Below are positions 1 through 61,099 of a DNA stretch of 61,099 nt, in pieces. A model generated the notes under the pieces. It saw only the letters and a list, made by a program, of their open reading frames with translations. It had not been told where the DNA came from and ran no database searches. Origin of the DNA: Gammaproteobacteria bacterium (GTDB lineage: Bacteria > Pseudomonadota > Gammaproteobacteria > JAPPPA01); assembly GCA_030425645.1 (NCBI GenBank), contig JAUHZK010000004.1, forward strand, positions 1 to 61,099. The letters run 5' to 3'. The position numbers and the translations under genes were made by a program. Numbering within the stretch: the first letter of the stretch is position 1; each line of letters opens with the position of its first letter.

Positions 1-1389
1 GTCCATGATGCGAACAAAGTCGCTGGCCTCAAAGCTGTCGTAAATTTTTAAGATGTCATCAATCTGGTCATCAGAAATACGGCGGCGTTTGTTACCTTCG
101 TTTTTAATGGACTCCCAAAAGCCTGTTGCATTAATAAGCTGCACCTTGCCTTTGCGTGACTCAGGCTTATTGTTTGTTAGTAACCAGATGTAGGTGCCGA
201 TACCGGTACGGAAAAAGATTTCAGTAGGTAAGGCAACGATGGCGTCCACATAGTCGTTTTGCAGGAGCCAGCGGCGGATTTCAGATTCACCAGAACCGGC
301 ACCGCCATTAAATAAAGGTGATCCAGATAACACGATAGCGCCACGGCCGCCGCCGTTTTCAACACGCTCTAACTTGCTGACCAAATTCAACAGGAACAGC
401 ATCGAGCCATCGCTAATGCGAGGTAGGCCAGCACCAAAACGGCCCGCTAGCTTTTTGTCTTTATGCTCGGCATTAACAACGCTGGCATCCTTCTCCCATT
501 TTTTACCGAAGGGCGGATTTGATAGTTGGTAGTGGAAACGCTTATCAGATAGCTGGTCATTGCCGAGTGTGCTGCCTAGCTTGATGTTCTTGGTTTCAAA
601 CCCTTGAATCATCATATTAGTGAGGGCGACAGCGTGTGTTTCGGGTTCAAGCTCTTGGCCGAACGGCACAAGCTTGGGTGGCACTCTGTAGCGGCTTTCT
701 AGTTCACGCACATAGGAGATTGCGTCAGACAAGAAGCCAGCTGTGCCACAGGTTTGGTCATATATAGTGCGGATGATGCCTGGCTGTTGCTCAAATAGCT
801 CTGTATCGCTATGCAATACCAGCGCGGTGGCTAGCCGCACAACATCACGGGGCGTCATGAAGTCTTCCGCCGCTTCATTCACTTCAGCACCAAACTTACG
901 AATCAAATGCTCGTAAATATTCGACATCACACGATCAGGAACGACATCGGGGTGCAAATCAGTCTTACTGAAGTTCTGGCAAATCTTATAAAGAACGCCG
1001 GCCCGATCCATCTTTAAGATGGTGTTGGCAAAATCAAACTGCTCGAAGATCACGCGAGCATTTTCTGAGAACTGGGCAATGTAGTCCTCAAGGTTTTGTC
1101 GCGTTTTAGTCGAACCCAGAGTGCCCAAAGTATAAGCACTGGTGTTGTAGAAGGAGTGCCCAGAAAGAGGCGTGAGCATCAGGTCTAGGTTGAGGCCGGA
1201 GTCTTTGTGCTCTGTGTAAGCCTTAGTGACATCATCACGGGTTGGTTCTAGTACACACTCAAGTCTACGCAGCAACGTGAATGGCAGAATGATTTTGCCA
1301 AAGTCTGTGTGCTTGAAGTCGCCCCATAAGTCTTCAGCGTTTTTCCAGATAAATGAGGCAAGTGTGCTGCCGTGATTGTTTTCGGCCAT
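1..1389 (-). CDS. hsdM: Type I restriction-modification system DNA methyltransferase subunit HsdM (partial, 3' end outside window)
   Basis: The reverse strand reads open from an ATG at 1389 to the window edge (463 codons). The product is an N6-adenine methylase of a type I restriction-modification system, which modifies host DNA together with a specificity subunit HsdS. The N-terminal part has the HsdM helical domain (starts MAENNHGSTLASFIWKNAED). The methylase core carries a motif I variant (DQTCGTAGF) that binds S-adenosylmethionine and the catalytic motif IV NPPFGKKW. The family is about 480-530 residues, so only the C-terminus is missing. hsdS and hsdR would be expected just left of the window. 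Three direct repeats lie immediately upstream and may be its operator. Function is well supported by motifs; completeness of the system cannot be judged. Confidence 0.93.
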   Translation of the reverse strand, partial: MAENNHGSTLASFIWKNAEDLWGDFKHTDFGKIILPFTLLRRLECVLEPTRDDVTKAYTEHKDSGLNLDLMLTPLSGHSFYNTSAYTLGTLGSTKTRQNLEDYIAQFSENARVIFEQFDFANTILKMDRAGVLYKICQNFSKTDLHPDVVPDRVMSNIYEHLIRKFGAEVNEAAEDFMTPRDVVRLATALVLHSDTELFEQQPGIIRTIYDQTCGTAGFLSDAISYVRELESRYRVPPKLVPFGQELEPETHAVALTNMMIQGFETKNIKLGSTLGNDQLSDKRFHYQLSNPPFGKKWEKDASVVNAEHKDKKLAGRFGAGLPRISDGSMLFLLNLVSKLERVENGGGRGAIVLSGSPLFNGGAGSGESEIRRWLLQNDYVDAIVALPTEIFFRTGIGTYIWLLTNNKPESRKGKVQLINATGFWESIKNEGNKRRRISDDQIDDILKIYDSFEASDFVRIMD

Positions 1390-1401
1390 TTAGTAAGTCT
1401 C

Positions 1402-1521
1402 CAACCTTGAAATGCAAGTTACAGACTAACACTTAATAACCACTTTGCAACCCTGAAATGCAAATTACGGGCTTTTTTTAGAGTTTAGGCTAAGTTACGA
1501 TGCAGCCTTCAAATGCAAATA
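1402..1521. repeat. Three spaced direct repeats between hsdM and ugd
   Basis: Three near-identical 18-21 bp units begin near 1402, 1448 and 1503. The first two share the core CCYTGAAATGCAARTTAC. The third (CCTTCAAATGCAAATAGC) is more diverged. Starts are 46 and 55 bp apart. The units are not palindromic. Because they fill the hsdM leader and the last one ends 15 bp before ugd, they may be binding sites for a regulator of the restriction operon, or remnants of repeat-mediated insertion. The sequence shows the repeats; the role is inference. Confidence 0.7.
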
Positions 1522-1535
1522 GCCGTTTTAAGTAA

Positions 1536-2861
1536 ATGAAAGTTACGATTTTTGGTACCGGCTATGTCGGTCTGGTGACCGGCACATGCTTGGCCGAAGT
1601 TGGGCATGAGGTCACCTGTGTAGACGTCGACCAAGCCAAGGTTGACGGCCTAAATAATGGTGTGATTCCGATTTATGAGCCGGGCCTTGAGCCGATGGTT
1701 ATTAACAACCATCAGCAAGGACGCCTGCATTTCACAACGGATGCGGCAAAAGCGGTGAAGTTTGCTGACGTGCAGTTCATCGCCGTCGGTACGCCGCCAG
1801 ATGAAGACGGCTCAGCCGATTTGCAGTACGTACTGGCAGTGGCTAAAACCATTGCTGAGCACATGGATAGTTTCAAGATTGTCATCGACAAATCCACTGT
1901 GCCGGTTGGGACTGCTGACAAAGTCAGCGCGGCAATGGCTGACACCTTAGCTGCACGCGACGCTGATATTGATTATCAGGTCTGCTCAAACCCCGAGTTT
2001 CTAAAAGAAGGGGCTGCGGTCGCCGACTTTATGAAACCAGACCGAATTGTGATTGGTACCGCGAGCGAGTCAGTTGAGCAAACCATGCGTGAGCTTTATG
2101 GGCCATTCAACCGCAACCATGACCGCATTTTGTTTATGGACGTGCGCTCAGCAGAGCTAACCAAGTACGCAGCTAATGCCATGTTAGCCACCAAAATCAG
2201 CTTTATGAATGAGATGGCCAACCTTGCTGAGCATGTGGGTGCCGACATTGAAGCGGTGCGCCACGGAATTGGCTCAGATCCAAGAATCGGTTATCAATTC
2301 ATTTACCCAGGCTGCGGTTATGGCGGCTCTTGCTTCCCGAAAGATGTGCAGGCGTTAGCGCGAACCGCTGGCCAAGTGGGTTATGAGGCTGAGCTGTTAA
2401 ATGCAGTGGAAGCCGTTAACAACCGCCAAAAGCATCGTCTATTTGCCAAGTTGAGCGACTATTACAATGGTCAGTTGGCCGGTAAAACGATCGCGATCTG
2501 GGGCTTATCGTTTAAGCCAAACACCGACGATATGCGCGAAGCGCCTAGTCGCGTGTTGATGGAGTCTTTGTGGCAGGCTGGCGCCAAAGTACAGGCCTAC
2601 GACCCGGTTGCAAGCGAGGAAACTCAGCGAATTTACGGCGAACGTGCCGATCTGCGTTTGTGTGATGAACAGCTTGACGCCCTAGATGGCGCTGATGCGC
2701 TAGTGGTTTGCACAGAGTGGAGTAACTTCAAGAGCCCAGACTTTGCGCTAATCGCCTCTAAGCTAGCCGACAAGCTCGTTGTAGATGGCCGCAATATATA
2801 TGGCCCAGAGATTACCCAAGATCACGGTCTAGATTACCGTGGCATTGGCCGTCGCAGTTAA
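1536..2861 (+). CDS. ugd: UDP-glucose 6-dehydrogenase
   Basis: This cytoplasmic enzyme oxidises UDP-glucose to UDP-glucuronate with two NAD+, supplying precursors for capsule, exopolysaccharide or lipid A modification. The 441 residues match the family. The N-terminal Rossmann motif [10 protein letters not shown] is at residues 7-16. The catalytic thiol lies in YGGSCFPKD at Cys266, and a C-terminal UDP-binding domain begins after about residue 310 with [16 protein letters not shown]. The start is the only ATG before the Rossmann fold, but no clear Shine-Dalgarno precedes it and a copy of the upstream repeat ends 15 bp before. Related GDP-mannose or UDP-ManNAc dehydrogenases are less likely given the GGSCFPKD and SFKPNTDD signatures. 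No polysaccharide genes flank it. Confidence 0.93.
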
Positions 2862-2866
2862 ATCTA

Positions 2867-2889
2867 AATCGGCGCCGCTAGCGCCGATT
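2867..2889 (+). terminator. Possible weak terminator hairpin after ugd
   Basis: AATCGGCGC and GCGCCGATT form a perfect 9-bp stem with a 5-nt loop, starting six bases after the ugd stop. No U-tract follows, so it may only stabilise or attenuate the transcript reading into the MAPEG gene. Confidence 0.4.
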
Positions 2890-2909
2890 AAGCTAATAAG
2901 GACCGTGTC

Positions 2910-3305
2910 ATGAAGATCGCAACCGACCTATTCTTTTGGACCGCCGTTTACGGTGGTGTTTTGGGCATCCTAACTGTCATGCTGGCGGCCAATGTTTCAC
3001 GCTTGCGTATGAAGCATAAGGCTCCTTGGGGCGATAAAGGCAATCACGATTTAGTGGGTGCAATTCGGGCGCATGGAAATGCCACTGAGTTCGTACCGCT
3101 GTTCCTGGTGCTGTTTTTGATCTGGGAACTGCAAGGTGCCAGCGATAATGCTCTTGCTATTGTGGGTGGCCTATTTGTTGCCAGTCGCTTTGCTCATGCC
3201 TACGGCATGATCGCCGTGCATCGACTAGCCCGTCAGTATGGCGCTGCCGTCAGCTACGTTGTGCCGTTGCTGATTGGCGTAATGGTGATTATTAGCGCCC
3301 TATAA
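2910..3305 (+). CDS. MAPEG family membrane protein
   Basis: This is a 131-residue integral membrane protein of the MAPEG superfamily (membrane-associated eicosanoid/glutathione metabolism proteins, some with glutathione transferase activity). Four hydrophobic segments are visible (about 8-28, 64-76, 80-95, 108-130). The family signature RAHGNATEFVPL is at about residues 54-65. An AAGGA ribosome site precedes the ATG at normal distance. It lies 48 bp after ugd. The physiological substrate cannot be read from sequence. A glutathione-linked role would fit the other glutathione genes in the window (gshA, gshB, GST), but those are not adjacent. Confidence 0.88.
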   Translation: MKIATDLFFWTAVYGGVLGILTVMLAANVSRLRMKHKAPWGDKGNHDLVGAIRAHGNATEFVPLFLVLFLIWELQGASDNALAIVGGLFVASRFAHAYGMIAVHRLARQYGAAVSYVVPLLIGVMVIISAL

Positions 3306-3321
3306 TCCTGCGGCTTACGCT

Positions 3322-3534
3322 GTGCAGTCGCCAGAGTTTGATGGACAAGCCCTCGCCGATATCGAGGCGAGGCTGGACTCTTTGAATCACGCTCTTGAGC
3401 GCCTCAACGCCAGCTTAGAGGCCGCTGAATCAGACGACAAACTTGAGCAGCAGTTACTGCTCGTCAACCGTGACATCGCTACGCTACGCCAACAGTGGCG
3501 TGCTTTACTCTCACTGCCGCCGCCGCGCGAATAA
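3322..3534 (+). CDS. Small coiled-coil protein, unknown function
   Basis: This 70-residue ORF begins at GTG, 16 bp after the MAPEG stop. The product is acidic and strongly helical. Heptad-like spacing of Leu and Ile from about residue 11 to 63 (LADIEARLDSLNHALERLN) predicts a coiled coil. It ends PPPRE. No Shine-Dalgarno is obvious, and no family is recognised. Support comes from its position in the same direction, its biased helical composition and the lack of a better reading in the interval. It could be a SlyX-like small protein, because SlyX has similar size and a PP motif near its end, but the match is loose. Confidence 0.5.
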   Translation: MQSPEFDGQALADIEARLDSLNHALERLNASLEAAESDDKLEQQLLLVNRDIATLRQQWRALLSLPPPRE

Positions 3535-3553
3535 ATCAATACATCCGTATTCA

Positions 3554-3581
3554 TTGATAAAAAGTAGCGTTGTGGCACAAT
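3554..3581 (+). promoter_or_regulatory. Candidate sigma-70 promoter for the B12 riboswitch/btuB transcript
   Basis: TTGATA (3554-3559) and CACAAT (3576-3581) are separated by 16 bp and lie just upstream of the riboswitch 5' end, which suits transcription starting near 3588. Confidence 0.5.
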
Positions 3582-3590
3582 AGCCGCCCG

Positions 3591-3786
3591 CTTCAGGTGC
3601 TGAACTGCGTTCAAATTGGACGTTACCTCAGATAAACGGGAAGTAAGTGCGCCCAAGGCAAACCTTACGCTGCCCCCGCAACGGTGATGGAGTTGTAGTT
3701 ATTACTGGCTCAGTGAGCTAGGCCACTGTCGAAAGACGGGAAGGCAATAACTACTGACCCTCCTAAGCCCGGATACCGGCCTGAGT
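3591..3786 (+). ncRNA. Cobalamin (adenosylcobalamin) riboswitch
   Basis: The leader contains the class-defining elements of a B12 riboswitch: an AGGTGC-type 5' segment, the conserved core GCTGCCCCCGCAACGGTGA (about 3669-3687), and the terminal B12 box AAGCCCGGATACCGGCCTGA (about 3765-3784). It ends about 47 bp before the receptor gene start. Binding of cobalamin normally represses expression of the downstream uptake gene by sequestering the ribosome site or terminating transcription. Which of these applies here cannot be told by eye. The call is by motif match and context and is very secure; exact ends are approximate. Confidence 0.95.
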
Positions 3787-3832
3787 TTCCTTTATTCCTA
3801 AGTGCTTACGGTGGGTAAGCAACGAGGCAAAA

Positions 3833-5797
3833 ATGAAATTACCTTTGTTAAAAACGACGGCGGCTGGCTTTTTGAGTCTGCTGCCACTGGCCGCTGTGGC
3901 TGAAACACAGCTTGAGCGTGAAGAAATTGTGGTCACTTCCACGCGCAGCCAATATTCGGCGAACACACCGGCCATGGTGACCACGATTGACCGAGCTGAG
4001 ATCGAGCGTAGTGCAGCGCGCAGCTTGGTTGACGTATTGCGTAACCAAGGCGCGCTAACCATCACTGACTTTTTTGGTGACGGTTCACGTCCAACCATCG
4101 CGATTCGCGGCTTTGGTGAAAATGGCGGCCAACATGCACTGGTGCTGGTGGATGGACGTCGTCTTAATAACTTTGATATTGCGGCCCCCGACTTAAATAG
4201 CATCCCGCTCAAAGACGTTGAGCGTATTGAAATTATTGAAGGCTCGGCCGCCACCTTGTACGGCGACCAAGCGGTCGGTGGTGTGATTAATATTATTACC
4301 CGCCGTGCTAGTGCCAATAACACGCGCGCCAGTATTACCTTGGGTACAGATCGCGCCAGTGAAGTGGACTTGTCGGTGCGCCAGAAGTTGTCAGAAAACT
4401 GGGGGCTTTCGGCTAATATCAATCGCCGTGATGTGGGCAATTACCGCCAAAACAATGATTTGCGCTACAGCAATATTAGTGTTGGTTTAGACCGCCGCAA
4501 AGGCGACCATAGTCAGGTCTATGAGCTGCAATATGTGGACGAGTACCTACAAACGCCGGGCCCATTATTTGCCGCCGAACTAGCAGCCGATCGTCGCCAG
4601 TCAACGGCCAATTTTTCGGACGATTATTCAGACACGCAAACGCAGGCGGTGCGCCTAGGTTTTTACGGTGCCTTGAGCGCAAACTGGGATTACGAAGTTG
4701 ACGTTACCGGCCGCGAAACCGACGGTGAATTTTTGCTGAGTTTCGCCTCATTCAAAAATACCGACCCCGCGACCCAAGACCGCGCTGTGTGGTCTGTTAG
4801 CCCACGTTTAGTCGGTTATCTGCCAAGCAGTCATGGTGATGTGCTCTGGGTGAGCGGGATCGACTATCAGGATTCGCGTTATGACCTTTCGTCGTCGATT
4901 GGTATTCAGCGCAGCCGACAGAATGTCGCTAGTGTCTATAGCCGCGTACAACAGCCGCTCGCTGCGGAAGTTGAGCTAACTTATGGCTTGCGCTATGCGC
5001 GCTCTGAGAATGAGCTTACCGATAGCTTTAAATACCTGACGCCGACCGAGGTTAACGACAACCTCTGGGGTGGTGAGCTGGGTCTTCGCAAGACACTGTC
5101 TTCGCGCACTGAGCTGCTAGCCAGGGTCGAGCGCGTTTACCGTTTTGCCAAAGTTGACGAGCATACCAATACTGCATTTGGCGTAACCGCCTCGTTGGAG
5201 CCAACCGAAGGTTACTCTTATGAGCTAGGTGTCGAGCAGGCCTATAACAAAGCAGATTTGCGTTTTTCTTTATGGCAGATTGATCTAGAGAATGAGATTG
5301 CTTTTGACCCGACAGTGTTCGCCAATATCAATCTTGAAGACACTCGCCGTATTGGCTTTACCGCCTTTGTCGGTGTCGACCTGTCTGAGGCTAGCCGTGT
5401 GTCGCTATCTGGTTCTGTGGTCGAAGCGGAATCGCGCCGCGGCGCGCTGAAAGGCAAGTCAGTACCACTAGTGCCACGCTATAACGTGCGTATTGGCCTC
5501 AATCAGGATTGGGGGAGTCGCTGGACCAGCTTGTTGGAATGGCAAGCGGTAGGCAAGCGTGCATTTAGCGGCGACTTCAGCAATAACTTTGATCGCCTCG
5601 ACGATTACAACGTTGTTAACCTGGCCTTACGTTGGCAGGCTGTTGAGCATAGCGTTAGCTTGCGGGTGAACAATGTATTGAATGAAAAATACAGTGAGTT
5701 CGGCGCGGTTGGTTTTAACAGCGTTGGTGTGCGGGAAGAATCGTTCCTACCATCACCAGAAACCACTGCGAACGTGAATTGGGAATATAGCTTCTAA
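3833..5797 (+). CDS. btuB: BtuB-like TonB-dependent outer-membrane receptor (vitamin B12)
   Basis: This 654-residue outer-membrane beta-barrel receptor is probably for cobalamin. A signal peptide ends near AVAET (residues 1-24), followed by a TonB box (EEIVVTST, about 30-37). The plug domain follows with GDGSRPTIAIRGFGENG and LVDGRRLN. The plug ends with the family motif IEIIEGSAATLYGDQAVGG and the barrel terminates in an aromatic residue (WEYSF). The upstream B12 riboswitch specifies the ligand class and the mode of control. BtuC/D/F components are not nearby. Energy would come from TonB-ExbBD; a TonB-like gene is in the window at about 27.4 kb, but it resembles TonB3 and need not serve this receptor. 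The last codons overlap the end of tatC by 4 bp, tail to tail. Confidence 0.92.
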   Translation: MKLPLLKTTAAGFLSLLPLAAVAETQLEREEIVVTSTRSQYSANTPAMVTTIDRAEIERSAARSLVDVLRNQGALTITDFFGDGSRPTIAIRGFGENGGQHALVLVDGRRLNNFDIAAPDLNSIPLKDVERIEIIEGSAATLYGDQAVGGVINIITRRASANNTRASITLGTDRASEVDLSVRQKLSENWGLSANINRRDVGNYRQNNDLRYSNISVGLDRRKGDHSQVYELQYVDEYLQTPGPLFAAELAADRRQSTANFSDDYSDTQTQAVRLGFYGALSANWDYEVDVTGRETDGEFLLSFASFKNTDPATQDRAVWSVSPRLVGYLPSSHGDVLWVSGIDYQDSRYDLSSSIGIQRSRQNVASVYSRVQQPLAAEVELTYGLRYARSENELTDSFKYLTPTEVNDNLWGGELGLRKTLSSRTELLARVERVYRFAKVDEHTNTAFGVTASLEPTEGYSYELGVEQAYNKADLRFSLWQIDLENEIAFDPTVFANINLEDTRRIGFTAFVGVDLSEASRVSLSGSVVEAESRRGALKGKSVPLVPRYNVRIGLNQDWGSRWTSLLEWQAVGKRAFSGDFSNNFDRLDDYNVVNLALRWQAVEHSVSLRVNNVLNEKYSEFGAVGFNSVGVREESFLPSPETTANVNWEYSF

Positions 5798-6582
5798 GAG
5801 CTTTGTTCTTTGGCGCGGGCAGCATCTTGCTGCTCGCGCTCTTTAATGCCGGGTACTAGCAAGCGCGCCATGATAATGCCGCTTTCAAACAACACATACA
5901 TCGGCACCGCCAATAAGGTTTGGCTAATCACATCTGGCGGGGTTAAAAACATGCCCGCTACAAAGGCCCCGAGAAAAACATAGGGACGTTTTTCTTTCAG
6001 CTTGCTCGGTGTGGTGATGCCGGTCCACACCATCAGCACGGTGGCGATCGGTACTTCGAAGGCTAGGCCGAAGGCCAGAAACAGCGCAATCACAAAGTCT
6101 AAATAGCGACCAATGTCAGTAGCGATGGTGACGCCTTCTGGCGCCATGCTGGTAAGAAAACCAAATACCAGTGGGAACACTACGTAGTAGGCAAAAGCGA
6201 TGCCGGCGTAAAACAGCGCCACGCTAGATACCAGCAACGGTACGGCGATACGGCGCTCGTGTTGATATAACCCCGGTGCTATAAAGCCCCAAACCTGGTG
6301 TAACACCCATGGCATCGCCAGTACCAAAGCCGCTAATAGCGACAGCTTAAAAGGCGTTAAAAAGGGTGAGGCGACCTCGGTCGCAATCATGCTGGTGCCT
6401 TCAGGTAGGAATACCAGTAGTGGCCCGGCCAGTAGGGTAAATAAGTCTTTAGAGAAAAAGCTTAGTGGAATAAAAACCACTAATACGCCCAATAGTGCCT
6501 TAACTAGGCGGTCGCGCATTTCAACTAAGTGAGACACCCAGGGCATGCTGTTGCTGGGTGGTGGCGTTTGGGGCTTACCCAT
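5794..6582 (-). CDS. tatC: Twin-arginine translocase subunit TatC
   Basis: TatC is the six-helix inner-membrane receptor that recognises RR signal peptides and forms the Tat translocon with TatA and TatB. The 262-residue product has the N-terminal signature HLVEMRDRLVKAL, the conserved FLTPFKLSLLAAL region and a last helix near LLAVPMYVLFESGI. It is the third gene of tatABC and overlaps tatB by 8 bp, implying translational coupling. The downstream end is convergent with btuB. At least two proteins in this window (PhoD and PhoX types) carry twin-arginine signals and are likely clients. Confidence 0.96.
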   Translation of the reverse strand: MGKPQTPPPSNSMPWVSHLVEMRDRLVKALLGVLVVFIPLSFFSKDLFTLLAGPLLVFLPEGTSMIATEVASPFLTPFKLSLLAALVLAMPWVLHQVWGFIAPGLYQHERRIAVPLLVSSVALFYAGIAFAYYVVFPLVFGFLTSMAPEGVTIATDIGRYLDFVIALFLAFGLAFEVPIATVLMVWTGITTPSKLKEKRPYVFLGAFVAGMFLTPPDVISQTLLAVPMYVLFESGIIMARLLVPGIKEREQQDAARAKEQSS

Positions 6583-6907
6583 TATCTTTTTCGGTATTTT
6601 CTGCGGTTGGCGTTGCGGCTGCGCCAGCTTCTTGGCCGGTATCGGCTTGGCTGGCTTCTTGCGACAGCGGTTGCATCACGTCTTGGTTGAGCTGTTGACG
6701 AACGCTCTCGACGGATTCACGTATTTTTTGTTGGTCTTCTAAGGCAATTTGGCGGTCGATATCGCGTTGGATGGTTTGCGCCATGCGGCGGATTTTGCCG
6801 GTAAAGCGGCCGATCGACGTGGCTAGCTTGGGCAGGCGGTCAGGGCCCACCACAATCATGGCAATCACTAATAGGAGGGCGACCTCCCATAATCCAACAT
6901 CAAACAT
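6575..6907 (-). CDS. tatB: Sec-independent translocase protein TatB
   Basis: TatB is the 110-residue single-span inner-membrane partner of TatC. The N-terminus MFDVGLWEVALLLVIAMIVVGP shows the typical short periplasmic tail, one transmembrane helix and the GP hinge. It is followed by an amphipathic helix (DRLPKLATSIGRFTGKIRR) and an acidic, poorly conserved tail. It lies between tatA and tatC in the standard order, with a 6-bp gap to tatA. Confidence 0.95.
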   Translation of the reverse strand: MFDVGLWEVALLLVIAMIVVGPDRLPKLATSIGRFTGKIRRMAQTIQRDIDRQIALEDQQKIRESVESVRQQLNQDVMQPLSQEASQADTGQEAGAAATPTAENTEKDNG

Positions 6908-6913
6908 GGTCGA

Positions 6914-7156
6914 TTAAGCGTCGGTTTTGTCTTTTGCTTCAACGTCGATAGTTTCGGCGTTAGTTTTTGCTTGGCTCTCGTCGTTAATCTGTTCTTTGGG
7001 CTGATCGTCTTTGGGGTCGTTCATGGCGCTTTTAAAATTCTTAATCGCGCCGCCTAGGTCGCCACCCATGCCGCGTAGTTTTTTGGTACCAAAAATCAGC
7101 ACCACAATGGCCAAAACAATCAGTAGCTGCCAAACGCTAATACCGCCGAATCCCAT
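6914..7156 (-). CDS. tatA: Sec-independent translocase protein TatA
   Basis: TatA is the pore-forming 80-residue subunit of the Tat system. The transmembrane segment is [16 protein letters not shown]-like (residues about 6-22). The FGTKKL hinge and the amphipathic helix [17 protein letters not shown] follow, then an acidic polar tail rich in D, E and K. This is the first gene of tatABC on the minus strand. The promoter should lie in the 74 bp before the end of the next gene. Confidence 0.95.
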
Positions 7157-7230
7157 GTTCTTACTCCAACTGTCGCTATCGCTAAGTAAATTAATTTAGC
7201 TGCGCATTATCGCACAGCGAATATGACATC

Positions 7231-8472
7231 TTACCGACACTGCCAAGCAATGGTGCTGGTTAGTTTGCCAAGCGTTAGTAGGTGGGTGCCCAATACCGCC
7301 TTACCGGATACCAGTAAGCTAGCGGTGAGTTCACGTTTGGGGTCTGCCCAGCAAAGAATATTGGCAAAGCCAACGTGGCCGTAGGCTGAACCTGTCATTG
7401 GCCCCCATACGCCGTATGGGTTACCGCCCAGCATTAGGCCCTGTGAATAACGCATCGGAATTTTAAGGGTGTGGTCAAACTGCAGCTTAGTGGTTGGCTT
7501 AACCGCTAGCTTGGTCGTCTCTGGCTTAAGAATTTGCTGACCGTCCCACTCGCCGTGATTAAGCAACATCTGATAGAAGCGCGTCATTTCTTCAGCGCTG
7601 GCGTACATATTGCCGGCTGGAATAATGGCGTCAAAAAACATGTCGCTATTGGAAACTTCTACGACTTCTTCCATCGGCGCGTTTAAGGCTTTTTCTACCA
7701 ATTTGTCGATGGGGAACCGCACTGGCATACCGGCTTCGTAATTGAGCGCGACGTCGTTGCGGTGCTCTTTCGGTAGACCGTAGGTGAAGTGCTTCATGCC
7801 CAGCGGTTTGCGTAGTTTTTCGTCGTTATAGGCGCGAATGTCATTGCCAGTCACGCGCTTAATCAGCTCGCCAATAATGTAGCCGCCGGTGATGGCGTGG
7901 TAGGCGATGCGGGTATTGCCTTTTTTAGCTGGTGCCATCTTGCAGAGGGTTTCAATAATAAAGTCCCACTCAGTCAAGCGCTCGGCGGTTAGCTCTTCTT
8001 TTGGTAGGTCAAACATTGGGAAGCCGCCGCGATGTGAAAGCACCTCAGAAATGGTGGTCTTCTGTTTGCCGTTTTGGCCAAACTCCGGAATGTAGTGCGC
8101 GACCGGCTTATTAATATCAATGTCGCCGTCTTCGGCTAATTTAAGCGCCAGTATTGCCGTCACCGCCTTGGAGGCAGAGAACAGGCACATCGGTGTTTCT
8201 GGCAGCGTGCGCACGGCGTTAAGGCCGTCTTCCTGTGGACCGTTGCCACGGTTATGGCCTAGGGCGCGGTTCAGTACGATTTCGCCGCGACGACGCAGGC
8301 AGAAGGACACTGCGGGATAAGCACCGCTGCGGTAAACGTCCTCAACGTCACTCCAAATATTGGCAACAGCGCTATCCGTTAATCCAACTTTGCTGGGAGC
8401 GACTTCGCTCTCGCTATTAACAGTCGTAACGGTAGTTAAATCATTAGGAATGCGAACGTAGGTATCGGCCAT
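7231..8472 (-). CDS. Serine hydrolase of the beta-lactamase class C/esterase family VIII
   Basis: This is a 413-residue serine hydrolase of the beta-lactamase fold (PF00144-type). The nucleophile motif SxxK is at Ser99-Ala-Ser-Lys102 in LFSASKAVTAIL. Other family features are the LLSHRGGFP-like loop (VLSHRGGFPMFD) and the Tyr motif in IAYHAITGGYIIGEL. There is no signal peptide, which argues for a cytoplasmic esterase/lipase rather than a secreted antibiotic-degrading enzyme. The next gene, divergent across about 106 bp, encodes an alpha/beta hydrolase, so both may act on lipid or ester substrates. The exact substrate is unknown. Confidence 0.87.
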   Translation of the reverse strand: MADTYVRIPNDLTTVTTVNSESEVAPSKVGLTDSAVANIWSDVEDVYRSGAYPAVSFCLRRRGEIVLNRALGHNRGNGPQEDGLNAVRTLPETPMCLFSASKAVTAILALKLAEDGDIDINKPVAHYIPEFGQNGKQKTTISEVLSHRGGFPMFDLPKEELTAERLTEWDFIIETLCKMAPAKKGNTRIAYHAITGGYIIGELIKRVTGNDIRAYNDEKLRKPLGMKHFTYGLPKEHRNDVALNYEAGMPVRFPIDKLVEKALNAPMEEVVEVSNSDMFFDAIIPAGNMYASAEEMTRFYQMLLNHGEWDGQQILKPETTKLAVKPTTKLQFDHTLKIPMRYSQGLMLGGNPYGVWGPMTGSAYGHVGFANILCWADPKRELTASLLVSGKAVLGTHLLTLGKLTSTIAWQCR

Positions 8473-8578
8473 GGTTGTGACAGTTTGATGACAAAAAACG
8501 CACTATATCAGCACTGTTTATCTATTGGGCTGGCCAGTAAGATAGAGCGCCCTGTCTTAATGCCCATAAGGAAACCTC

Positions 8579-9523
8579 ATGGCTTGCCAGCTTGCGCCAC
8601 CGCCTAAAATTCTCAGCAAAGGCGCCGAAACCTTTGGCGACTATTACGGCAATACTATGCTCTGTGAAAGTCGCGATGGTGGCCGCTTTGCGCTAACGCA
8701 TTTGCCTGCGCAAGTAGAGGGCGGTAAAGCCGGTGGTGCGCCAGTGTTAATGACTTCCGGCATGTTCACCGGCCGCAGTTTTTGGCTTTCACCAAAAGGT
8801 TTGGGTATTGCCGCCGAAGCATTGCGACAGGGTTTTGAGGTTTACATTCTGGAGCGCCGCGGTTTGGGCGAGTCTCCAAAAGATTACTTACAAAAGAATG
8901 CGCCGCGTTCTGGTTTGAATGAGGCGATTTTGTATGATTTGCCAGCGGCCCAAGGGCTGATCGCACAGCGTAACCCGCAGCCATTATTTTTGATGGGCCA
9001 CTCTTTTGGCGGTGTGGCGCTAGCGGCCGCCTTGGCGACTAACCATATGAATCGGCAGGGAATTAACGGCATTGTGATGTTTGGGTCGCAGCTGACGGTG
9101 GATAAGCCGTTTCTGAATCCGCCCTGGAGTTTATTGCCTAAGCTATTCTGCAAAACGCTGGGATATTTCCCATCGAAAAAACTCAAGATGGGTCCGTTTA
9201 ACGAGTCGCCGGCAGCGATGGAAGATGCGGTGAATTGGGTAAGCGCTGCCAAGGCCCGTGGTGATTTCGTGTTTTGGAATGGTTTTGAAAAGTTAACCAT
9301 GCCGGTGTTATCAATTAGTGGTTTGAAGGATGACGTTGATCCGGCTGAGGGCGTTGAGTTCTTAATGAATAAATTCGCCTCCAAGGATAAAACCTTTAGC
9401 TTGCTTAGTACGGCTAACGGCAACCTGAAAGATTACGACCACGTTGGCATGGTGGTCAGCAAAGAGGCAGCGCAGGAAGTGTGGCCAATGGTCACCGAAT
9501 GGATGCTGAGCCGCAAAGTTTAA
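8579..9523 (+). CDS. Alpha/beta hydrolase
   Basis: This is a 314-residue alpha/beta-hydrolase-fold protein. The nucleophile elbow GHSFGG has Ser142, and the probable catalytic His is in DYDHVGMV near the C-terminus. An oxyanion region lies around TSGMFTGRSFW. The overall pattern (APVLMTSGMFTGRSFWL, then EVYILERRGLGESP) resembles lipase or acyl-esterase families. A good ribosome site (ATAAGGA) precedes the ATG at 8579. No signal peptide is seen. The upstream promoter region is shared with the divergent beta-lactamase-type esterase. The substrate cannot be assigned. Confidence 0.85.
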   Translation: MACQLAPPPKILSKGAETFGDYYGNTMLCESRDGGRFALTHLPAQVEGGKAGGAPVLMTSGMFTGRSFWLSPKGLGIAAEALRQGFEVYILERRGLGESPKDYLQKNAPRSGLNEAILYDLPAAQGLIAQRNPQPLFLMGHSFGGVALAAALATNHMNRQGINGIVMFGSQLTVDKPFLNPPWSLLPKLFCKTLGYFPSKKLKMGPFNESPAAMEDAVNWVSAAKARGDFVFWNGFEKLTMPVLSISGLKDDVDPAEGVEFLMNKFASKDKTFSLLSTANGNLKDYDHVGMVVSKEAAQEVWPMVTEWMLSRKV

Positions 9524-9529
9524 AAAGCT

Positions 9530-9557
9530 CTTGAAAAAATAATCGCCGTCCTTATCT
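9530..9557 (+). promoter_or_regulatory. Sigma-32 (RpoH) type heat-shock promoter for the Hsp20 gene
   Basis: CTTGAAA (9530-9536) and CCTTATCT (9550-9557) are separated by 13 bp. This closely matches the known RpoH consensus CTTGAAA-N11..16-CCCCATnT. It begins 7 bp after the preceding stop codon and would give a leader of about 130 nt. Confidence 0.75.
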
Positions 9558-9599
9558 AGTTAATAAGCCGCCGCAGCATCGCTTTTTTAAGGGTGTGTA

Positions 9600-9696
9600 G
9601 GCTGCTTAAGCGCGAATGCCGCCGTGAATGTCTTCAGATGATATTCGAAAGGGTTCGCAAACTTTTATTTATACATTGCTTTAAGAGGATGTAGAT
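9600..9696 (+). ncRNA. ROSE-like RNA thermometer in the Hsp20 leader
   Basis: In ROSE thermometers the short motif UYGCU pairs with the AGGA ribosome site at low temperature. Here UUGCU (9676-9680) lies 5 nt before AGAGGA (9684-9689), directly ahead of the ATG. An upstream segment can fold further (GAATGTC against GATGATATTC, about 9627-9646). The long structured leader, the sigma-32 promoter and the Hsp20 product all agree with this class. The fold was judged by eye. Confidence 0.6.
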
Positions 9697-10146
9697 ATGA
9701 CTACGATTGATTTTTCTCCCCTATACCGTTCTACCGTGGGTTTTGATCGCATGGCGTCGTTGCTAGATAGCGCCGCCCAGCTCAACCAAAACAGTAGCGG
9801 TTATCCCCCATATAACATCGAAAAGCTTGCCGAGAACCAATACAGCATCACGCTGGCGGTGGCGGGTTTTGAAGAGGCTGAGTTAGACCTAACCACCGAG
9901 CGTGGTGTGCTGACCGTGAGCGGCCAAAAAGGCGCGCCAGACGTTGAACGCGAATACCTGCATCAAGGTATTGCAACGCGCAACTTTGAGCGCAAGTTCC
10001 AGTTGGCTGATCACGTAGAAGTTAGTGGTGCCAATATGGCGAATGGCCTGCTAACGATTGACTTGATTAAGGAAGTGCCAGAAGCGCTGAAGCCAAAGAA
10101 AATCAGCATTGGTTCAACTAAGCCGAGTTTGAAAGCAGCGAGTTAA
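9697..10146 (+). CDS. ibpA: Small heat-shock protein, Hsp20/IbpA family
   Basis: This ATP-independent holdase binds unfolding proteins and passes them to DnaK/ClpB. The 149 residues begin like class A proteobacterial sHsps (FSPLYRSTVGFDRMASLLD), followed by the alpha-crystallin domain (about 37-128; YNIEKLAENQYSITLAVAGF). The chaperone signature includes GVLTVSG and the ANMANGLLTIDL beta-strand. The C-terminal tail contains the oligomer motif KKISI. Expression is probably controlled twice, by a sigma-32 promoter and a ROSE-like thermometer. A strong terminator follows. Confidence 0.95.
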   Translation: MTTIDFSPLYRSTVGFDRMASLLDSAAQLNQNSSGYPPYNIEKLAENQYSITLAVAGFEEAELDLTTERGVLTVSGQKGAPDVEREYLHQGIATRNFERKFQLADHVEVSGANMANGLLTIDLIKEVPEALKPKKISIGSTKPSLKAAS

Positions 10147-10166
10147 TCGCGTAACTTCGAAGCTAA

Positions 10167-10195
10167 AAAGGCGCAACATTTGTTGCGCCTTTTTT
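10167..10195. terminator. Bidirectional rho-independent terminator between ibpA and yceH
   Basis: AAAGGCGCAACA pairs with TGTTGCGCCTTT around a 2-nt loop. A run of T follows on the plus strand and a run of A precedes, so it can stop both convergent transcripts. Confidence 0.9.
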
Positions 10196-10221
10196 GTGAC
10201 TGTCGGTCTAACAATAGCGGT

Positions 10222-10863
10222 TCATTCTTCTGGCGAAAGCAGAGCTTCCAATTTGGCTACGCGAGCTTCTAATGCTTCCACCCGTTCAGCCAGGGCTGAT
10301 TTAATCGGGCCGCCGGCAACATTAGCCTGTTCGGCTTGTTCCATCGCCGCGGTATCAATCTCGCCGCTTAATAAATGCGCGTAACGGCATTGGGTTTTGC
10401 CCGGCTGCCGTGGCAGCTTAATGGTGATTGCGCCGCCGTCTTCGTCACCGCGTTCAGCCAAATCATCCAGTACCATCTCGGTTTCATCTACCGACTCAAA
10501 GCTGGTTAGTCGCTCGGTTCGCTGGCGCAGCTCACCGGCCGTTTGAAAGCCGCGCAAAAGCAGTACGCAGATCAGCGCTAATTGCTGCTCGTCGAGCTCG
10601 ATATGGCGCGGCAGCTTGTGCGCAAATTTGCGCGCACGTGCGGTGCTACCTTTTTCCATTACCAAATCTAAATGCTGCAATTCGGCTAGCGTCGCTTCGA
10701 CTTCGGCTTCGCTGACATCCATCACCGGAAAACGGCCGGTTTTTTGATTGCAGGCTGTGGTGAGCCCGTTTAATGACAACGGATAATAATCCGGCGTGGT
10801 GTGTTCTTTTTCGATTAAGCAGCCCAGAACGCGAGCTTGTAACTCATCTAATTGCCAATCCAT
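10222..10863 (-). CDS. yceH: YceH family protein (DUF480)
   Basis: This 213-residue protein of the YceH family has a tandem winged-helix fold and an undefined role. The family start MDWQLDELQARVLGCLIEKE is recognisable, with PDYYPLSLNGLTTACNQK following. The C-terminus is a short coiled coil (ERVEALEARVAKLEALL). An upstream in-frame ATG at 10905 exists, but the start at 10863 is preferred because GGGGAGACAG precedes it and the homologous N-terminus begins there; the longer version would read through a REP-type palindrome. No operon partner is obvious. Confidence 0.9.
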   Translation of the reverse strand: MDWQLDELQARVLGCLIEKEHTTPDYYPLSLNGLTTACNQKTGRFPVMDVSEAEVEATLAELQHLDLVMEKGSTARARKFAHKLPRHIELDEQQLALICVLLLRGFQTAGELRQRTERLTSFESVDETEMVLDDLAERGDEDGGAITIKLPRQPGKTQCRYAHLLSGEIDTAAMEQAEQANVAGGPIKSALAERVEALEARVAKLEALLSPEE

Positions 10864-10891
10864 TTCTGTCTCCCCAAAACAAAAAACGCAA

Positions 10892-10919
10892 TGGGACAGA
10901 CCCATTTGGGTCTGTCCCA
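10892..10919. repeat. REP-type palindrome (GGGACAGACCC family)
   Basis: TGGGACAGACCCA and TGGGTCTGTCCCA (13 bp each) are perfect inverted repeats around a 2-nt loop, between yceH and the phosphatase gene. The same core recurs as an inverted pair at 13927-14000, which marks it as a dispersed REP family of the kind mobilised by RAYT transposases. It could also impede transcription, but there is no U-tract. Confidence 0.75.
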
Positions 10920-10926
10920 GATATTA

Positions 10927-11694
10927 CTATTGGTTCAAGATGCTTTCGACTTCGGCGCGTAAGGCCGGTACGCAGGCCAGCATGCTGCTGGTGTCGAGGT
11001 CGATATCATTACCTTGCAAGTCGGTCACAATGGCGCCAGCTTCGCGGTTGATGACGGTGAGCGCGGCGATATCGAGAATGTTTAAGTCGCTCTCAACGAT
11101 GATCTCAATCTTGCCGCTAGCTAGTAAGTGATAGTGATAGAAATCACCATAACCACGGATGCGGTGCACCTTGGTAATAAGCTTGCCGAGGTTTTTCCAT
11201 TGCTCAGTACCGGCGATGGTTGGCAGGTTGCCGGTTGATAGCGAGGATAAGTCTAGCTCGGTGATTTCACTGATCTTCAGTGGCTTGCCGTTTAAGAATG
11301 CGCCTTCGCCTTTGGCGGCCCAGGCGCGTTCGTTAAACATCATGCCGTTAGAAACACCCACGATCAGTTCGCCTTTATGCATTAGCGCAATCTGGGTCGA
11401 GAAGAACGGGTATTGGCGCACAAAGCTTTTGGTGCCATCGATAGGATCGATTAACCAAAGGTATTCGGCGTTGGCGTTGGTCTTGCCGGTTTCTTCGCCG
11501 TAAAAACCGTGATCTGGGAAAGCGCCCAAAATCACCTCTTTAATGGCCTTCTCGGTTTCCACGTCAGCAATGGTGACGGGGGTGCGGTCTTCTTTAATTT
11601 CAACTTCTACGTTGCGGTCGTAGTAATGGCGAACGACTTTCTCGCCCGCGTCAGCGGCCTGTAAGGCAACGTCTAAAAAAGCTTGGTAGGACAT
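10927..11694 (-). CDS. Inositol monophosphatase family phosphatase (SuhB/HisN-like)
   Basis: This is a 255-residue Mg2+-dependent, Li+-sensitive-type phosphatase. Metal and substrate motifs are GEETG (about 70-74), DPIDGTKSF (about 87-95) and the C-terminal NILDIAALTVI element, where canonical enzymes have WDxAA. The replacement of Trp in this last motif and the overall sequence fit histidinol-phosphatase or broad phosphatase relatives better than SuhB itself. It lies between a REP element and a strong terminator, so it is probably transcribed alone. The substrate is uncertain among histidinol-phosphate, inositol-phosphate and PAP-like compounds. Confidence 0.88.
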   Translation of the reverse strand: MSYQAFLDVALQAADAGEKVVRHYYDRNVEVEIKEDRTPVTIADVETEKAIKEVILGAFPDHGFYGEETGKTNANAEYLWLIDPIDGTKSFVRQYPFFSTQIALMHKGELIVGVSNGMMFNERAWAAKGEGAFLNGKPLKISEITELDLSSLSTGNLPTIAGTEQWKNLGKLITKVHRIRGYGDFYHYHLLASGKIEIIVESDLNILDIAALTVINREAGAIVTDLQGNDIDLDTSSMLACVPALRAEVESILNQ

Positions 11695-11718
11695 TTATGT
11701 TCCAATGGTAAAAGGCAT

Positions 11719-11750
11719 AAAAAAAGGCGCCGCGACCATGTCGCGGCGCC
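11719..11750 (-). terminator. Rho-independent terminator after the long FabG gene
   Basis: GGCGCCGCGAC and GTCGCGGCGCC form an 11-bp GC-rich stem with a 3-nt loop. On the minus strand it is followed by seven T, just downstream of the FabG stop. Confidence 0.92.
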
Positions 11751-11772
11751 CTTATTGTAAGCAGCCTAAGAC

Positions 11773-13212
11773 TTAGGCGCCAACTAGTGATTGACCACAG
11801 CAGCGTACAACGTTGCCGGTCACACCAGCAGAAGCTGGCAAGCTGAAGAAGGTGATCAACTCAGCGATATCTTCTGGTTGGCCACCTTGGCTTAGCGAGC
11901 TCAAACGGCGGCCAGCTTCGCGGATCGCGAATGGCATTGCCGCAGTCATGGCGGTTTCGATAAGACCAGGCGCAACCGCGTTCACGGTAATGCCGCGTTT
12001 AGCCGCTTCACCGTTACGAGCGTTGATGTAACCAATTACGCCAGCTTTGGTAGCGCCGTAGTTGGTTTGGCCCATGTTACCGGCAATACCACCAATAGAA
12101 GATAGCGCTACTAGGCGGCCGTCTTTGTTGATGATTTCTTCGCCGAACAATACTTCATCAATATCTAAAATCGCTTTTAGGTTGATGTTAAGCACCATGT
12201 CCCATAGGTGCTCTTTCATGTTGCGTAGGGTCTTGTCGCGGGTAACGCCAGCGTTGTGGATCACAATGTCGACGCCGCCGAAGTTGTCTTTCAAGAAGTC
12301 AGCAATCGCGCGTGGCGCGTTTGGATCAGTCACGTCCATTGGTAATGCGGTGCCGCCTACCTTGGCAGTGGTTTCGTCCAGAGTCTTGCGATCGAAAGGT
12401 ACGTCTAGGCAAACCACGTGGGCGCCTTCAGCAGCCAAACGCTCAGCTGTTGCTGCGCCAATACCGCGAGCCGCGCCGGTTACTAGGGCAGTTTTGCCTT
12501 CTAGTTTGCCGGTAGCTTTTAGCTTGGCTGGAACTTTAATGGCTTTGGTTACGCGAACTGGCTGGCCATCAACAAACGCGCTGCGCTTGCTTAGGAAGAA
12601 GGTAATAGGCGCGGCAACTTTGGCTTCGGCACCTTTTTCAACGTAGATCACGTTAGCGGTGGCGCCCTTTTTGCCAATTTCTTTAGCAATTGAGCGGGTG
12701 AAGCCTTCTACAGCTCGTGCTGCGGTTTGTGCAGCAACGTCTTTTTCGCCTTCAGGCAAAGCCGCCAAAATAACCACGCGGCCACACACACCGATCTTGC
12801 CCATTAGCGGGTGGAAGAAGTTGTATAGCGCTTTCAGCTCATCGGCGTTTTTGCAGCCGGTGGCATCAAATACAAGGCCGTTAGCTTTAAGGCCTTTAGG
12901 TGTCGCGTGAGGTGCAAGCACGGTTGGCTTGGCGCCAGCGGCTTCGCCAGCTTCTACCAATACTGGAGTGCCGTCGCCGTAGCCAACAACGATAGGCTCA
13001 GCGCCGGCGTCAACTACAGTTTTCAGCATCGGCTTAACAGCGGTACTGCCGTCGGCAGCGCCGACCAATACTTTGTAGCCTTTTAGCTGCTGTTCAGCAT
13101 AGGCACCTTTCTCACGCGCCAAAGTTTGTGGCGTTGGGATAGGTAGGCCTAGTGCCTTAATGATGTTCATTGCGGTCTGGTTCTGGCCCAGCTCAACTAG
13201 GAAGTCGCTCAT
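11773..13212 (-). CDS. fabG: High-molecular-weight 3-oxoacyl-[ACP/CoA] reductase (FabG4-type SDR)
   Basis: This 479-residue long-form FabG has an N-terminal degenerate Rossmann-like domain (about 1-210) and a C-terminal catalytic SDR domain (about 215-479). The NAD(P)-binding motif is TGAARGIGAAT, with the NAG motif in HNAGVTRDK. The active-site Ser lies in SSIGGIAGN and the Tyr/Lys in NYGATKAG. Such proteins reduce 3-oxoacyl thioesters, often CoA-linked, in beta-oxidation or PHA metabolism. The start at 13212 was chosen because AGAGGA lies 7 nt upstream; a longer in-frame start at 13230 would overlap that site. It is transcribed alone and ends in a strong terminator. Confidence 0.9.
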   Translation of the reverse strand: MSDFLVELGQNQTAMNIIKALGLPIPTPQTLAREKGAYAEQQLKGYKVLVGAADGSTAVKPMLKTVVDAGAEPIVVGYGDGTPVLVEAGEAAGAKPTVLAPHATPKGLKANGLVFDATGCKNADELKALYNFFHPLMGKIGVCGRVVILAALPEGEKDVAAQTAARAVEGFTRSIAKEIGKKGATANVIYVEKGAEAKVAAPITFFLSKRSAFVDGQPVRVTKAIKVPAKLKATGKLEGKTALVTGAARGIGAATAERLAAEGAHVVCLDVPFDRKTLDETTAKVGGTALPMDVTDPNAPRAIADFLKDNFGGVDIVIHNAGVTRDKTLRNMKEHLWDMVLNINLKAILDIDEVLFGEEIINKDGRLVALSSIGGIAGNMGQTNYGATKAGVIGYINARNGEAAKRGITVNAVAPGLIETAMTAAMPFAIREAGRRLSSLSQGGQPEDIAELITFFSLPASAGVTGNVVRCCGQSLVGA

Positions 13213-13314
13213 TCCTGCGTCCTCTAACAAATAATCCGAAAAAATGGTGGCCGCAGTTTACGCGAGCGCGAGCAATAGGCAAAGTAACCGCGCCGCCATA
13301 AGGAGTTGTCATAA

Positions 13315-13905
13315 ATGACAAGTACAGTCATTTCAGAAATCGTTTTAGCCAGTGTCTGCGCTTATTGCGCCGTCATGCTCTGGCGTTTTAGCCCATTGCA
13401 AGATCGAAGCTGGGGCGCGGCGGGTGCATTAATAACTGCGATTGCCGCAACCTTGGGTGCGCTCAAATATGGCACCGACTTGCCGGTCGCCGAGTGGCAT
13501 CAGTGGGCGATTAAGTTGTCACGTTATGTAGCGCTGCCATTAATGGCCTTGGCTTGGATATTTGCCGCGTGGAACTGGCCGCGTTACAGCGGCGGCCGTT
13601 TACTGGCGGTGATTGTGATGCTGGCTTTGTTTGTTTGCCATCATTGGCTGCAGTCAGTGCCATATTACGCAGAGTGGTTGCCACCCATGAGTGTTGCTTT
13701 GATTGGTTTGGCCGCGATAAGCGCTATTTGGCGGCACCGAGAATATGGCTTGTTGGGTTTGTCGGGTGCTGCCCAGGTCGCGCTAGCGGCGCTGGTGATT
13801 GGTAGTAAAGGCAGCATCAATGGCGTGCCAGCGGTAGATATTTTTCACTATGTTTTGGCCAGCGCTTGGCTAGCAATGTCAGTAGGCCTGCGGCACGTCG
13901 ATTAA
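13315..13905 (+). CDS. Polytopic membrane protein, unknown function
   Basis: This 196-residue protein has six or so predicted membrane helices (about 5-22, 36-50, 68-85, 92-110, 119-136, 145-160, with a last one near 176-192). AAGGAG precedes the ATG. No recognised motif or family was found. His and Trp residues near helix ends (CHHWLQ, VAEWHQW) could suggest metal or heme binding, but this is speculative. It lies divergent from the long FabG gene and upstream of a REP pair and argA. Confidence 0.75.
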   Translation: MTSTVISEIVLASVCAYCAVMLWRFSPLQDRSWGAAGALITAIAATLGALKYGTDLPVAEWHQWAIKLSRYVALPLMALAWIFAAWNWPRYSGGRLLAVIVMLALFVCHHWLQSVPYYAEWLPPMSVALIGLAAISAIWRHREYGLLGLSGAAQVALAALVIGSKGSINGVPAVDIFHYVLASAWLAMSVGLRHVD

Positions 13906-13926
13906 GCCAATGCCCACGAGCAAAGT

Positions 13927-14000
13927 GGGGACAGACCCCTCTTCGGTGGCAGCGTAAGTCTTAATAGTTTGTACGGACTTTGATGGCGGGGTCTGTCCCC
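13927..14000. repeat. Inverted pair of REP-type sequences (REPIN-like)
   Basis: GGGGACAGACCCC (13927-13939) and its exact reverse complement GGGGTCTGTCCCC (13988-14000) are separated by 48 bp. They share their core with the palindrome at 10892-10919. This paired arrangement is that of a REPIN or BIME. It lies in the argA leader and ends 27 bp before the ATG. Confidence 0.75.
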
Positions 14001-14027
14001 GTGGGTTTTCAGGCTAAAATACGCGTC

Positions 14028-15296
14028 ATGACTTTGCCTGCCGACAATTTTGTAAAAACCTTTCGCGATAGCGTGCCTTATTTACAGGCGCACCGCGCGG
14101 CTACGGTGGTGGTCGGGGTTGACGGCGCGGCATTGGCAGATGGTGTCGTGGCCATCGCGCATGACTTGTTGTTATTACAAGCCTTGGGCATGCGCCTAGT
14201 GGTAGTGGTTGGTGCTCGGCCGCAAATTGAGCAGGCGTTAGAGCAGGCCGGTATTAACACGGAAATTAAAAGCGGCGTTCGCATTACCAGTGCCGAGGCT
14301 CAGCAGGTGGTGAATCAGGCCGTTGGTCAGGTGCGTGTGGAATTGGAGGCAGCCTTGTCGCGCGGTCTGCCAGAAAGTCCGTACCAACATCAACAAGTAC
14401 CCGTGGTGTCTGGCAACTATGTCATTGCGCAGCCGATTGGTGTGCGCGACGGCGTTGATTACCAACATAGTGGTGAACTGCGGCGGCTAGAAACCGCCGC
14501 GCTTAGCCAGCAACTCGATATGGGCGCGATTGTGCTACTACCTTGCTTGGGATATTCGCCTAGTGGTGAGGTCTTTAATTTAGCAGCAGAAGAGCTTGCC
14601 ATTGCCGCCGCCAAAGCCTTAAAGGCCGATAAATTGGCGTGGCTCGGGCCGGTAGCAGATGCCAACGATTGGCCGCAGGTGTTAACGCCTGCGATGGCTA
14701 AAGCCAGCGATGATATTGCGCTACAGCGTTTAGCTGACGCTAGTGAAACAGTGGCGCGGGTGCACCGTTTGGATAGCGCTGTTGATGGCGCCTTGCTGAA
14801 AGAGTTTTACACCCGCGATGGTGCCGGTTTGCTAATTACTGATGGCGGTTATGACAGCGAACGCGCGGCCACGGTTGAGGATATTGGCGGCGTATTAACG
14901 CTAATTGAGCCGCTAGAACAGCAAGGCGTATTGGTGCCACGCTCACGTGAGCAGCTGGAACTGGAAATCGAACAATTCCAACTACTGGAGCGCGATGGTC
15001 TGGTGGTGGGCTGCGCGGCGCTGTTTCCGCTTGGTGAGGCTAACGCTGGCGAGCTGGCTTGTTTGGCCGTGCATCCTGATTACCGCCAACAGCAGTTGGC
15101 GAAGGTACTGCTGCGGCGGATAGAAGCGGAAGCGCGCAAACAGGCCCTGGGGCAGTTGTTCGTGCTAACGACACATACTGCACACTGGTTTAAGGAGCAG
15201 GGCTTTGACGCCGCAAGTATTGAAGACTTGCCGGTGGCCAGACAGCAGCTATACAACAATCAACGCAATTCACAGGTGTTGGTGAAAAGCCTCTAA
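14028..15296 (+). CDS. argA: N-acetylglutamate synthase (amino-acid N-acetyltransferase)
   Basis: ArgA makes N-acetylglutamate from glutamate and acetyl-CoA, the first step of arginine biosynthesis. The 422 residues comprise an amino-acid-kinase domain (about 1-285; VVVGARPQIEQAL) and a C-terminal GNAT acetyltransferase domain (CLAVHPDYRQQQLAKVLL is the acetyl-CoA motif). The kinase domain normally binds arginine for feedback inhibition. An upstream in-frame ATG at 13980 lies inside the REP element; the start at 14028 (MTLPADNFVKTFRDSVPY) matches the family N-terminus. The stop codon overlaps the rsmE start (TAATG), so the two are coupled. Confidence 0.93.
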   Translation: MTLPADNFVKTFRDSVPYLQAHRAATVVVGVDGAALADGVVAIAHDLLLLQALGMRLVVVVGARPQIEQALEQAGINTEIKSGVRITSAEAQQVVNQAVGQVRVELEAALSRGLPESPYQHQQVPVVSGNYVIAQPIGVRDGVDYQHSGELRRLETAALSQQLDMGAIVLLPCLGYSPSGEVFNLAAEELAIAAAKALKADKLAWLGPVADANDWPQVLTPAMAKASDDIALQRLADASETVARVHRLDSAVDGALLKEFYTRDGAGLLITDGGYDSERAATVEDIGGVLTLIEPLEQQGVLVPRSREQLELEIEQFQLLERDGLVVGCAALFPLGEANAGELACLAVHPDYRQQQLAKVLLRRIEAEARKQALGQLFVLTTHTAHWFKEQGFDAASIEDLPVARQQLYNNQRNSQVLVKSL

Positions 15297-16018
15297 TGCG
15301 CCTGTCGCGAATCTACTTAAACGCTGAATTCACGGCGGCAGCATGTCTAGCTCTACCGGCTGATGTGGCGCGTTATGTTGGTAAGGTTCTGCGTTTGCCG
15401 GCTGGCGCTGAAATTCTAGTGTTTGATGGTCGTGGTTCTGAATGGTTGGCTGAGCTGACGTTTGTAGAGGGTGCGGCACAAGTTGTATTGAAGACGCCGC
15501 AGCAGGCCCAGCCCGAGTCGCCATTGGCCGTAACGCTGGTGCAGGCGATTGGTCGTGGCGAGCGCATGGATTACGCCATTCAAAAGGCAGTGGAGTTGGG
15601 CGTGGCCGCTATTCAGCCAGTGTTTAGCGAGCGCACCGTAGTGAAGCTGGCCGGTGAGCGTTTGCAAAAACGCATGGCGCATTGGCGTGGCGTAATGGTA
15701 TCGGCTTGTGAGCAGTGCGGCCGTAGCACCGTGCCCGAGTTGCTGCCAGCGGTGGCGTTGTCAGAAGCGCTGCACACGTCGGCTGATGCCAAGTGGCTGT
15801 TAGCACCAACGGCGGCACAAGCATTGGAAACTGCGAACTCGCCGCGTTCAGCGGCGCTCCTGATCGGACCAGAGGGCGGCTTGTCGGCTGCCGAAATTGA
15901 CGCCGCTCAGGCCTTGGGTTGGCAACCGTGGCAATTGGGCCCGAGGGTGCTGCGCACCGAAACGGCAGGGACGGCGGCGTTAGCCGTATTACAGGCGCGT
16001 TGGGGTGATTTTAACTAG
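15296..16018 (+). CDS. rsmE: 16S rRNA (uracil1498-N3)-methyltransferase RsmE
   Basis: RsmE methylates U1498 of 16S rRNA in the assembled 30S subunit using S-adenosylmethionine. The 240-residue product has an N-terminal PUA-like domain (RYVGKVLRLPAGAEI) and a C-terminal SPOUT knot with GPEGGLSAAEID and LGPRVLRTETAG, both diagnostic. It is coupled to argA by a one-base overlap. A small hairpin follows before the convergent chemotaxis operon. Confidence 0.95.
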   Translation: MRLSRIYLNAEFTAAACLALPADVARYVGKVLRLPAGAEILVFDGRGSEWLAELTFVEGAAQVVLKTPQQAQPESPLAVTLVQAIGRGERMDYAIQKAVELGVAAIQPVFSERTVVKLAGERLQKRMAHWRGVMVSACEQCGRSTVPELLPAVALSEALHTSADAKWLLAPTAAQALETANSPRSAALLIGPEGGLSAAEIDAAQALGWQPWQLGPRVLRTETAGTAALAVLQARWGDFN

Positions 16019-16035
16019 GCCGCTGGCGCGGCTTT
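16019..16035 (+). terminator. Short terminator-like hairpin after rsmE
   Basis: GCCGC and GCGGC form a 5-bp stem with a TGGC loop followed by TTT, immediately after the stop codon. The short stem makes this only a moderate candidate. Confidence 0.45.
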
Positions 16036-16567
16036 AATCGTTCTTAGCGTTCGCTAATGCTTCGCTAATGAGGCTTTCAATAACGTCTAAATCAGGCACA
16101 GCAGAGAAAAACCCACCTAGTTGTAGCTGTGCTGCAATAAGCTCGTTATTAGCATCCGGATCAGCCGGTGCGGCTTCCTGCGCTAACGGCTCGGCCATAT
16201 TCTTAGGGACTTCAATAAGGCTCGGAAAACCTTGGCAAACGATGGCGTAACTGGGTGGGTTAAGAGCGTCACTAATGCCATGCATAATGCAAAGCCGTGC
16301 GCGCCGGCGTTCATAGTCACTACTAGCATCAAGTAGCATTTCTAGGCTAATGACCGGTAGCGGTAAGTTACGGTGGATCACCGAGCCGATGATCCACGGC
16401 GCCGCTTTGATAAGCCGCCGTGATTGCGGATGCTGCAGCGGTTCTGGTTCTGCGAACGGCTTCAATTCGACAATCGCGTTGCGCGGCAACACTAATTTGC
16501 GCTCGCCACAGCGAATTTGCATGCAATAGAGCGCGTCGAGCTGCTTGGTATTAGGGTGTTTATGCAT
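16034..16567 (-). CDS. chpC: CheW-like adaptor protein (ChpC-type)
   Basis: This 177-residue protein is related to CheW. It starts MHKHPNTKQLDALYCMQI and has CheW-like strands around ERKLVLPRNAIVELKPF and PWIIGSVIHRNLPLPVISLEMLL. It should couple receptors to the ChpA-type kinase in the type IV pilus chemosensory array. It is the last gene of the minus-strand Chp operon, 10 bp downstream of the kinase. In Pseudomonas the gene in this position after chpA/chpB is chpC; no chpB methylesterase is present here. The acidic C-terminal tail is unusual for CheW. Confidence 0.8.
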   Translation of the reverse strand: MHKHPNTKQLDALYCMQIRCGERKLVLPRNAIVELKPFAEPEPLQHPQSRRLIKAAPWIIGSVIHRNLPLPVISLEMLLDASSDYERRRARLCIMHGISDALNPPSYAIVCQGFPSLIEVPKNMAEPLAQEAAPADPDANNELIAAQLQLGGFFSAVPDLDVIESLISEALANAKND

Positions 16568-16577
16568 TCGCTTCGAG

Positions 16578-19349
16578 CTAGCCTGTTTCGTCTGTCAGGT
16601 GGCGGGCAAACTGGCTGCCAAGTTGGCGATCAATTTCGACCAGTAGCGGGCGTAAATTAGCGTTTTTGGTGACCCAGGCTTTGGCACCCAGCTGACGAGC
16701 ACGGTTCCGTTGGTTAGAGCCAGTAACGGTGCTGAACATAATGGCCGGAATATTGATGAGCTTGGGGTTGCGTCTTAAGCGGCGCAAAAACTCGAGCCCG
16801 TCCATGCGTGGCATTTCCAGATCCACAATCAGCAGTTGCGGTTGCTGTTCTTCAATTGTTGAGAGTGCTTCTTGGCCGTCCTTGCAGCTGACAATATCTA
16901 GCGGGTACCGTGCCAAACCGCGGCTTAGCTGTCTTAGCCAGGTAGTGGAGTCATCGATAATCATGACCCGATAACGCTGGTTAGGGTCCGGCGCCGCGAG
17001 CTGTAGCGCTTGCCGTGTATAGACCACTTGGCTTTTGCAGAGTGCCGGCAGGTCGAGTACCGGAGCGATTTGGCCGTCTTCTAATATGACCGCGGCGTTG
17101 ATGCCTAAGATACCAGTAACGGCTGCCGGTAGCGTTTCAAGGTTGTACTCGGCGGAATCGCCGCAGTAGTCAACGACCACTGCGTGGTGTTGGCCTTCAG
17201 TTTGGATAAGCAAAGCGGGCAAGCTCTGGCGCGGACCGGGCAGCCGGCCCTCGCCTAGGCCCAGCCAGTGGCCCAGTGATTTGATTTGCCAGCCGTTACC
17301 ATTCCAAGCAATCGGAATGTCCTCCTGATAGCCGCGCGACAGCGTTTGATCATCGAGCCGCTGAATGCTGCGAATGTCCTGTTGTGGAATGGCGTAAAGC
17401 TCATCAGCAATGTGCACGATGACGGCAGTGAGCGAGGTTTCGCCCATCGGCAGCCGTAGTTGAAAACGAGTGCCGCGATTCGTCTCGCTGCTGAGGTCTA
17501 TGTTGCCGCCAAGCTCGTGCACCGTATGCTCAACCACGTCCATGCCAACGCCGCGACCGGCGAGCTGGTCGACCTGGTCAGCAGCGCTGAGGCCAGGGTG
17601 AAAAATAAGCCTTTCGAGACGCCGCTGACTGAGTGTTTCATCGGCACTAATCACGCCCAGCGCCAGCGCCTTTTCCTTGATGCGAGACAGCGCTAGGCCA
17701 GCTCCATCGTCAGATAAGTCGACTTCTAATTTGCCGCGGCTTTTGCGTAGCGCCAAGCGCACGGTACCGACAACGGGCTTGCCTAGTTGCCGCCGCTGTT
17801 CGGCGGTTTCAATACCGTGCACAACCGCGTTGCGCAACATGTGTTCGAGAGCGGGCAGTAGCTGTTCCATCAGGCGGCGGTCGACGTCGGTGTCGGCCCC
17901 TTCGATCTCAAGTTGTGCTTGTTTGCTGCCCATCTCTGCAGCGGTTTGTTGGACGATTCGGATAAGCCGGCTGTGGTAATCGCTAAAGGGCACCAAGCGG
18001 GTATTGAGTATGTTTTCTTGCAGTGCGTAACCGGCCTTGCTTTGTCCCGCTAGGGCACGCTCGGCATGGCTGCATAAATCGGCACTACGGTCATTCTGGC
18101 GGTTGAGTCGCAGAATCACATCTTCGAGCTGTTGCAGCGCCATTTGGCTTTCAAGCTGGGCGTCGTTAACCGAGGCTTCTTGGCGCGGCAATTTGTCAAT
18201 TAAGCGCTCTAAGGCAAAACGACCATTACGCAGGGTGTTGCGCGCTTCTTGCAGGGTTTGCGTGGTGAGCGCCTGCTCCGTTTCCAGTGCGGTTGCGATC
18301 TGTTGGATTTGGTTGCGCAGGGCGTTGACCTCACTGGCCCGTAGTCGCAAGGCTTCAAGTGTCTCGGTGCGCACACGAACGTAGCTGCGCATCGTTTTGG
18401 AGGCAGGCTCGTTGGAGCTTGGGCCCGGCGCGCTAACTTTTGTAGGAGGCGCCGCGTGCTTAGCTGTCTCAGGAGCTACGGCGGCAACGCTGGGCTTGCC
18501 GCCATGATCCGGAAAGCTCGCCGTTTGTTGTTTGCTAAGGGCGTCAAAAATCGCTGCGAGTTGGTTTAAACAGGTCCGAGTTTGTGTTTTTAGTGCGTCG
18601 ACTTTGGCCGGTTCATTGGCTTCTTCCATCCAGTCTTCGGCGGCATGTAAGTAGTCGCCAAGTACTAGCATTTGAGTCAGCCTTGCGCCGCCTTTGAGGG
18701 TGTGGAAAACCCGGCGCAGCTCATTAATTGCGTCTTGTTGGTTGCGTTGTTGTTGCCAATCATCCCAAGCGTGGTTGGCGAGCGTCAGCAGTTCGTTGGC
18801 CTCATCCATGAAGATTTCGTAGAGACTGCTATCGATGCCTTCGGGTACCTGTTGTACCAGGGTAGTGTCGTTAGCTGGGGCGCTGCTAGTGGGTGCTGCC
18901 GCGCTGCTTTGTGTTAGTTGCGGGAAGTCCAGCGTGGGTAGCTGTGCGGCGACGGTCGGTTCGTGTTCGTCTGACTCAAAGATGCGCTCGGGATCTATGT
19001 TCTCGCCGTGTAGGTACTCAAGCGCGTCGTCGATGGCTTCGAGAGCCGCATCGAACAGCGAAGGCAAGGAGTCTTCGGCGTCGCGGGCGCCACCAATCAC
19101 TTGGGTTAGTTCGTCGACTACTAACGCGCCTGCGCGCCCAGAGCGTTGCAGGCCGAGCGTGCTGGCAATGCCGCTGTATTCGGCAAATCGCATTTGTAGC
19201 CAGACCATGCGATCCAGCGCTTGCGGTTGCTCGCGGCTTAGCTCGTTGAATTCGGCAATGCCCTTGCTGATTTCGTTGGCTTTTTGCTCGGCTTCCTCAA
19301 TAAATAAGCGACGTAGCTCTGGGTCTAGTTCTGGTGGTTGCTTATTCAT
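16578..19349 (-). CDS. chpA: ChpA-like hybrid histidine kinase (C-terminal part of a divided ChpA)
   Basis: This 923-residue CheA-type kinase is for type IV pilus/twitching chemosensing. Domains in order: an Hpt-like helical domain without a clear phospho-His (1-115); an intact Hpt domain with His216 in VFHTLKGGARL; a long linker with coiled coil (325-420); a dimerisation segment; an HATPase with N box HMLRNAVVHGIE, G1 DDGAGL and G2 GRGVGMDVV; a CheW-like domain; and a C-terminal receiver with Asp843 in LIVDLEMPRMDG. ChpA of Pseudomonas is about 2470 residues with several phosphotransfer domains; this one is far shorter. The gene upstream encodes a further 524 residues with a related helical architecture. 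Confidence 0.9.
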   Translation of the reverse strand: MNKQPPELDPELRRLFIEEAEQKANEISKGIAEFNELSREQPQALDRMVWLQMRFAEYSGIASTLGLQRSGRAGALVVDELTQVIGGARDAEDSLPSLFDAALEAIDDALEYLHGENIDPERIFESDEHEPTVAAQLPTLDFPQLTQSSAAAPTSSAPANDTTLVQQVPEGIDSSLYEIFMDEANELLTLANHAWDDWQQQRNQQDAINELRRVFHTLKGGARLTQMLVLGDYLHAAEDWMEEANEPAKVDALKTQTRTCLNQLAAIFDALSKQQTASFPDHGGKPSVAAVAPETAKHAAPPTKVSAPGPSSNEPASKTMRSYVRVRTETLEALRLRASEVNALRNQIQQIATALETEQALTTQTLQEARNTLRNGRFALERLIDKLPRQEASVNDAQLESQMALQQLEDVILRLNRQNDRSADLCSHAERALAGQSKAGYALQENILNTRLVPFSDYHSRLIRIVQQTAAEMGSKQAQLEIEGADTDVDRRLMEQLLPALEHMLRNAVVHGIETAEQRRQLGKPVVGTVRLALRKSRGKLEVDLSDDGAGLALSRIKEKALALGVISADETLSQRRLERLIFHPGLSAADQVDQLAGRGVGMDVVEHTVHELGGNIDLSSETNRGTRFQLRLPMGETSLTAVIVHIADELYAIPQQDIRSIQRLDDQTLSRGYQEDIPIAWNGNGWQIKSLGHWLGLGEGRLPGPRQSLPALLIQTEGQHHAVVVDYCGDSAEYNLETLPAAVTGILGINAAVILEDGQIAPVLDLPALCKSQVVYTRQALQLAAPDPNQRYRVMIIDDSTTWLRQLSRGLARYPLDIVSCKDGQEALSTIEEQQPQLLIVDLEMPRMDGLEFLRRLRRNPKLINIPAIMFSTVTGSNQRNRARQLGAKAWVTKNANLRPLLVEIDRQLGSQFARHLTDETG

Positions 19350-19373
19350 GATGCGGGTGAGGCTGACCGTTGG

Positions 19374-20948
19374 CTAGGCCGCACTAAATTTATTCGGGGC
19401 CAATTGCTGTAGTGCATTTAGCATTTCGTTTTCAGCGAGAGCAATATCAGGCCAGGGCAAACGAACAGTTTGTAAAAAGCGCTCGACCACGACGCAGCCG
19501 GTCAACAGAGTGCTTAACAGGCTCTTCTGTTCGTCGTCACTATTAGGGTTGCTGAGATAGTCTTTGGCACAATCTCGTAGCCAAGCAGTGGCGTCGCTAA
19601 GGCTGCGCCAATCGAGTACGCGAGCCGCGCCCCAAAGCGCGTCGATTTCTTCGGTTGGCCTTAGGTTATTGGGTCGGTAGTCACTGGTGGCAATGATTTC
19701 GAAACGAGCGGAAAGGCGGGCAATACTGCCCAGCGCGGCGTCAACGACAGCCGTGCGGGATAATTCTGCAACAGCGTCTTGGGTGGAGACGCTGCCATCA
19801 CTGGCCTGCGTTTGTTGCCGTTGTTGAATGACTTCCGGCTCGAGGCAGGCCATCACGTCTTGGATTTTCTCCGCTAGCCGCAGGCACTCGGAGCGACTGG
19901 AAACGCTAGCGACTTCGTCGGCTAATACCTGCAGCTGTTGCGACCAGTCCTCTAAATAGGTTGCGGCGAGCACATAGCCGGCGGTGCGAATGCGGTCGGC
20001 GACAACGCGCATATCTGGCGCTTGTGTGGGTGCCACACGGGTGGCGACGTCTAGCGATTCGATAACGTAACGCAGGTCATCGCGTAAGGCCGAGGCAAGC
20101 CCGGTCCAGGCTTCTTGGTCGGCCGGCGCCGGATGCGGTGGTCGCCAATAGCCGCTGTTATTTACGCGGCTAATGTTGATGTTGAGACTTTCATGCGAAT
20201 GGCCGGGCAATGCGTCGACTAGTGGTTGCAGCTTCTGCTGTAGCTCTGTGGCGCGTTGTTCGTAGTCTTCGCCTGCTGCCATTTGTTGCAATAACCTTTC
20301 GGCCCGTGACAGGCATTGTCTTGCATGGCCATCAATTGGTGTTTTGCGATCGCGCCAAGCTTCTGTGAGGTCGGCTAATGTGGCAATCGGAGTGCCGCTC
20401 ATGGCTGGCCTAAGGTTGTGCAAGATACGGGTTAGCTGCGCTAAGGACTGGTCGGTATCGCGCCCGGTGAGCCAATTTAGGAGCGCAGCTTGGTAGCTCT
20501 GTACATGTTTGGCAGCTGCATTCTGTAGCCCCTCGTTGGCGAGGTCGTTAGCGGCCTTTGATTCGCCGCTTTCTGCGCCTAAGGCTTGGAGCAGGGTTGC
20601 TTGCCAGTGATCGTCAGCGCCGCCTTGGCTGCTGGCGACCCGGTGGCTGTGATCGGCCAAAATTTGCAGGCAGGCTAATAGCCGTTGGCTAGCTTCAGAG
20701 GCATCGGCAAACTGTTGGCTGGCTAGTAGGTGAGAAAATTCTAGGCAGGCTCGGCCAAGTTGTTCCAATGCGGGGTCGTTCAGTGCTTCAAATGCAGCGG
20801 TGACTTTCTGCAAGCGGCTGGTGGCATCGTTCCAAACGCGGAAATCGGTGTTTGGTTCAGGTTCGCGTCCTAGTAATTCCGTAACGTAACGTAAATCTTC
20901 GCGCACCGACGGCCGGATGCTTTCTAAGCGTGTTTGTGGGTTGCTCAT
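19374..20948 (-). CDS. ChpA N-terminal-like/FimL-like helical protein
   Basis: This 524-residue protein is almost entirely helical, without a signal peptide, membrane segment or enzymatic motif. It lies between the MCP and kinase genes, overlapping the MCP gene by 4 bp (ATGA). The sequence seems to contain two related modules: VREDLRYVTELLGRE near residue 15 and LRDDLRYVIESLDVA near 290. No intact HxxKG phospho-acceptor site is visible; ILHNLRPAMSG could be a degenerate one. It most likely corresponds to the N-terminal phosphotransfer region of ChpA, split off as a separate gene, or to a FimL-type scaffold. Assignment rests mainly on position. Confidence 0.7.
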   Translation of the reverse strand: MSNPQTRLESIRPSVREDLRYVTELLGREPEPNTDFRVWNDATSRLQKVTAAFEALNDPALEQLGRACLEFSHLLASQQFADASEASQRLLACLQILADHSHRVASSQGGADDHWQATLLQALGAESGESKAANDLANEGLQNAAAKHVQSYQAALLNWLTGRDTDQSLAQLTRILHNLRPAMSGTPIATLADLTEAWRDRKTPIDGHARQCLSRAERLLQQMAAGEDYEQRATELQQKLQPLVDALPGHSHESLNINISRVNNSGYWRPPHPAPADQEAWTGLASALRDDLRYVIESLDVATRVAPTQAPDMRVVADRIRTAGYVLAATYLEDWSQQLQVLADEVASVSSRSECLRLAEKIQDVMACLEPEVIQQRQQTQASDGSVSTQDAVAELSRTAVVDAALGSIARLSARFEIIATSDYRPNNLRPTEEIDALWGAARVLDWRSLSDATAWLRDCAKDYLSNPNSDDEQKSLLSTLLTGCVVVERFLQTVRLPWPDIALAENEMLNALQQLAPNKFSAA

Positions 20949-21916
20949 GTTGTCGCTCCGGTCGAGTCAGCGTCTACTTGGCTTCGCAACCCGGCGCAGG
21001 TGCGGGCTAGTTCGGCAATATGCTTACGCAATTGGCTGACGTCGTGTTGGCCGCGTTGCAGGTGTTGGCGGCCGGTTTCAATGATCTTGTTGGTGTCGAC
21101 AAGGTCTGCATTTAATTGCTGCAGGTTCTCGTCAAATTGGCGACTGGCATCGCTGTGTCGGTTAGCTACTCGTTGCAACTCGTCGGCAATAACGCCAAGC
21201 CCGTCTTCGCCGCTGCGAGATGCCTGAATAGCTGCATTCAGCGCGAGCACGCCGCTTTGTTCGGCAAGGTCTTTAAGCAGGTCAATACTGTCGCCGAGTG
21301 AGCGGCTGCGATCTTGTAGTTTGCGCGCCTGCAATTTGAGGCTCGCGAGTTGTTCTTGGGTGCTATCGCGGCTTTCTTCGTTGGCGCCCGTTGATGCCAG
21401 TAGTTGCGCGGCGAGCTGCTCTAGACGCTGACTCAGCGTGTTTAGATGTTTCTGATAGCTATGTAAGCCTTTATTGCGTGGTTCTGCCGGTGGCGGCGCG
21501 GCCGTAATCACGGTCTCGTTAGTCGGCTGCTTATAGTGTTTGTTTTGCTGAATCAGGCTGCGCACGCTGGCGCTAGCTGTTTCAAGCCGCTCACGTTCAT
21601 TGCGGTGCAATTGCTCGGGCATTGGCATGGCGGCTTTGATGTCGCCGGCGAGTAGGCTTTCGAAACCGTCTAAAAAGCGGCCAAGGCTGGCTTTAACGGG
21701 TACCTCTATGCGTTCTGGTTCGGTCTTTTCCCTGTGCGCCAACAGGCAGCAGAGTAGGCCGGCGACGCTAAAGCCTAAGGTGACGGCGCCAAGGCTAGCG
21801 TAGAGGGTGTTGCCACCGGCTAGTAAAATAGCGGCGCCAGCCAAAGCGGTGCAGCTGCAGCAGATTGAGGCAACGACAATAAGTTGGTGTTGGCGAGTCA
21901 TGGTTTGAGATTCCAT
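20945..21916 (-). CDS. pilJ: Short PilJ-like methyl-accepting chemotaxis protein lacking a periplasmic sensor
   Basis: This 323-residue receptor belongs to the pilus chemosensory array. Two adjacent hydrophobic segments (about 12-33 and 38-60) are joined by only a few residues, so there is no periplasmic ligand domain. The cytoplasmic part contains the MCP hairpin tip (DLAEQSGVLALNAAIQASRSGE) and long coiled coil. PilJ of Pseudomonas is about 680 residues with a large periplasmic domain. The start is either 21916 or 21901 (MTRQHQ); the second has GGA 8 nt upstream. It sits after pilI and overlaps the next gene by 4 bp. Confidence 0.85.
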   Translation of the reverse strand: MESQTMTRQHQLIVVASICCSCTALAGAAILLAGGNTLYASLGAVTLGFSVAGLLCCLLAHREKTEPERIEVPVKASLGRFLDGFESLLAGDIKAAMPMPEQLHRNERERLETASASVRSLIQQNKHYKQPTNETVITAAPPPAEPRNKGLHSYQKHLNTLSQRLEQLAAQLLASTGANEESRDSTQEQLASLKLQARKLQDRSRSLGDSIDLLKDLAEQSGVLALNAAIQASRSGEDGLGVIADELQRVANRHSDASRQFDENLQQLNADLVDTNKIIETGRQHLQRGQHDVSQLRKHIAELARTCAGLRSQVDADSTGATT

Positions 21917-21922
21917 ATCGTT

Positions 21923-22486
21923 CTAGTTCCGCTTCCAATGCGTAACGGCATCAATAATGGGTGGCAGCTCGAGTACCGCCATGGCGGTGCCGAGGTGGTG
22001 CGTTTGGCCACTGACCCAGCGGTTTAGTGCTGGATCTAATTCTAGAGAGGGCTCTTTCGCCACCGGCGGTGCTGTTCGAACCGAGTGAGAAAGTTTGCTC
22101 ACCACTAGTCCTACGCAGGGCTCGGTGTCGGTCACAATGACACGGTTGCTACTGGCATCCGGCCAGCTGCGACCGAAGACAAAGCCGTATAAGTCCACTA
22201 CGGGTAATAGCCGACCGTAGTGATTGGCTAATCCAAGTATCCAAGCTGGCGTACCAGGAATGGGCGTTAATACGGGCGGCGACAGCACCTCGGCGAGCTG
22301 TTGCTGTGGCAATAGCAGCGGCATGCTTCCCAGATTGACTTGCAGACCGAACCATGTGGATTGCATTTCTCGGCTTTGTTGGCCGCTAGCCGCAATTTGA
22401 GCGCGGTTGTCATAGTCCAGCAATCGCTCAAAAGCATGCTGGTGGCTTTCGCCGAGAGTTAGGTTGCGCGTTAACGGAGCTGACAT
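21923..22486 (-). CDS. pilI: CheW-like protein PilI
   Basis: This 187-residue CheW-domain adaptor links the MCP to the ChpA-type kinase. Typical CheW strands are visible (WFGLQVNLGSMPLLLPQQQLAEVL, ILGLANHYGRLLPVVDLYGFVFG). It occupies the pilI position between the PilG-type regulator and the PilJ-type receptor. It should act at the inner face of the cytoplasmic membrane at the cell pole. Confidence 0.9.
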   Translation of the reverse strand: MSAPLTRNLTLGESHQHAFERLLDYDNRAQIAASGQQSREMQSTWFGLQVNLGSMPLLLPQQQLAEVLSPPVLTPIPGTPAWILGLANHYGRLLPVVDLYGFVFGRSWPDASSNRVIVTDTEPCVGLVVSKLSHSVRTAPPVAKEPSLELDPALNRWVSGQTHHLGTAMAVLELPPIIDAVTHWKRN

Positions 22487-22513
22487 CTTGGTGATACCAC
22501 CTAGCTTGCCTAC

Positions 22514-22924
22514 TTAAGCGTCGTCGTTAGCGGCGTTTGTATCCAGCGCCCCTTTTACCGCGCCAATAAGCTCTTCGCGGGTAAAGGGTTTGGTTAGGTA
22601 GTAGGTCGCGCCAACCAGTCTGCCCCGGGCCCGGTCCACGAGGCCGTCTTTGCTGGTCAGCATAATTACCGGAAGGTCTTTGTAGTTGGGATTGTTTTTA
22701 ATGATGGCGCAGGCCTGAAAACCGTCTACCCGAGGCATCATGATGTCTAAAAAGACTAAATCGGGTTTCTCGGATACGAGTTTGGCTAGTGCCGCGTAAC
22801 CGTCTTCAGCTGTAATAACATTGCAGCCTTCTTCGCCCAGTAGGACTTCGGCGGTCCGACAGATTGTCCGGCTGTCGTCCACTACCAAAATTTTTAGTTC
22901 ACTAATCGCTTTTTGTTCTGCCAC
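22514..22924 (-). CDS. pilG: Type IV pilus chemosensory response regulator PilG
   Basis: This is a stand-alone CheY-like receiver that promotes pilus extension. The phospho-acceptor is Asp60 in VFLDIMMPRVDG, with the acidic pair VVDDS at 15-18, the switch Thr in MLTSKDG and the conserved Lys in LTKPFTREEL. ALAKLVSEKPDLVFLDIMMPR and CAIIKNN closely resemble PilG rather than PilH. A longer in-frame ATG at 23014 would add about 30 unrelated residues. The GTG at 22924 is preferred because it gives 136 residues, close to the 135 of Pseudomonas PilG, and has AAGGG upstream. It is the first gene of the operon; no pilH follows. Confidence 0.9.
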   Translation of the reverse strand: MAEQKAISELKILVVDDSRTICRTAEVLLGEEGCNVITAEDGYAALAKLVSEKPDLVFLDIMMPRVDGFQACAIIKNNPNYKDLPVIMLTSKDGLVDRARGRLVGATYYLTKPFTREELIGAVKGALDTNAANDDA

Positions 22925-23079
22925 CGCGAATAACCCTTGTTGTTTACCCCTGAACCAATTGTTCCCCCAAACCATTGGCGTATTATTTATTAGTACCGTT
23001 ACAGCATAGACCAAGCTGAGCAGGCATTCATCAATGTTAGGATACTCCGGATTTACATAGGGTTGATAGAGTTACGTTA

Positions 23080-24375
23080 ATGACAGCAGCAGCTTTAAGT
23101 CCGGTTCCCCATTTAACTACCGCGTTACAGGGGCCTTTGCGTCAAATTGAAAGCACTTTGTTGGCCCGCCAAGATCAGATCGAAGCTTGGTTTAGACAGC
23201 AGTGGAGCCAAGTGCCGCCACCGTTTTATGCCTCGGTAGATTTACGTAACGCAGGCTACAAGTTGGCGCCGGTTGATACCAATTTGTTTCCGGCTGGCTT
23301 CAATAACCTAAACCCCGATTTTCATGCCTTGGGCGTGCAAGCCATGCAGTTGGCGCTAGAACGCGTTTGCCCGACTGCGCGGAAAATACTCTTGGTGCCG
23401 GAAAAGCACACCAGGAATCGCTTTTATTTGGAAAACGTGGCGACCCTACGCGACCTTATTGAGCAAGCTGGTTTTCAGGTTCGGGTCGGCACCGTGAGCC
23501 CAGAAATTACCGAACAGCAAGAAGAGGAGCTGCCTTCTGGTCGCAAGTTGTTGTTGGAAGCGGTTAAGCGCGATGGCGACAAAGTTGGGCTGGCAGACGG
23601 TTATTCGCCTTGTGCAGTGTTGTTGAACAACGATTTGTCAGGCGGTGTGCCGCCTGTTTTAGACGGTATTGAGCAGCAAATTGTGCCGCCGTTATCGCTG
23701 GGCTGGGGCAGTCGTCTTAAGTCGGATCATTTTCAGGTCTATAGCGATGTGGTGCGAGAGTTTGCAGAGCTGGTAGAAATTGACCCTTGGTTAATCGACC
23801 CTAAATTCCGCAACTGTGGCGAAATAAACTTTAAAACGCGCGAGGGCGAAGATTGCTTAGCGCGGAATGTCGCTGCGTTATTAATTGATGTTAAAGCCAA
23901 GTACGACGAATACGGCATTACCGAGCGCCCATACTGCGTGGTGAAAGCTGATGCCGGCACCTATGGCATGGGCATTATGACGGTCAGCAGCCCGGAAGAA
24001 GTGCAGAACCTTAACCGCAAGCAGCGTAAAGGCATGTCTTCTAGCAAAGAAGGCGCGGAAGTCTCACAGGTCATTATTCAGGAAGGCGTGCCGACCTTAG
24101 AGGAGCTCGACGGCAAAACGGCCGAGCCGGTGGTCTATATGGTCGACCGCTTTGTGATTGGCGGCTTTTATCGGGTGCATGGCGGCAAAGGCTCACAGGA
24201 AAATCTCAATTCGCCGGGCGCTAGCTTTGAACGCTTGGCGTTTGCCGATAGCTGTAACACGCCGCATCAAGAACTTGAGCCGGACGCTGAGCCCAATCGT
24301 TTTTACGCCTACGGCGTGATTGCGCGTTTGGCGTTGATCGCGGCGGCTCGTGAAATTCAACAAAGCGAAGCCTAA
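23080..24375 (+). CDS. gshA: Glutamate-cysteine ligase, GshA ferrooxidans-type family
   Basis: This enzyme catalyses ATP-dependent ligation of glutamate and cysteine, the first step of glutathione synthesis. The 431 residues match the family first defined in Acidithiobacillus ferrooxidans (gshA_ferroox) and are unrelated to the enteric GshA. Recognisable segments are VDTNLFPAGFNNL, CVVKADAGTYGMGIM (ATP-grasp-like) and GGFYRVHGGKGSQENLNSPG. The stop overlaps the gshB start (TAATG), so the two steps of the pathway are translationally coupled. It is divergent from the pilG operon, where the Pseudomonas arrangement has gshB alone. Confidence 0.93.
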   Translation: MTAAALSPVPHLTTALQGPLRQIESTLLARQDQIEAWFRQQWSQVPPPFYASVDLRNAGYKLAPVDTNLFPAGFNNLNPDFHALGVQAMQLALERVCPTARKILLVPEKHTRNRFYLENVATLRDLIEQAGFQVRVGTVSPEITEQQEEELPSGRKLLLEAVKRDGDKVGLADGYSPCAVLLNNDLSGGVPPVLDGIEQQIVPPLSLGWGSRLKSDHFQVYSDVVREFAELVEIDPWLIDPKFRNCGEINFKTREGEDCLARNVAALLIDVKAKYDEYGITERPYCVVKADAGTYGMGIMTVSSPEEVQNLNRKQRKGMSSSKEGAEVSQVIIQEGVPTLEELDGKTAEPVVYMVDRFVIGGFYRVHGGKGSQENLNSPGASFERLAFADSCNTPHQELEPDAEPNRFYAYGVIARLALIAAAREIQQSEA

Positions 24376-25352
24376 TGTCGGTCTTGCGAATTGCTGTATT
24401 AATGGACCCGATTGAGTCCATTACGCCGTATAAGGATTCAACCTTAGCGATGATGTTGGCCGCACAGCGTAAAGACTGGGGCCAGCCGTTGGAGCTGTAT
24501 GTTTGTCAGCAGTCTGATCTCATGGTGCGCGACGGCAAAGCCCAGTTCCGACTGCGTAAGGTTAGCGTCGCCGATGATAACCAACGTTGGTTTGAATGGT
24601 TAGAAGAAAGCCGCGTCGAGCCAGCCGAGTTTGTCGATGTGTTGCTGATGCGCAAAGACCCGCCGTTCGACATCGAATACGTCACCAGCACTTGGCTGCT
24701 TGAGCTTGCGGAACAGCAGGGCGTGTTGGTGGTGAATAAACCGCAGGCCTTGCGTGACTGCAACGAAAAAGCCTTTATCGCGCAGTTTCCGCAATGTTGT
24801 ACCGACACGCTGATTAGTCGTGATGCCGCCGACTTGCGTCGGTTTGTGGCCGAGATAGGTGATGTCATTCTAAAGCCACTAGATGGCATGGGTGGCGCCG
24901 GTATCTTTCGCGTCACCGCCACCGACCCTAATTTGTCGGTGGTCTTAGAAACCTTGCTGCATGGCGGCGCTACCGTGATGGCGCAACGCTTTTTGCCAGC
25001 CATTAAAGATGGCGACAAACGCATTCTGATGGTCGATGGCGAACCAGTTCCTTATACCTTGGCGCGTATCCCGGCTGAAGGTGAGACCCGTGGCAATATT
25101 GCTGCAGGTGGTCGTGGCGTAGCGCAGCCGCTTACCGAGCAAGACCGTTGGATTGCTGAGCAAGTGGCACCGGCTTTAAAGGCTCGCGGTCTATTATTGG
25201 TGGGTCTTGATGTGATTGGCGACTGCCTCACGGAAATCAATGTTACTAGCCCCACCTGTATGCGTGAAATTGATGCCCAATTTGGCACCGACATTGGCAT
25301 GGACGTGATGAACGCCATTGAGCGCAAATTGCGAGCTGCAGCAGCAGAGTAG
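24375..25352 (+). CDS. gshB: Glutathione synthetase
   Basis: GshB joins gamma-glutamylcysteine and glycine using ATP. The 325 residues have the standard N-terminal domain (IAVLMDPIESITPYKDSTLAMMLAAQ) and an ATP-grasp core with ILKPLDGMGGAGIF, RILMVDGEPVPY, ARIPAEGETRGNIAAGG and EINVTSPTCMREI. It is coupled to gshA and followed after 9 bp by apbE. The order pil operon, gshB, tonB3, yqgE, ruvX is conserved in Pseudomonas. Confidence 0.97.
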   Translation: MSVLRIAVLMDPIESITPYKDSTLAMMLAAQRKDWGQPLELYVCQQSDLMVRDGKAQFRLRKVSVADDNQRWFEWLEESRVEPAEFVDVLLMRKDPPFDIEYVTSTWLLELAEQQGVLVVNKPQALRDCNEKAFIAQFPQCCTDTLISRDAADLRRFVAEIGDVILKPLDGMGGAGIFRVTATDPNLSVVLETLLHGGATVMAQRFLPAIKDGDKRILMVDGEPVPYTLARIPAEGETRGNIAAGGRGVAQPLTEQDRWIAEQVAPALKARGLLLVGLDVIGDCLTEINVTSPTCMREIDAQFGTDIGMDVMNAIERKLRAAAAE

Positions 25353-25361
25353 TTAGCGGCG

Positions 25362-26438
25362 ATGAAGAAGTTTCTAATGCCAGCGCTGCTGGCGATATTT
25401 TTGTTGTGGCTGATGTTTTTCTCAGACCGCGAAAAACCTGCGCAAGTGAAAACCTTGGCGATGGGTACTTTGGTGGATATGACCCTGATGGGTCTAGGTG
25501 GGCAAACCAATCACCGTGTGGTGCAAGATGCGATGACGCATTTGCGTCGCCTAGAAACCCAGTGGCACCCGGACCGGTCGGCGGAAGACGGCAGCGCCTT
25601 GTTGGCCGATATGAACGCCCGCTTAGCGACGGCAGAAACGGTTGCGGTGCCCGCCGCGCTGGTGGACGGTTTTTCTCAGGCGGCAGCATATAGTCGCAGC
25701 AGCCAAGGATTGTTTGATCCTGCAGTTGGTGCCGTGGTCAAGCTGTGGGGCTTTCATAGTGACGAAAGTTTTCCGCAGGCAGCGCCAAGCGACATCGCGC
25801 TCAGTCAGGTCATGCCTACTCAGCGCTTTGACCAATTGCTGCAGCAGTCGGCGATTACCGGCAGCGTTGGCATGCGTTTAGATTTTGGTGCTTTTGCCAA
25901 GGGCCTCGTGCTGCAGGAAGTTAGCGACGCGGTGCAAGCGCAATACCCGCAGGCGAGTTTTCTATTAAATGGCGGCGGTGATTTGGTTGCCGTGGGTCAG
26001 CACCCTGAGCGACCTTGGCGCATTGCCATTCGCCACCCTCGTCAGGGCGGCAAGTTCTTGGCATTAATTGAATTACAAGATGGTGAGGCTGCATTTACCA
26101 GCGGTGACTATGAGCGTTATTTTGATATCACCAATAGTGCGGGTGAGACGCAGCACCTCCACCATATTCTAGATCCGCGAACGGGCTGGCCTGCCCAAGG
26201 CACGCAATCGTTAACCGTGCTGCATGCAGATGCTGGCTTGGCCGACGCCGCCAGTACGGCGTTGTTTGTGGCGGGTGATGACTGGCCGGCCGTGGCCGCG
26301 GGCATGGGCGTCGAAGCGGTGCTACGAGTCGCCGCTGACGGAACCCTGGAGTGGACTGAGGCGATGGCGGCACGGGCGGAGATTACGCCAAATGGCCAAG
26401 GTCAGGTACTAAAACCGCTGTTGAGATCATTACCGTAA
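25362..26438 (+). CDS. apbE: FAD:protein FMN transferase ApbE
   Basis: This Mg2+-dependent transferase attaches FMN from FAD to Thr or Ser of exported redox proteins. The 358 residues begin with a membrane anchor (about 4-20; LLAIFLLWLMFF) that would leave the enzyme on the periplasmic side. It has no lipobox Cys at that point. Family motifs are MGTLVDM, DFGAFAKG, LNGGGDLVAVG and HHILDPRTGWPA (metal and FAD binding). The next two genes (NusG_II and Gx transporter) are frequent partners of ApbE in flavinylation and electron-transfer loci. No FMN-binding-domain substrate gene was seen in the window. Confidence 0.94.
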   Translation: MKKFLMPALLAIFLLWLMFFSDREKPAQVKTLAMGTLVDMTLMGLGGQTNHRVVQDAMTHLRRLETQWHPDRSAEDGSALLADMNARLATAETVAVPAALVDGFSQAAAYSRSSQGLFDPAVGAVVKLWGFHSDESFPQAAPSDIALSQVMPTQRFDQLLQQSAITGSVGMRLDFGAFAKGLVLQEVSDAVQAQYPQASFLLNGGGDLVAVGQHPERPWRIAIRHPRQGGKFLALIELQDGEAAFTSGDYERYFDITNSAGETQHLHHILDPRTGWPAQGTQSLTVLHADAGLADAASTALFVAGDDWPAVAAGMGVEAVLRVAADGTLEWTEAMAARAEITPNGQGQVLKPLLRSLP

Positions 26439-26837
26439 ATGCGTTGGCTGGCTGTCAAACCAATGGACCTGTTGCTCTGGGGCGCGGCCCTCGCGGGCTT
26501 GCTGGCTTTGTATGCTTGCTTGTGGCGACCGGCGGCGCAGGCCGCTACGTTAACGGTGCTGCTGGATAACAAGCCGGTCAAAGAAGTTGGCTTGAACCAG
26601 AATCAGCGGTTTCTGGTCAGCGGCCCCTTGGGTGATAGTGAGCTGCAGATCGAAGGCGGCAAAGTGCGCTTTTTACATTCGCCGTGCCGCAACCAAGTCT
26701 GTGTTCATCATGGCTGGGCGAGTCACAATGGTGAGTTGCTAGCCTGTTTGCCGAATCGCATCGCTTTGGTGTTGAGCGGTGACGCCGAAAGTACTCACGA
26801 GGCTGGACACGGTGAAATTGACGCGATTAATTTCTGA
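26439..26837 (+). CDS. NusG domain II-containing membrane-anchored protein
   Basis: This 132-residue protein has one N-terminal transmembrane helix (about 9-27) and an extracytoplasmic NusG_II domain. Family features are the beta-rich core and the Cys signature CRNQVCVHHGW followed by LACLPNRIALVL. The ATG directly follows the apbE stop and the stop is overlapped by the next start, so the three genes are a tight unit. NusG_II proteins have no defined biochemical role but co-occur with ApbE and Gx transporters. The domain name does not imply transcription function here. Confidence 0.88.
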   Translation: MRWLAVKPMDLLLWGAALAGLLALYACLWRPAAQAATLTVLLDNKPVKEVGLNQNQRFLVSGPLGDSELQIEGGKVRFLHSPCRNQVCVHHGWASHNGELLACLPNRIALVLSGDAESTHEAGHGEIDAINF

Positions 26838-27367
26838 TGACTAGCGCTACTTTGCAAGATAGACAAATCGCCGGCTTTGCGGCGCTAGCGGTGGTAATCC
26901 ATATTCTTGAAGCCAGCGTGCCGAGTCCGCTGCCGGGCGTAAAACCCGGTCTAGCCAACGTCATCACCTTGATTGTTTTGTGGCGTCACGGCTGGGTCGC
27001 CGCGGCGTGGGTGGCGGGCCTGCGGGTTTTAGTCGGCAGCCTGTTGCTCGGCAGTTTTATGACGCCCACCTTTATGCTTAGCGCCTCGGGTGCCTTGGCT
27101 AGCATTGTGGTTTTGGGACTGACTAGCTGGGTGCTGGGTACGCGTCGGCCTTGGTCGCCATCGGTATACGGCTATGCCTTGTTAGCCGCTTGGGCGCATA
27201 TGGCGGCGCAGTTGTGGATGGCTTGGTGGCTGTTTATTCCGCACGATGGTTTGTGGCGCTTGGCGCCGGTGTTGCTAATGGCGAGCACGGTGTTTGCCGC
27301 CGTCACGGGCTGGGCCGCAGCGAAAGTGTTGACTTGGCTAGCGCAGCAACAGGAGCGCCCATGTTAA
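26837..27367 (+). CDS. Gx transporter family protein
   Basis: This 176-residue polytopic membrane protein (five to six helices) belongs to the Gx transporter family, sometimes labelled heptaprenyl diphosphate synthase component I. The Gly-rich loops LPGVKPGLANVITLIVLW and LRVLVGSLLLGSFMTPTF are the family signature. It is coupled to the NusG_II gene (TGATG) and overlaps the TonB start by 7 bp. A substrate is not established; ECF-like small-molecule (possibly flavin or quinone precursor) transport is suggested by fold and context only. Confidence 0.85.
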   Translation: MTSATLQDRQIAGFAALAVVIHILEASVPSPLPGVKPGLANVITLIVLWRHGWVAAAWVAGLRVLVGSLLLGSFMTPTFMLSASGALASIVVLGLTSWVLGTRRPWSPSVYGYALLAAWAHMAAQLWMAWWLFIPHDGLWRLAPVLLMASTVFAAVTGWAAAKVLTWLAQQQERPC

Positions 27368-28227
27368 GGCCGTTGGGTGCCGAGCCTCAGTGGGCAGGAA
27401 TAGAGCAACTACGCAGTAGTTTTGTTGTGGCGCTGGCGCTGCATGGTTTGCTGCTTGGTATAAATGGCCTATGGCCGCAAGTGGCCGCGCCCGACTTTCA
27501 ACCTCAGACTGCCGCTTTTGCTGAGCAGCCAACGGACACCACCGCCTTCGCTGAAGATGCGGGCATTGTGGCGCGAGCCAGCAGTGGCAACGCTTTGCCG
27601 GGAGAAAAGCTCGCGCAAGGAGTGGCGGCATTAGATGGTGAGCAAGGTCAGGGTGACTTTAATGGGCTCGACCAGTCTGCATTTGCATCGCTAGCAGAAC
27701 AAACGGGCCAAACTCAGCTATTAAGTCGGCAGTCGCCGCTGAAAGTGTTTTACAGCGCTAGCCAGCAGCGTTCGTTCGGCGCTGATGTAGTCACTCAGTT
27801 ACCGCAGGCGGCACAAACTGACCAAGGCGACGGTGGACAAGATCAGGCTAGCGCCATCGCGGCCACCAATCGTTTGCTGACCTTGGGTGCTGCTTCTAGA
27901 GAAGATGAAGCCTTGCGTTATGTAGAGGGGTGGCGGCGCTGGATGCGGGCTAACGGCAATTTACTGTATCCGGCGGAGGCGCGGCGTTTGGGTCTGCGGG
28001 GCGAAGTGCTGACTGAAGTGCGCTTAAATAGCGACGGCTCGCTGGCTGATGTCCGTATTTTGCGTAGCTCTGGCCAACGTTTATTGGATCAAGCGGTATT
28101 GCAAACCACCAAAGAGGCGCGTTGGTATCTGCCTTTTCCACCGCAGTTGGCGAAAAGTTACGACCAGCTTCAATTTAGTTGGCGCTGGCGTTATGGCGCG
28201 GCTGAACCTGCGTCGGCTGTGCAGTGA
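27361..28227 (+). CDS. tonB3: TonB-like energy transducer (TonB3-type)
   Basis: This 288-residue protein has a single N-terminal transmembrane helix (about 23-40; VVALALHGLLLGING), a long low-complexity periplasmic region rich in Gln and Ala, and a C-terminal TonB domain. That domain contains NLLYPAEARRLGLRGEVLTE and SLADVRILRSSG. The start at 27361 is chosen because upstream in-frame sequence lies in the Gx gene. In Pseudomonas, tonB3 stands at this same place between gshB and yqgE and is needed for twitching motility, so the gene may belong functionally with the divergent pilus chemosensory genes. ExbB/ExbD are not present here. Confidence 0.87.
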   Translation: MLRPLGAEPQWAGIEQLRSSFVVALALHGLLLGINGLWPQVAAPDFQPQTAAFAEQPTDTTAFAEDAGIVARASSGNALPGEKLAQGVAALDGEQGQGDFNGLDQSAFASLAEQTGQTQLLSRQSPLKVFYSASQQRSFGADVVTQLPQAAQTDQGDGGQDQASAIAATNRLLTLGAASREDEALRYVEGWRRWMRANGNLLYPAEARRLGLRGEVLTEVRLNSDGSLADVRILRSSGQRLLDQAVLQTTKEARWYLPFPPQLAKSYDQLQFSWRWRYGAAEPASAVQ

Positions 28228-28242
28228 TCTATACTTAAACTT

Positions 28243-28821
28243 ATGAGCAAACCTAGCCAAGAAAAAGCGAGCTTTCAAAACCAGTTTTTGATCGCTATGC
28301 CGTCGATGCAAGATCCTCATTTTGCCGGTGGCGTGACGTTGATTTGTGAACACAATGATGATGGCGCTCTGGGCATTGTGGTTAATCGCAAGGCTGATGC
28401 CATCACCATCGGCGACATTTTTAAGCAGTTGGAGCTAGAACCACAGCAGCCGCATGTGGCAAATACGCCAGCCTACTGGGGCGGGCCTGTTGCGCGTGAG
28501 CGCGGCTTTGTTTTGCATGACGGTGACCAGTGCTGGGAGTCTTGTATTGAGGTTGAGCCAGGGCTAAATATCACCAGCTCGAGAGATATTCTTGAGGCGA
28601 TCGCCGCTGGCGAAGGGCCTCAGCATTGGTTGTTTGCGCTGGGTTATGCCGGTTGGGAAAAAGGCCAATTGGAAGAAGAGATGGTGGGTGATGCGTGGTT
28701 AATGGCTCCCTCCAATAAGGACATTATTTTTAGCCTGCCGGTAGAGCATCGCTTGCGCGCGGCGGCGGGTGAGATGGGTATTGACCTTGGCCGTTTAGTA
28801 AATACTTCTGGGCATGCTTAG
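28243..28821 (+). CDS. yqgE: YqgE/AlgH family protein
   Basis: This 192-residue protein belongs to the YqgE/AlgH family. Key segments are FLIAMPSMQDPHFAGGVTLI near the start, GALGIVVNR, and GYAGWEKGQLEEEM toward the C-terminus. Function is not settled; AlgH has been linked to alginate regulation in Pseudomonas. Its stop codon shares a base with the GTG start of ruvX, the usual neighbour. Confidence 0.95.
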   Translation: MSKPSQEKASFQNQFLIAMPSMQDPHFAGGVTLICEHNDDGALGIVVNRKADAITIGDIFKQLELEPQQPHVANTPAYWGGPVARERGFVLHDGDQCWESCIEVEPGLNITSSRDILEAIAAGEGPQHWLFALGYAGWEKGQLEEEMVGDAWLMAPSNKDIIFSLPVEHRLRAAAGEMGIDLGRLVNTSGHA

Positions 28822-29318
28822 TGACAACGATTCGGCCTGACGATATCAACAGTGTGATGGGATTTGACTACGGCCGCCGCCGTATTGGCGTTGCTGTGGG
28901 GCAAACCATTACTAGCACCGCCAGCGCATTGCCCGTGGTGCACTGGCAGCAACAGTTACCTGTTAATGAGATAGCGGCAGTTATCAAAGAGTGGCGTCCG
29001 CAATTGCTACTGGTTGGCCTGCCGTTGTTAGTTGATGGCGGTTGGCAAGAAATGGCTAACGAGGCTCTCGGTTTCGCCCGCAAGTTGAGTTCGGAATTCG
29101 ATAAAACCGTACTCATGGTCGATGAGCGTCATAGCTCGCAGCAGGCAGATGCGCTGTATAAAAGCATGCGTCAGTCGGGCCAGCTGCGTCGCAAAGATGC
29201 CAAGAATCAGGACAGTGTGGCGGCGCGTTTAATTGTTGAACGCTGGCTACAAGGGCTGGCGCCGGGAATGGATTTAGAAGCGGTGGCTAAACTGAGACTG
29301 AGCCTAGTGCCGCTTTAG
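28821..29318 (+). CDS. ruvX: Putative pre-16S rRNA nuclease / Holliday junction resolvase homologue
   Basis: This 165-residue RNase H-fold nuclease (YqgF/RuvX) is implicated in 16S rRNA 5'-end maturation. The active-site strand is MGFDYGRRRIGVAVG, with a second acidic motif in LLVGLPLLVDG and the catalytic Asp near KDAKNQDSVAARLI. It starts at GTG overlapping the yqgE stop by one base (TAGTG), consistent with coupling. Confidence 0.94.
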   Translation: MTTIRPDDINSVMGFDYGRRRIGVAVGQTITSTASALPVVHWQQQLPVNEIAAVIKEWRPQLLLVGLPLLVDGGWQEMANEALGFARKLSSEFDKTVLMVDERHSSQQADALYKSMRQSGQLRRKDAKNQDSVAARLIVERWLQGLAPGMDLEAVAKLRLSLVPL

Positions 29319-29357
29319 TGCTTATTTTGGGCCCGTGGGTATGGAATAATAGCGGCC

Positions 29358-29900
29358 ATGACAACGTCTCCTAAGACTGTATCGGCAGCAGATATTTCTC
29401 AACTTTCGGTGGCCGAGCTTTGTGCTCAGCTTAGCCAGGCCGTCGCCTCTCGTTATTCTCAAGCATCGCCAGTTATTGTTGGTATTCATCGCGGCGGGTT
29501 TGCGGTGGCCGAGTGGTTGCATGAGCAGTTAGGCGCCGAGGAACCAGTGGGTGCGTTAGATATCAGTTGGCATCGTGATGACCTCAAGGCGAGTAGTATT
29601 AGCCCGCATGTAAAACCGACGCGCTTGCCGGTTGATATTGATGGCCGAGAAGTACTGCTGGTTGACGACATTCTTTTCACTGGCCGCACCATCCGCGCTG
29701 CAATGAATGAACTGTTTGATTATGGACGCCCGTCTGCTGTGCGTTTGGCAGTATTAGGTCAGAGGTCTGGCAAAGAGCTGCCAATTGCGGCTGACTTTGT
29801 GGGTGCTGAATTTGAACTTGCTGGCGCGCAACGCATTAAATTGAATGCCGAAACCGCCGACGTCAATACCTGGAATTTGGAGTTACAGCATGGCCAATGA
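29358..29900 (+). CDS. pyrR: PyrR bifunctional regulator / uracil phosphoribosyltransferase
   Basis: This is a 180-residue phosphoribosyltransferase-fold protein. The PRPP loop is in VLLVDDILFTGRTIRAAM, with the PyrR-type HRGG loop in VGIHRGGFAVAEWL. In Gram-positive bacteria PyrR attenuates pyr operons by RNA binding; in Pseudomonas-type gammaproteobacteria it lies next to pyrB and its regulatory role is unclear. No attenuator was recognised. It overlaps pyrB by 11 bp. Confidence 0.93.
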   Translation: MTTSPKTVSAADISQLSVAELCAQLSQAVASRYSQASPVIVGIHRGGFAVAEWLHEQLGAEEPVGALDISWHRDDLKASSISPHVKPTRLPVDIDGREVLLVDDILFTGRTIRAAMNELFDYGRPSAVRLAVLGQRSGKELPIAADFVGAEFELAGAQRIKLNAETADVNTWNLELQHGQ

Positions 29901-30846
29901 TGTGCAACTAAGTGCCGATGGCAAGTTGCAGCATTTGTTGCATATTGAAGGCCTAGATAAAACGCTGTTAACCCAAATTTTAGATACCGCTGAAAGCTTT
30001 TTTAATCATGCTGACGGCAGCATTGTTAAGAAACCGGTTTTGCGAGGCCGCACCGTTGCTAACCTGTTTTTTGAGGACAGCACCCGTACCCGCAGCACCT
30101 TTGAGCTGGCAGCGAAAAAGCTCGATGCGGATGTCTTGCATTTCGATGTTAAAGGCTCGGCCTTAAGCAAAGGCGAAAGCCTTAAAGACACACTGCAAAC
30201 TTTGCAGGCGATGCACATCGATATGTTTGTGATTCGCCACAAGGAAAACGAAATTCCGATTTATTGTGCCGAGCTCGTTGGGCCGCGTACAGCCATTCTC
30301 AATGCCGGTGACGGTAATCGCGCGCACCCAACGCAGGCGTTGCTCGACGCATTTAGCATCCGCAAGCATAAGGGTGGTTTTGAAGACCTAACGGTGACGA
30401 TTGTGGGCGATATTCGCTTTTCGCGGGTGGCGCGTTCGCAAATCGCGGTGTTAAAAACCTTAGGCGTAAAAACCCTGCGTGTGGCCGGCCCAGATTCCTT
30501 GTTGCCTGAAGATGTTAGCGCGATGGGGGTTGAGGTTCACCGCAACTTAGATGACGCCGTCAGTGATGCTGATGTGGTGATTATGTTGCGGGTTCAGAAA
30601 GAGCGTATGGATAGCGATTTGATTCCGACAACAGACGCTTACTTTGCAGAGTGGGGGCTGACGCCTGAGCGCTTAAAGCTGGCTAAGGCTGATGCGATCG
30701 TCATGCACCCGGGCCCCATGAACCGAGGCATTGAAATTGCTTCCGAGGTGGCCGATGGGCCGCAATCAATTATTTTGGATCAAGTCACCAACGGCATAGC
30801 TGTGCGTATGGCCGTTATGAGCTTGATTATGTCTGGTCGCCACTAA
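29890..30846 (+). CDS. pyrB: Aspartate carbamoyltransferase catalytic subunit
   Basis: PyrB condenses aspartate with carbamoyl phosphate in pyrimidine biosynthesis. The 318 residues include the carbamoyl-phosphate motif FFEDSTRTRSTFELA, HPTQALLDAFSI, and the C-terminal HPGPMNRGIEI. The start at 29890 (MANDVQL) overlaps the end of pyrR; an upstream in-frame ATG would only add pyrR-frame sequence. In Pseudomonas a pyrC-like dihydroorotase subunit follows and is needed for the holoenzyme. Here the next gene is a GGDEF-EAL protein, so pyrC is elsewhere or absent. Confidence 0.96.
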   Translation: MANDVQLSADGKLQHLLHIEGLDKTLLTQILDTAESFFNHADGSIVKKPVLRGRTVANLFFEDSTRTRSTFELAAKKLDADVLHFDVKGSALSKGESLKDTLQTLQAMHIDMFVIRHKENEIPIYCAELVGPRTAILNAGDGNRAHPTQALLDAFSIRKHKGGFEDLTVTIVGDIRFSRVARSQIAVLKTLGVKTLRVAGPDSLLPEDVSAMGVEVHRNLDDAVSDADVVIMLRVQKERMDSDLIPTTDAYFAEWGLTPERLKLAKADAIVMHPGPMNRGIEIASEVADGPQSIILDQVTNGIAVRMAVMSLIMSGRH

Positions 30847-30866
30847 ATCTAATTAGGTTTTGTAAT

Positions 30867-30903
30867 TAACCGATTGGCAGATTTATGAGCCGTTGATCGG
30901 TTA
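30867..30903 (+). terminator. Hairpin after pyrB, possible terminator
   Basis: TAACCGAT and ATCGGTTA pair, with an inner GGC/GCC pair, around an AT-rich loop. The T-run after it is short (TTTA), so termination is only likely, not certain. Confidence 0.45.
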
Positions 30904-31009
30904 TTTACTGGCGTTTATGGCAGTTATTGCGCATCCTTAGTTGGATCTGGGCACTTCAGGGGTGAGGTGCTTGGTGTTAGGCGTTATGTCATAAGGGGAA
31001 AGGCGCGCA

Positions 31010-33376
31010 ATGGACGGGGTCGCTGCATTGGTTTCGGCAATGTTGCCAAGCAATCTACCGGTGTTAATTACTGCCGTGCTGGCGCTCGCGGCTGGTTTTG
31101 TGCTGTGCGCTTCTACCCACGGCGCCAAAGTTGGTCAGTTATTCCTCCAAGTTACTGGTTTTTTGTTCGTTTACTTAGCCGGCCGTTATTTGACCTTAGA
31201 GTCGGGTGATGCGGAGCTGGCCTACGCCTGGGCGCTGATTACCAGTATCGGCGTGCTCTGCGCTCCTATTGCTATTTATCACTACGTTGCCCATTTGGTT
31301 GATATTGCGCCAGAGCGGCGGCTGTTTTTAGCGGTTAACTGGCTATTCGCCATTGGCATGGTGGTGATGAATTTGATGACTGGTTTTCTCTATGACGGCG
31401 TAAAGCTGTACGAGTTTGGTTATGTGCCGCAGTACAGCGAGTGGGGAGCCCTTAACTCCGCATGGACGGTGCTGGTGATGACGGTGGCGCTGTTAGATTT
31501 CGCGCAGCAATATCGCGGTTCGGCCCCCGGCAGTTTGCGGCAAAAACGTTTTAGGGCCTTTTTCTTGGCTCAGTTATGGGTCTTTCCGCTGTATTTAGAT
31601 TCGATCGCATCTCATGGCGTGGCCATGCCGCAGCTCGGATGGGTGGCGGTATTTATCTACGTCGCCTCAGTGATGCGCAGCGCCGAGCGCTATCGTTTTG
31701 TTGATATCACGCCTGAATTTGCGGCCCAGAAGGTGCTGGATACGGTGGGCGAGGCGATACTCGTGCTGGATGCGGAAGGCGAAGTGCGCGTGGCCAACCA
31801 GCCTGCCGTTGAGTTGTTGCGCCGGAATGCAGATGTCTTGGTGGGCATGCCGGCAGAGTTATTACTGCCGCAATTGCATAAAGTAGAAATTGAGCGTTTG
31901 TTGGCCGCGCATGAAGGCGACTTCGTAGAGCAAGAATTTGAGTTTGAGTCGCATGATCAAAGCCGAGTAATGGCCATGCATGTGTCTCGGCTGCGCGGCA
32001 GCGGTAGTGGCAGTGGCTACGTTTGCTCCTTGCGTGATGTAAGTCGGCAAAAACAAGTTGAACGGCAACTGCGTTATGAAAGCCTGCACGATTCCTTAAC
32101 TGGTTTACCAAACCGCGTGGCATTTCAGGCGCAACTGGAATACCAATTACGGGCACAGGAAAATGGCGGCAAGGTGTCGGTGTTGTTTATTGATTTGAAT
32201 GACTTCAAGAAAATTAACGATCAGCACGGACACCGCGCGGGTGACGAAGTGTTGGCAACGGTCGCACGGCGCTTGCAACGTGCTTGCCCCGAAGACAGCT
32301 TGGTTTCTCGTCTGGCTGGTGATGAGTTTGCAGTATTGATGAAAGAGGCGGGCGACGCGGAGTCGTCGGCTAAAGCCATGGCCAAAGCCTTGGCTAAGCC
32401 GGTCAATATTGAACAAGGTGCGATTCAGGTTGGCGTCAGTATTGGTATTTCGCATGCCGGTGGCGAAGGCACCGGTGATTCGGCACTGGCACTATTAAAA
32501 GATGCCGATTACGCCATGTATAAAGCCAAAAGCCAGGGTGGAGGCTTCCAGGTGTTTGACCGCAGTATGCGTAGCAAAACCGCCGCCCGTGCGATTTTGG
32601 AAGGCGCTTTGCGCGAGGCCATGGAAAACGACGAAATGGCGACCTGGTATCAACCCGTGGTTGACGTTAGCGGCGCTTCAGAGCTGAATCTGATGGAAGC
32701 TCTGTTGCGTTGGGAGCACCCGGAGCGAGGTGTGGTTGAGGCGCGCGAATTTATTGAAGTGGCCGAAAATAGCTCAATGATTTTGGAGCTAGGACAGCAT
32801 GCGCTTGGCAATATCTGCCAGTTTTTAAGGCGTTGGCTGCAGGCTAGCCCCAACCAGCCCATTAGGGTTTCCTGTAACGTTTCGGAAATGGAGTTGGCGC
32901 AGGAAGACTTGCCTGAACGTTTGGCGCAAACGCTGAAATATTATGGTGTGCCGGCTGAATGCATCGAACTAGAGGTGACAGAGCGGGCCACCATTGGTGC
33001 TTATGATAAAAGCTTGTGGCGACTGCGAGACTTGGGTATTCGCTTAGTCATTGATGATTTTGGTCGTGGTGTGTCATCACTATCGCGGCTGGCTAATTTG
33101 CCAGTTGATGCAATAAAAATTGATCGCAGCTTTATTGTCGATATCAATACATCGAATACCCAGCAAACCGTTGTCAAAACCATTGTCGCGCTTGGTCAAG
33201 AGTTGCATTTAGATGTCATTGCGCAGGGCGTTGAGACGCCAGAACAGTCGCAAATGTTGCAGGATATGGGCTGCAACTTGCAGCAGGGTTTGTTGTTTGG
33301 CGAGGCCTTGGAGCCGCTAAGTGTGGTTGCTAGAACGCAACGGCATCCCACTAGCCAGCGCTTAGCGATTCATTAG
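31010..33376 (+). CDS. 7TM-PAS-GGDEF-EAL cyclic-di-GMP turnover protein
   Basis: This is a 788-residue membrane-bound c-di-GMP enzyme. The N-terminal 230 residues form seven hydrophobic segments of the histidine-kinase 7TM type, ending at YRFVDITPEFA. A PAS domain (about 240-345) follows, then GGDEF (about 360-515) with the variant active site LAGDEF, and EAL (about 530-780). The EAL motif is MEALLRWEHP, with catalytic residues in ELEVTERA, VIDDFGRG and DAIKIDRSF. AGDEF variants can be active, and no RxxD inhibitory site is visible, so both activities are possible. AGGGGAAAGG lies upstream of the ATG. The last 26 bp overlap the convergent DksA-like gene. Confidence 0.93.
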   Translation: MDGVAALVSAMLPSNLPVLITAVLALAAGFVLCASTHGAKVGQLFLQVTGFLFVYLAGRYLTLESGDAELAYAWALITSIGVLCAPIAIYHYVAHLVDIAPERRLFLAVNWLFAIGMVVMNLMTGFLYDGVKLYEFGYVPQYSEWGALNSAWTVLVMTVALLDFAQQYRGSAPGSLRQKRFRAFFLAQLWVFPLYLDSIASHGVAMPQLGWVAVFIYVASVMRSAERYRFVDITPEFAAQKVLDTVGEAILVLDAEGEVRVANQPAVELLRRNADVLVGMPAELLLPQLHKVEIERLLAAHEGDFVEQEFEFESHDQSRVMAMHVSRLRGSGSGSGYVCSLRDVSRQKQVERQLRYESLHDSLTGLPNRVAFQAQLEYQLRAQENGGKVSVLFIDLNDFKKINDQHGHRAGDEVLATVARRLQRACPEDSLVSRLAGDEFAVLMKEAGDAESSAKAMAKALAKPVNIEQGAIQVGVSIGISHAGGEGTGDSALALLKDADYAMYKAKSQGGGFQVFDRSMRSKTAARAILEGALREAMENDEMATWYQPVVDVSGASELNLMEALLRWEHPERGVVEAREFIEVAENSSMILELGQHALGNICQFLRRWLQASPNQPIRVSCNVSEMELAQEDLPERLAQTLKYYGVPAECIELEVTERATIGAYDKSLWRLRDLGIRLVIDDFGRGVSSLSRLANLPVDAIKIDRSFIVDINTSNTQQTVVKTIVALGQELHLDVIAQGVETPEQSQMLQDMGCNLQQGLLFGEALEPLSVVARTQRHPTSQRLAIH

Positions 33377-33719
33377 CGCTTTGGCAACGAATACAGAGGC
33401 TGGCTTCCGGCCGTGCTTTTAGGCGCGGGTAACCAATGTCTTCATCGCATTGCTGGCAGTAGCCATAATCTTGCGTAGCAAATTTTTGCAGAGCCACCAC
33501 AACTTTGCTTAATTGCAGTTGATGTCGCTCGCGTTCGGCTTTTTGCTGTGCCTGCATTTGCATGGCATCCATGCGCGATAAACGGCCGACGCGGGTTTGG
33601 TCTAGTTCAACCGGTGCGGCCGCCTCGGCGCCCTCAGCGAGTTGCGTTCGCAGTTCGGCTTCTAGAGCCAGTAGCTCTTGTTGTAGCTCGGCACGTTCGG
33701 CGTTGCTGAGGCCGGGCAT
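33351..33719 (-). CDS. DksA/TraR family zinc-finger protein
   Basis: This 122-residue DksA/TraR-type protein enters the RNA polymerase secondary channel to modulate initiation. An N-terminal coiled coil (about 5-80) has the tip-like sequence VGRLSRMDAMQMQAQ, and a C-terminal four-Cys zinc finger uses Cys88, Cys91, Cys109 and Cys112 (CQQC and CIRC). It is shorter than DksA (about 150) and lacks its extended N-terminus, so it is a paralogue rather than DksA itself. It lies downstream of rlmKL and a tiny membrane ORF on the same strand. Confidence 0.9.
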   Translation of the reverse strand: MPGLSNAERAELQQELLALEAELRTQLAEGAEAAAPVELDQTRVGRLSRMDAMQMQAQQKAERERHQLQLSKVVVALQKFATQDYGYCQQCDEDIGYPRLKARPEASLCIRCQSANESLSAG

Positions 33720-33722
33720 CTT

Positions 33723-33806
33723 TTAGCCGTTGTAATACTTGTTCAGCGCCACGGCGGCAATAATCAACAACCAAACGGCAATGCGTTTCCAGGGGATATC
33801 TTTCAT
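33723..33806 (-). CDS. Possible 27-residue single-span membrane peptide
   Basis: The 84-bp ORF encodes a peptide starting MKDIPWKRIAVW with a hydrophobic helix (about residues 9-21) and ending NKYYNG. The basic N-terminal flank and Trp/Tyr at both membrane ends are as expected for a real single-span protein. It fits exactly in the gap between the rlmKL stop and the DksA-like start, with 3 bp to the latter. No clear Shine-Dalgarno is seen, so translation may depend on coupling. It is not a known family to me. Confidence 0.5.
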   Translation of the reverse strand: MKDIPWKRIAVWLLIIAAVALNKYYNG

Positions 33807-33838
33807 GGGGTTAGTTTGCCAAAGCTATGGCAGCCTCG

Positions 33839-35986
33839 CTAGTGGCTAATTTCAAAGCAGACATGAATGGGCTTGCCCGACTTGGCCTTAAAATCTTCCG
33901 CCAGTGTTTGCTGGGTAATGTCGTTTACTTTGTAGTCGTCGCTGATTTCAGTGGCGAGTTTGAAGCCGCGCCGGTTGCAGCTAAATATCAGTTTGCCGTC
34001 GGCGGCTAATAGCGCCATGCTGGCACGAATAAGGCCCGCATGGTCGCGCTGCACATCGAAATCATCTTCCATGCGTTTGCTATTGGAGAAGCTCGGCGGG
34101 TCGCAAAAAATAATGTCGAATAGAGCGCCGTCTTCGGCGGCAGTGTCTAGCCACTGGGTGACGTCGTCGCGTACCAAATGGTTGTCGCGCAGACTAAGGC
34201 CATTGACCGTAAAGTTGCGCTCTGACCATTCTAAGTAGGTCTTAGACATGTCTACCGACGTGGTGCTGGCAGCGCCGGCCGCTGCAGCGTGTACGCTGGC
34301 GCTGGCGGTGTAGCAAAATAGGTTGAGCACGTGTTTGTTGCGTGCCTCTAACTGTAGCTGTCGGCGTATTGGACCGTGGTCTAAAAATAGTCCGGTATCC
34401 AAATAGTCATCAAAATTGACGTACAGTTTGACGCTGGCGGCGGGGCCGTGTTCTTGCACTAAGTGTAGGCTTTTCTGGTCGCTATTTTTTCGTGGCGCCT
34501 GCTTTTCATATTGTTGTTTGCCGCGTTGGCGCTCCCGGGTTTTTAGACGTGCCTGGGTTGGCGGGATGTTGGCCACTTCGCAAACGGCAACCAAGGTTTC
34601 GCGCAAGCGCTGTTCGGCTTTGGCTTCTGGAATGCTGGCCGGAGGCGCGTATTCCTGAATCACCGCGTAGCGTTGGTCATCTTGGGTTTGGTAAATATCG
34701 ACGGCGCTGGCGTATTCCGGCAGGTCGGCGTCGTATAAGCGAAAATTTTCAACTTGTTCACGCTTGGCCCAACGTTGGCGGTGCTTTAGGTTTTTGCGTA
34801 AGCGGTTGAGTAGGGCCTCTGGCGCTTTGGCAACGCGCGCACCTTCAAGTTCGATACGGTACAAGCGGCAGGCAATGGGCCCGTTGTCGATTGCCCAGTG
34901 TTTGCTGGCGCGTAGGCCAGTAGCACGAGCAAGGCCGCTGTCGGCAGTGAGCATGCCCAGTTGCCAGCCATCAAATTGGGCGGCTAAATTTTTGCCCAAA
35001 TCCATATACAGCGGCGTCAGCTCCGGCGTGCTGCCAAGCCGTTCGCCGTAGGGCGGGTTGGTCACAATCAAGCCTGGCTTGGCGTCTTCTGGCACCGTCC
35101 AAGTTGTGGCGTCGGCCTCTTGCACCAACACCTTCCAGCTGAGTCCGGCGGCTTTAATATTAGCCTTGGTTGCGTCCACGGCTTGGCTATTGCTGTCGCC
35201 GCCGCTGATTAATGGGATGTTGTCGAGGCCTTCGTCAGCGCGATTTAAGGCGTCTTCTACCAGCACATTCCATTGCTCGTCGTTGTAGCGAGCCCATGCT
35301 TTAAAGCCCCATTCATAGGCCAATAGGCCGGGCGCGACGTCGCCAGCAATCATGGCGGCTTCGATCAACAGCGTGCCGCTACCGCAGAAGGGGTCGATAA
35401 AGCTGCCGCCTTGGGCGGCAATTTCGGGCCAGCGCATACGCATTAGCATGGCGGCGGCGACGTTTTCTTTCAGTGGCGCATCTACCATGCGGGCTCGATA
35501 GCCGCGTTTGTGCAGGCTATGGCCGGACAGGTCTAGGCTGAGTGTGGCCTGGTTTTTGTAGATGTGCAGATTAATCAGGATATCGGGTTCATCCGTATCC
35601 ACATCGGGGCGGTCGTCTAACTCGTCGCGGAAGTAATCAACAATCGCGTCTTTGACGCGTAGTCCGGCAAACTGTGAGTGGGTGATGTGGCTGGCGGCGA
35701 CATGGGCGCTAACGGCAAAGGTGTGGCTGCAGTTGAAATGGCTAATCCATTCGATGGCACCGGCGGCGCGGTATAGCTGATCTGGATCGTTGGCTTCAAA
35801 CGTGGCGAGTGGATGTAACACACGGTTGGCGGTGCGTAGCCATAGGCATGCCTTCATGGCGCCGTTGATGTCGCTGTCAAAATGCACGGCGGCGCGAGTT
35901 TGCCCGCTAACGCTTAGTTCTAGCGCTTCTAGCTCGGCTTGCAGTAGATCTTCTAAGCCTCGGGGGCAGGTCGCAGTAAATTTCAT
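33839..35986 (-). CDS. rlmL: Bifunctional 23S rRNA methyltransferase RlmKL (m2G2445 / m7G2069)
   Basis: This 715-residue fusion of two rRNA methyltransferases starts with a THUMP domain (about 40-165). RlmL follows, with FIDPFCGSGTLLIEA and the catalytic TNPPYGERLG. RlmK is in the C-terminal half, with NLFCYTASASVHAAA and FCDPPSFSNSKRM. It modifies helix 74 of 23S rRNA during assembly. The length matches the gammaproteobacterial family. It is divergent from fabH and followed on the same strand by a tiny ORF and a DksA-like gene. Confidence 0.97.
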   Translation of the reverse strand: MKFTATCPRGLEDLLQAELEALELSVSGQTRAAVHFDSDINGAMKACLWLRTANRVLHPLATFEANDPDQLYRAAGAIEWISHFNCSHTFAVSAHVAASHITHSQFAGLRVKDAIVDYFRDELDDRPDVDTDEPDILINLHIYKNQATLSLDLSGHSLHKRGYRARMVDAPLKENVAAAMLMRMRWPEIAAQGGSFIDPFCGSGTLLIEAAMIAGDVAPGLLAYEWGFKAWARYNDEQWNVLVEDALNRADEGLDNIPLISGGDSNSQAVDATKANIKAAGLSWKVLVQEADATTWTVPEDAKPGLIVTNPPYGERLGSTPELTPLYMDLGKNLAAQFDGWQLGMLTADSGLARATGLRASKHWAIDNGPIACRLYRIELEGARVAKAPEALLNRLRKNLKHRQRWAKREQVENFRLYDADLPEYASAVDIYQTQDDQRYAVIQEYAPPASIPEAKAEQRLRETLVAVCEVANIPPTQARLKTRERQRGKQQYEKQAPRKNSDQKSLHLVQEHGPAASVKLYVNFDDYLDTGLFLDHGPIRRQLQLEARNKHVLNLFCYTASASVHAAAAGAASTTSVDMSKTYLEWSERNFTVNGLSLRDNHLVRDDVTQWLDTAAEDGALFDIIFCDPPSFSNSKRMEDDFDVQRDHAGLIRASMALLAADGKLIFSCNRRGFKLATEISDDYKVNDITQQTLAEDFKAKSGKPIHVCFEISH

Positions 35987-36088
35987 GGGCGCAGTTTACC
36001 GTTGTCGCTACAACATTAGTTGCAGTAATGCCTCTAGCGGCTTCGGTTATGCGAAAATAGGGCCTTAGCTACCGTAGAGATTGACGTC

Positions 36089-37054
36089 ATGAAACCATAT
36101 ACCCGCATCATTGGCACTGGCCATTACTTGCCAAGCAACGTGTTAACCAATGAAGACGTCGAAAAAGTCTGCGATACCAAAAGCGACTGGATTGTTGAGC
36201 GCACCGGAATTGAGCAACGCCATTTCTGTGAAGACGGCGAAGGCACTTCTGATATGGCGGAAGTGGCGGCTCGGCGCGCGCTAGAAAGTGCCGGTATTTC
36301 TGCGGAAGAGCTAGACCTCATTATTGTCGGCACCTCGTCGCCTGATTATGGGTCACCATCAGTAGCTGCCATCTTGCAAGATAGACTTGGCTGTAAAACC
36401 ATTTGCGCGTTTGATATCTCAGCGGCCTGTACTGGTTTCATCTATAGCCTAGGCGTGGCAGATAGCATGGTTAAAGCCGGCGCGGCAAAAACCGCGCTTG
36501 TGATCGGTGCTGAACGTATCTCTACCTATATTGACTGGGAAGAGCGTAATACCGCGGTTTTGTTTGGTGATGGCGCCGGCGCGGCGATTATTACCGCCAG
36601 TGACGAGCCGGGCATTTTGAGCACGCACTTACATGCCGATGGAAGCAAAAAAGATATTCTGTTTTTGAATAACGGCAAGCCGGTTTATGAGCCGCAGGAC
36701 CGCGCTAACAAAGTTAGCATGGTTGGCCCTGACGTCTTTAAGAATGCGGTTAAACGCTTTAGTGAAGTGATTGACCAATGCCTTACCGAAAACAACGTTG
36801 CTAAAGAAGATATCGACTGGCTGGTGCCGCACCAAGCCAATTTGCGCATTATTCAGGCGGTGCAGAAAAAGCTGGGCATGAATGATGAGCAAGTTGTGGT
36901 CACGGTAAATAAAACCGCCAATAACTCCGCTGCCACCGTGCCTATTGCACTCGACTTGGCGATCCGCGACGGCCGCATCAAACCCGGACAGCTGGTTATT
37001 TCAGCCGCGTTTGGCGCTGGTTTAACTTGGGGCGCTTTGTTGCTGAGGGTCTAA
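36089..37054 (+). CDS. fabH: 3-oxoacyl-[ACP] synthase III (FabH)
   Basis: KAS III condenses acetyl-CoA (or another acyl-CoA) with malonyl-ACP to initiate fatty-acid synthesis. The 321-residue product has Cys114 in ISAACTGF, His248 in VPHQANLRI and Asn in NKTANNSAATVP. It stands apart from the plsX-fabD-fabG cluster where fabH is usually found, so it could be the sole or an additional initiation enzyme; sequence alone does not decide. Its N-terminus (MKPYTRIIGTGHYLPSNVLTN) is canonical. Confidence 0.95.
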   Translation: MKPYTRIIGTGHYLPSNVLTNEDVEKVCDTKSDWIVERTGIEQRHFCEDGEGTSDMAEVAARRALESAGISAEELDLIIVGTSSPDYGSPSVAAILQDRLGCKTICAFDISAACTGFIYSLGVADSMVKAGAAKTALVIGAERISTYIDWEERNTAVLFGDGAGAAIITASDEPGILSTHLHADGSKKDILFLNNGKPVYEPQDRANKVSMVGPDVFKNAVKRFSEVIDQCLTENNVAKEDIDWLVPHQANLRIIQAVQKKLGMNDEQVVVTVNKTANNSAATVPIALDLAIRDGRIKPGQLVISAAFGAGLTWGALLLRV

Positions 37055-37209
37055 CTAGACGGTTCTGATAACCGCTGCGCCACTAGGCGTACGTCGGTTG
37101 CCGTTGGTCGGAAAGCGAAAAAACGAGACTCCTAGCTATTGCTAAATGAATTCGTGTTCATTAAGGTTCTGCCGAACGTTTGGTAAGTTGAACTTTTAGG
37201 AGACGTAAA

Positions 37210-39123
37210 ATGCGCTCAACTTTCGCAGTAAGGGGCGGTCGCCTAGCCATGACGGCAATGGCGGCTAGCTTAGTCGTTGCTTGTGGTGGTTCTGGTGATG
37301 GAGCTACTAATAATGCCGCCGTGGTGCAGGAACAGCCTAGTTTCTCAAGTGCCCGCGCTGGTGACCCAATTGATAATCAGTACATCGTAGTTCTAGACAA
37401 AAGCGCCAGCACCCGTGCTGCAGACGCTAAACTGTTGGGCTTGGATGGTCTGCCGATTGTGGGTGACTTGGTTACCCCATTAGTTACTGAGTTGGCGGAT
37501 ACGCTAGCTGACACTTACGGCTTAGTTCTAGGTCCGGTGTTTGAGCACGCATTTAATGGCTTCGTTGCGCAGATGACTCCACAGCAGGCAGCTGATCTAG
37601 CGAATAACGCCGCGGTTGCTTATGTTGAGCAAGATCGCGTTGTTACCGCTGTTGCGACACAGAACAACGCCACCTGGGGCTTGGATCGTATTGACCAAGC
37701 TAACCGCCCATTGGATGGCAACTACACCTATAGCGAAGATGGCGAAGGCGCGCATATCTATGTGATCGATACCGGTATCCGTACTACGCACAATGAGTTC
37801 GCTGGCCGTATCGGTGAAAGCCGTAACTTTATTGCTAGCGGTGGTTTCTTCGGCTTTGGTGGTTCGGTTGACCCGAATAACTTCCAAGACTGCGAAGGCC
37901 ACGGTACTCACGTAGCGGGTACTGCAGGTGGTACTACCTACGGTGTAGCTAAGAAAGCCACCATGCACGCCGTGCGTGTATTGGACTGTAACGGTTCTGG
38001 TTCAAACTCTGCGGTTATTGCCGGTGTTGAATGGGTAATGGCGAATCATGAGAAACCAGCCGTTGCCAATATGAGCTTGGGCGGTGGCGCGAGTACAGCT
38101 CTCGATCAGGCTGTTCAAAACGCGATTAACGCCGGTGTGACCTTTGTGGTTGCGGCGGGTAACGACAACACCAACGCTTGTAACGGTTCACCTAACCGCG
38201 TTGCGGAAGCGATTACTGTGGGTTCAACCACCAGCAGCGATGTGCGTTCTTCATTCTCGAACCACGGTAGCTGTGTTGATATCTTCGCACCTGGTTCAAG
38301 CATTACTTCTGCTGACTCTGACAGCAATAACGACACTGCGGTATTAAGCGGCACCTCGATGGCGTCACCACACGTTGCCGGTGTTGCAGCGTTGTATGCG
38401 GCGGCTGATCCAAACGCTGCGCCAGCCGAAGTATTTGACCAAGTATTAGCCTTAGGCGTTAGCAACAAGCTATCTGGCATTAATAGCGGCTCGCCAAACT
38501 TGCTACTACAAAACCACGTGACTGGCGGTAACGGTGGTGGTGGAACACCTATTGATAACGTGCCTGTTGCTCGTCTAACCGTTAACTGTAACGACCTGAG
38601 CTGTAGCGCAAATGGTTCTACCTCGTCAGACGACAACGGCATTACTGCTTACCAATGGAACTTTGGTGACGGTCAAACGGCTTCTGGCGCAAGCGCAAGC
38701 CATACCTATTCCAATGCGGGCACCTACACCATTAGCTTGACCGTAACCGATACCGCTAACCAGACCGATACCAGCAGCCAGCAGGTAACGGTATCAGCAC
38801 CGGGTGCGGGCCCTTGCCCAAGCTGTGCTCAAATCAGCGGCAACCTAAGCAATGGCCAAACGATTTATACCTCTAGCTTTAACAGCAATGGCGGTACGTT
38901 TGAGGGTTACTTGGAAGGTGCAGCTGGCACTGACTTTGACCTTCGTCTAGAGAAATACCAACGTCGATTCTTCTTCGGCGGTAGCTGGTCTAGTGTGGCT
39001 GCCTCTGAGACAGCAACTTCAAGCGAAGCCATTAACTACAACGGCACTTCTGGTTCATATCGCTGGCGTATTACTAGCTACAGCGGCTCAGGATCGTTTG
39101 ATTTCTATTACAAACATCCCTAG
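37210..39123 (+). CDS. Secreted subtilisin-family serine protease (S8), predicted lipoprotein, with PKD and C-terminal PPC-like domain
   Basis: This is a 637-residue extracytoplasmic protease. The signal peptide ends in a lipobox-like VVAC with Cys25. An I9-type propeptide (about 52-150; [11 protein letters not shown]) is followed by the S8 catalytic domain with Asp187 (VIDTG), His231 (GHGTHVAG) and Ser383 ([12 protein letters not shown]). A PKD domain (about 450-535; AYQWNFGDG) and a PPC-like C-terminal beta domain (about 540-637) follow. The architecture matches proteinase K-like marine enzymes. TTTAGGAGACG is a good ribosome site. It probably feeds on extracellular protein. A strong terminator follows. 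Confidence 0.94.
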
Positions 39124-39147
39124 TCGACTAGTTAACTAGAACGAAAT

Positions 39148-39180
39148 AGGCCGGCGCAGTATTACTGCGCCGGCCTTTTT
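39148..39180 (+). terminator. Rho-independent terminator after the subtilase gene
   Basis: AGGCCGGCGCAGT pairs perfectly with ACTGCGCCGGCCT around a 3-nt loop, followed by TTTTT. Confidence 0.95.
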
Positions 39181-39223
39181 GTTATCTGGGGTTGTGGGTG
39201 TTTGGCTAGCGGAGCGTGTATAG

Positions 39224-39496
39224 CTAAGCAGCGTTTTGATTCAAACGTTCAACAGCCGCTTGTAGCTCTTGGCGGGTTTCTTCGCTGAGCTCCGTCCAGT
39301 GACAGTCGCGCAAGGCGGCTTCTAGGCTGTAGAGCAAATTCAGGCTAGGGTGGCAGCCCGCTGTTTTAATACGGTGAAAGGCGGCCACGCTGCCAACCTC
39401 GTGCAGGCTAGCGCTGTCTTCGATACCAACTTCGATCAGCCATTTGCTGGAACGTAGACCTAAGTTGCGTAGCTCAATAAGCGGTGTTGTATCCAC
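39224..39496 (-). CDS. TfoX C-terminal domain-containing protein
   Basis: This 90-residue protein consists only of the TfoX_C domain, a helix-hairpin-helix-like fold. It starts with LIELRNLGLRSSKWLIEVGI, the typical first repeat, followed by SLHEVGSVAAFHRIK. Full TfoX/Sxy proteins, which regulate competence, also have an N-terminal domain that is missing here; stand-alone C-terminal domain proteins are common and of unknown role. It is transcribed away from the Nudix gene region on the same strand. Confidence 0.88.
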   Translation of the reverse strand: MDTTPLIELRNLGLRSSKWLIEVGIEDSASLHEVGSVAAFHRIKTAGCHPSLNLLYSLEAALRDCHWTELSEETRQELQAAVERLNQNAA

Positions 39497-39576
39497 AGGG
39501 TGACGCCAATATTAATATACCGATTAGTATGTAAGTATAGAAACATGCGCCTATTTGGCAAGTGTTTAGCGACTGC

Positions 39577-40092
39577 TTAGCGGCTGTTGCTAGGTGCTAT
39601 TTGGGGGTAATGCTGATCAACCCAGTCTTGTACGGCTTTGCCGGCGCCCATCGGCCAGCCTTTGAGCTTATGTGGCGGAATGCGTTTGTACTCGTCTAGC
39701 TCGTCACCCAGTACGATCTCGCCTTCGGCATGTACGTGGTAGGCGATGATGATTTGGTTCATCGGCTCGAACTGGTAGTGTCCAATCAGTGTGGGGCTAT
39801 GGGCATCTAAGCCTAGCTCTTCTTTTACCTCACGAATCATCGCCGGTTCTGGTATTTCGTGTTTTTCTAGGAAGCCAGTAATCACGCCAAAGAACCGCTG
39901 CGTCCACATTTTGTTATGGGCCAAAATAATGTCGCCCTCATGCTCAACAATGGCGGCTACCACCGGCGTTGGGTTTTCGTATTGCACAAAGTCACAAGCG
40001 TCATTAGTGCAAGCGTGGCGTGGTTCGTTTTCTAAAACGGTTGGCCCCATGTCAGATTTGCAGTTAGGGCAGTATTTAAATTGCTGGTGCAT
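39577..40092 (-). CDS. Nudix hydrolase with N-terminal zinc ribbon
   Basis: This is a 171-residue Nudix hydrolase. An N-terminal zinc ribbon (CPNC at 8-11, then CTNDAC at about 28-33) precedes the Nudix fold. The Nudix box runs from GFLEKHEIPEPAMIREVKEE to LG, fitting GX5EX7REUXEEXGU. The layout resembles the C-terminal half of NudC NADH pyrophosphatase, without its N-terminal domain. The substrate is a nucleoside diphosphate derivative, possibly NAD(H)-like. Its ATG overlaps the stop of the upstream membrane protein gene, so it is the last gene of an nsrR-GST-membrane protein-Nudix series. Confidence 0.9.
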   Translation of the reverse strand: MHQQFKYCPNCKSDMGPTVLENEPRHACTNDACDFVQYENPTPVVAAIVEHEGDIILAHNKMWTQRFFGVITGFLEKHEIPEPAMIREVKEELGLDAHSPTLIGHYQFEPMNQIIIAYHVHAEGEIVLGDELDEYKRIPPHKLKGWPMGAGKAVQDWVDQHYPQIAPSNSR

Positions 40093-40463
40093 TATTCCCC
40101 CAACAGCTGAATCGCCCAGCCAGCGGCGAGCACAACGGTGCCGACCACGTCTGCTAGCGCGATCTTCTTAATAGCAGGGCTTTGATGTGGAATGGCCAAG
40201 CTAATACCGACAAAGCTCAACATGGCGATAAAGGCAGCAATGCTTACTTCCACGGCAAGCGTTTGCGTAAACGCGGCGTAGTAGCAAGCAGCCGCTAGTA
40301 GCGCAAACAGCACCGCGCGGTGATGCAGTAATACCAATAACACCCGGTCGCTGGTATCAACCTTGTATAGCGTGGCCAGCTTGTGTGCGGATAAGCCACT
40401 AATCGCCGGCGGCGTGTGCAGTAGGCCGATTAGTAGCAGTGAAATTTGTAAGCTCAGACTCAT
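40092..40463 (-). CDS. Four-helix membrane protein, unknown function
   Basis: This 123-residue hydrophobic protein has four predicted membrane helices. The sequence pattern SLLLIGLLHTPPAISGLSAHKLATLY and LLHHRAVLFALLAAACYY belongs to a small family that databases sometimes label phosphopantetheine adenylyltransferase, a name that does not fit a membrane protein. Conserved-looking His and Arg residues in the LLHHRAVLF loop are notable. It overlaps the Nudix start by one base and lies 11 bp after the GST gene. Function unknown. Confidence 0.8.
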   Translation of the reverse strand: MSLSLQISLLLIGLLHTPPAISGLSAHKLATLYKVDTSDRVLLVLLHHRAVLFALLAAACYYAAFTQTLAVEVSIAAFIAMLSFVGISLAIPHQSPAIKKIALADVVGTVVLAAGWAIQLLGE

Positions 40464-40474
40464 GAGGTGGCTCC

Positions 40475-41092
40475 TTAAGTAGCGGCGGCTAGTTGGTCCA
40501 TCGAGACGTGTTTTGGTTGAGAGGCAATGCGCAGCAGCCAGGCCTGCACCGCCGGATATCGGGCCAAGTCAAAACCGCCCTCATCGGCTACATGTGTGTA
40601 AGCGTAGAGCGATATGTCGGCGATCGTCATGCAGTCACCCACCAAGTAATCGAGTTTGCTTAGGGTGTTGTCCATCACCGCCAAGGCTTTATGTCCGCCA
40701 GTCTGCTTCGCTTGGTATTCCTCCAAGCGTTCTTGCGGCAGCCCTAAATAGCGATTGATATAACGCGCTACCGCGATATAGGGCTCGTGGCTGTATTGTT
40801 CAAAAAACTGCCACTGCAAAACCTGAGCGCGAGTGAAGTTGTCCGTAGGCAAAAAAGGCGAGCCCTCGGCTAGGTAATTCAGAATCGCGTTCGACTCCGC
40901 TAGCGTGCGGCCATCGTCTAGTTCTAGCGTTGGGATTTTGGCATTCGCGTTTTTAGCTTTAAACGCATCGTTCTGCGTTTCACCCGCCAGGATATCTACG
41001 TGAATCCACTCGTGCGGCAAGTCCAAATGGCTGGCTAATAAAGCCAGCTTGTAACAATTGCCGGAGTAGTAGTCGCCGTATATTTTCATCAT
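40475..41092 (-). CDS. Glutathione S-transferase family protein
   Basis: This is a 205-residue soluble glutathione transferase. The N-terminal thioredoxin-like domain (1-78) shows GDYYSGNCYKLALLASHL, the cis-Pro strand AKIPTLELDDG and the gamma-Glu binding LAESNAILNYLAE. The C-terminal helical domain includes LDYLVGDCMTIADISLYAY, the N-capping motif. The start could be either of two adjacent ATGs. It lies directly downstream of nsrR, suggesting induction with nitrosative stress, perhaps acting on glutathione adducts; this is inference. gshA and gshB elsewhere in the window supply its cofactor. Confidence 0.92.
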   Translation of the reverse strand: MMKIYGDYYSGNCYKLALLASHLDLPHEWIHVDILAGETQNDAFKAKNANAKIPTLELDDGRTLAESNAILNYLAEGSPFLPTDNFTRAQVLQWQFFEQYSHEPYIAVARYINRYLGLPQERLEEYQAKQTGGHKALAVMDNTLSKLDYLVGDCMTIADISLYAYTHVADEGGFDLARYPAVQAWLLRIASQPKHVSMDQLAAAT

Positions 41093-41103
41093 GTAGCGGG
41101 TGT

Positions 41104-41541
41104 TTAAAACTGAAGGGGCTTGTGAACAAGGGGTTGCTCTGGAGCGGCTTCTTGATGAATAAGGTCACTCAAGTTAAAGACTTCTAAGTGGCTCAGGTAC
41201 TGCGTTTGGGCGTCATCCAGAATGCCCTTTAATCTGCAGGATTGAAGGAGTCGACAGGGGCCATCGCTGCAATCTACGGGGTCTAGAGTGTGTTCCATTA
41301 ATTCAACAACCCGTCGCAAATTGATAGTGTCGGCTGCTTGCCCAAGCTTTATTCCGCCATGCTTGCCTCGAGATGACTCGACGTAACCGGCGGCGACTAG
41401 TTTGCTAACGATTTTCATTACGTGACTCTTTGAAATATCAAAGTGTTCCACCATGGCGTTGATGGTGGTGGTCTCTTCATGCATTAGCCCTAAGTAAATC
41501 AGGACCCTAAAGGCGTAATCGGTATGTTTGGTCAGGCGCAT
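41104..41541 (-). CDS. nsrR: Nitric oxide-sensing Rrf2-family repressor NsrR
   Basis: This is an iron-sulfur repressor that loses DNA binding when nitric oxide attacks its cluster. A winged-helix N-terminus (MRLTKHTDYAFRVLIYL) is followed by recognition helix sequence ISKSHVMKIVSKLVAAGYV and the cluster loop with Cys91, Cys96 and Cys102. Those positions equal the E. coli NsrR numbering when translation begins at 41541; a start at 41568 would add nine unlike residues. It is divergent from hmp, its usual target, across an NsrR-like palindrome. Confidence 0.95.
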   Translation of the reverse strand: MRLTKHTDYAFRVLIYLGLMHEETTTINAMVEHFDISKSHVMKIVSKLVAAGYVESSRGKHGGIKLGQAADTINLRRVVELMEHTLDPVDCSDGPCRLLQSCRLKGILDDAQTQYLSHLEVFNLSDLIHQEAAPEQPLVHKPLQF

Positions 41542-41586
41542 AGGGCTAGCGGAGCGAGTGCTGCTCAAATTTCAGTATCAGTCTAG

Positions 41587-41624
41587 TCTACACTTTTGTT
41601 AAAGATTCATATAATATGAATGTT
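41587..41624 (+). promoter_or_regulatory. hmp promoter overlapped by an NsrR-type operator
   Basis: TCTACA (41587-41592) and TATAAT (41610-41615) are separated by 17 bp and form the hmp promoter. An 11-1-11 palindrome, AAGATTCATAT then ATATGAATGTT around a single A (41602-41624), covers the -10 element. It closely resembles the known NsrR site AAGATGCATTT/AAATGCATCTT. Binding would block polymerase directly. Confidence 0.85.
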
Positions 41625-41650
41625 TATGAATTTGGTGAGGGAACTATCTC

Positions 41651-42817
41651 ATGTTGAGCCCAGAAACGATTAGCACGGTTAAGGCGACTGCTCCGGTCTT
41701 GGAGGCCAGGGGGCTGGAAATCACACAGCTGTTTTACAAAAAGTTGTTTGCCGGAAACCCAGAGCTATTGAATATCTTTAACCACAATAATCAGGGGAAC
41801 GATACGCAGGCGCGAGCGTTAGCGGATGCAGTGTTGGCGTATGCGCGTAACTTAGACAATGTAGAAGTTTTGTTGCCCACGGTGGCGCGTATTGCAAACA
41901 AACATACAAGCTTGGGGGTTAAAGCTGAGCACTATCCAATTGTGGGCAAGGCGCTGCTAGAAACGTTACAAGAGCTATTGGATTTAGATGCGAGTGATCC
42001 AATCATTAAGGCGTGGGCAGAAGCTTATGGCGTATTGGCAGATGTATTTGTTAATACGGAAGAAGGCTTATATCAGCACTCAGAAAAAGCATCCGGTGGT
42101 TGGCGTGGATTCCGAGATTTTGAGGTGACATCGGTTATTCAAGAGGCCGCTGAGGTTCGGTCTTTTTACTTGGCACCCGTGGACGGAAAGGGCCTGTTGC
42201 CGTTTCTTCCGGGCCAATATATTGGTGTTAGTGTGCAGCCGAAAACTAGTGACAATGCGGCTATTCGTCAGTACTCCCTCACTGGGGAGTTAGGTGCAGA
42301 GCATTATCGAATCACGGTAAAAACTGAGCCAAATGGCTGCGTATCCAATCATATGCATCAGCTAAAGGCAGGTGACCGTGTGGACGTGTCGCCGCCAGCT
42401 GGCGTCTTTACCGCGCGCCCTTCTGCTAAGCAACGGGTGTTTATTGCGGGAGGCGTTGGCATTACGCCCGTCTATAGCATGTTGTTACAAACGCTATCGG
42501 AAGGCGCCCAGTCTCCGCTGTTTATCCAATGCTGCCGAGATGCCAGCCACCAAATTTATGCGGATGAATTGGCTGAGCTAAAAGCAGAACACAACTTTGA
42601 CTTTAAATTGGCTTACGAGAACGGCGAGGGCGCTGATTGGCAGGGCTACTTAGATGCCGAAGTGTTGCAACGTTGGTTAACTGACCCCAAGAATGTTGAT
42701 GTGTATTTCTGCGGTCCAATGCCGTTTATGAAGGCAATTAATAAAGCGCTTCTGGAAATAGCTGTGCCCGAAGACAGCATTTTCTATGAAGTGTTTGGGC
42801 CGAATGAATCACTATAG
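41651..42817 (+). CDS. hmp: Flavohemoglobin, nitric oxide dioxygenase
   Basis: Hmp converts nitric oxide and O2 to nitrate using NAD(P)H. The 388 residues comprise a globin domain (1-140) with proximal His85 and distal-pocket Tyr29 and Gln53, the same positions as in E. coli. The FAD domain follows (RQYSLTG, residues about 206-212) and then the NAD domain (GGVGITPVYSML). A GAGGG ribosome site lies upstream. It is controlled by NsrR through the operator on its promoter. It ends inside the start of a small NrtS gene. Confidence 0.97.
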   Translation: MLSPETISTVKATAPVLEARGLEITQLFYKKLFAGNPELLNIFNHNNQGNDTQARALADAVLAYARNLDNVEVLLPTVARIANKHTSLGVKAEHYPIVGKALLETLQELLDLDASDPIIKAWAEAYGVLADVFVNTEEGLYQHSEKASGGWRGFRDFEVTSVIQEAAEVRSFYLAPVDGKGLLPFLPGQYIGVSVQPKTSDNAAIRQYSLTGELGAEHYRITVKTEPNGCVSNHMHQLKAGDRVDVSPPAGVFTARPSAKQRVFIAGGVGITPVYSMLLQTLSEGAQSPLFIQCCRDASHQIYADELAELKAEHNFDFKLAYENGEGADWQGYLDAEVLQRWLTDPKNVDVYFCGPMPFMKAINKALLEIAVPEDSIFYEVFGPNESL

Positions 42818-43007
42818 CGTGCGCCACTTTATGCGGCCGCGGTGGTTTGTCATCGCCGCGGTCGCCCGCACCTTATTAAACTTGGTCAACCAGTACCAAG
42901 CTCTTTTGTTTGATGTAGGGCTTATCGACTGGCCGAAACTAGCGTTGACGTATGTTGTGCCGTACTTCGTTTCTAGCCTGTCGGCTTGGTTTGAACCTTC
43001 GGCCTAA
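42804..43007 (+). CDS. nrtS: Small membrane protein of the NrtS nitrate/nitrite transporter family
   Basis: This 67-residue protein has two hydrophobic helices. The family pattern is visible: an Arg-rich start (RPRW), TLLNLVNQ at about 23-30 and WPKLALTYVVPYFVSS at about 43-58, which match NrtS proteins described as nitrate/nitrite transporters in marine bacteria. The ATG at 42804 overlaps the hmp stop by 14 bp, so it is probably translated with hmp. Its product could export the nitrate formed by Hmp. Alternative ATGs exist at 42786 and 42831; none has a strong ribosome site. Confidence 0.75.
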   Translation: MNHYSVRHFMRPRWFVIAAVARTLLNLVNQYQALLFDVGLIDWPKLALTYVVPYFVSSLSAWFEPSA

Positions 43008-43050
43008 CTTTGGACCCCTGACTAGGCGGACTTAGCCAGGGCCGAAGGTT
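42994..43050. terminator. Large imperfect hairpin between nrtS and the convergent quinone oxidoreductase
   Basis: AACCTTCGGCC (42994-43004) pairs with GGCCGAAGGTT (43040-43050). An inner arm, CCCTGACTA with TAGCCAGGG, pairs with one mismatch. No U-tract follows. The position between convergent genes fits a transcription stop or a repeat. Confidence 0.45.
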
Positions 43051-43078
43051 GTATTAAGCATTTCGAGTATTGGTGTTT

Positions 43079-44059
43079 TTATCGTCCGGTGGTTAAAACG
43101 ACTTTACCCACCACCTCACGCTTCAAAATCGCGTCATGCGCTTTCGCTACGTCGGCCAAGTCGTAAGCGCCATGAATCGGCACTTCCATATCGCCGGCAC
43201 CTAGCCACTGCATGATTTGTTTGAAGTTGCTGGCATTTTCTTTCGGATTAACCGCGGCCCATTGGCCCCAGAATACGCCGACCACGCTGGCGTTCTTCAC
43301 CAGCAGGCGATTCACGGCTAATTCAGGAATACGGCCGGAGGCAAAACCGATAATCAAATAACGTGCGCCCCAATTAATAGACTTGATGGCTTGGTCAAAG
43401 ATGTCGCCGCCAACCGCATCAAACACCACATCGGCACCTTTGCCGCCGGTAGCGTTTTTCACTACCTCGCGAATGTCTTCGCGGTTGTAGTTCAGCACTA
43501 GGTCGGCACCGGCCTCGGTGGCTTGTTTAAGCTTTTCGTCTGAGCCGCCGGCGGCAATCACTTTGGCGCCCATGAGTTTGCCGATTTGAATGGTGGCCAT
43601 GCCAACGCCGCCAGTAGCGCCGAGCACCAATAAGGTTTCGCCAGCTTGTAAGTTGCCGCGTTGTTTTAGGGCGTGAATGGAGGTGCCGTACACGCAAGGC
43701 ACCGATGCGGCAGCCTCATAAGATACGGCCGCAGGCATCGGTATGGCGCTGGCGGCGGGAATGACCATCTCGTCGCAATAACCGCCAAGCATGGCGGCGG
43801 CGAAGACTCTGTCGCCAACAGCGTAGTTGTCCACGCCTTCACCGACTTCTAATACCTCGCCAGAAAACTCAATGCCCGGTGTAAAAGGCAGCGGTGGTTT
43901 AACTTGGTATAGGCCTTGAATAATCAGGGTGTCAGGAAAGTTCACGCCGCAAGCATGCACGCCTACGCGAATATGCCCTTTTTTAATGGCGGGGCTGTCC
44001 AGCTCCTTAATAACCAGTTTGTCAGCCGGACCTAGTTCTTCGCATACAACAGCACGCAT
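43079..44059 (-). CDS. NADPH:quinone oxidoreductase family protein (zinc-independent MDR)
   Basis: This is a 326-residue medium-chain reductase/dehydrogenase. The N-terminal GroES-like domain lacks the zinc ligands. The Rossmann motif LVLGATGGVGMATIQIGKL (about 146-164) and the nucleotide-proximal segment VFDAVGGDIFDQAI identify the quinone oxidoreductase branch. It reduces quinones or enoyl compounds. It is divergent from the atu genes across 169 bp, and in that context may handle unsaturated terpenoid intermediates, but this is inference. Confidence 0.92.
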   Translation of the reverse strand: MRAVVCEELGPADKLVIKELDSPAIKKGHIRVGVHACGVNFPDTLIIQGLYQVKPPLPFTPGIEFSGEVLEVGEGVDNYAVGDRVFAAAMLGGYCDEMVIPAASAIPMPAAVSYEAAASVPCVYGTSIHALKQRGNLQAGETLLVLGATGGVGMATIQIGKLMGAKVIAAGGSDEKLKQATEAGADLVLNYNREDIREVVKNATGGKGADVVFDAVGGDIFDQAIKSINWGARYLIIGFASGRIPELAVNRLLVKNASVVGVFWGQWAAVNPKENASNFKQIMQWLGAGDMEVPIHGAYDLADVAKAHDAILKREVVGKVVLTTGR

Positions 44060-44146
44060 TGTTCGTCTCCATTGGAATTTTTGTGCCCGCAGGTTAGCAG
44101 AGCTACGCCGCGCTGCCTACGGCCTCTAAGCTGGAATAAATAACAC

Positions 44147-44175
44147 TTGTTAGCCTCAAAAGTGGGCGTTATAGT
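44147..44175 (+). promoter_or_regulatory. Candidate sigma-70 promoter of the atu cluster
   Basis: TTGTTA (44147-44152) and TATAGT (44170-44175) have an ideal 17-bp spacing. The predicted start near 44182 is about 47 bp upstream of the atuA ATG. Confidence 0.6.
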
Positions 44176-44193
44176 GCGCAATCACTTTTACCA

Positions 44194-44207
44194 AGCAAGC
44201 GCTTGAT
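44194..44207. promoter_or_regulatory. TetR-type operator candidate upstream of atuA
   Basis: CAAGCGCTTG (44196-44205) is a perfect 10-bp palindrome within AAGCAAGCGCTTGATT, lying about 12-25 bp downstream of the predicted start. This form is typical of TetR-family repressors of acyl-CoA catabolism; AtuR is the TetR repressor of atu genes in Pseudomonas. No such regulator gene is in the window. Confidence 0.55.
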
Positions 44208-44228
44208 TAATGACTCTGCGGTGATCAT

Positions 44229-46013
44229 ATGGGCGGCGACAAAATAGTACGAATCGGTTGTGCCAGCGGCTTTTGGGGCGATACCTCGGTGGCGGCGCGA
44301 CAACTGGTTCAGTCCGGTCAGATCGACTATTTGGTGTTTGATTATCTGGCGGAAGTGACCATGTCGATCCTAGCCGGGCAGATGATGAAAGACCCAGAAG
44401 CAGGATACGCCAAAGACTTTATCCGTGTGCTGCAGCCGCTATTGCCCGCCATTAAAGAGCAGGGCATTAAAGTGGTTGCCAATGCGGGTGGTTTAAACCC
44501 GGCGGCTTGTCGCCAAGCCATGTTGGTTGCCGCAGAAGCCGCGGGCGTAGACATTAACGTTGGCATTGTGGAAGGCGACAACCTGGCCCGCCGAGCGGCT
44601 GAGCTACAGAGTTTGCCGGCCTGGGACCAATACGGCGGCGAAGGCGAAAGCTTCCCGTCACGCCCGGTCAGTATTAACGCTTACTTAGGCGCTACACCAG
44701 TAAAAGCGGCCTTAGATGGCGGCGCCGATATTGTGATTACCGGCCGCTGCGTAGACAGCGCCGTAGTGCTTGGCCCGCTGATGCATGAATTTGGCTGGGG
44801 CGAGCAAGACTACGACTTACTTTCAGCCGGTTCGCTAGCCGGTCATATTCTTGAATGCGGCGCCCAATGCACCGGCGGTAATTTCACCGACTGGCAAGAT
44901 GTACCGGATTACGCCCATATGGGTTTCCCTATCGCGGAATGTGCGGCTGACGGCAGCTTTGTCGTCACCAAGCCGGACAACACCGGTGGCCTCGTCAGTA
45001 AAGCCACTGTGGCCGAGCAAATGGTTTATGAAATTGGTGATCCGCGCCAATACATGCTGCCGGATGTGGTCTGCGATTGGACGCAGGTGGCGATCAAGCA
45101 GATCGGTGAAAACCGCGTTGAAGTCAGCAATGCCAAAGGCCTTGCGCCAGCCGCGGAATATAAAGTCTCTGCTACCTATATGGACGGCTTCCGCGCCACT
45201 GGCATGTTGATGGTGGGTGGTATTGATGCCGCCAAGAAAGCCCACACCGTTGCCAATGCCATTATTGAGCGCTGCAATGAAATCTTCGCGGCCATGAAAC
45301 TTGGCCCGTTTTCAGAAGTGAATATTGAAGCCCTAGGTGCGGAAGACACCTATGGCGAACACGCCCGCACCGGCGGCACTCGCGAAGTGTTTTTAAAAAT
45401 GGGCGTTAAGCACCCAGACAAAAAAGCGCTGGTGATTTTCTCCGGCGAAATTGCGCCAGCGGCAACCGGCATGACACCGGGCATTACCGGCTACTTTGGT
45501 GGTCGCCCGAAAGTGTCGCCAGTGATTCGTCTATTCAGTACCCGTATTGCCAAAGCCGATGTGCCGGTGACGGTGGACGTAGGCGACGGCAAGCAAGACA
45601 TCACCATTAATGCGGATGGTGGCTTTGATGCAGGGCAAGTGGCGGAGCAGGCTGAGATTGCTAACCCGCAGGGCGAGAACTTGGTCGAAGTGCCACTAGT
45701 GAAACTCGCTTGGGGCCGCAGCGGCGACAAAGGCGACCATGCCAATATCGGCATTATTGCCCGTGAAGCGGAATATCTGCCGTGGATTCGCGCGGCGCTA
45801 AGCACCGACGCTGTTAAACAGTATTTCTCACATATCTGCGAAGGTGATGTCTTCCGTTGGGAGTTGCCGGGCATTGATGGCCTCAACTTCCTACTCAAAA
45901 ACACCCTTGGTGGCGGTGGCATTGCCAGCTTACGCGCTGACCCGCAGGGCAAATGCTTTGCGCAAATGCTGCTCGACTATTCAATTTCAATTCCCGAAGA
46001 ATTGGTGAAATAA
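44229..46013 (+). CDS. atuA: Acyclic terpene utilisation protein AtuA (DUF1446)
   Basis: This 594-residue protein carries the AtuA/DUF1446 domain: VRIGCASGFWGDT at the start, VFDYLAEVTMSILA, and VVANAGGLNPAACRQAML. A C-terminal domain of the same family carries AWGRSGDKGDHANIGIIAR at about 493-511. Its biochemical role in citronellol/geraniol degradation is not established, though it is required in Pseudomonas. It is the first gene of the cluster and its stop is followed immediately by the carboxylase beta-subunit ATG. Confidence 0.93.
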   Translation: MGGDKIVRIGCASGFWGDTSVAARQLVQSGQIDYLVFDYLAEVTMSILAGQMMKDPEAGYAKDFIRVLQPLLPAIKEQGIKVVANAGGLNPAACRQAMLVAAEAAGVDINVGIVEGDNLARRAAELQSLPAWDQYGGEGESFPSRPVSINAYLGATPVKAALDGGADIVITGRCVDSAVVLGPLMHEFGWGEQDYDLLSAGSLAGHILECGAQCTGGNFTDWQDVPDYAHMGFPIAECAADGSFVVTKPDNTGGLVSKATVAEQMVYEIGDPRQYMLPDVVCDWTQVAIKQIGENRVEVSNAKGLAPAAEYKVSATYMDGFRATGMLMVGGIDAAKKAHTVANAIIERCNEIFAAMKLGPFSEVNIEALGAEDTYGEHARTGGTREVFLKMGVKHPDKKALVIFSGEIAPAATGMTPGITGYFGGRPKVSPVIRLFSTRIAKADVPVTVDVGDGKQDITINADGGFDAGQVAEQAEIANPQGENLVEVPLVKLAWGRSGDKGDHANIGIIAREAEYLPWIRAALSTDAVKQYFSHICEGDVFRWELPGIDGLNFLLKNTLGGGGIASLRADPQGKCFAQMLLDYSISIPEELVK

Positions 46014-47627
46014 ATGCCAGTTATCGACACTCAAATAGATAACCAATCGACCGACTTTGCCACTAAGCGCGAAGAAATGTTGGCGGCGATTAAAGAAATG
46101 CGCGATGCCGAAGGGCGGGTGATCGCCTCCGAGCAAGCCAAGCGTGAAAAATTCCATAAGCGTGGTCAGCTGCTGCCGCGCGAGCGAGTGAACCTGCTTT
46201 TAGACAGAGGCTCGCCTTTCTTGGAAATCTCAACCCTCTGCAGTTATGGGTTGTATGGAGACAAAGACGGCAGCACAGCCGGCGGCAATTCCATTATTGG
46301 CATTGGCTATGTCAGCGGTGTGCGCTGCTTAGTCAATGCCAGTAATGCCGCCATTAAAGGCGGCACTATGTCGCCGTTGGGGATCCACAAAACCCTGCGC
46401 GCCCAAGAAATCGCGCTAAAACAAAAATTACCGGTGGTGTCGCTGATTGAATCGGGCGGCGCTGACCTCACCCAACAGGCCGAAGTGTTTATTCCCGGCG
46501 GCAAAATCTTCGCCAATGAAGCACGTATGTCTGCTGCAGGCATTCCGCAAATTGCGGTAGTGCACGGTTCTAGTACGGCCGGTGGCGCCTATATGCCGGG
46601 CTTGTCGGACTACGTGATTATGGTGCGCAAGAAGGCCAAGGTGTTCCTCGCTGGGCCTCCACTGCTAAAAGCTGCGACCGGCGAAATTGCGACCGATGAG
46701 GAGCTGGGTGGCGCTGAAATGCACTGCCAAGTCGCAGGCACCTCTGAGTGGATGGCGGAAGATGACCGCGATGCCATTCGCCAAGCGCGTGAAGTCGTCG
46801 CTGGCCTCGGTTGGAATGACAAAGCCGACTCAGCGCCAAGCATGTACGCTGAGCCCAAATACTCGCCAGAAGAATTAGCCGGCGTAGTGCCGGTGGATTA
46901 CCGCAAGCCTTACGACTGTCGCGAAGTGATTGCGCGTATTACCGACGGCTCTGACTTTAACGAATTCAAAGCCGAGTTTGACCAACAAACGATTTGTGGC
47001 CGCGCCAAAATTGAAGGCCGCACCGTCGGCATTCTGGCCAACAACGGCCCGATTACGGCACAGGGTGCGAACAAAGCGGGCCAATTTATTCAGCTCTGCT
47101 GTCAAACCAATACGCCGTTGGTATTCCTGCAAAACACCACCGGCTATATGGTCGGCACCTCAAGTGAGCAAGCCGGCATTGTTAAGCACGGTTCAAAAAT
47201 GGTGCAGGCGGTGACCAATGCCACCGTGCCGAAAATCACCATTGTTTTGGGTGGTTCGTTCGGCGCTGGTAACTACGGCATGTGTGGCCGTGGTTTTGAT
47301 CCTGACTTTATTTTTGCTTGGCCAAACAGCCGCACCGCGGTAATGGGTGGCGAGCAGGCCGGCACGGTGATGCGCATCGTTGCCGAGATGCAGGGCAAAG
47401 CCCGCGGCCAAGAAATCCCAGAAGAAATGCTTGACGGCATTAAACAAAAACTACAAGCCAAGTTTGAAGCCGAAGCACACAGCATTGCCGCCACCGCGCG
47501 TTTATTTGATGACGGTCTAATCGACCCACGCGACACCCGTCGCGTGATCGGCTACTGCCTATCTATCGTCACCGACGCTCGTGAGCGCGAACTACAACCT
47601 AATACCTTTGGTGTGGCTCGTTTCTAA
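46014..47627 (+). CDS. atuC: Geranyl-CoA carboxylase beta subunit AtuC
   Basis: This is the carboxyltransferase subunit (537 residues) that transfers CO2 from biotin to the gamma-methyl carbon of geranyl-CoA. The crotonase-like carboxyltransferase fold shows SLIESGGADLTQQ, VHGSSTAGGAYMPGLSDY, and the second half GGSFGAGNYGMCGRGFDPDF with MGGEQAGTVM. It is closely related to methylcrotonyl-CoA carboxylase beta (LiuB). The atu context favours geranyl-CoA, although some enzymes accept both. It begins at the base after the atuA stop. The biotin-bearing alpha subunit is atuF. Confidence 0.88.
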   Translation: MPVIDTQIDNQSTDFATKREEMLAAIKEMRDAEGRVIASEQAKREKFHKRGQLLPRERVNLLLDRGSPFLEISTLCSYGLYGDKDGSTAGGNSIIGIGYVSGVRCLVNASNAAIKGGTMSPLGIHKTLRAQEIALKQKLPVVSLIESGGADLTQQAEVFIPGGKIFANEARMSAAGIPQIAVVHGSSTAGGAYMPGLSDYVIMVRKKAKVFLAGPPLLKAATGEIATDEELGGAEMHCQVAGTSEWMAEDDRDAIRQAREVVAGLGWNDKADSAPSMYAEPKYSPEELAGVVPVDYRKPYDCREVIARITDGSDFNEFKAEFDQQTICGRAKIEGRTVGILANNGPITAQGANKAGQFIQLCCQTNTPLVFLQNTTGYMVGTSSEQAGIVKHGSKMVQAVTNATVPKITIVLGGSFGAGNYGMCGRGFDPDFIFAWPNSRTAVMGGEQAGTVMRIVAEMQGKARGQEIPEEMLDGIKQKLQAKFEAEAHSIAATARLFDDGLIDPRDTRRVIGYCLSIVTDARERELQPNTFGVARF

Positions 47628-47662
47628 GCCGGCACCAGACTAGATATTTTTGGAGACTTTTA

Positions 47663-48823
47663 ATGATTTTTACCCACGAACACGACGAAATTAAAAAAAC
47701 CACCAAACGCTTTGTTGAGGATGTGATTAATCCCAATATCGAAGAGTGGGAACGCGATGGCATGTTTCCAGCGCATGAAGTGATGAAAGCGGCCGGCGAT
47801 CTTGGCTTGCTGGGTATTACCAAGCCAGAGTCGGTGGGTGGTATGGCTTTGGATTACTCATACGAAGTCGCCTTTGCGGAAGGTCTTGGCCATGCCCGTC
47901 ATGGCGGTGTACCGATGGCGATTGGTGTGCAAACCGATATGGCAACACCTGCGCTAGCGCGTTTTGGTAGCACAGAGTTACAAGAAGAATTTCTAGCGCC
48001 AGCCGTTGCCGGTGATCAAGTCGCTTGTGTGGCGGTATCTGAGCCGGGTGCTGGTTCTGACGTGGCAAATATTCAAACTCATGCGCGTAAAGACGGCGAC
48101 GACTACATCATCAACGGTTCAAAAATGTGGATCACCAACGGCACCCAAGCGGATTGGGCCTGCATGTTGGTTAACACCAACCCAGACGAAAAACGCCACA
48201 CCAACAAGTCATTGATTGTGGTGCCGCTGGATGCGAAAGGCGTAAACCGCGAAACCAAGTTAGACAAGTTGGGCATGCGCGCGTCGGATACGGCGATGAT
48301 TTTCTTGGATGAAGTGCGCGTGCCGCAGCGCAACCTAATCGGCCAAGAAGGCGCCGGTTTTACTTATCAAATGATGCAATTCCAAGAAGAGCGCCTTTAC
48401 CTAACCGCCAGCGTGATCGAAGGCCTACAGGACTGCATTAACGAAACCATCGACTACACCCGCCAACGCAAAATCTTTAACAGCACCGTGCTGGATCAGC
48501 AGTACGTGCACTACCGTTTGGCGGAGTTAAAAACCGAAGTCGAAGCCGTGCGTTCAATGATCTATCGCGCTACCGCGGATTATGTGAACGGCAAAGACGT
48601 AGTTGAGTTGGCTTCTATGGCCAAGCTAAAAATCGGTCGTCTCTGCCGTGAAGTTACCGACACCTGTATCCAATTCTGGGGTGGCCAAGGCTTTATGCAA
48701 GAAAACCTCTGCGCTCAGCAATACCGCGATATGCGTTTGGTTTCTATCGGCGGCGGCGCCGACGAAGTCATGCTCAGCATTATCTGCAAATACATGGGTA
48801 CACTGCCTAAGCCGGGTAAATAA
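47663..48823 (+). CDS. atuD: Citronellyl-CoA dehydrogenase AtuD (acyl-CoA dehydrogenase)
   Basis: This is a 386-residue flavin-dependent acyl-CoA dehydrogenase. Signatures are CVAVSEPGAGSDVANIQTHA (FAD/substrate loop), GSKMWITNGTQADW and a C-terminal QFWGGQGFMQENLCAQQYRD. It oxidises citronellyl-CoA to geranyl-CoA if the cluster assignment is right. TTTTTGGAGAC provides a ribosome site. A REP-type element separates it from atuE. Confidence 0.87.
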   Translation: MIFTHEHDEIKKTTKRFVEDVINPNIEEWERDGMFPAHEVMKAAGDLGLLGITKPESVGGMALDYSYEVAFAEGLGHARHGGVPMAIGVQTDMATPALARFGSTELQEEFLAPAVAGDQVACVAVSEPGAGSDVANIQTHARKDGDDYIINGSKMWITNGTQADWACMLVNTNPDEKRHTNKSLIVVPLDAKGVNRETKLDKLGMRASDTAMIFLDEVRVPQRNLIGQEGAGFTYQMMQFQEERLYLTASVIEGLQDCINETIDYTRQRKIFNSTVLDQQYVHYRLAELKTEVEAVRSMIYRATADYVNGKDVVELASMAKLKIGRLCREVTDTCIQFWGGQGFMQENLCAQQYRDMRLVSIGGGADEVMLSIICKYMGTLPKPGK

Positions 48824-48835
48824 GAGAATCACTCC

Positions 48836-48890
48836 CCTTCGACAGGCTCAGGGCGATCGGATATCCCGTTAGTCCTGAGCTTGTCGAAGG
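48836..48890. repeat. REP-type inverted repeat between atuD and atuE
   Basis: CCTTCGACAGGCTCAGG (48836-48852) and CCTGAGCTTGTCGAAGG (48874-48890) are inverted with one mismatch and 21 bp between. This core (CCTTCGACAAGCTCAGG) is a dispersed palindrome known from many proteobacterial genomes. It lies within an operon and could form a transcript-stabilising stem. Confidence 0.85.
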
Positions 48891-48917
48891 ACGAAAAGAC
48901 AGAACGAAGTAATAACA

Positions 48918-49736
48918 ATGCCATTACCTAACTGCGAAACCTTACAACTCGATTTGGCCGAGGGTGTATTAACCATCACCCTTAATCGGCCCGATTGCCG
49001 TAATGCCATGAACATTACTTTGGTCAATGAATTGATCGAGGCGTTTGACGCGGTTGCCGAAGATCGCAGTGTGCGGGCGATTGTGGTGCGTGGCGCTGAT
49101 GGCAATTTCTGCGCCGGTGCCGACATTAAAGATATGGCCGGTGCGCGCGCTAAGCCCATTACTGCCGAAGGCACCGTAGACGGCGACCCCATCGCAAAAT
49201 TTAATCGCCGTTTTGGCGATTTGATGGAAAAAGCCAACCACGCGCCACAGGCCGTGATCGCTTATATCGAAGGTGCGGTTTTGGGCGGTGGTTTTGGTTT
49301 GAGCTGTGTCTCTGACGTGGCGATCTGCCATGCCGAGGCGCAGTTTGGTTTGCCAGAAACCGGCCTCGGCATTACCCCGGCGCAAATCGCGCCGTTTGTG
49401 GTGCAACGTATTGGGATTACTCAAGCGCGCCGCTTGGGTGTAACCGGCGGTCGTTTCGATGGCCGTTACGCGCATCAACTGGGTTTAGTACATGAGGTTT
49501 GTGACAGCGCCGAGGAAATGGGCGCGCTACTCGCTAAAACCCTAAAACAAGTACGCCGTTGTGCGCCGGGCGCAAACGCTGGCACTAAAGCTGTGATGCT
49601 GCGGGTTGGTACCGCGCCGATGAACGAATTATTAGACCGCGCTGCGATTGAATTTGCAGCCGCCGCGCGGGGTGAAGAGGGCGTAGAAGGCATGACAGCC
49701 TTTATAGAAAAACGCCAGCCTAGCTGGAATGAGTAA
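48918..49736 (+). CDS. atuE: Isohexenylglutaconyl-CoA hydratase AtuE (enoyl-CoA hydratase family)
   Basis: This is a 272-residue crotonase-fold enzyme. The oxyanion-hole segments are NFCAGADIKDMAG and IEGAVLGGGFGLSCVSD, with FGLPETGLGITPAQIAPFVV matching AtuE/LiuC-type hydratases. It would hydrate the product of geranyl-CoA carboxylase. The neighbouring carboxylase and dehydrogenase support the name. A 137-bp repeat element, absent from typical atu operons, follows the stop. Confidence 0.86.
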   Translation: MPLPNCETLQLDLAEGVLTITLNRPDCRNAMNITLVNELIEAFDAVAEDRSVRAIVVRGADGNFCAGADIKDMAGARAKPITAEGTVDGDPIAKFNRRFGDLMEKANHAPQAVIAYIEGAVLGGGFGLSCVSDVAICHAEAQFGLPETGLGITPAQIAPFVVQRIGITQARRLGVTGGRFDGRYAHQLGLVHEVCDSAEEMGALLAKTLKQVRRCAPGANAGTKAVMLRVGTAPMNELLDRAAIEFAAAARGEEGVEGMTAFIEKRQPSWNE

Positions 49737-49737
49737 T

Positions 49738-49874
49738 GGCCACGGAATCCACGAAACCCACTAAAAAATTCAAAGTGGTTGGCTGGTGCGTGATGCCTTC
49801 TCAATAACGGAAAAATTTGAAAAGCTGTAGAGCCCTTTCTTGAAAACTTTCGTGGATTTAGTGGGTTTCGCGGC
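49738..49874. repeat. Inverted-repeat element between atuE and atuF
   Basis: CGAAACCCACTAAA (49752-49765) and its exact complement TTTAGTGGGTTTCG (49857-49870) bound a 119-bp segment. The outer flanks GCCACGGAATCCA and TTTCGTGGA add short CCACGAA motifs in both orientations. This TTTCGTGG-type family looks like a MITE or REP-like element. It fills nearly all of the 157-bp gap and lies inside an otherwise tight operon. Confidence 0.65.
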
Positions 49875-49893
49875 TATAAAAAAGAGCTAATCA

Positions 49894-51900
49894 ATGTTCA
49901 ATAAAGTCTTAATCGCCAACCGTGGTGAAATTGCTTGCCGCGTTATTCAGGGCGCACGCTCACTGGGTTACGGCACCGTTGCCGTGTATTCAGATGCTGA
50001 TGCGCAAGCGCGCCATGTGCAACTGGCTGACGAAGCCGTGCATATTGGCCCGGCGGCCTCTGCCGAAAGCTATTTAAGAATTGAAAATATCATTGCCGCC
50101 GCCAAACAAACTGGCGCTGATGCAGTGCACCCTGGTTATGGCTTTTTAGCTGAAAACGCTGACTTCGCCGCAGCCTGTGCCGATGCGGGCATTACCTTTA
50201 TTGGCCCATCGCCAGAAGCCATTACCGTGATGGGTAGCAAGCGGATTTCTAAGGCCAAGATGATTGAAGCGGGGGTGCCTTGCATTCCCGGCAGCAACCC
50301 CAAAGAAGCCCAAGATGATGACGCCCTAATCGAAGCCGCCAAAGGCATGGAATTGCCGGTGATGGTGAAAGCCAGTGCCGGTGGTGGTGGCCGCGGTATG
50401 CGTTTGGTGTTTAATGAGGCGGACCTGCCCGATGCGATTGCCTCGGCGCGGTCAGAGGCAGAAAAGTCTTTTGGTAACGGCGAGTTGATCGTTGAAAAAG
50501 CGGTGGTGAATGCTCGCCACGTAGAGATTCAAGTGTTCGGCGATACCCACGGTGATGCTGTTCACTTAGGCGAGCGTGATTGCTCAGTACAGCGTCGTCA
50601 CCAAAAACTGATTGAAGAAAGCCCATCGCCAGCGGTGGACAAAGCGCTGCGTGCGCGCATGGGCGAGGCCGCTGTAAATGCTGCAAAGGCCGTAAATTAT
50701 GTTGGCGCAGGCACGGTGGAATTCCTGCTGGCGCCAAATGGCGAGTTCTATTTCTTAGAAATGAATACACGCCTACAGGTAGAACACCCGGTCACCGAAT
50801 TGGTTACCGGCGAAGACCTAGTGCAATGGCAGCTACGCGTTGCCGCGGGCGAGCCACTGCCGAAAACCCAAGAACAGATCAGCCTGAATGGCTGGGCGAT
50901 TGAAGTGCGTCTCTGCACCGAAGATGCCGCTAACGACTTTTTACCGCAAACCGGCCCGGTGCTGCATTGGCAGGTTTCCAGTCGCGATGGCCTACGTACT
51001 GACTATGCGCTGCTGAGCGGTGGCGAAGTCAGCCCGTGGTATGACTCCATGCAGGCCAAAGTAATTGCTTACGGCCCGACCCGCGATGCTGCGCGCCGCC
51101 GTTTGATCGCCGCATTGGCTGAAACCCAACTTTACGGTGTTACCAGCAACCGCGACTTCCTTGCCGATATGTTGGCGCATGATGTGTTTGCTGGCGGTGA
51201 TTTCAGTACCGGCTTTATTGAAGAACATTTTGCTGATGGTTTTGATGCCAGCGCAGACTTCCTGCAGCTAGCTACGGCCGCCGCCGCGCTTTACTTAGAT
51301 GATGCCGCCGAGCTACAACAGCAAGCTGGTTTCGATGGCGGCTTGTGTGCCTGGAATAGCGCTGACGGCAATAGCAACGAATTCAAACTTGTCGTGGATG
51401 AGCAAGAACAAGCTCTCCAGCTGACGCCTTTGCGCGACCAAACCGTTAGCGTGACAGATGGTGAAAACACCTTAGAAATTCAGTGGCAAACCTGTGGGCA
51501 AGTCGATGGTGTGGGGCAATTTAGCTATGTCATAGACGAAGACCGCCATACCGCTAGCTATACCCGAAATGGTGCCGAGCTATGGCTGGACGCACCAAAC
51601 GCAAACGGCCTGCAGCGCATTGTTCGCGTTTTAGACAACACGCTAGCGCCACCTGAAAAAGCTGCCGAAGGTTCTGATGGTCGCGTCACCGCGCCAATGG
51701 ATGGCTCCGTCGTTAAAGTCCTAGTCAGCCCTGGCGATAAAGTCGAACTCGGCCAAGCCGTTGCCGCTATGGAAGCCATGAAAATGGAGTTAACCCTAAC
51801 GGCGGGTGTTGCCGGAACCGTTGAAAGCGTCGAAGTCGAAGCCGGCCAAACCGTTAAGCAGCGTCAGCTGCTAGTCGCAATTACGCCCGACGAGAATTAG
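49894..51900 (+). CDS. atuF: Geranyl-CoA carboxylase alpha subunit AtuF (biotin carboxylase + biotin carrier)
   Basis: This 668-residue subunit has a biotin carboxylase domain (1-450) with KASAGGGGRGMR (ATP-binding Gly loop), HVEIQVFGDTHG and EMNTRLQVEHPVTE. A beta-rich linker domain (about 500-590) follows, then a C-terminal biotinyl domain with the AMKM site at Lys630. It pairs with AtuC. LiuD/MccA is the close alternative; the gene order points to geranyl-CoA. The stop codon lies within an 8-bp sequence that recurs beyond the next two genes, and overlaps the convergent channel gene by 4 bp. Confidence 0.88.
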   Translation: MFNKVLIANRGEIACRVIQGARSLGYGTVAVYSDADAQARHVQLADEAVHIGPAASAESYLRIENIIAAAKQTGADAVHPGYGFLAENADFAAACADAGITFIGPSPEAITVMGSKRISKAKMIEAGVPCIPGSNPKEAQDDDALIEAAKGMELPVMVKASAGGGGRGMRLVFNEADLPDAIASARSEAEKSFGNGELIVEKAVVNARHVEIQVFGDTHGDAVHLGERDCSVQRRHQKLIEESPSPAVDKALRARMGEAAVNAAKAVNYVGAGTVEFLLAPNGEFYFLEMNTRLQVEHPVTELVTGEDLVQWQLRVAAGEPLPKTQEQISLNGWAIEVRLCTEDAANDFLPQTGPVLHWQVSSRDGLRTDYALLSGGEVSPWYDSMQAKVIAYGPTRDAARRRLIAALAETQLYGVTSNRDFLADMLAHDVFAGGDFSTGFIEEHFADGFDASADFLQLATAAAALYLDDAAELQQQAGFDGGLCAWNSADGNSNEFKLVVDEQEQALQLTPLRDQTVSVTDGENTLEIQWQTCGQVDGVGQFSYVIDEDRHTASYTRNGAELWLDAPNANGLQRIVRVLDNTLAPPEKAAEGSDGRVTAPMDGSVVKVLVSPGDKVELGQAVAAMEAMKMELTLTAGVAGTVESVEVEAGQTVKQRQLLVAITPDEN

Positions 51901-52640
51901 TGGTTTGCTTTCGGAGAGGAGATTACAAGTTTCGAAACTAATGTTTTCAGCTCCCGAACTTCGACTTTTAGAGATTTTAATTCTTCGTTTTCTTCCTGTG
52001 AGTTGCCAGTTAAGTAGCTTGCAAATATTCCGGCTAGCAGGCCAAAAAGTCCAATGCCAATAAGCATCAGGAAAGTTGCTACCACTCTACCTACAGGTGT
52101 TACCGGGTAAAAATCGCCGTACCCAACAGTGGTGACGGTTACAAATGCCCACCATGTTGCGTCTACGGCATTGTTAATGTTTCCATATTTGTGTTCGGCC
52201 TCAAGTATGGCGATTGCCCCAACTAGCATTGATAGCCCCAATGTCGTGATTCCAATTGTCAATGACGTTGAACGAGGGAAAGCCCCAAGTGTTCTAATCA
52301 GGTGGGCGGAAGCTTTAGCCCCTCTCAATATGCGTATTAGCTGGAACACGCGGAAAAGCCTAGCCCACCTAAGTTGATCTACCATCGGTATACAGGCGAT
52401 CAAATCAATCCAACCCCACTTTAAATATCTAAGGGCGTTGGGCGCTGTTACTAAACGCCGAATAAAATCCACAAAGAAAAAGCCGCAGATAGTTAGGTCT
52501 GCCCATTGAATAATTTGTTTTGATGCGTCGTCTAATGGCGCGACCATCATTATTGTTAGAAGCGCTATTGTTAGAACCGACATGGCCGCAAGGATTAAAT
52601 CCCATAAAGTCGGTGGGGGAGCGGTGTTGGAACTGTTCAT
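51897..52640 (-). CDS. Voltage-gated-type potassium channel protein
   Basis: This is a 247-residue six-helix Kv-like channel. S1 is at about 13-34 and S2 at about 47-64. S4 carries Arg91, Arg94, Arg97, Arg103 and Arg106, roughly every third residue as in voltage sensors. The pore loop holds the K+ selectivity filter TVGYGD at 171-176 (TVTTVGYGDFYPVT) and S6 is at about 186-210. The tail (about 214-240) is predicted coiled coil. The ATG overlaps the stop of the upstream nuclease-like gene (TAATG). Its base composition is visibly lower in GC than the atu genes. It is known as a K+ pore family; a link to defence is inference. Confidence 0.9.
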   Translation of the reverse strand: MNSSNTAPPPTLWDLILAAMSVLTIALLTIMMVAPLDDASKQIIQWADLTICGFFFVDFIRRLVTAPNALRYLKWGWIDLIACIPMVDQLRWARLFRVFQLIRILRGAKASAHLIRTLGAFPRSTSLTIGITTLGLSMLVGAIAILEAEHKYGNINNAVDATWWAFVTVTTVGYGDFYPVTPVGRVVATFLMLIGIGLFGLLAGIFASYLTGNSQEENEELKSLKVEVRELKTLVSKLVISSPKANH

Positions 52641-53950
52641 TACGAATCGCCGCTAGGCGGTGGGTTGTCGTCTGTTTGTTTGATCTTGGGTGGCGGAGCT
52701 TGCCATGCAGAAATGTATTGGCCGGCTTCGGCGTAGAAGGTGACAACTGAATCTTCGAGAGCGGCCCCAAAGTTGCTGACTTGGCTAAACTTGCCACCCA
52801 GATCATTTGTATATCTGACTTCAAATGAACTGGGCATTAGGCCTGGCCGCTCATCAGAGTGGATAGTGGGGTCGTCGATGGAGTCAATCACAGGAAATAT
52901 AGTTTGTTGAGATCGACCAGGCCATCGGACGGCGAGGTAAATGTCTCTTGTGTCACAGTTCTTTAACTGATTGGTTAACCAGCGAATGCTGGCCTTAGAT
53001 TGTTTTTTATCTTTAGGGGCAGGCGTTTCCATCGCGACGGTTACGCACCGGGTTTTTAGGTCGGCTGTAACGTTTATGGGGCCAGCAGCATCAGGAACTT
53101 TTAGGCGAGATGTGAGAGACGCTTCTTTGTATAGCATCTCGGTAGCATGATTGATCTTTGCGCTAGGGTTTTTGCGTTCACTTGGCGTCAAGAGTACTGA
53201 CACATTTAAACCAAGACGCTCACTCATAGACAGGCTTACGCTTCGGATAAGTTCGTACCAGTCGGCGACTATTTCCTGAGCTTCTTCGGACGACTTCTGA
53301 ATACTTTTGCCTTGCTGAACAACTTTTATCGAATCACTCCATGAGCCCCTCATTCGGGTAAAGCCCACTACTCCAGAGGAGTCATGTGACAGGTACCTTA
53401 CAAGCTCGTTAAGCATGTAGGCTTGGTCTGGGTCGGAAATGCTTGATTGGCTGATTTGGATTTTCGCTTCAGCTTGTAGATATGACCAAGACCAATGAAA
53501 TAACTTTGTGGACCTAAGCTTATGGCCGCTAATTTTTATGGGGGAATGGGTTGCGTCGCAGACAAAGTCATTTGAAATCGTGATCACGCAGTCAGCGCCA
53601 ACGACTTTACAAATATCCAGATAGCTTTCCACTTGCTTAGCCTTGAGCTTTTCCTTCTTTACTTTTGCTTCGATTAACGCAATCCATTTTCGTTTGCCAT
53701 TGGTTACGCATATCATTCCGTCAGGCCGGTCTTGTATGTTTTTTAGGCGCTTGTCGTTAAAAACCAACTCGGTAAAACAAGAAACTTTTGCCCGACTACC
53801 AATTGGTGCGCCTAGTGGCTTTAGCAGAGTTTCAGCGTATTCACGAACGGCTGAGATAACGGCTAAAGTTGTAGAGGTCGTCTTTAGCTCTGTTTGTTGA
53901 GCGGTGGGAATTAGTCGAGCTTCCTCGCCTCGTGAAGTTGATGGCAACAT
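52640..53950 (-). CDS. PD-(D/E)XK nuclease-like protein of unknown family
   Basis: This is a 436-residue protein. Residues about 55-125 show the hallmark acidic Glu61 (FTELVF), Asp77 in RPDGMI, the Glu94-Ala-Lys96 pair in ALIEAKVKKE and a RecB/Cas4-like QxxxY at Gln106-Tyr110. This order (E, D, ExK, QxxxY) fits a PD-(D/E)XK nuclease. The remaining 300 residues (about 130-430) have no recognised domain; they end in a Pro-rich tail (PPPKIKQTDDNPPP). GAGGAAG precedes the start. It is translationally coupled to the K+ channel. No export signal is present. Confidence 0.7.
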   Translation of the reverse strand: MLPSTSRGEEARLIPTAQQTELKTTSTTLAVISAVREYAETLLKPLGAPIGSRAKVSCFTELVFNDKRLKNIQDRPDGMICVTNGKRKWIALIEAKVKKEKLKAKQVESYLDICKVVGADCVITISNDFVCDATHSPIKISGHKLRSTKLFHWSWSYLQAEAKIQISQSSISDPDQAYMLNELVRYLSHDSSGVVGFTRMRGSWSDSIKVVQQGKSIQKSSEEAQEIVADWYELIRSVSLSMSERLGLNVSVLLTPSERKNPSAKINHATEMLYKEASLTSRLKVPDAAGPINVTADLKTRCVTVAMETPAPKDKKQSKASIRWLTNQLKNCDTRDIYLAVRWPGRSQQTIFPVIDSIDDPTIHSDERPGLMPSSFEVRYTNDLGGKFSQVSNFGAALEDSVVTFYAEAGQYISAWQAPPPKIKQTDDNPPPSGDS

Positions 53951-54024
53951 GTCTTCCTCAAATGTTATTAATATAGTTTGTTTACTTTTTATCCAATTAG
54001 TGAGAACACGTCAAATAGAGCGAT

Positions 54025-54723
54025 ATGCGCCTGGATAGATTCCTTACTAGAAAAACCCAGCAAAGCAATAAGCAGGTTCGCCAGCAAGTTGATGCGGGCG
54101 AAGTGCTGGTTGATGGCGTGGTGGTGGTTGAATGGAGCACGCCTATTACTCGTTTTTCAGAGGTGGTGATGGCAGGTGAGCGCTTACAGGAAAATACCGC
54201 TGAGTATTGGGTCTTGCATAAACCCGTCGGCGTGGTGAGCGATACCAAACATCCGCATCATAAAACCGTGCTTGATTGCTTAGAGGTTCCCAACAAGCAG
54301 CAACTGCATGTAGCTGGGCGTTTGGACTTGAATACCAGTGGCTTGGTTTTGCTGACTAACAATGGCGCTTGGTCTAAAGCGATTACACAGGCAAGTAGTC
54401 AACTCGAAAAAGTCTACGAGGTGACGCTAGATAAGCCGATACCTGAGCAGGCGGAAGCGGTATTCGAACAGGGCATTTACTTCGGTTATGAAGACATCAC
54501 AACCTTGCCTGCCCGGCTTGAGCGTCTAGGCCTAACGGCAGCGCGATTGACGCTGACCGAAGGCCGCTATCATCAAGTAAAGCGTATGTTTGGTCATCTA
54601 GGCCTGCGGGTGCTGTCCTTGCATCGCTCGCGAATAGGCAACTTAGTGCTGAGTGATGAATTGCCATGCGGCAGTTACCGACGGCTCAGCAATCAGGAAG
54701 CCGACACCTTATTGTCATCTTGA
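54025..54723 (+). CDS. rsuA: 16S rRNA pseudouridine(516) synthase family protein (RsuA)
   Basis: This is a 232-residue pseudouridine synthase, close in length to E. coli RsuA. An S4 RNA-binding domain (1-60; MRLDRFLTRKTQQSNKQVRQ) leads to the catalytic Asp in VAGRLDLNTSGLVLLT and the C-terminal EGRYHQVKRMFGHLGL. RluE/RluF-type relatives are alternatives; ARLTLTEGRYHQVKRMF and the length favour RsuA. It starts just after the nuclease/channel island and is divergent from it. Confidence 0.88.
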   Translation: MRLDRFLTRKTQQSNKQVRQQVDAGEVLVDGVVVVEWSTPITRFSEVVMAGERLQENTAEYWVLHKPVGVVSDTKHPHHKTVLDCLEVPNKQQLHVAGRLDLNTSGLVLLTNNGAWSKAITQASSQLEKVYEVTLDKPIPEQAEAVFEQGIYFGYEDITTLPARLERLGLTAARLTLTEGRYHQVKRMFGHLGLRVLSLHRSRIGNLVLSDELPCGSYRRLSNQEADTLLSS

Positions 54724-54811
54724 ACCGCTAAAAACACCTCCGCTTGCGCGTGTTATTAGTCATGCTAATCTGCATAGGCGCATAAGAATATAAGGTTGGA
54801 GGAGCGCTGTT

Positions 54812-56620
54812 ATGAGTGATCGTTATCGGGGTAAATTTCATTATTTGCCTTTACCCTTGCCCAAGTTTGGCCGCCGGGCTTTTTTGCAACGTTTAGCTGA
54901 AGCTGGGGTCGCGACTACAGCGCTCAGTATGACTACTGCTTGTAGTACAGGAAGCCCGACGCAAGCGGGCCAAAATCCGGGCGCGGGTGACGATGAAACT
55001 GACTCAGGCGGAAATCCGATTACGCCAGATAGCATTAACTTCCTACATGGCGTGGCTAGTGGCGACCCTTTAACCGACCGCGTTATTTTGTGGACTCGGG
55101 TGACGCCGCCGGTGGACACCGACGGTGCGATCAGTGTTCTTTGGGTAATTTCTGAATCCACTGATCTAAGCAACCCTGTTAGTTCTGGCCAGTTTTTGGC
55201 CAACGCCGAGCGCGATTACACAGTCAAAGTGGATGCTGCCGGTCTAGATAGTTACAGCAGTTACTACTATCAATTTTCAGTGCTGCAAAGTGACGGTTCG
55301 CTTGCAACCTCACCCATTGGCCGTACTAAAACAGCGCCCTCGGCGACTGATGATGTGTCGCAGCTACGTATTGCCTCTGCATCTTGTAACCAGTACACCT
55401 TTGGCCATTTCAATGCCTTTAGCCGTATTGGTGAACGTGCGGATTTAGATCTGGTAGTTCACTTAGGCGACTACATTTATGAAGGCGGCGGCAGCCAAGT
55501 ACGAGCGCATGAGCCGCCGCATGAAATTCTGACCTTGCAGGATTATCGAACCCGGCATGCGCAATACAAAACCGATCCGGGCTTGCAGTCGGCGCATCGA
55601 CAGCACCCTTGGATTAGCACCATTGATGATCACGAAACCACCAATAATAGTTATTCAACTGGCGCCGCGAATCACACTGAAGGCCACCCAGATGACGGTG
55701 GTGAAGGTTTTTGGAATGAGCGCGTTGGCTGGGCCTTGCGGGCTTATTTTGAATGGATGCCAATTCGCGACAACGGTAGCGGTTTTGATGCCCCGGCGGC
55801 CGGCGAACCACGGCAAGAAGTTGGGCAAACGGGTTTGTTGGCCACTGGTTTGGGCAAGCTTTATAAGCGCGTCGCTTACGGTGAGCTGCTCGACATCATT
55901 ATGCTCGATACGCGCTTAGCAGGGCGGGTTGAAGAAGACACCAGCTTCCCGGTGAGTGAGGAGCAAACCATTTTGGGCGAGGAGCAACGTAACTGGTTCT
56001 TAAATGAGCTGGCTAACAGTAGCGCTAAATGGAAGGTAATTGGCAATGGCACGGCGATTGCGCCGTTGATTGCGGGGCCAGTTAATCCATTAACAGGCTG
56101 TACGTCGCCATTGCCTACAGATCCGCCTTGTTATGTGAACCAAGATGCTTGGGATGGTTATCAGTTTGACCGCAATGCGGTATTTGACTTGCTGGAAAAT
56201 AACGGTATTACTAATAGTGTGTTTATCTTCGGCGATATCCATGCCGTTATTGCCTGTGACCTGCCGCGCGTAGCGAATGACCCGGCCAGCTACAATCCGT
56301 TAACCGGCGAGGGTAGCCTAGGCGTCGAACTTTGCTGCGGTGGCGTAGCCCAAGTACCAGTGCCGGTTTGGACGGCTCTGCGCTTGAATGGCGAGAATCC
56401 GCATATGAAACATGCGCAAGAAACGCGTTTAGGTTATATGCTGATGGATATTACACCGGCCAGAGTGCAGGCCGAGTGGTACTACTCGTTAGTACAAATT
56501 GAAACCGAGTTGGAGGCGCTGGATCCGGTCATGCTACAAACGGCTGACGGCTCCCAGCGATTAACGAACGCGTTGACGCCAAGTAGCGGTGCGGCAAACC
56601 CGCCTGCGTTGGCGCCATAG
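54812..56620 (+). CDS. phoD: PhoD-type alkaline phosphatase/phosphodiesterase, Tat-exported
   Basis: This is a 602-residue secreted phosphatase. A twin-arginine signal (FGRRAFLQRLAEAG, Arg21-Arg22) is followed by a hydrophobic stretch and Cys44 in TTACSTG, a weak lipobox. The PhoD family pattern appears in HGVASGDPLTDRVILWTRVTP, VVHLGDYIYEGG (metal site), TIDDHETTNNS and FIFGDIHAVIA. It releases phosphate from esters in the periplasm or outside. It is followed 42 bp later by a PhoX-type gene. The tatABC operon in this window would export both. Confidence 0.92.
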   Translation: MSDRYRGKFHYLPLPLPKFGRRAFLQRLAEAGVATTALSMTTACSTGSPTQAGQNPGAGDDETDSGGNPITPDSINFLHGVASGDPLTDRVILWTRVTPPVDTDGAISVLWVISESTDLSNPVSSGQFLANAERDYTVKVDAAGLDSYSSYYYQFSVLQSDGSLATSPIGRTKTAPSATDDVSQLRIASASCNQYTFGHFNAFSRIGERADLDLVVHLGDYIYEGGGSQVRAHEPPHEILTLQDYRTRHAQYKTDPGLQSAHRQHPWISTIDDHETTNNSYSTGAANHTEGHPDDGGEGFWNERVGWALRAYFEWMPIRDNGSGFDAPAAGEPRQEVGQTGLLATGLGKLYKRVAYGELLDIIMLDTRLAGRVEEDTSFPVSEEQTILGEEQRNWFLNELANSSAKWKVIGNGTAIAPLIAGPVNPLTGCTSPLPTDPPCYVNQDAWDGYQFDRNAVFDLLENNGITNSVFIFGDIHAVIACDLPRVANDPASYNPLTGEGSLGVELCCGGVAQVPVPVWTALRLNGENPHMKHAQETRLGYMLMDITPARVQAEWYYSLVQIETELEALDPVMLQTADGSQRLTNALTPSSGAANPPALAP

Positions 56621-56662
56621 CGGGCGTTTTGGCTATAACAGAAGTAAACAAAACAGATCATC

Positions 56663-58216
56663 ATGAATCCAGTCTTAGAAAAAGCTCTTGCGGCAGGTTT
56701 GCCTCGTCGCCGATTTCTACAGAACTTATTGTTAAGTGCCGGTAGTGTCTCCACCGCCACTTGGTTAACCGCTTGTGGATCGCCCAGTTCGGGTGGCGGT
56801 GCGGGTGGCAGCACGCCGGGTATTGATCCGGCGTTTGAAAGCTCTTTTGCGACCATGGGGCCACTGCAGCCAGCTAATGCCGACGGCATTGAGTTGCCAG
56901 CGGGCTTCACTTCGCGAGCGTTGGCCCAGGTTTTTCAAGAAGTGCAATTAGACGACGGCTCAAGCTCTGGTTTTGTTTGGCACTCTGACCCAGATGGCGG
57001 CGGTACCTTTAGAACCGATGACGGCGGCTGGATTTACGTTAGCAATACTGAGGCTAGAGACTTCACCAGTTTCGGTGCTAGCCGCGACCAAGCGGCTCTG
57101 TTTATTCCGCCAGTCAACCCATTTGATGGCCTGATTCCGCCTGTGCCGGGGCTTGGTTTGCTTAGCGTTGTTACCGATATCTTAAACAACGGCCCGTTTC
57201 GCGGCGGTGTTAGCGCGTTGCGCTTTAACGCCGATGGTGAGTTGGTGGACGCCTATGCGGTACAGCGCCGTACCACCACAAATTGCTCGGGCGGCGCCAC
57301 GCCGTGGGGAACCTGGCTGAATGGTGAAGAGATTGAAGATGGTTTGGCTTTTGAATGTTCGCCTTTGCGTGACGGTAATAACGACCTAGCTAATCCGCGT
57401 CAGATCCCTCACTTTGGCAATAAAGCGCATGAAATGTTTGCCATCGATGAGCGTGGCCGCGCGATTTATCACACTGAGGATGTGACCGGGCAAGACCGCT
57501 TCTACCGCACCATTTACCCAAGCTCTGCGTGGCCAGAGGGTGGTCGTCCTGATTACGATCAAGGCGTACTGCAAGTGCTGCGTGTTCCGGCGGGCTTAAC
57601 CGCTGCGCAAAGTGGCCCGACTCCGATTGAATGGGTTAACGCGATTGACGATGGCCGCAAACAGCCCGATGTCTATCAAGCTGAAACCACGCCAATTCCA
57701 GGCAACGAAGGCGTTTGGTGCTTTGGCGATTTTATCTTCCTGTCTAATAAGGGTGACGCCGCGGTCCAGAATGAAAACAACATCTGGGCGATTGATACGG
57801 TGGCTAACACTATCGAGTCAATCTTTGACGTTTCCGACAACGACCCGGCAGGCTCGTTTGTAGACCCAACGGAGCCGGTGATGACCGGCGTTGACAACAT
57901 CACCATGACGGATGATGGCGAAATGTTAGTGGTAGAAGACGGTGGCTTTATGCGCGTGATGGTGTTGTTGCCGGATCGTCGCACTATTCCACTGATGCGT
58001 TTGCCAGCGACAGGCCCATTAGCTGATGCCAGTCCGTCAGAGGTAACGGGTATCGCCATAGGGCCGACCGGCGATAAGCTGTACGTATCAGCTCAACGTA
58101 GCTTGGCTAACGGAGTTGTAACACCGCCGTTAGCTGGTGGTATTACCTATGAAATCACCATGCCGTTTAAGGTTAATGTGACGCGACCGTTAGCGCAGGC
58201 TTTGCCAACGGCTTAG
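56663..58216 (+). CDS. phoX: PhoX-family (DUF839) phosphatase-like protein, Tat lipoprotein
   Basis: This is a 517-residue protein of the PhoX/DUF839 family. A Tat signal with Arg15-Arg16-Arg17 (LPRRRFLQNLL) leads to a lipobox LTAC with Cys38. The beta-propeller carries WHSDPDGGGTF, TPWGTWLNGEE and the acidic NKAHEMFAIDERGRAIYHTED. Typical PhoX enzymes have Cys in WGTxLTCEE, where this protein has Gly, so activity or metal use may differ. A following motif GVDNITMTDDGEMLVVEDGG fits the family. It forms a probable two-gene unit with phoD. Confidence 0.85.
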   Translation: MNPVLEKALAAGLPRRRFLQNLLLSAGSVSTATWLTACGSPSSGGGAGGSTPGIDPAFESSFATMGPLQPANADGIELPAGFTSRALAQVFQEVQLDDGSSSGFVWHSDPDGGGTFRTDDGGWIYVSNTEARDFTSFGASRDQAALFIPPVNPFDGLIPPVPGLGLLSVVTDILNNGPFRGGVSALRFNADGELVDAYAVQRRTTTNCSGGATPWGTWLNGEEIEDGLAFECSPLRDGNNDLANPRQIPHFGNKAHEMFAIDERGRAIYHTEDVTGQDRFYRTIYPSSAWPEGGRPDYDQGVLQVLRVPAGLTAAQSGPTPIEWVNAIDDGRKQPDVYQAETTPIPGNEGVWCFGDFIFLSNKGDAAVQNENNIWAIDTVANTIESIFDVSDNDPAGSFVDPTEPVMTGVDNITMTDDGEMLVVEDGGFMRVMVLLPDRRTIPLMRLPATGPLADASPSEVTGIAIGPTGDKLYVSAQRSLANGVVTPPLAGGITYEITMPFKVNVTRPLAQALPTA

Positions 58217-58290
58217 TTCTGCGGCTTTCGACATGAAGCCGGCAGCACAAAGGCGTATCATTCGCGCCGTTCATTAGTCGCGGATTGTGT

Positions 58291-61099
58291 ATGTCGTCTT
58301 CATTTGCCTTAGGTCAACGCTGGGTTAGTAGCGCCGAGCCTTCACTGGGTTTGGGTTTGGTGGTCGAAGTTTCTGGCCGCCATGTGGAAATGGCTTTCCC
58401 GGCAGCTGAGGAGCAGCGTAGTTACGCCCTGCAAACGGCTCCGCTAAGCCGCGTGGCTTATCGCGAAGGCGACGTGCTGGAAGACGGTAATGGCGACAGC
58501 TTTACCGTGTTGGCGGTAGCGGAAAGTAATGGTTGCTTGATTTACAGCGTTAGCGATGCCGACGGTAATGAAAGCCAGCTGGCCGAGGCCAAGCTCAATA
58601 GCCACGTACACTTCAGTAATCCGCGCTCGCGCCTGCTAACAGGCCAACTAGATAAACCCTCGCGTTTTGCTCTGCGTTATCAAACGCAGTTACATCAGGG
58701 CCGCCTGCAAGCTTCGCCGGTTCGCGGTTTGTTGGGCGCGCGCGCGCAGCTATTACCGCACCAGTTTTATATCGCCAGTCAGGTCGCTAGTCGTTATGCG
58801 CCGCGCGTATTGCTGGCCGACGAAGTGGGTATGGGTAAAACCATTGAAGCCGGCTTAATTATTCACCAGCAGCTGGCAACTGGCCTTGCTAGCCGGGTGC
58901 TGATTGTGGTGCCCGACAGTTTGGTGCACCAATGGTTAGTGGAAATGCTGCGGCGCTTCAATCTGCAGTTCTCGGTCGTTGATGCCGATCGCTGCGCGGC
59001 CATGCCAGAAGCAAATGTATTTGAAGAAAGCCAGTTGCTGCTGTGTCCGCAGTCATTGATTCGCGACAATATGTTGCAGTTTTCCTATGCCATGGAATGT
59101 GACTGGGATTTGCTGGTGGTGGACGAAGCGCACCACCTAGAGTGGCATGAAGGTCAGCCGAGCAAAGCCTATAAACGCGTAGAGTCGTTGGCGAATATGG
59201 CGCAAGGTTTATTGCTGCTAACGGCAACACCTGAGCAGCTTGGCTTAGAAGGCCACTTTGCCCGTTTGCGTTTGTTAGATCCGAATCGCTACCCGAGCCT
59301 AGAACAGTTCCGCTCTGAAGAGCAGCGTTATGCGCCGGTGAATGAGTTGGTGCAGGCCTTACGTGCCGACGGTGGTCTGGCTGCTTTGTCGGCGGAACAA
59401 AAAGCCGTGCTAACGGATTATGTCGGTGCTGAGCGACTCAGCGACCTAGCCGCTCAAGACGAACCTGAACAAGCCCTATGCCGTGAGTTGTTAGATCATC
59501 ACGGTATCGGTCGGGTTCTATTCCGTAACACTCGCGCCAGCGTCAGCGCTATGGTCGGTGGTTTCCCGCAGCGCCGACTACATAGCTGGCCGTTGAAAGC
59601 ACCCGCCGCCTTTGATGGTGCCGAGGTCTTAGATGACCATTTACGACCTGAAATCCTTTTAGGTGACGACTGGGCCGAGCAAGACAGTCGTAGCCAATGG
59701 TTGGCGGATTGGTTAAAAGCCAATCGCCAGCAGAAGACTTTGGTTATTACCGCGCACAAACAAACGGCTGAAGACTTAGAGCAATATCTGAGCCTGCGCC
59801 AAGGCATTCGTGCCACCAGTTTCCACGAAGGCATGAGCTTGGTTGAGCGTGACCGCGCTGCGGCTTGGTTTGCCGATGATGAAGCCGGTGCGCAGGTGTT
59901 GGTCTGTTCAGAAATTGGTTCTGAGGGTCGTAACTTCCAATTCGCTCAGCATCTAGTGATGTTTGATTTGCCGCGTCACCCGGATTTGCTGGAACAGCGT
60001 ATTGGTCGTTTGGATCGCATTGGCCAGCAGGGCGATGTGAATATTCATGTACCGCATTACGAGGCCAGTGCCCAAGCCGGTTTGCTGCGTTGGTATGACG
60101 AAGGCCTAGCGGCCTTTACGCAACCCTTTGCCGCGGGTGATGTGGTTTTCCAAGAAGTCGGCGAGCAGCTAGAAGCCTTACTGCTAGATGAGGCACCGTT
60201 AGATGGTTTGATTGGCCTCACCCAAGGCTTGGTAGCAGAACAGCGTGCGCTATTGCAGCAGGGCCGTGACCAGCTAGTAGAATTGAATTCCTGTGACCCT
60301 GAGGCCGCGGGGGCGATGCTAGAAAAAGTCGAAGCCGAAGAGCAGGTAGACGAGCTAGCCGAGTATATGGAAACCGTATTCGAGAAATTCGGTGTTGATA
60401 TAGAAGCGCATAGCGACGATGCCATTATTGCCCGTCCCGGCGACGCCATGGAAGAAGCCTTTCCGATGTTGCCAGACGATGGCCTCACCGCGACTTATAG
60501 CCGCCAGCGTGCTTTAAGCCGTGAAGATATGCACTTCCTCAGTTGGGAGCACCCTATGGTGGAAGGTGCGATGGATATGGTGTTGTCGGGAGAGTTTGGT
60601 AACACCTGTTTTACCAGCCTGAAAGTCAAAGGGTTGGAACCCGGCTCGGTGGTGATTGAGACTATTTATCGCCTGCAATGCAGCGCGCCGAAGCAGTTGC
60701 AGCTGGGCCGTTATTTGCCGCAAACGCCGTTGCGTTTATGTGTCGATAATAAAGGCCGTGACCTCACCAAACATTTCTCCAATGAGGTCTTAAATAAAGC
60801 CTGCAAAGCTGTGCCGAAGGCGACGGCCGTGCAGATGACTCAGCATGCACGCCCAACCTTGGAAACCATGCTTGACCAAGCCGACCAGCTGGCGCAAACG
60901 CAGTTAGCGGGTTATGTGCAGCAAGCCACTGAGAAGCTGCAACAAGTGCAGGGTGGCGAAGTCGAGCGTTTGCAGGCTTTGGCTAAAGTGAACCCAAATA
61001 TCCGCGATGAAGAAGTGCAAGCCGCACAGCAGGCCTTAGTTGAAGTGCAGCAATTATTGGCTGGTGCCAAGCTGCAGTTAGACGCCGCGCGAGTGGTGC
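58291..61099 (+). CDS. rapA: RNA polymerase-associated helicase-like ATPase RapA (partial, C-terminus outside window)
   Basis: This is a Swi2/Snf2-type ATPase that recycles RNA polymerase. The visible 936 codons start MSSSFALGQRWVSSAEPSLG. An N-terminal Tudor-like region leads to the RecA-like domains: Walker A DEVGMGKTIEAG (about 178-189), Walker B DEAH in VVDEAHHLEW, LLLTATPEQLG, and the C-terminal helicase motifs EIGSEGRNFQFAQHLVMFDLP and RIGRLDRIGQ. RapA of E. coli is 968 residues, so only a few tens of codons lie beyond the window edge. Confidence 0.96.
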   Translation, partial: MSSSFALGQRWVSSAEPSLGLGLVVEVSGRHVEMAFPAAEEQRSYALQTAPLSRVAYREGDVLEDGNGDSFTVLAVAESNGCLIYSVSDADGNESQLAEAKLNSHVHFSNPRSRLLTGQLDKPSRFALRYQTQLHQGRLQASPVRGLLGARAQLLPHQFYIASQVASRYAPRVLLADEVGMGKTIEAGLIIHQQLATGLASRVLIVVPDSLVHQWLVEMLRRFNLQFSVVDADRCAAMPEANVFEESQLLLCPQSLIRDNMLQFSYAMECDWDLLVVDEAHHLEWHEGQPSKAYKRVESLANMAQGLLLLTATPEQLGLEGHFARLRLLDPNRYPSLEQFRSEEQRYAPVNELVQALRADGGLAALSAEQKAVLTDYVGAERLSDLAAQDEPEQALCRELLDHHGIGRVLFRNTRASVSAMVGGFPQRRLHSWPLKAPAAFDGAEVLDDHLRPEILLGDDWAEQDSRSQWLADWLKANRQQKTLVITAHKQTAEDLEQYLSLRQGIRATSFHEGMSLVERDRAAAWFADDEAGAQVLVCSEIGSEGRNFQFAQHLVMFDLPRHPDLLEQRIGRLDRIGQQGDVNIHVPHYEASAQAGLLRWYDEGLAAFTQPFAAGDVVFQEVGEQLEALLLDEAPLDGLIGLTQGLVAEQRALLQQGRDQLVELNSCDPEAAGAMLEKVEAEEQVDELAEYMETVFEKFGVDIEAHSDDAIIARPGDAMEEAFPMLPDDGLTATYSRQRALSREDMHFLSWEHPMVEGAMDMVLSGEFGNTCFTSLKVKGLEPGSVVIETIYRLQCSAPKQLQLGRYLPQTPLRLCVDNKGRDLTKHFSNEVLNKACKAVPKATAVQMTQHARPTLETMLDQADQLAQTQLAGYVQQATEKLQQVQGGEVERLQALAKVNPNIRDEEVQAAQQALVEVQQLLAGAKLQLDAARVV

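Follow-up and report, generated by a model that had tools for sequence, protein, structure and literature searches.

A PD-(D/E)XK nuclease-like protein and a voltage-gated K+ channel encoded together in a gammaproteobacterial insert: a candidate phage-exclusion pair

A two-gene insert between a carboxylase gene and rsuA

The window analysed here, a stretch of 61,099 nucleotides from a Gammaproteobacteria bacterium (contig JAUHZK010000004.1), carries two adjacent genes on the minus strand, both at the positions assigned to them by a first-pass annotation of the same sequence. The locus comprises the following features:

51901..54024, no strand assigned: inserted cassette of exactly two genes, delimited by the empty site in a sister species (G001:C259, L129)
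52640..53950, minus strand: gene 1, PD-(D/E)XK nuclease-like protein with a YbjN/TY-chaperone-like C-terminal domain, 436 aa (open reading frame, AF2 model, VIA)
52638..52642, minus strand: TAATG stop/start overlap of gene 1 and gene 2, one shared base (sequence)
51897..52640, minus strand: gene 2, Kv-type K+ channel of the PHROG 7872 type, 247 aa (Pfam, PHROGs)

The cassette is flanked on one side by a gene for the alpha subunit of a biotin-dependent carboxylase (biotin-carboxylase-alpha, atuF-like) and on the other by rsuA. In the one congener compared (G001), the site is empty, and the stop codon of the carboxylase-alpha gene is followed by approximately 30 bp and the start of rsuA. Hence, the two genes were either gained jointly in the window or lost jointly in G001, and gain is favoured because few genomes of the class carry the nuclease (12 of 369 sampled). 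The mobility proposed in the first-pass annotation, on the grounds of low GC content and insertion between atuF and rsuA, is borne out by this empty site and by GC fractions of 0.471 (nuclease) and 0.452 (channel) vs 0.51–0.55 in neighbouring genes. A search of the insert for terminal repeats and target-site duplications gave nothing convincing. Overall, a mobile two-gene insert is supported. The stop codon of the nuclease gene does overlap the start of the channel gene, as had been claimed, with one base common to both in TAATG, and the last bases of the carboxylase gene are in turn shared with the stop of the channel gene.

A predicted restriction-fold enzyme with a chaperone-like domain

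The features of the gene 1 protein, all encoded on the minus strand, are as follows:

53381..53899, minus strand: PD-(D/E)XK fold region, residues 18-190 (VIA)
53888..53890, minus strand: E21, conserved glutamate in helix alpha-1 (invariant in 69 sequences)
53720..53725, minus strand: P76-D77 motif (invariant in 69 sequences)
53663..53671, minus strand: E94-A-K96 catalytic motif (E and K invariant in 69 sequences)
53621..53635, minus strand: Q106xxxY110 motif (invariant in 69 sequences)
52694..53362, minus strand: YbjN/type III secretion chaperone-like domain, residues 197-419 (VIA)

The nuclease signature read from the sequence earlier (E61, D77, E94-A-K96 and Q106xxxY110) lies where it was placed: across 69 aligned relatives of gene 1, no variation is seen at R75-P76-D77, E94, K96, Q106 or Y110, and E61 occurs in 68. 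The residues named were therefore correct, although the list was incomplete, as it lacked the equally invariant E21. In an AlphaFold (AF2) model of the protein (pLDDT 89.4), these residues fall on a PD-(D/E)XK core with the alpha-beta-beta-beta-alpha-beta order, with E61 in beta-1, D77 just before beta-2, E94-K96 ending beta-3, and the helix after it carrying Q106. Whole-fold VIA matches of residues 18-190 to restriction-fold structures ranged from Z 8.5 to approximately 5 (AF1548, 8.5; PaqCI, 7.5; Can2, 7.2; Card1 and R.BspD6I, both 7.1; FokI, 6.6; McrBC, 5.5; Shedu, 5.3), and Hjc was also matched. The protein also carries the catalytic set of the PD-(D/E)XK superfamily, D...(D/E)xK plus a conserved Glu and Gln. 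Weak matches to VRR_NUC, Mrr_cat and PDDEXK_4 were found in 24, 16 and 8 of the 69 family members, respectively. The gene 1 protein had no model match in the copies of Pfam, NCBIfam, PHROGs and PADLOC searched, and none of the solved structures was matched in a sequence-profile search. Model and conservation together support a PD-(D/E)XK fold with an intact catalytic set, and nuclease activity is predicted.

The C-terminal part had been described as being of no recognisable family. This holds for the sequence of approximately 240 residues (there was no Pfam match to YbjN or to type III secretion system [T3SS] chaperones), but not for the fold. Residues 197-419 resemble YbjN and T3SS chaperones as part of the full-length model and also when modelled as an isolated domain (pLDDT 91.8). 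The best 24 VIA rows for the domain were nearly all chaperone-like, chiefly YbjN, AmyR, Spa15, SicP, SycE and ExsC (Z 5.0–7.7, which is moderate), and unrelated folds ranked below them. A comparison of the domain with a viral fold library gave nothing significant. As modelled, the domain thus resembles a chaperone-like fold of the peptide-binding type.

A Kv-type channel with an intact selectivity filter

Gene 2 encodes the following features:

52323..52370, minus strand: S4 voltage-sensor arginines, R91-R106 (sequence)
52113..52130, minus strand: TVGYGD selectivity filter, residues 171-176 (sequence; invariant in phage relatives)
51924..51989, minus strand: C-terminal heptad-like (coiled-coil) tail (sequence)

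The protein matched Ion_trans (1.1e-21) and Ion_trans_2 (1.1e-17) in Pfam, and phrog_7872 at 2.3e-42. Arginines R91, R94, R97, R103 and R106 of S4 are present and, like the filter, invariant among phage relatives, and the C-terminal tail is heptad-like, confirming the initial reading of a Kv-type channel with intact TVGYGD, S4 arginines and a C-terminal coiled coil. Gene 2 can accordingly be placed in the voltage-gated 6TM family, and voltage-dependent K+ conduction is predicted from its sequence. The nearest solved relatives by sequence are KvLm, Kv1.3 (Kv1) and KvAP. Bacterial Kv channels have served as structural models for decades, and little is known of their purpose. Close relatives of the window channel are rare in the class (three other genomes of 369), and the two of these three that were inspected are solitary chromosomal genes (L230, L231).

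Distribution and contexts of the nuclease family

Relatives of gene 1 occupy at least 407 loci in GTDB representatives. They form an unnamed, widespread nuclease-chaperone family, which we define here and which is absent from the copies of Pfam, NCBIfam, PHROGs and PADLOC searched. The majority of homologues occur singly, in unrelated gene contexts, and many carriers are halophiles or marine. One relative (L004, G035) is split into two reading frames and is an apparent pseudogene. On Rhodococcus and Streptomyces plasmids, a TerD domain precedes the nuclease-chaperone unit in one fused protein; these fusions share the unit with gene 1 (28–30% identity) but differ in that N-terminal TerD domain and in the lack of a channel. 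Upstream of the fusion on one Rhodococcus plasmid (L006:1-6248) are genes for ThiF/E1-like, Mov34/JAB and DUF6602 proteins. Two viral or phage contigs (L179, L180) also carry the nuclease, with HNH, terminase and portal genes nearby in one of them. In phage and plasmid databases, the nuclease was found in no phage record, and plasmid copies were TerD-fused only.

Such TerD fusions, along with the many halophilic or marine carriers, would suit a module for stress response or ion homeostasis with no link to phages (e.g., a Ter-linked one), in which the channel would regulate K+ after DNA or envelope damage. Both gene families reside in phage genomes, however, and we regard this explanation as quite improbable.

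The pair had been likened to defence systems, and the presence of known defence genes nearby was put forward as a check. Numbers of PADLOC families were similar close to the nuclease (68 families, 106 genes) and distal to it (50 families, 102 genes), with no clear enrichment, and a defence-island setting was therefore dropped. An Aga-type SIR2 protein (L092), PDC-S37 (L049) and helicases are nonetheless found among the neighbours, and an AriA-like ATPase adjoins one nuclease-channel pair (L189). In a scan of the nuclease and channel with PADLOC 2.0 (2023), 0 families matched at E≤1; neither KwaA/KwaB nor ZorA-D was among the matches.

Recurrent but facultative pairing with a channel

Nuclease neighbours were surveyed at the best 80 of the at least 407 GTDB loci, in 250 Halomonadaceae and in the class sample. 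A channel adjoins the nuclease at four of these best 80 loci (Zobellella, Natronospirillum and two Litchfieldella). Among the Halomonadaceae, 18 carry the nuclease and 5 of the 18 have the channel, which adds three distinct genomes. The count of co-occurrence thus shows that pairing recurs, with an adjacent Kv channel in seven more of the species sampled (Halomonadaceae, Zobellella and Natronospirillum). None of the other 11 nuclease carriers in the class sample has a channel neighbour. In a test of nuclease-channel adjacency, the naive P value was 0.0019, and Fisher's P was a borderline 0.057 when the pairs were collapsed to two independent lineages.

In all seven recurrent pairs, the channel lies directly upstream of the nuclease, the opposite of the gene order in the window, and belongs to another Kv subfamily (26–29% identity to the window channel). 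The two genes overlap by 4 nt or lie a few bases apart. The paired channels are basal in their clade, as a grade, and three unpaired ones nest within it; sequence identities among paired channels are correlated with those among their nucleases (Mantel r 0.92, P 0.0036). The guaA gene is a site where mobile and integrative elements are known to insert (PMC5704250); there, the channel has been lost by internal deletion at L184 and L185 (a trace remains in L055), and C-terminal relics of it immediately precede a nuclease gene that is still intact. The opposite gene order, the spread over three families and these relics indicate that pairing arose at least twice, persisted and can be lost.

The close tie initially drawn between the two proteins does not amount to an obligate pair: homologues lying mostly apart had been named at the outset as a refuting outcome, and this is what the nuclease relatives show. 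As the nuclease family is mostly solitary, the pair is facultative, and in most genomes the nuclease can evidently do without the channel. This invites the explanation that the nuclease is a self-sufficient enzyme of defence or DNA processing, with the channel as a hitch-hiker or a separate exclusion gene sharing the operon. The many lone homologues, the loss of the channel at guaA beside an intact nuclease and the channel-less TerD fusions all fit such an enzyme. Two independent pairings with overlapping frames or near-zero gaps, the co-divergence of paired genes and the coupling of a PHROG 7872-type channel to another nuclease in phages (see below) argue against it, and we consider a solitary nuclease possible, as a minority reading.

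Channel relatives beside repressors of temperate phages

A PHROG 7872-type channel gene is found shortly downstream of a repressor gene (CI/S24 or Mu type) on three phage contigs (L217, L218 and L219), and an integrase is encoded close by in the first two. In L217 (4093-5750), a gene for a BRCT-domain protein (weak Pfam match) separates the Kv channel from the CI repressor; it adjoins the integrase, and its product is a possible channel partner. The temperate phages PLE2, JNU_P5 and Dulem virus 33 likewise encode more distant Kv-like channels (28–31% identity) at this repressor-proximal position, and in PLE2 and Dulem virus 33 an annotated integrase follows downstream. One phage-contig relative (L228:3830-4471) has a degenerate filter, SLITGYSG, which suggests a non-conducting or non-selective descendant. 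These contexts place the PHROG 7872 channel type within the lysogeny modules of temperate phages and support a phage link for it. The position directly downstream of a CI-type repressor is seen in these phage-borne relatives and absent at the window locus.

A second nuclease family, of the GmrSD_C type, is coupled to the PHROG 7872-type channel. In the phage contigs L216 and L222, the channel gene overlaps by 4 nt an unrelated GmrSD_C-type nuclease gene beside a repressor; the contigs are related (79% identity between the nucleases), and we therefore count them as one event. The nuclease of these loci (L216:2853-4387, L222:1088-2616) is a GmrSD_C/HNH endonuclease with a signal-peptide-like start, and the adjacent repressor is of the CI/S24 type. 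This channel-HNH pair is a candidate for a separate superinfection-exclusion system.

The rexAB genes of lambda and the Pseudomonas putida Rex system occupy the same repressor-proximal position, with RexA as the sensor and RexB as the membrane effector (PMC12894663). By analogy, the window pair might work strictly as Rex does, with the nuclease-like protein sensing phage replication intermediates and the channel killing by K+ efflux and growth arrest; the rexB-like position of the channel type in temperate phages and the roles of RexA and RexB are in keeping with this. Nonetheless, the fully conserved catalytic set implies that the protein is probably not a mere binder, the expected effect of a K+-selective filter is hyperpolarisation instead of depolarisation, and many relatives dispense with the channel. 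We find a strict Rex-type mechanism unlikely.

Proposed function

The joint insertion, the invariant catalytic set, the fold, the recurrent pairing and the phage residence of the channel type support reading the two genes as a phage-exclusion pair. Against this stand the few channel neighbours, the borderline P value, the lack of clear PADLOC enrichment and the solitary channels L230 and L231. On balance, and largely by analogy, we give roughly even chances to a mobile, lysogeny-style exclusion device, similar to Rex or Kiwa and not yet described; no described nuclease-Kv pair was found in the open-licence literature. The defence role had previously been drawn from gene pairing; it has gained the phage link of the channel type, but is still an inference, with no clear enrichment of PADLOC neighbours.

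In such an exclusion pair, an inner-membrane component and a cytosolic nucleic-acid component would be laid out as in RexAB or Kiwa, and phage DNA entry or replication would cause both proteins to act together at the membrane. The voltage-sensing channel would most likely sense membrane disturbance, or else anchor or regulate the complex. The nuclease would attack nucleic acid, steered by the chaperone-like domain through recognition of a partner or of a phage peptide, and K+ efflux could possibly add growth arrest.

Membrane depolarisation, to which the pair had at first been linked, was rejected as the effector step. TVGYGD is the signature of K+ selectivity, and opening of such a channel should drive K+ efflux toward the K+ equilibrium potential and so hyperpolarise the cell; the filter predicts K+ efflux or voltage sensing. 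As a voltage sensor is suited to detecting or responding to the membrane disturbance of phage entry, a sensor role is preferred, and a division of labour between a sensor or anchor channel and a nuclease effector appears likelier.

More tentatively, the channel might sense phage entry and control a dedicated nuclease, which would constitute a new class of antiphage system; such devices would have come together more than once, from differing channels and nucleases, with temperate phages and integrative elements as their vehicles. We hold this broader proposal to be somewhat doubtful. Recurrent Kv-nuclease coupling and the location of such channels among phage lysogeny genes would give at least one bacterial Kv lineage a concrete function, namely, phage exclusion, and could reveal electrical sensing of infection.

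Comparison with known systems

KvLm (Listeria Lmo2059) and KvAP are among the closest solved K+ channels to gene 2 by sequence, and neither is known to be paired with a nuclease. On the side of gene 1, the co-occurrence of YbjN/T3SS-chaperone-like and REase-fold domains recalls the TY-chaperone conflict systems, in which TY-chaperone and REase domains have been reported together in predicted antiviral neighbourhoods (PMC9503650); here, however, one polypeptide carries both domains and has a channel partner.

RexAB (lambda; P. putida P1 prophage) is likewise a two-gene module of a membrane protein and a nucleic-acid-binding protein, and shares with the window's channel type the location directly downstream of CI-like repressors in phages. 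The window pair instead combines a 6TM Kv channel, K+ filter included, with a PD-(D/E)XK enzyme that appears to be catalytic, and in Pfam and PADLOC scans no similarity to RexA or RexB was detected, ion-channel families being the only matches. In Zorya, Kiwa and SNIPE, a membrane component is coupled with one that targets DNA (PMC12904381, PMC13190303), as would be the case in the pair described here. Kiwa (KwaA/KwaB) and Zorya differ in that PADLOC matches neither window protein and the membrane part here is a voltage-gated K+ channel, while SNIPE is a single protein with a GIY-YIG nuclease. Zorya, Kiwa and SNIPE provide the logic for coupling a membrane component to a DNA-targeting one, and RexAB provides the genomic position.
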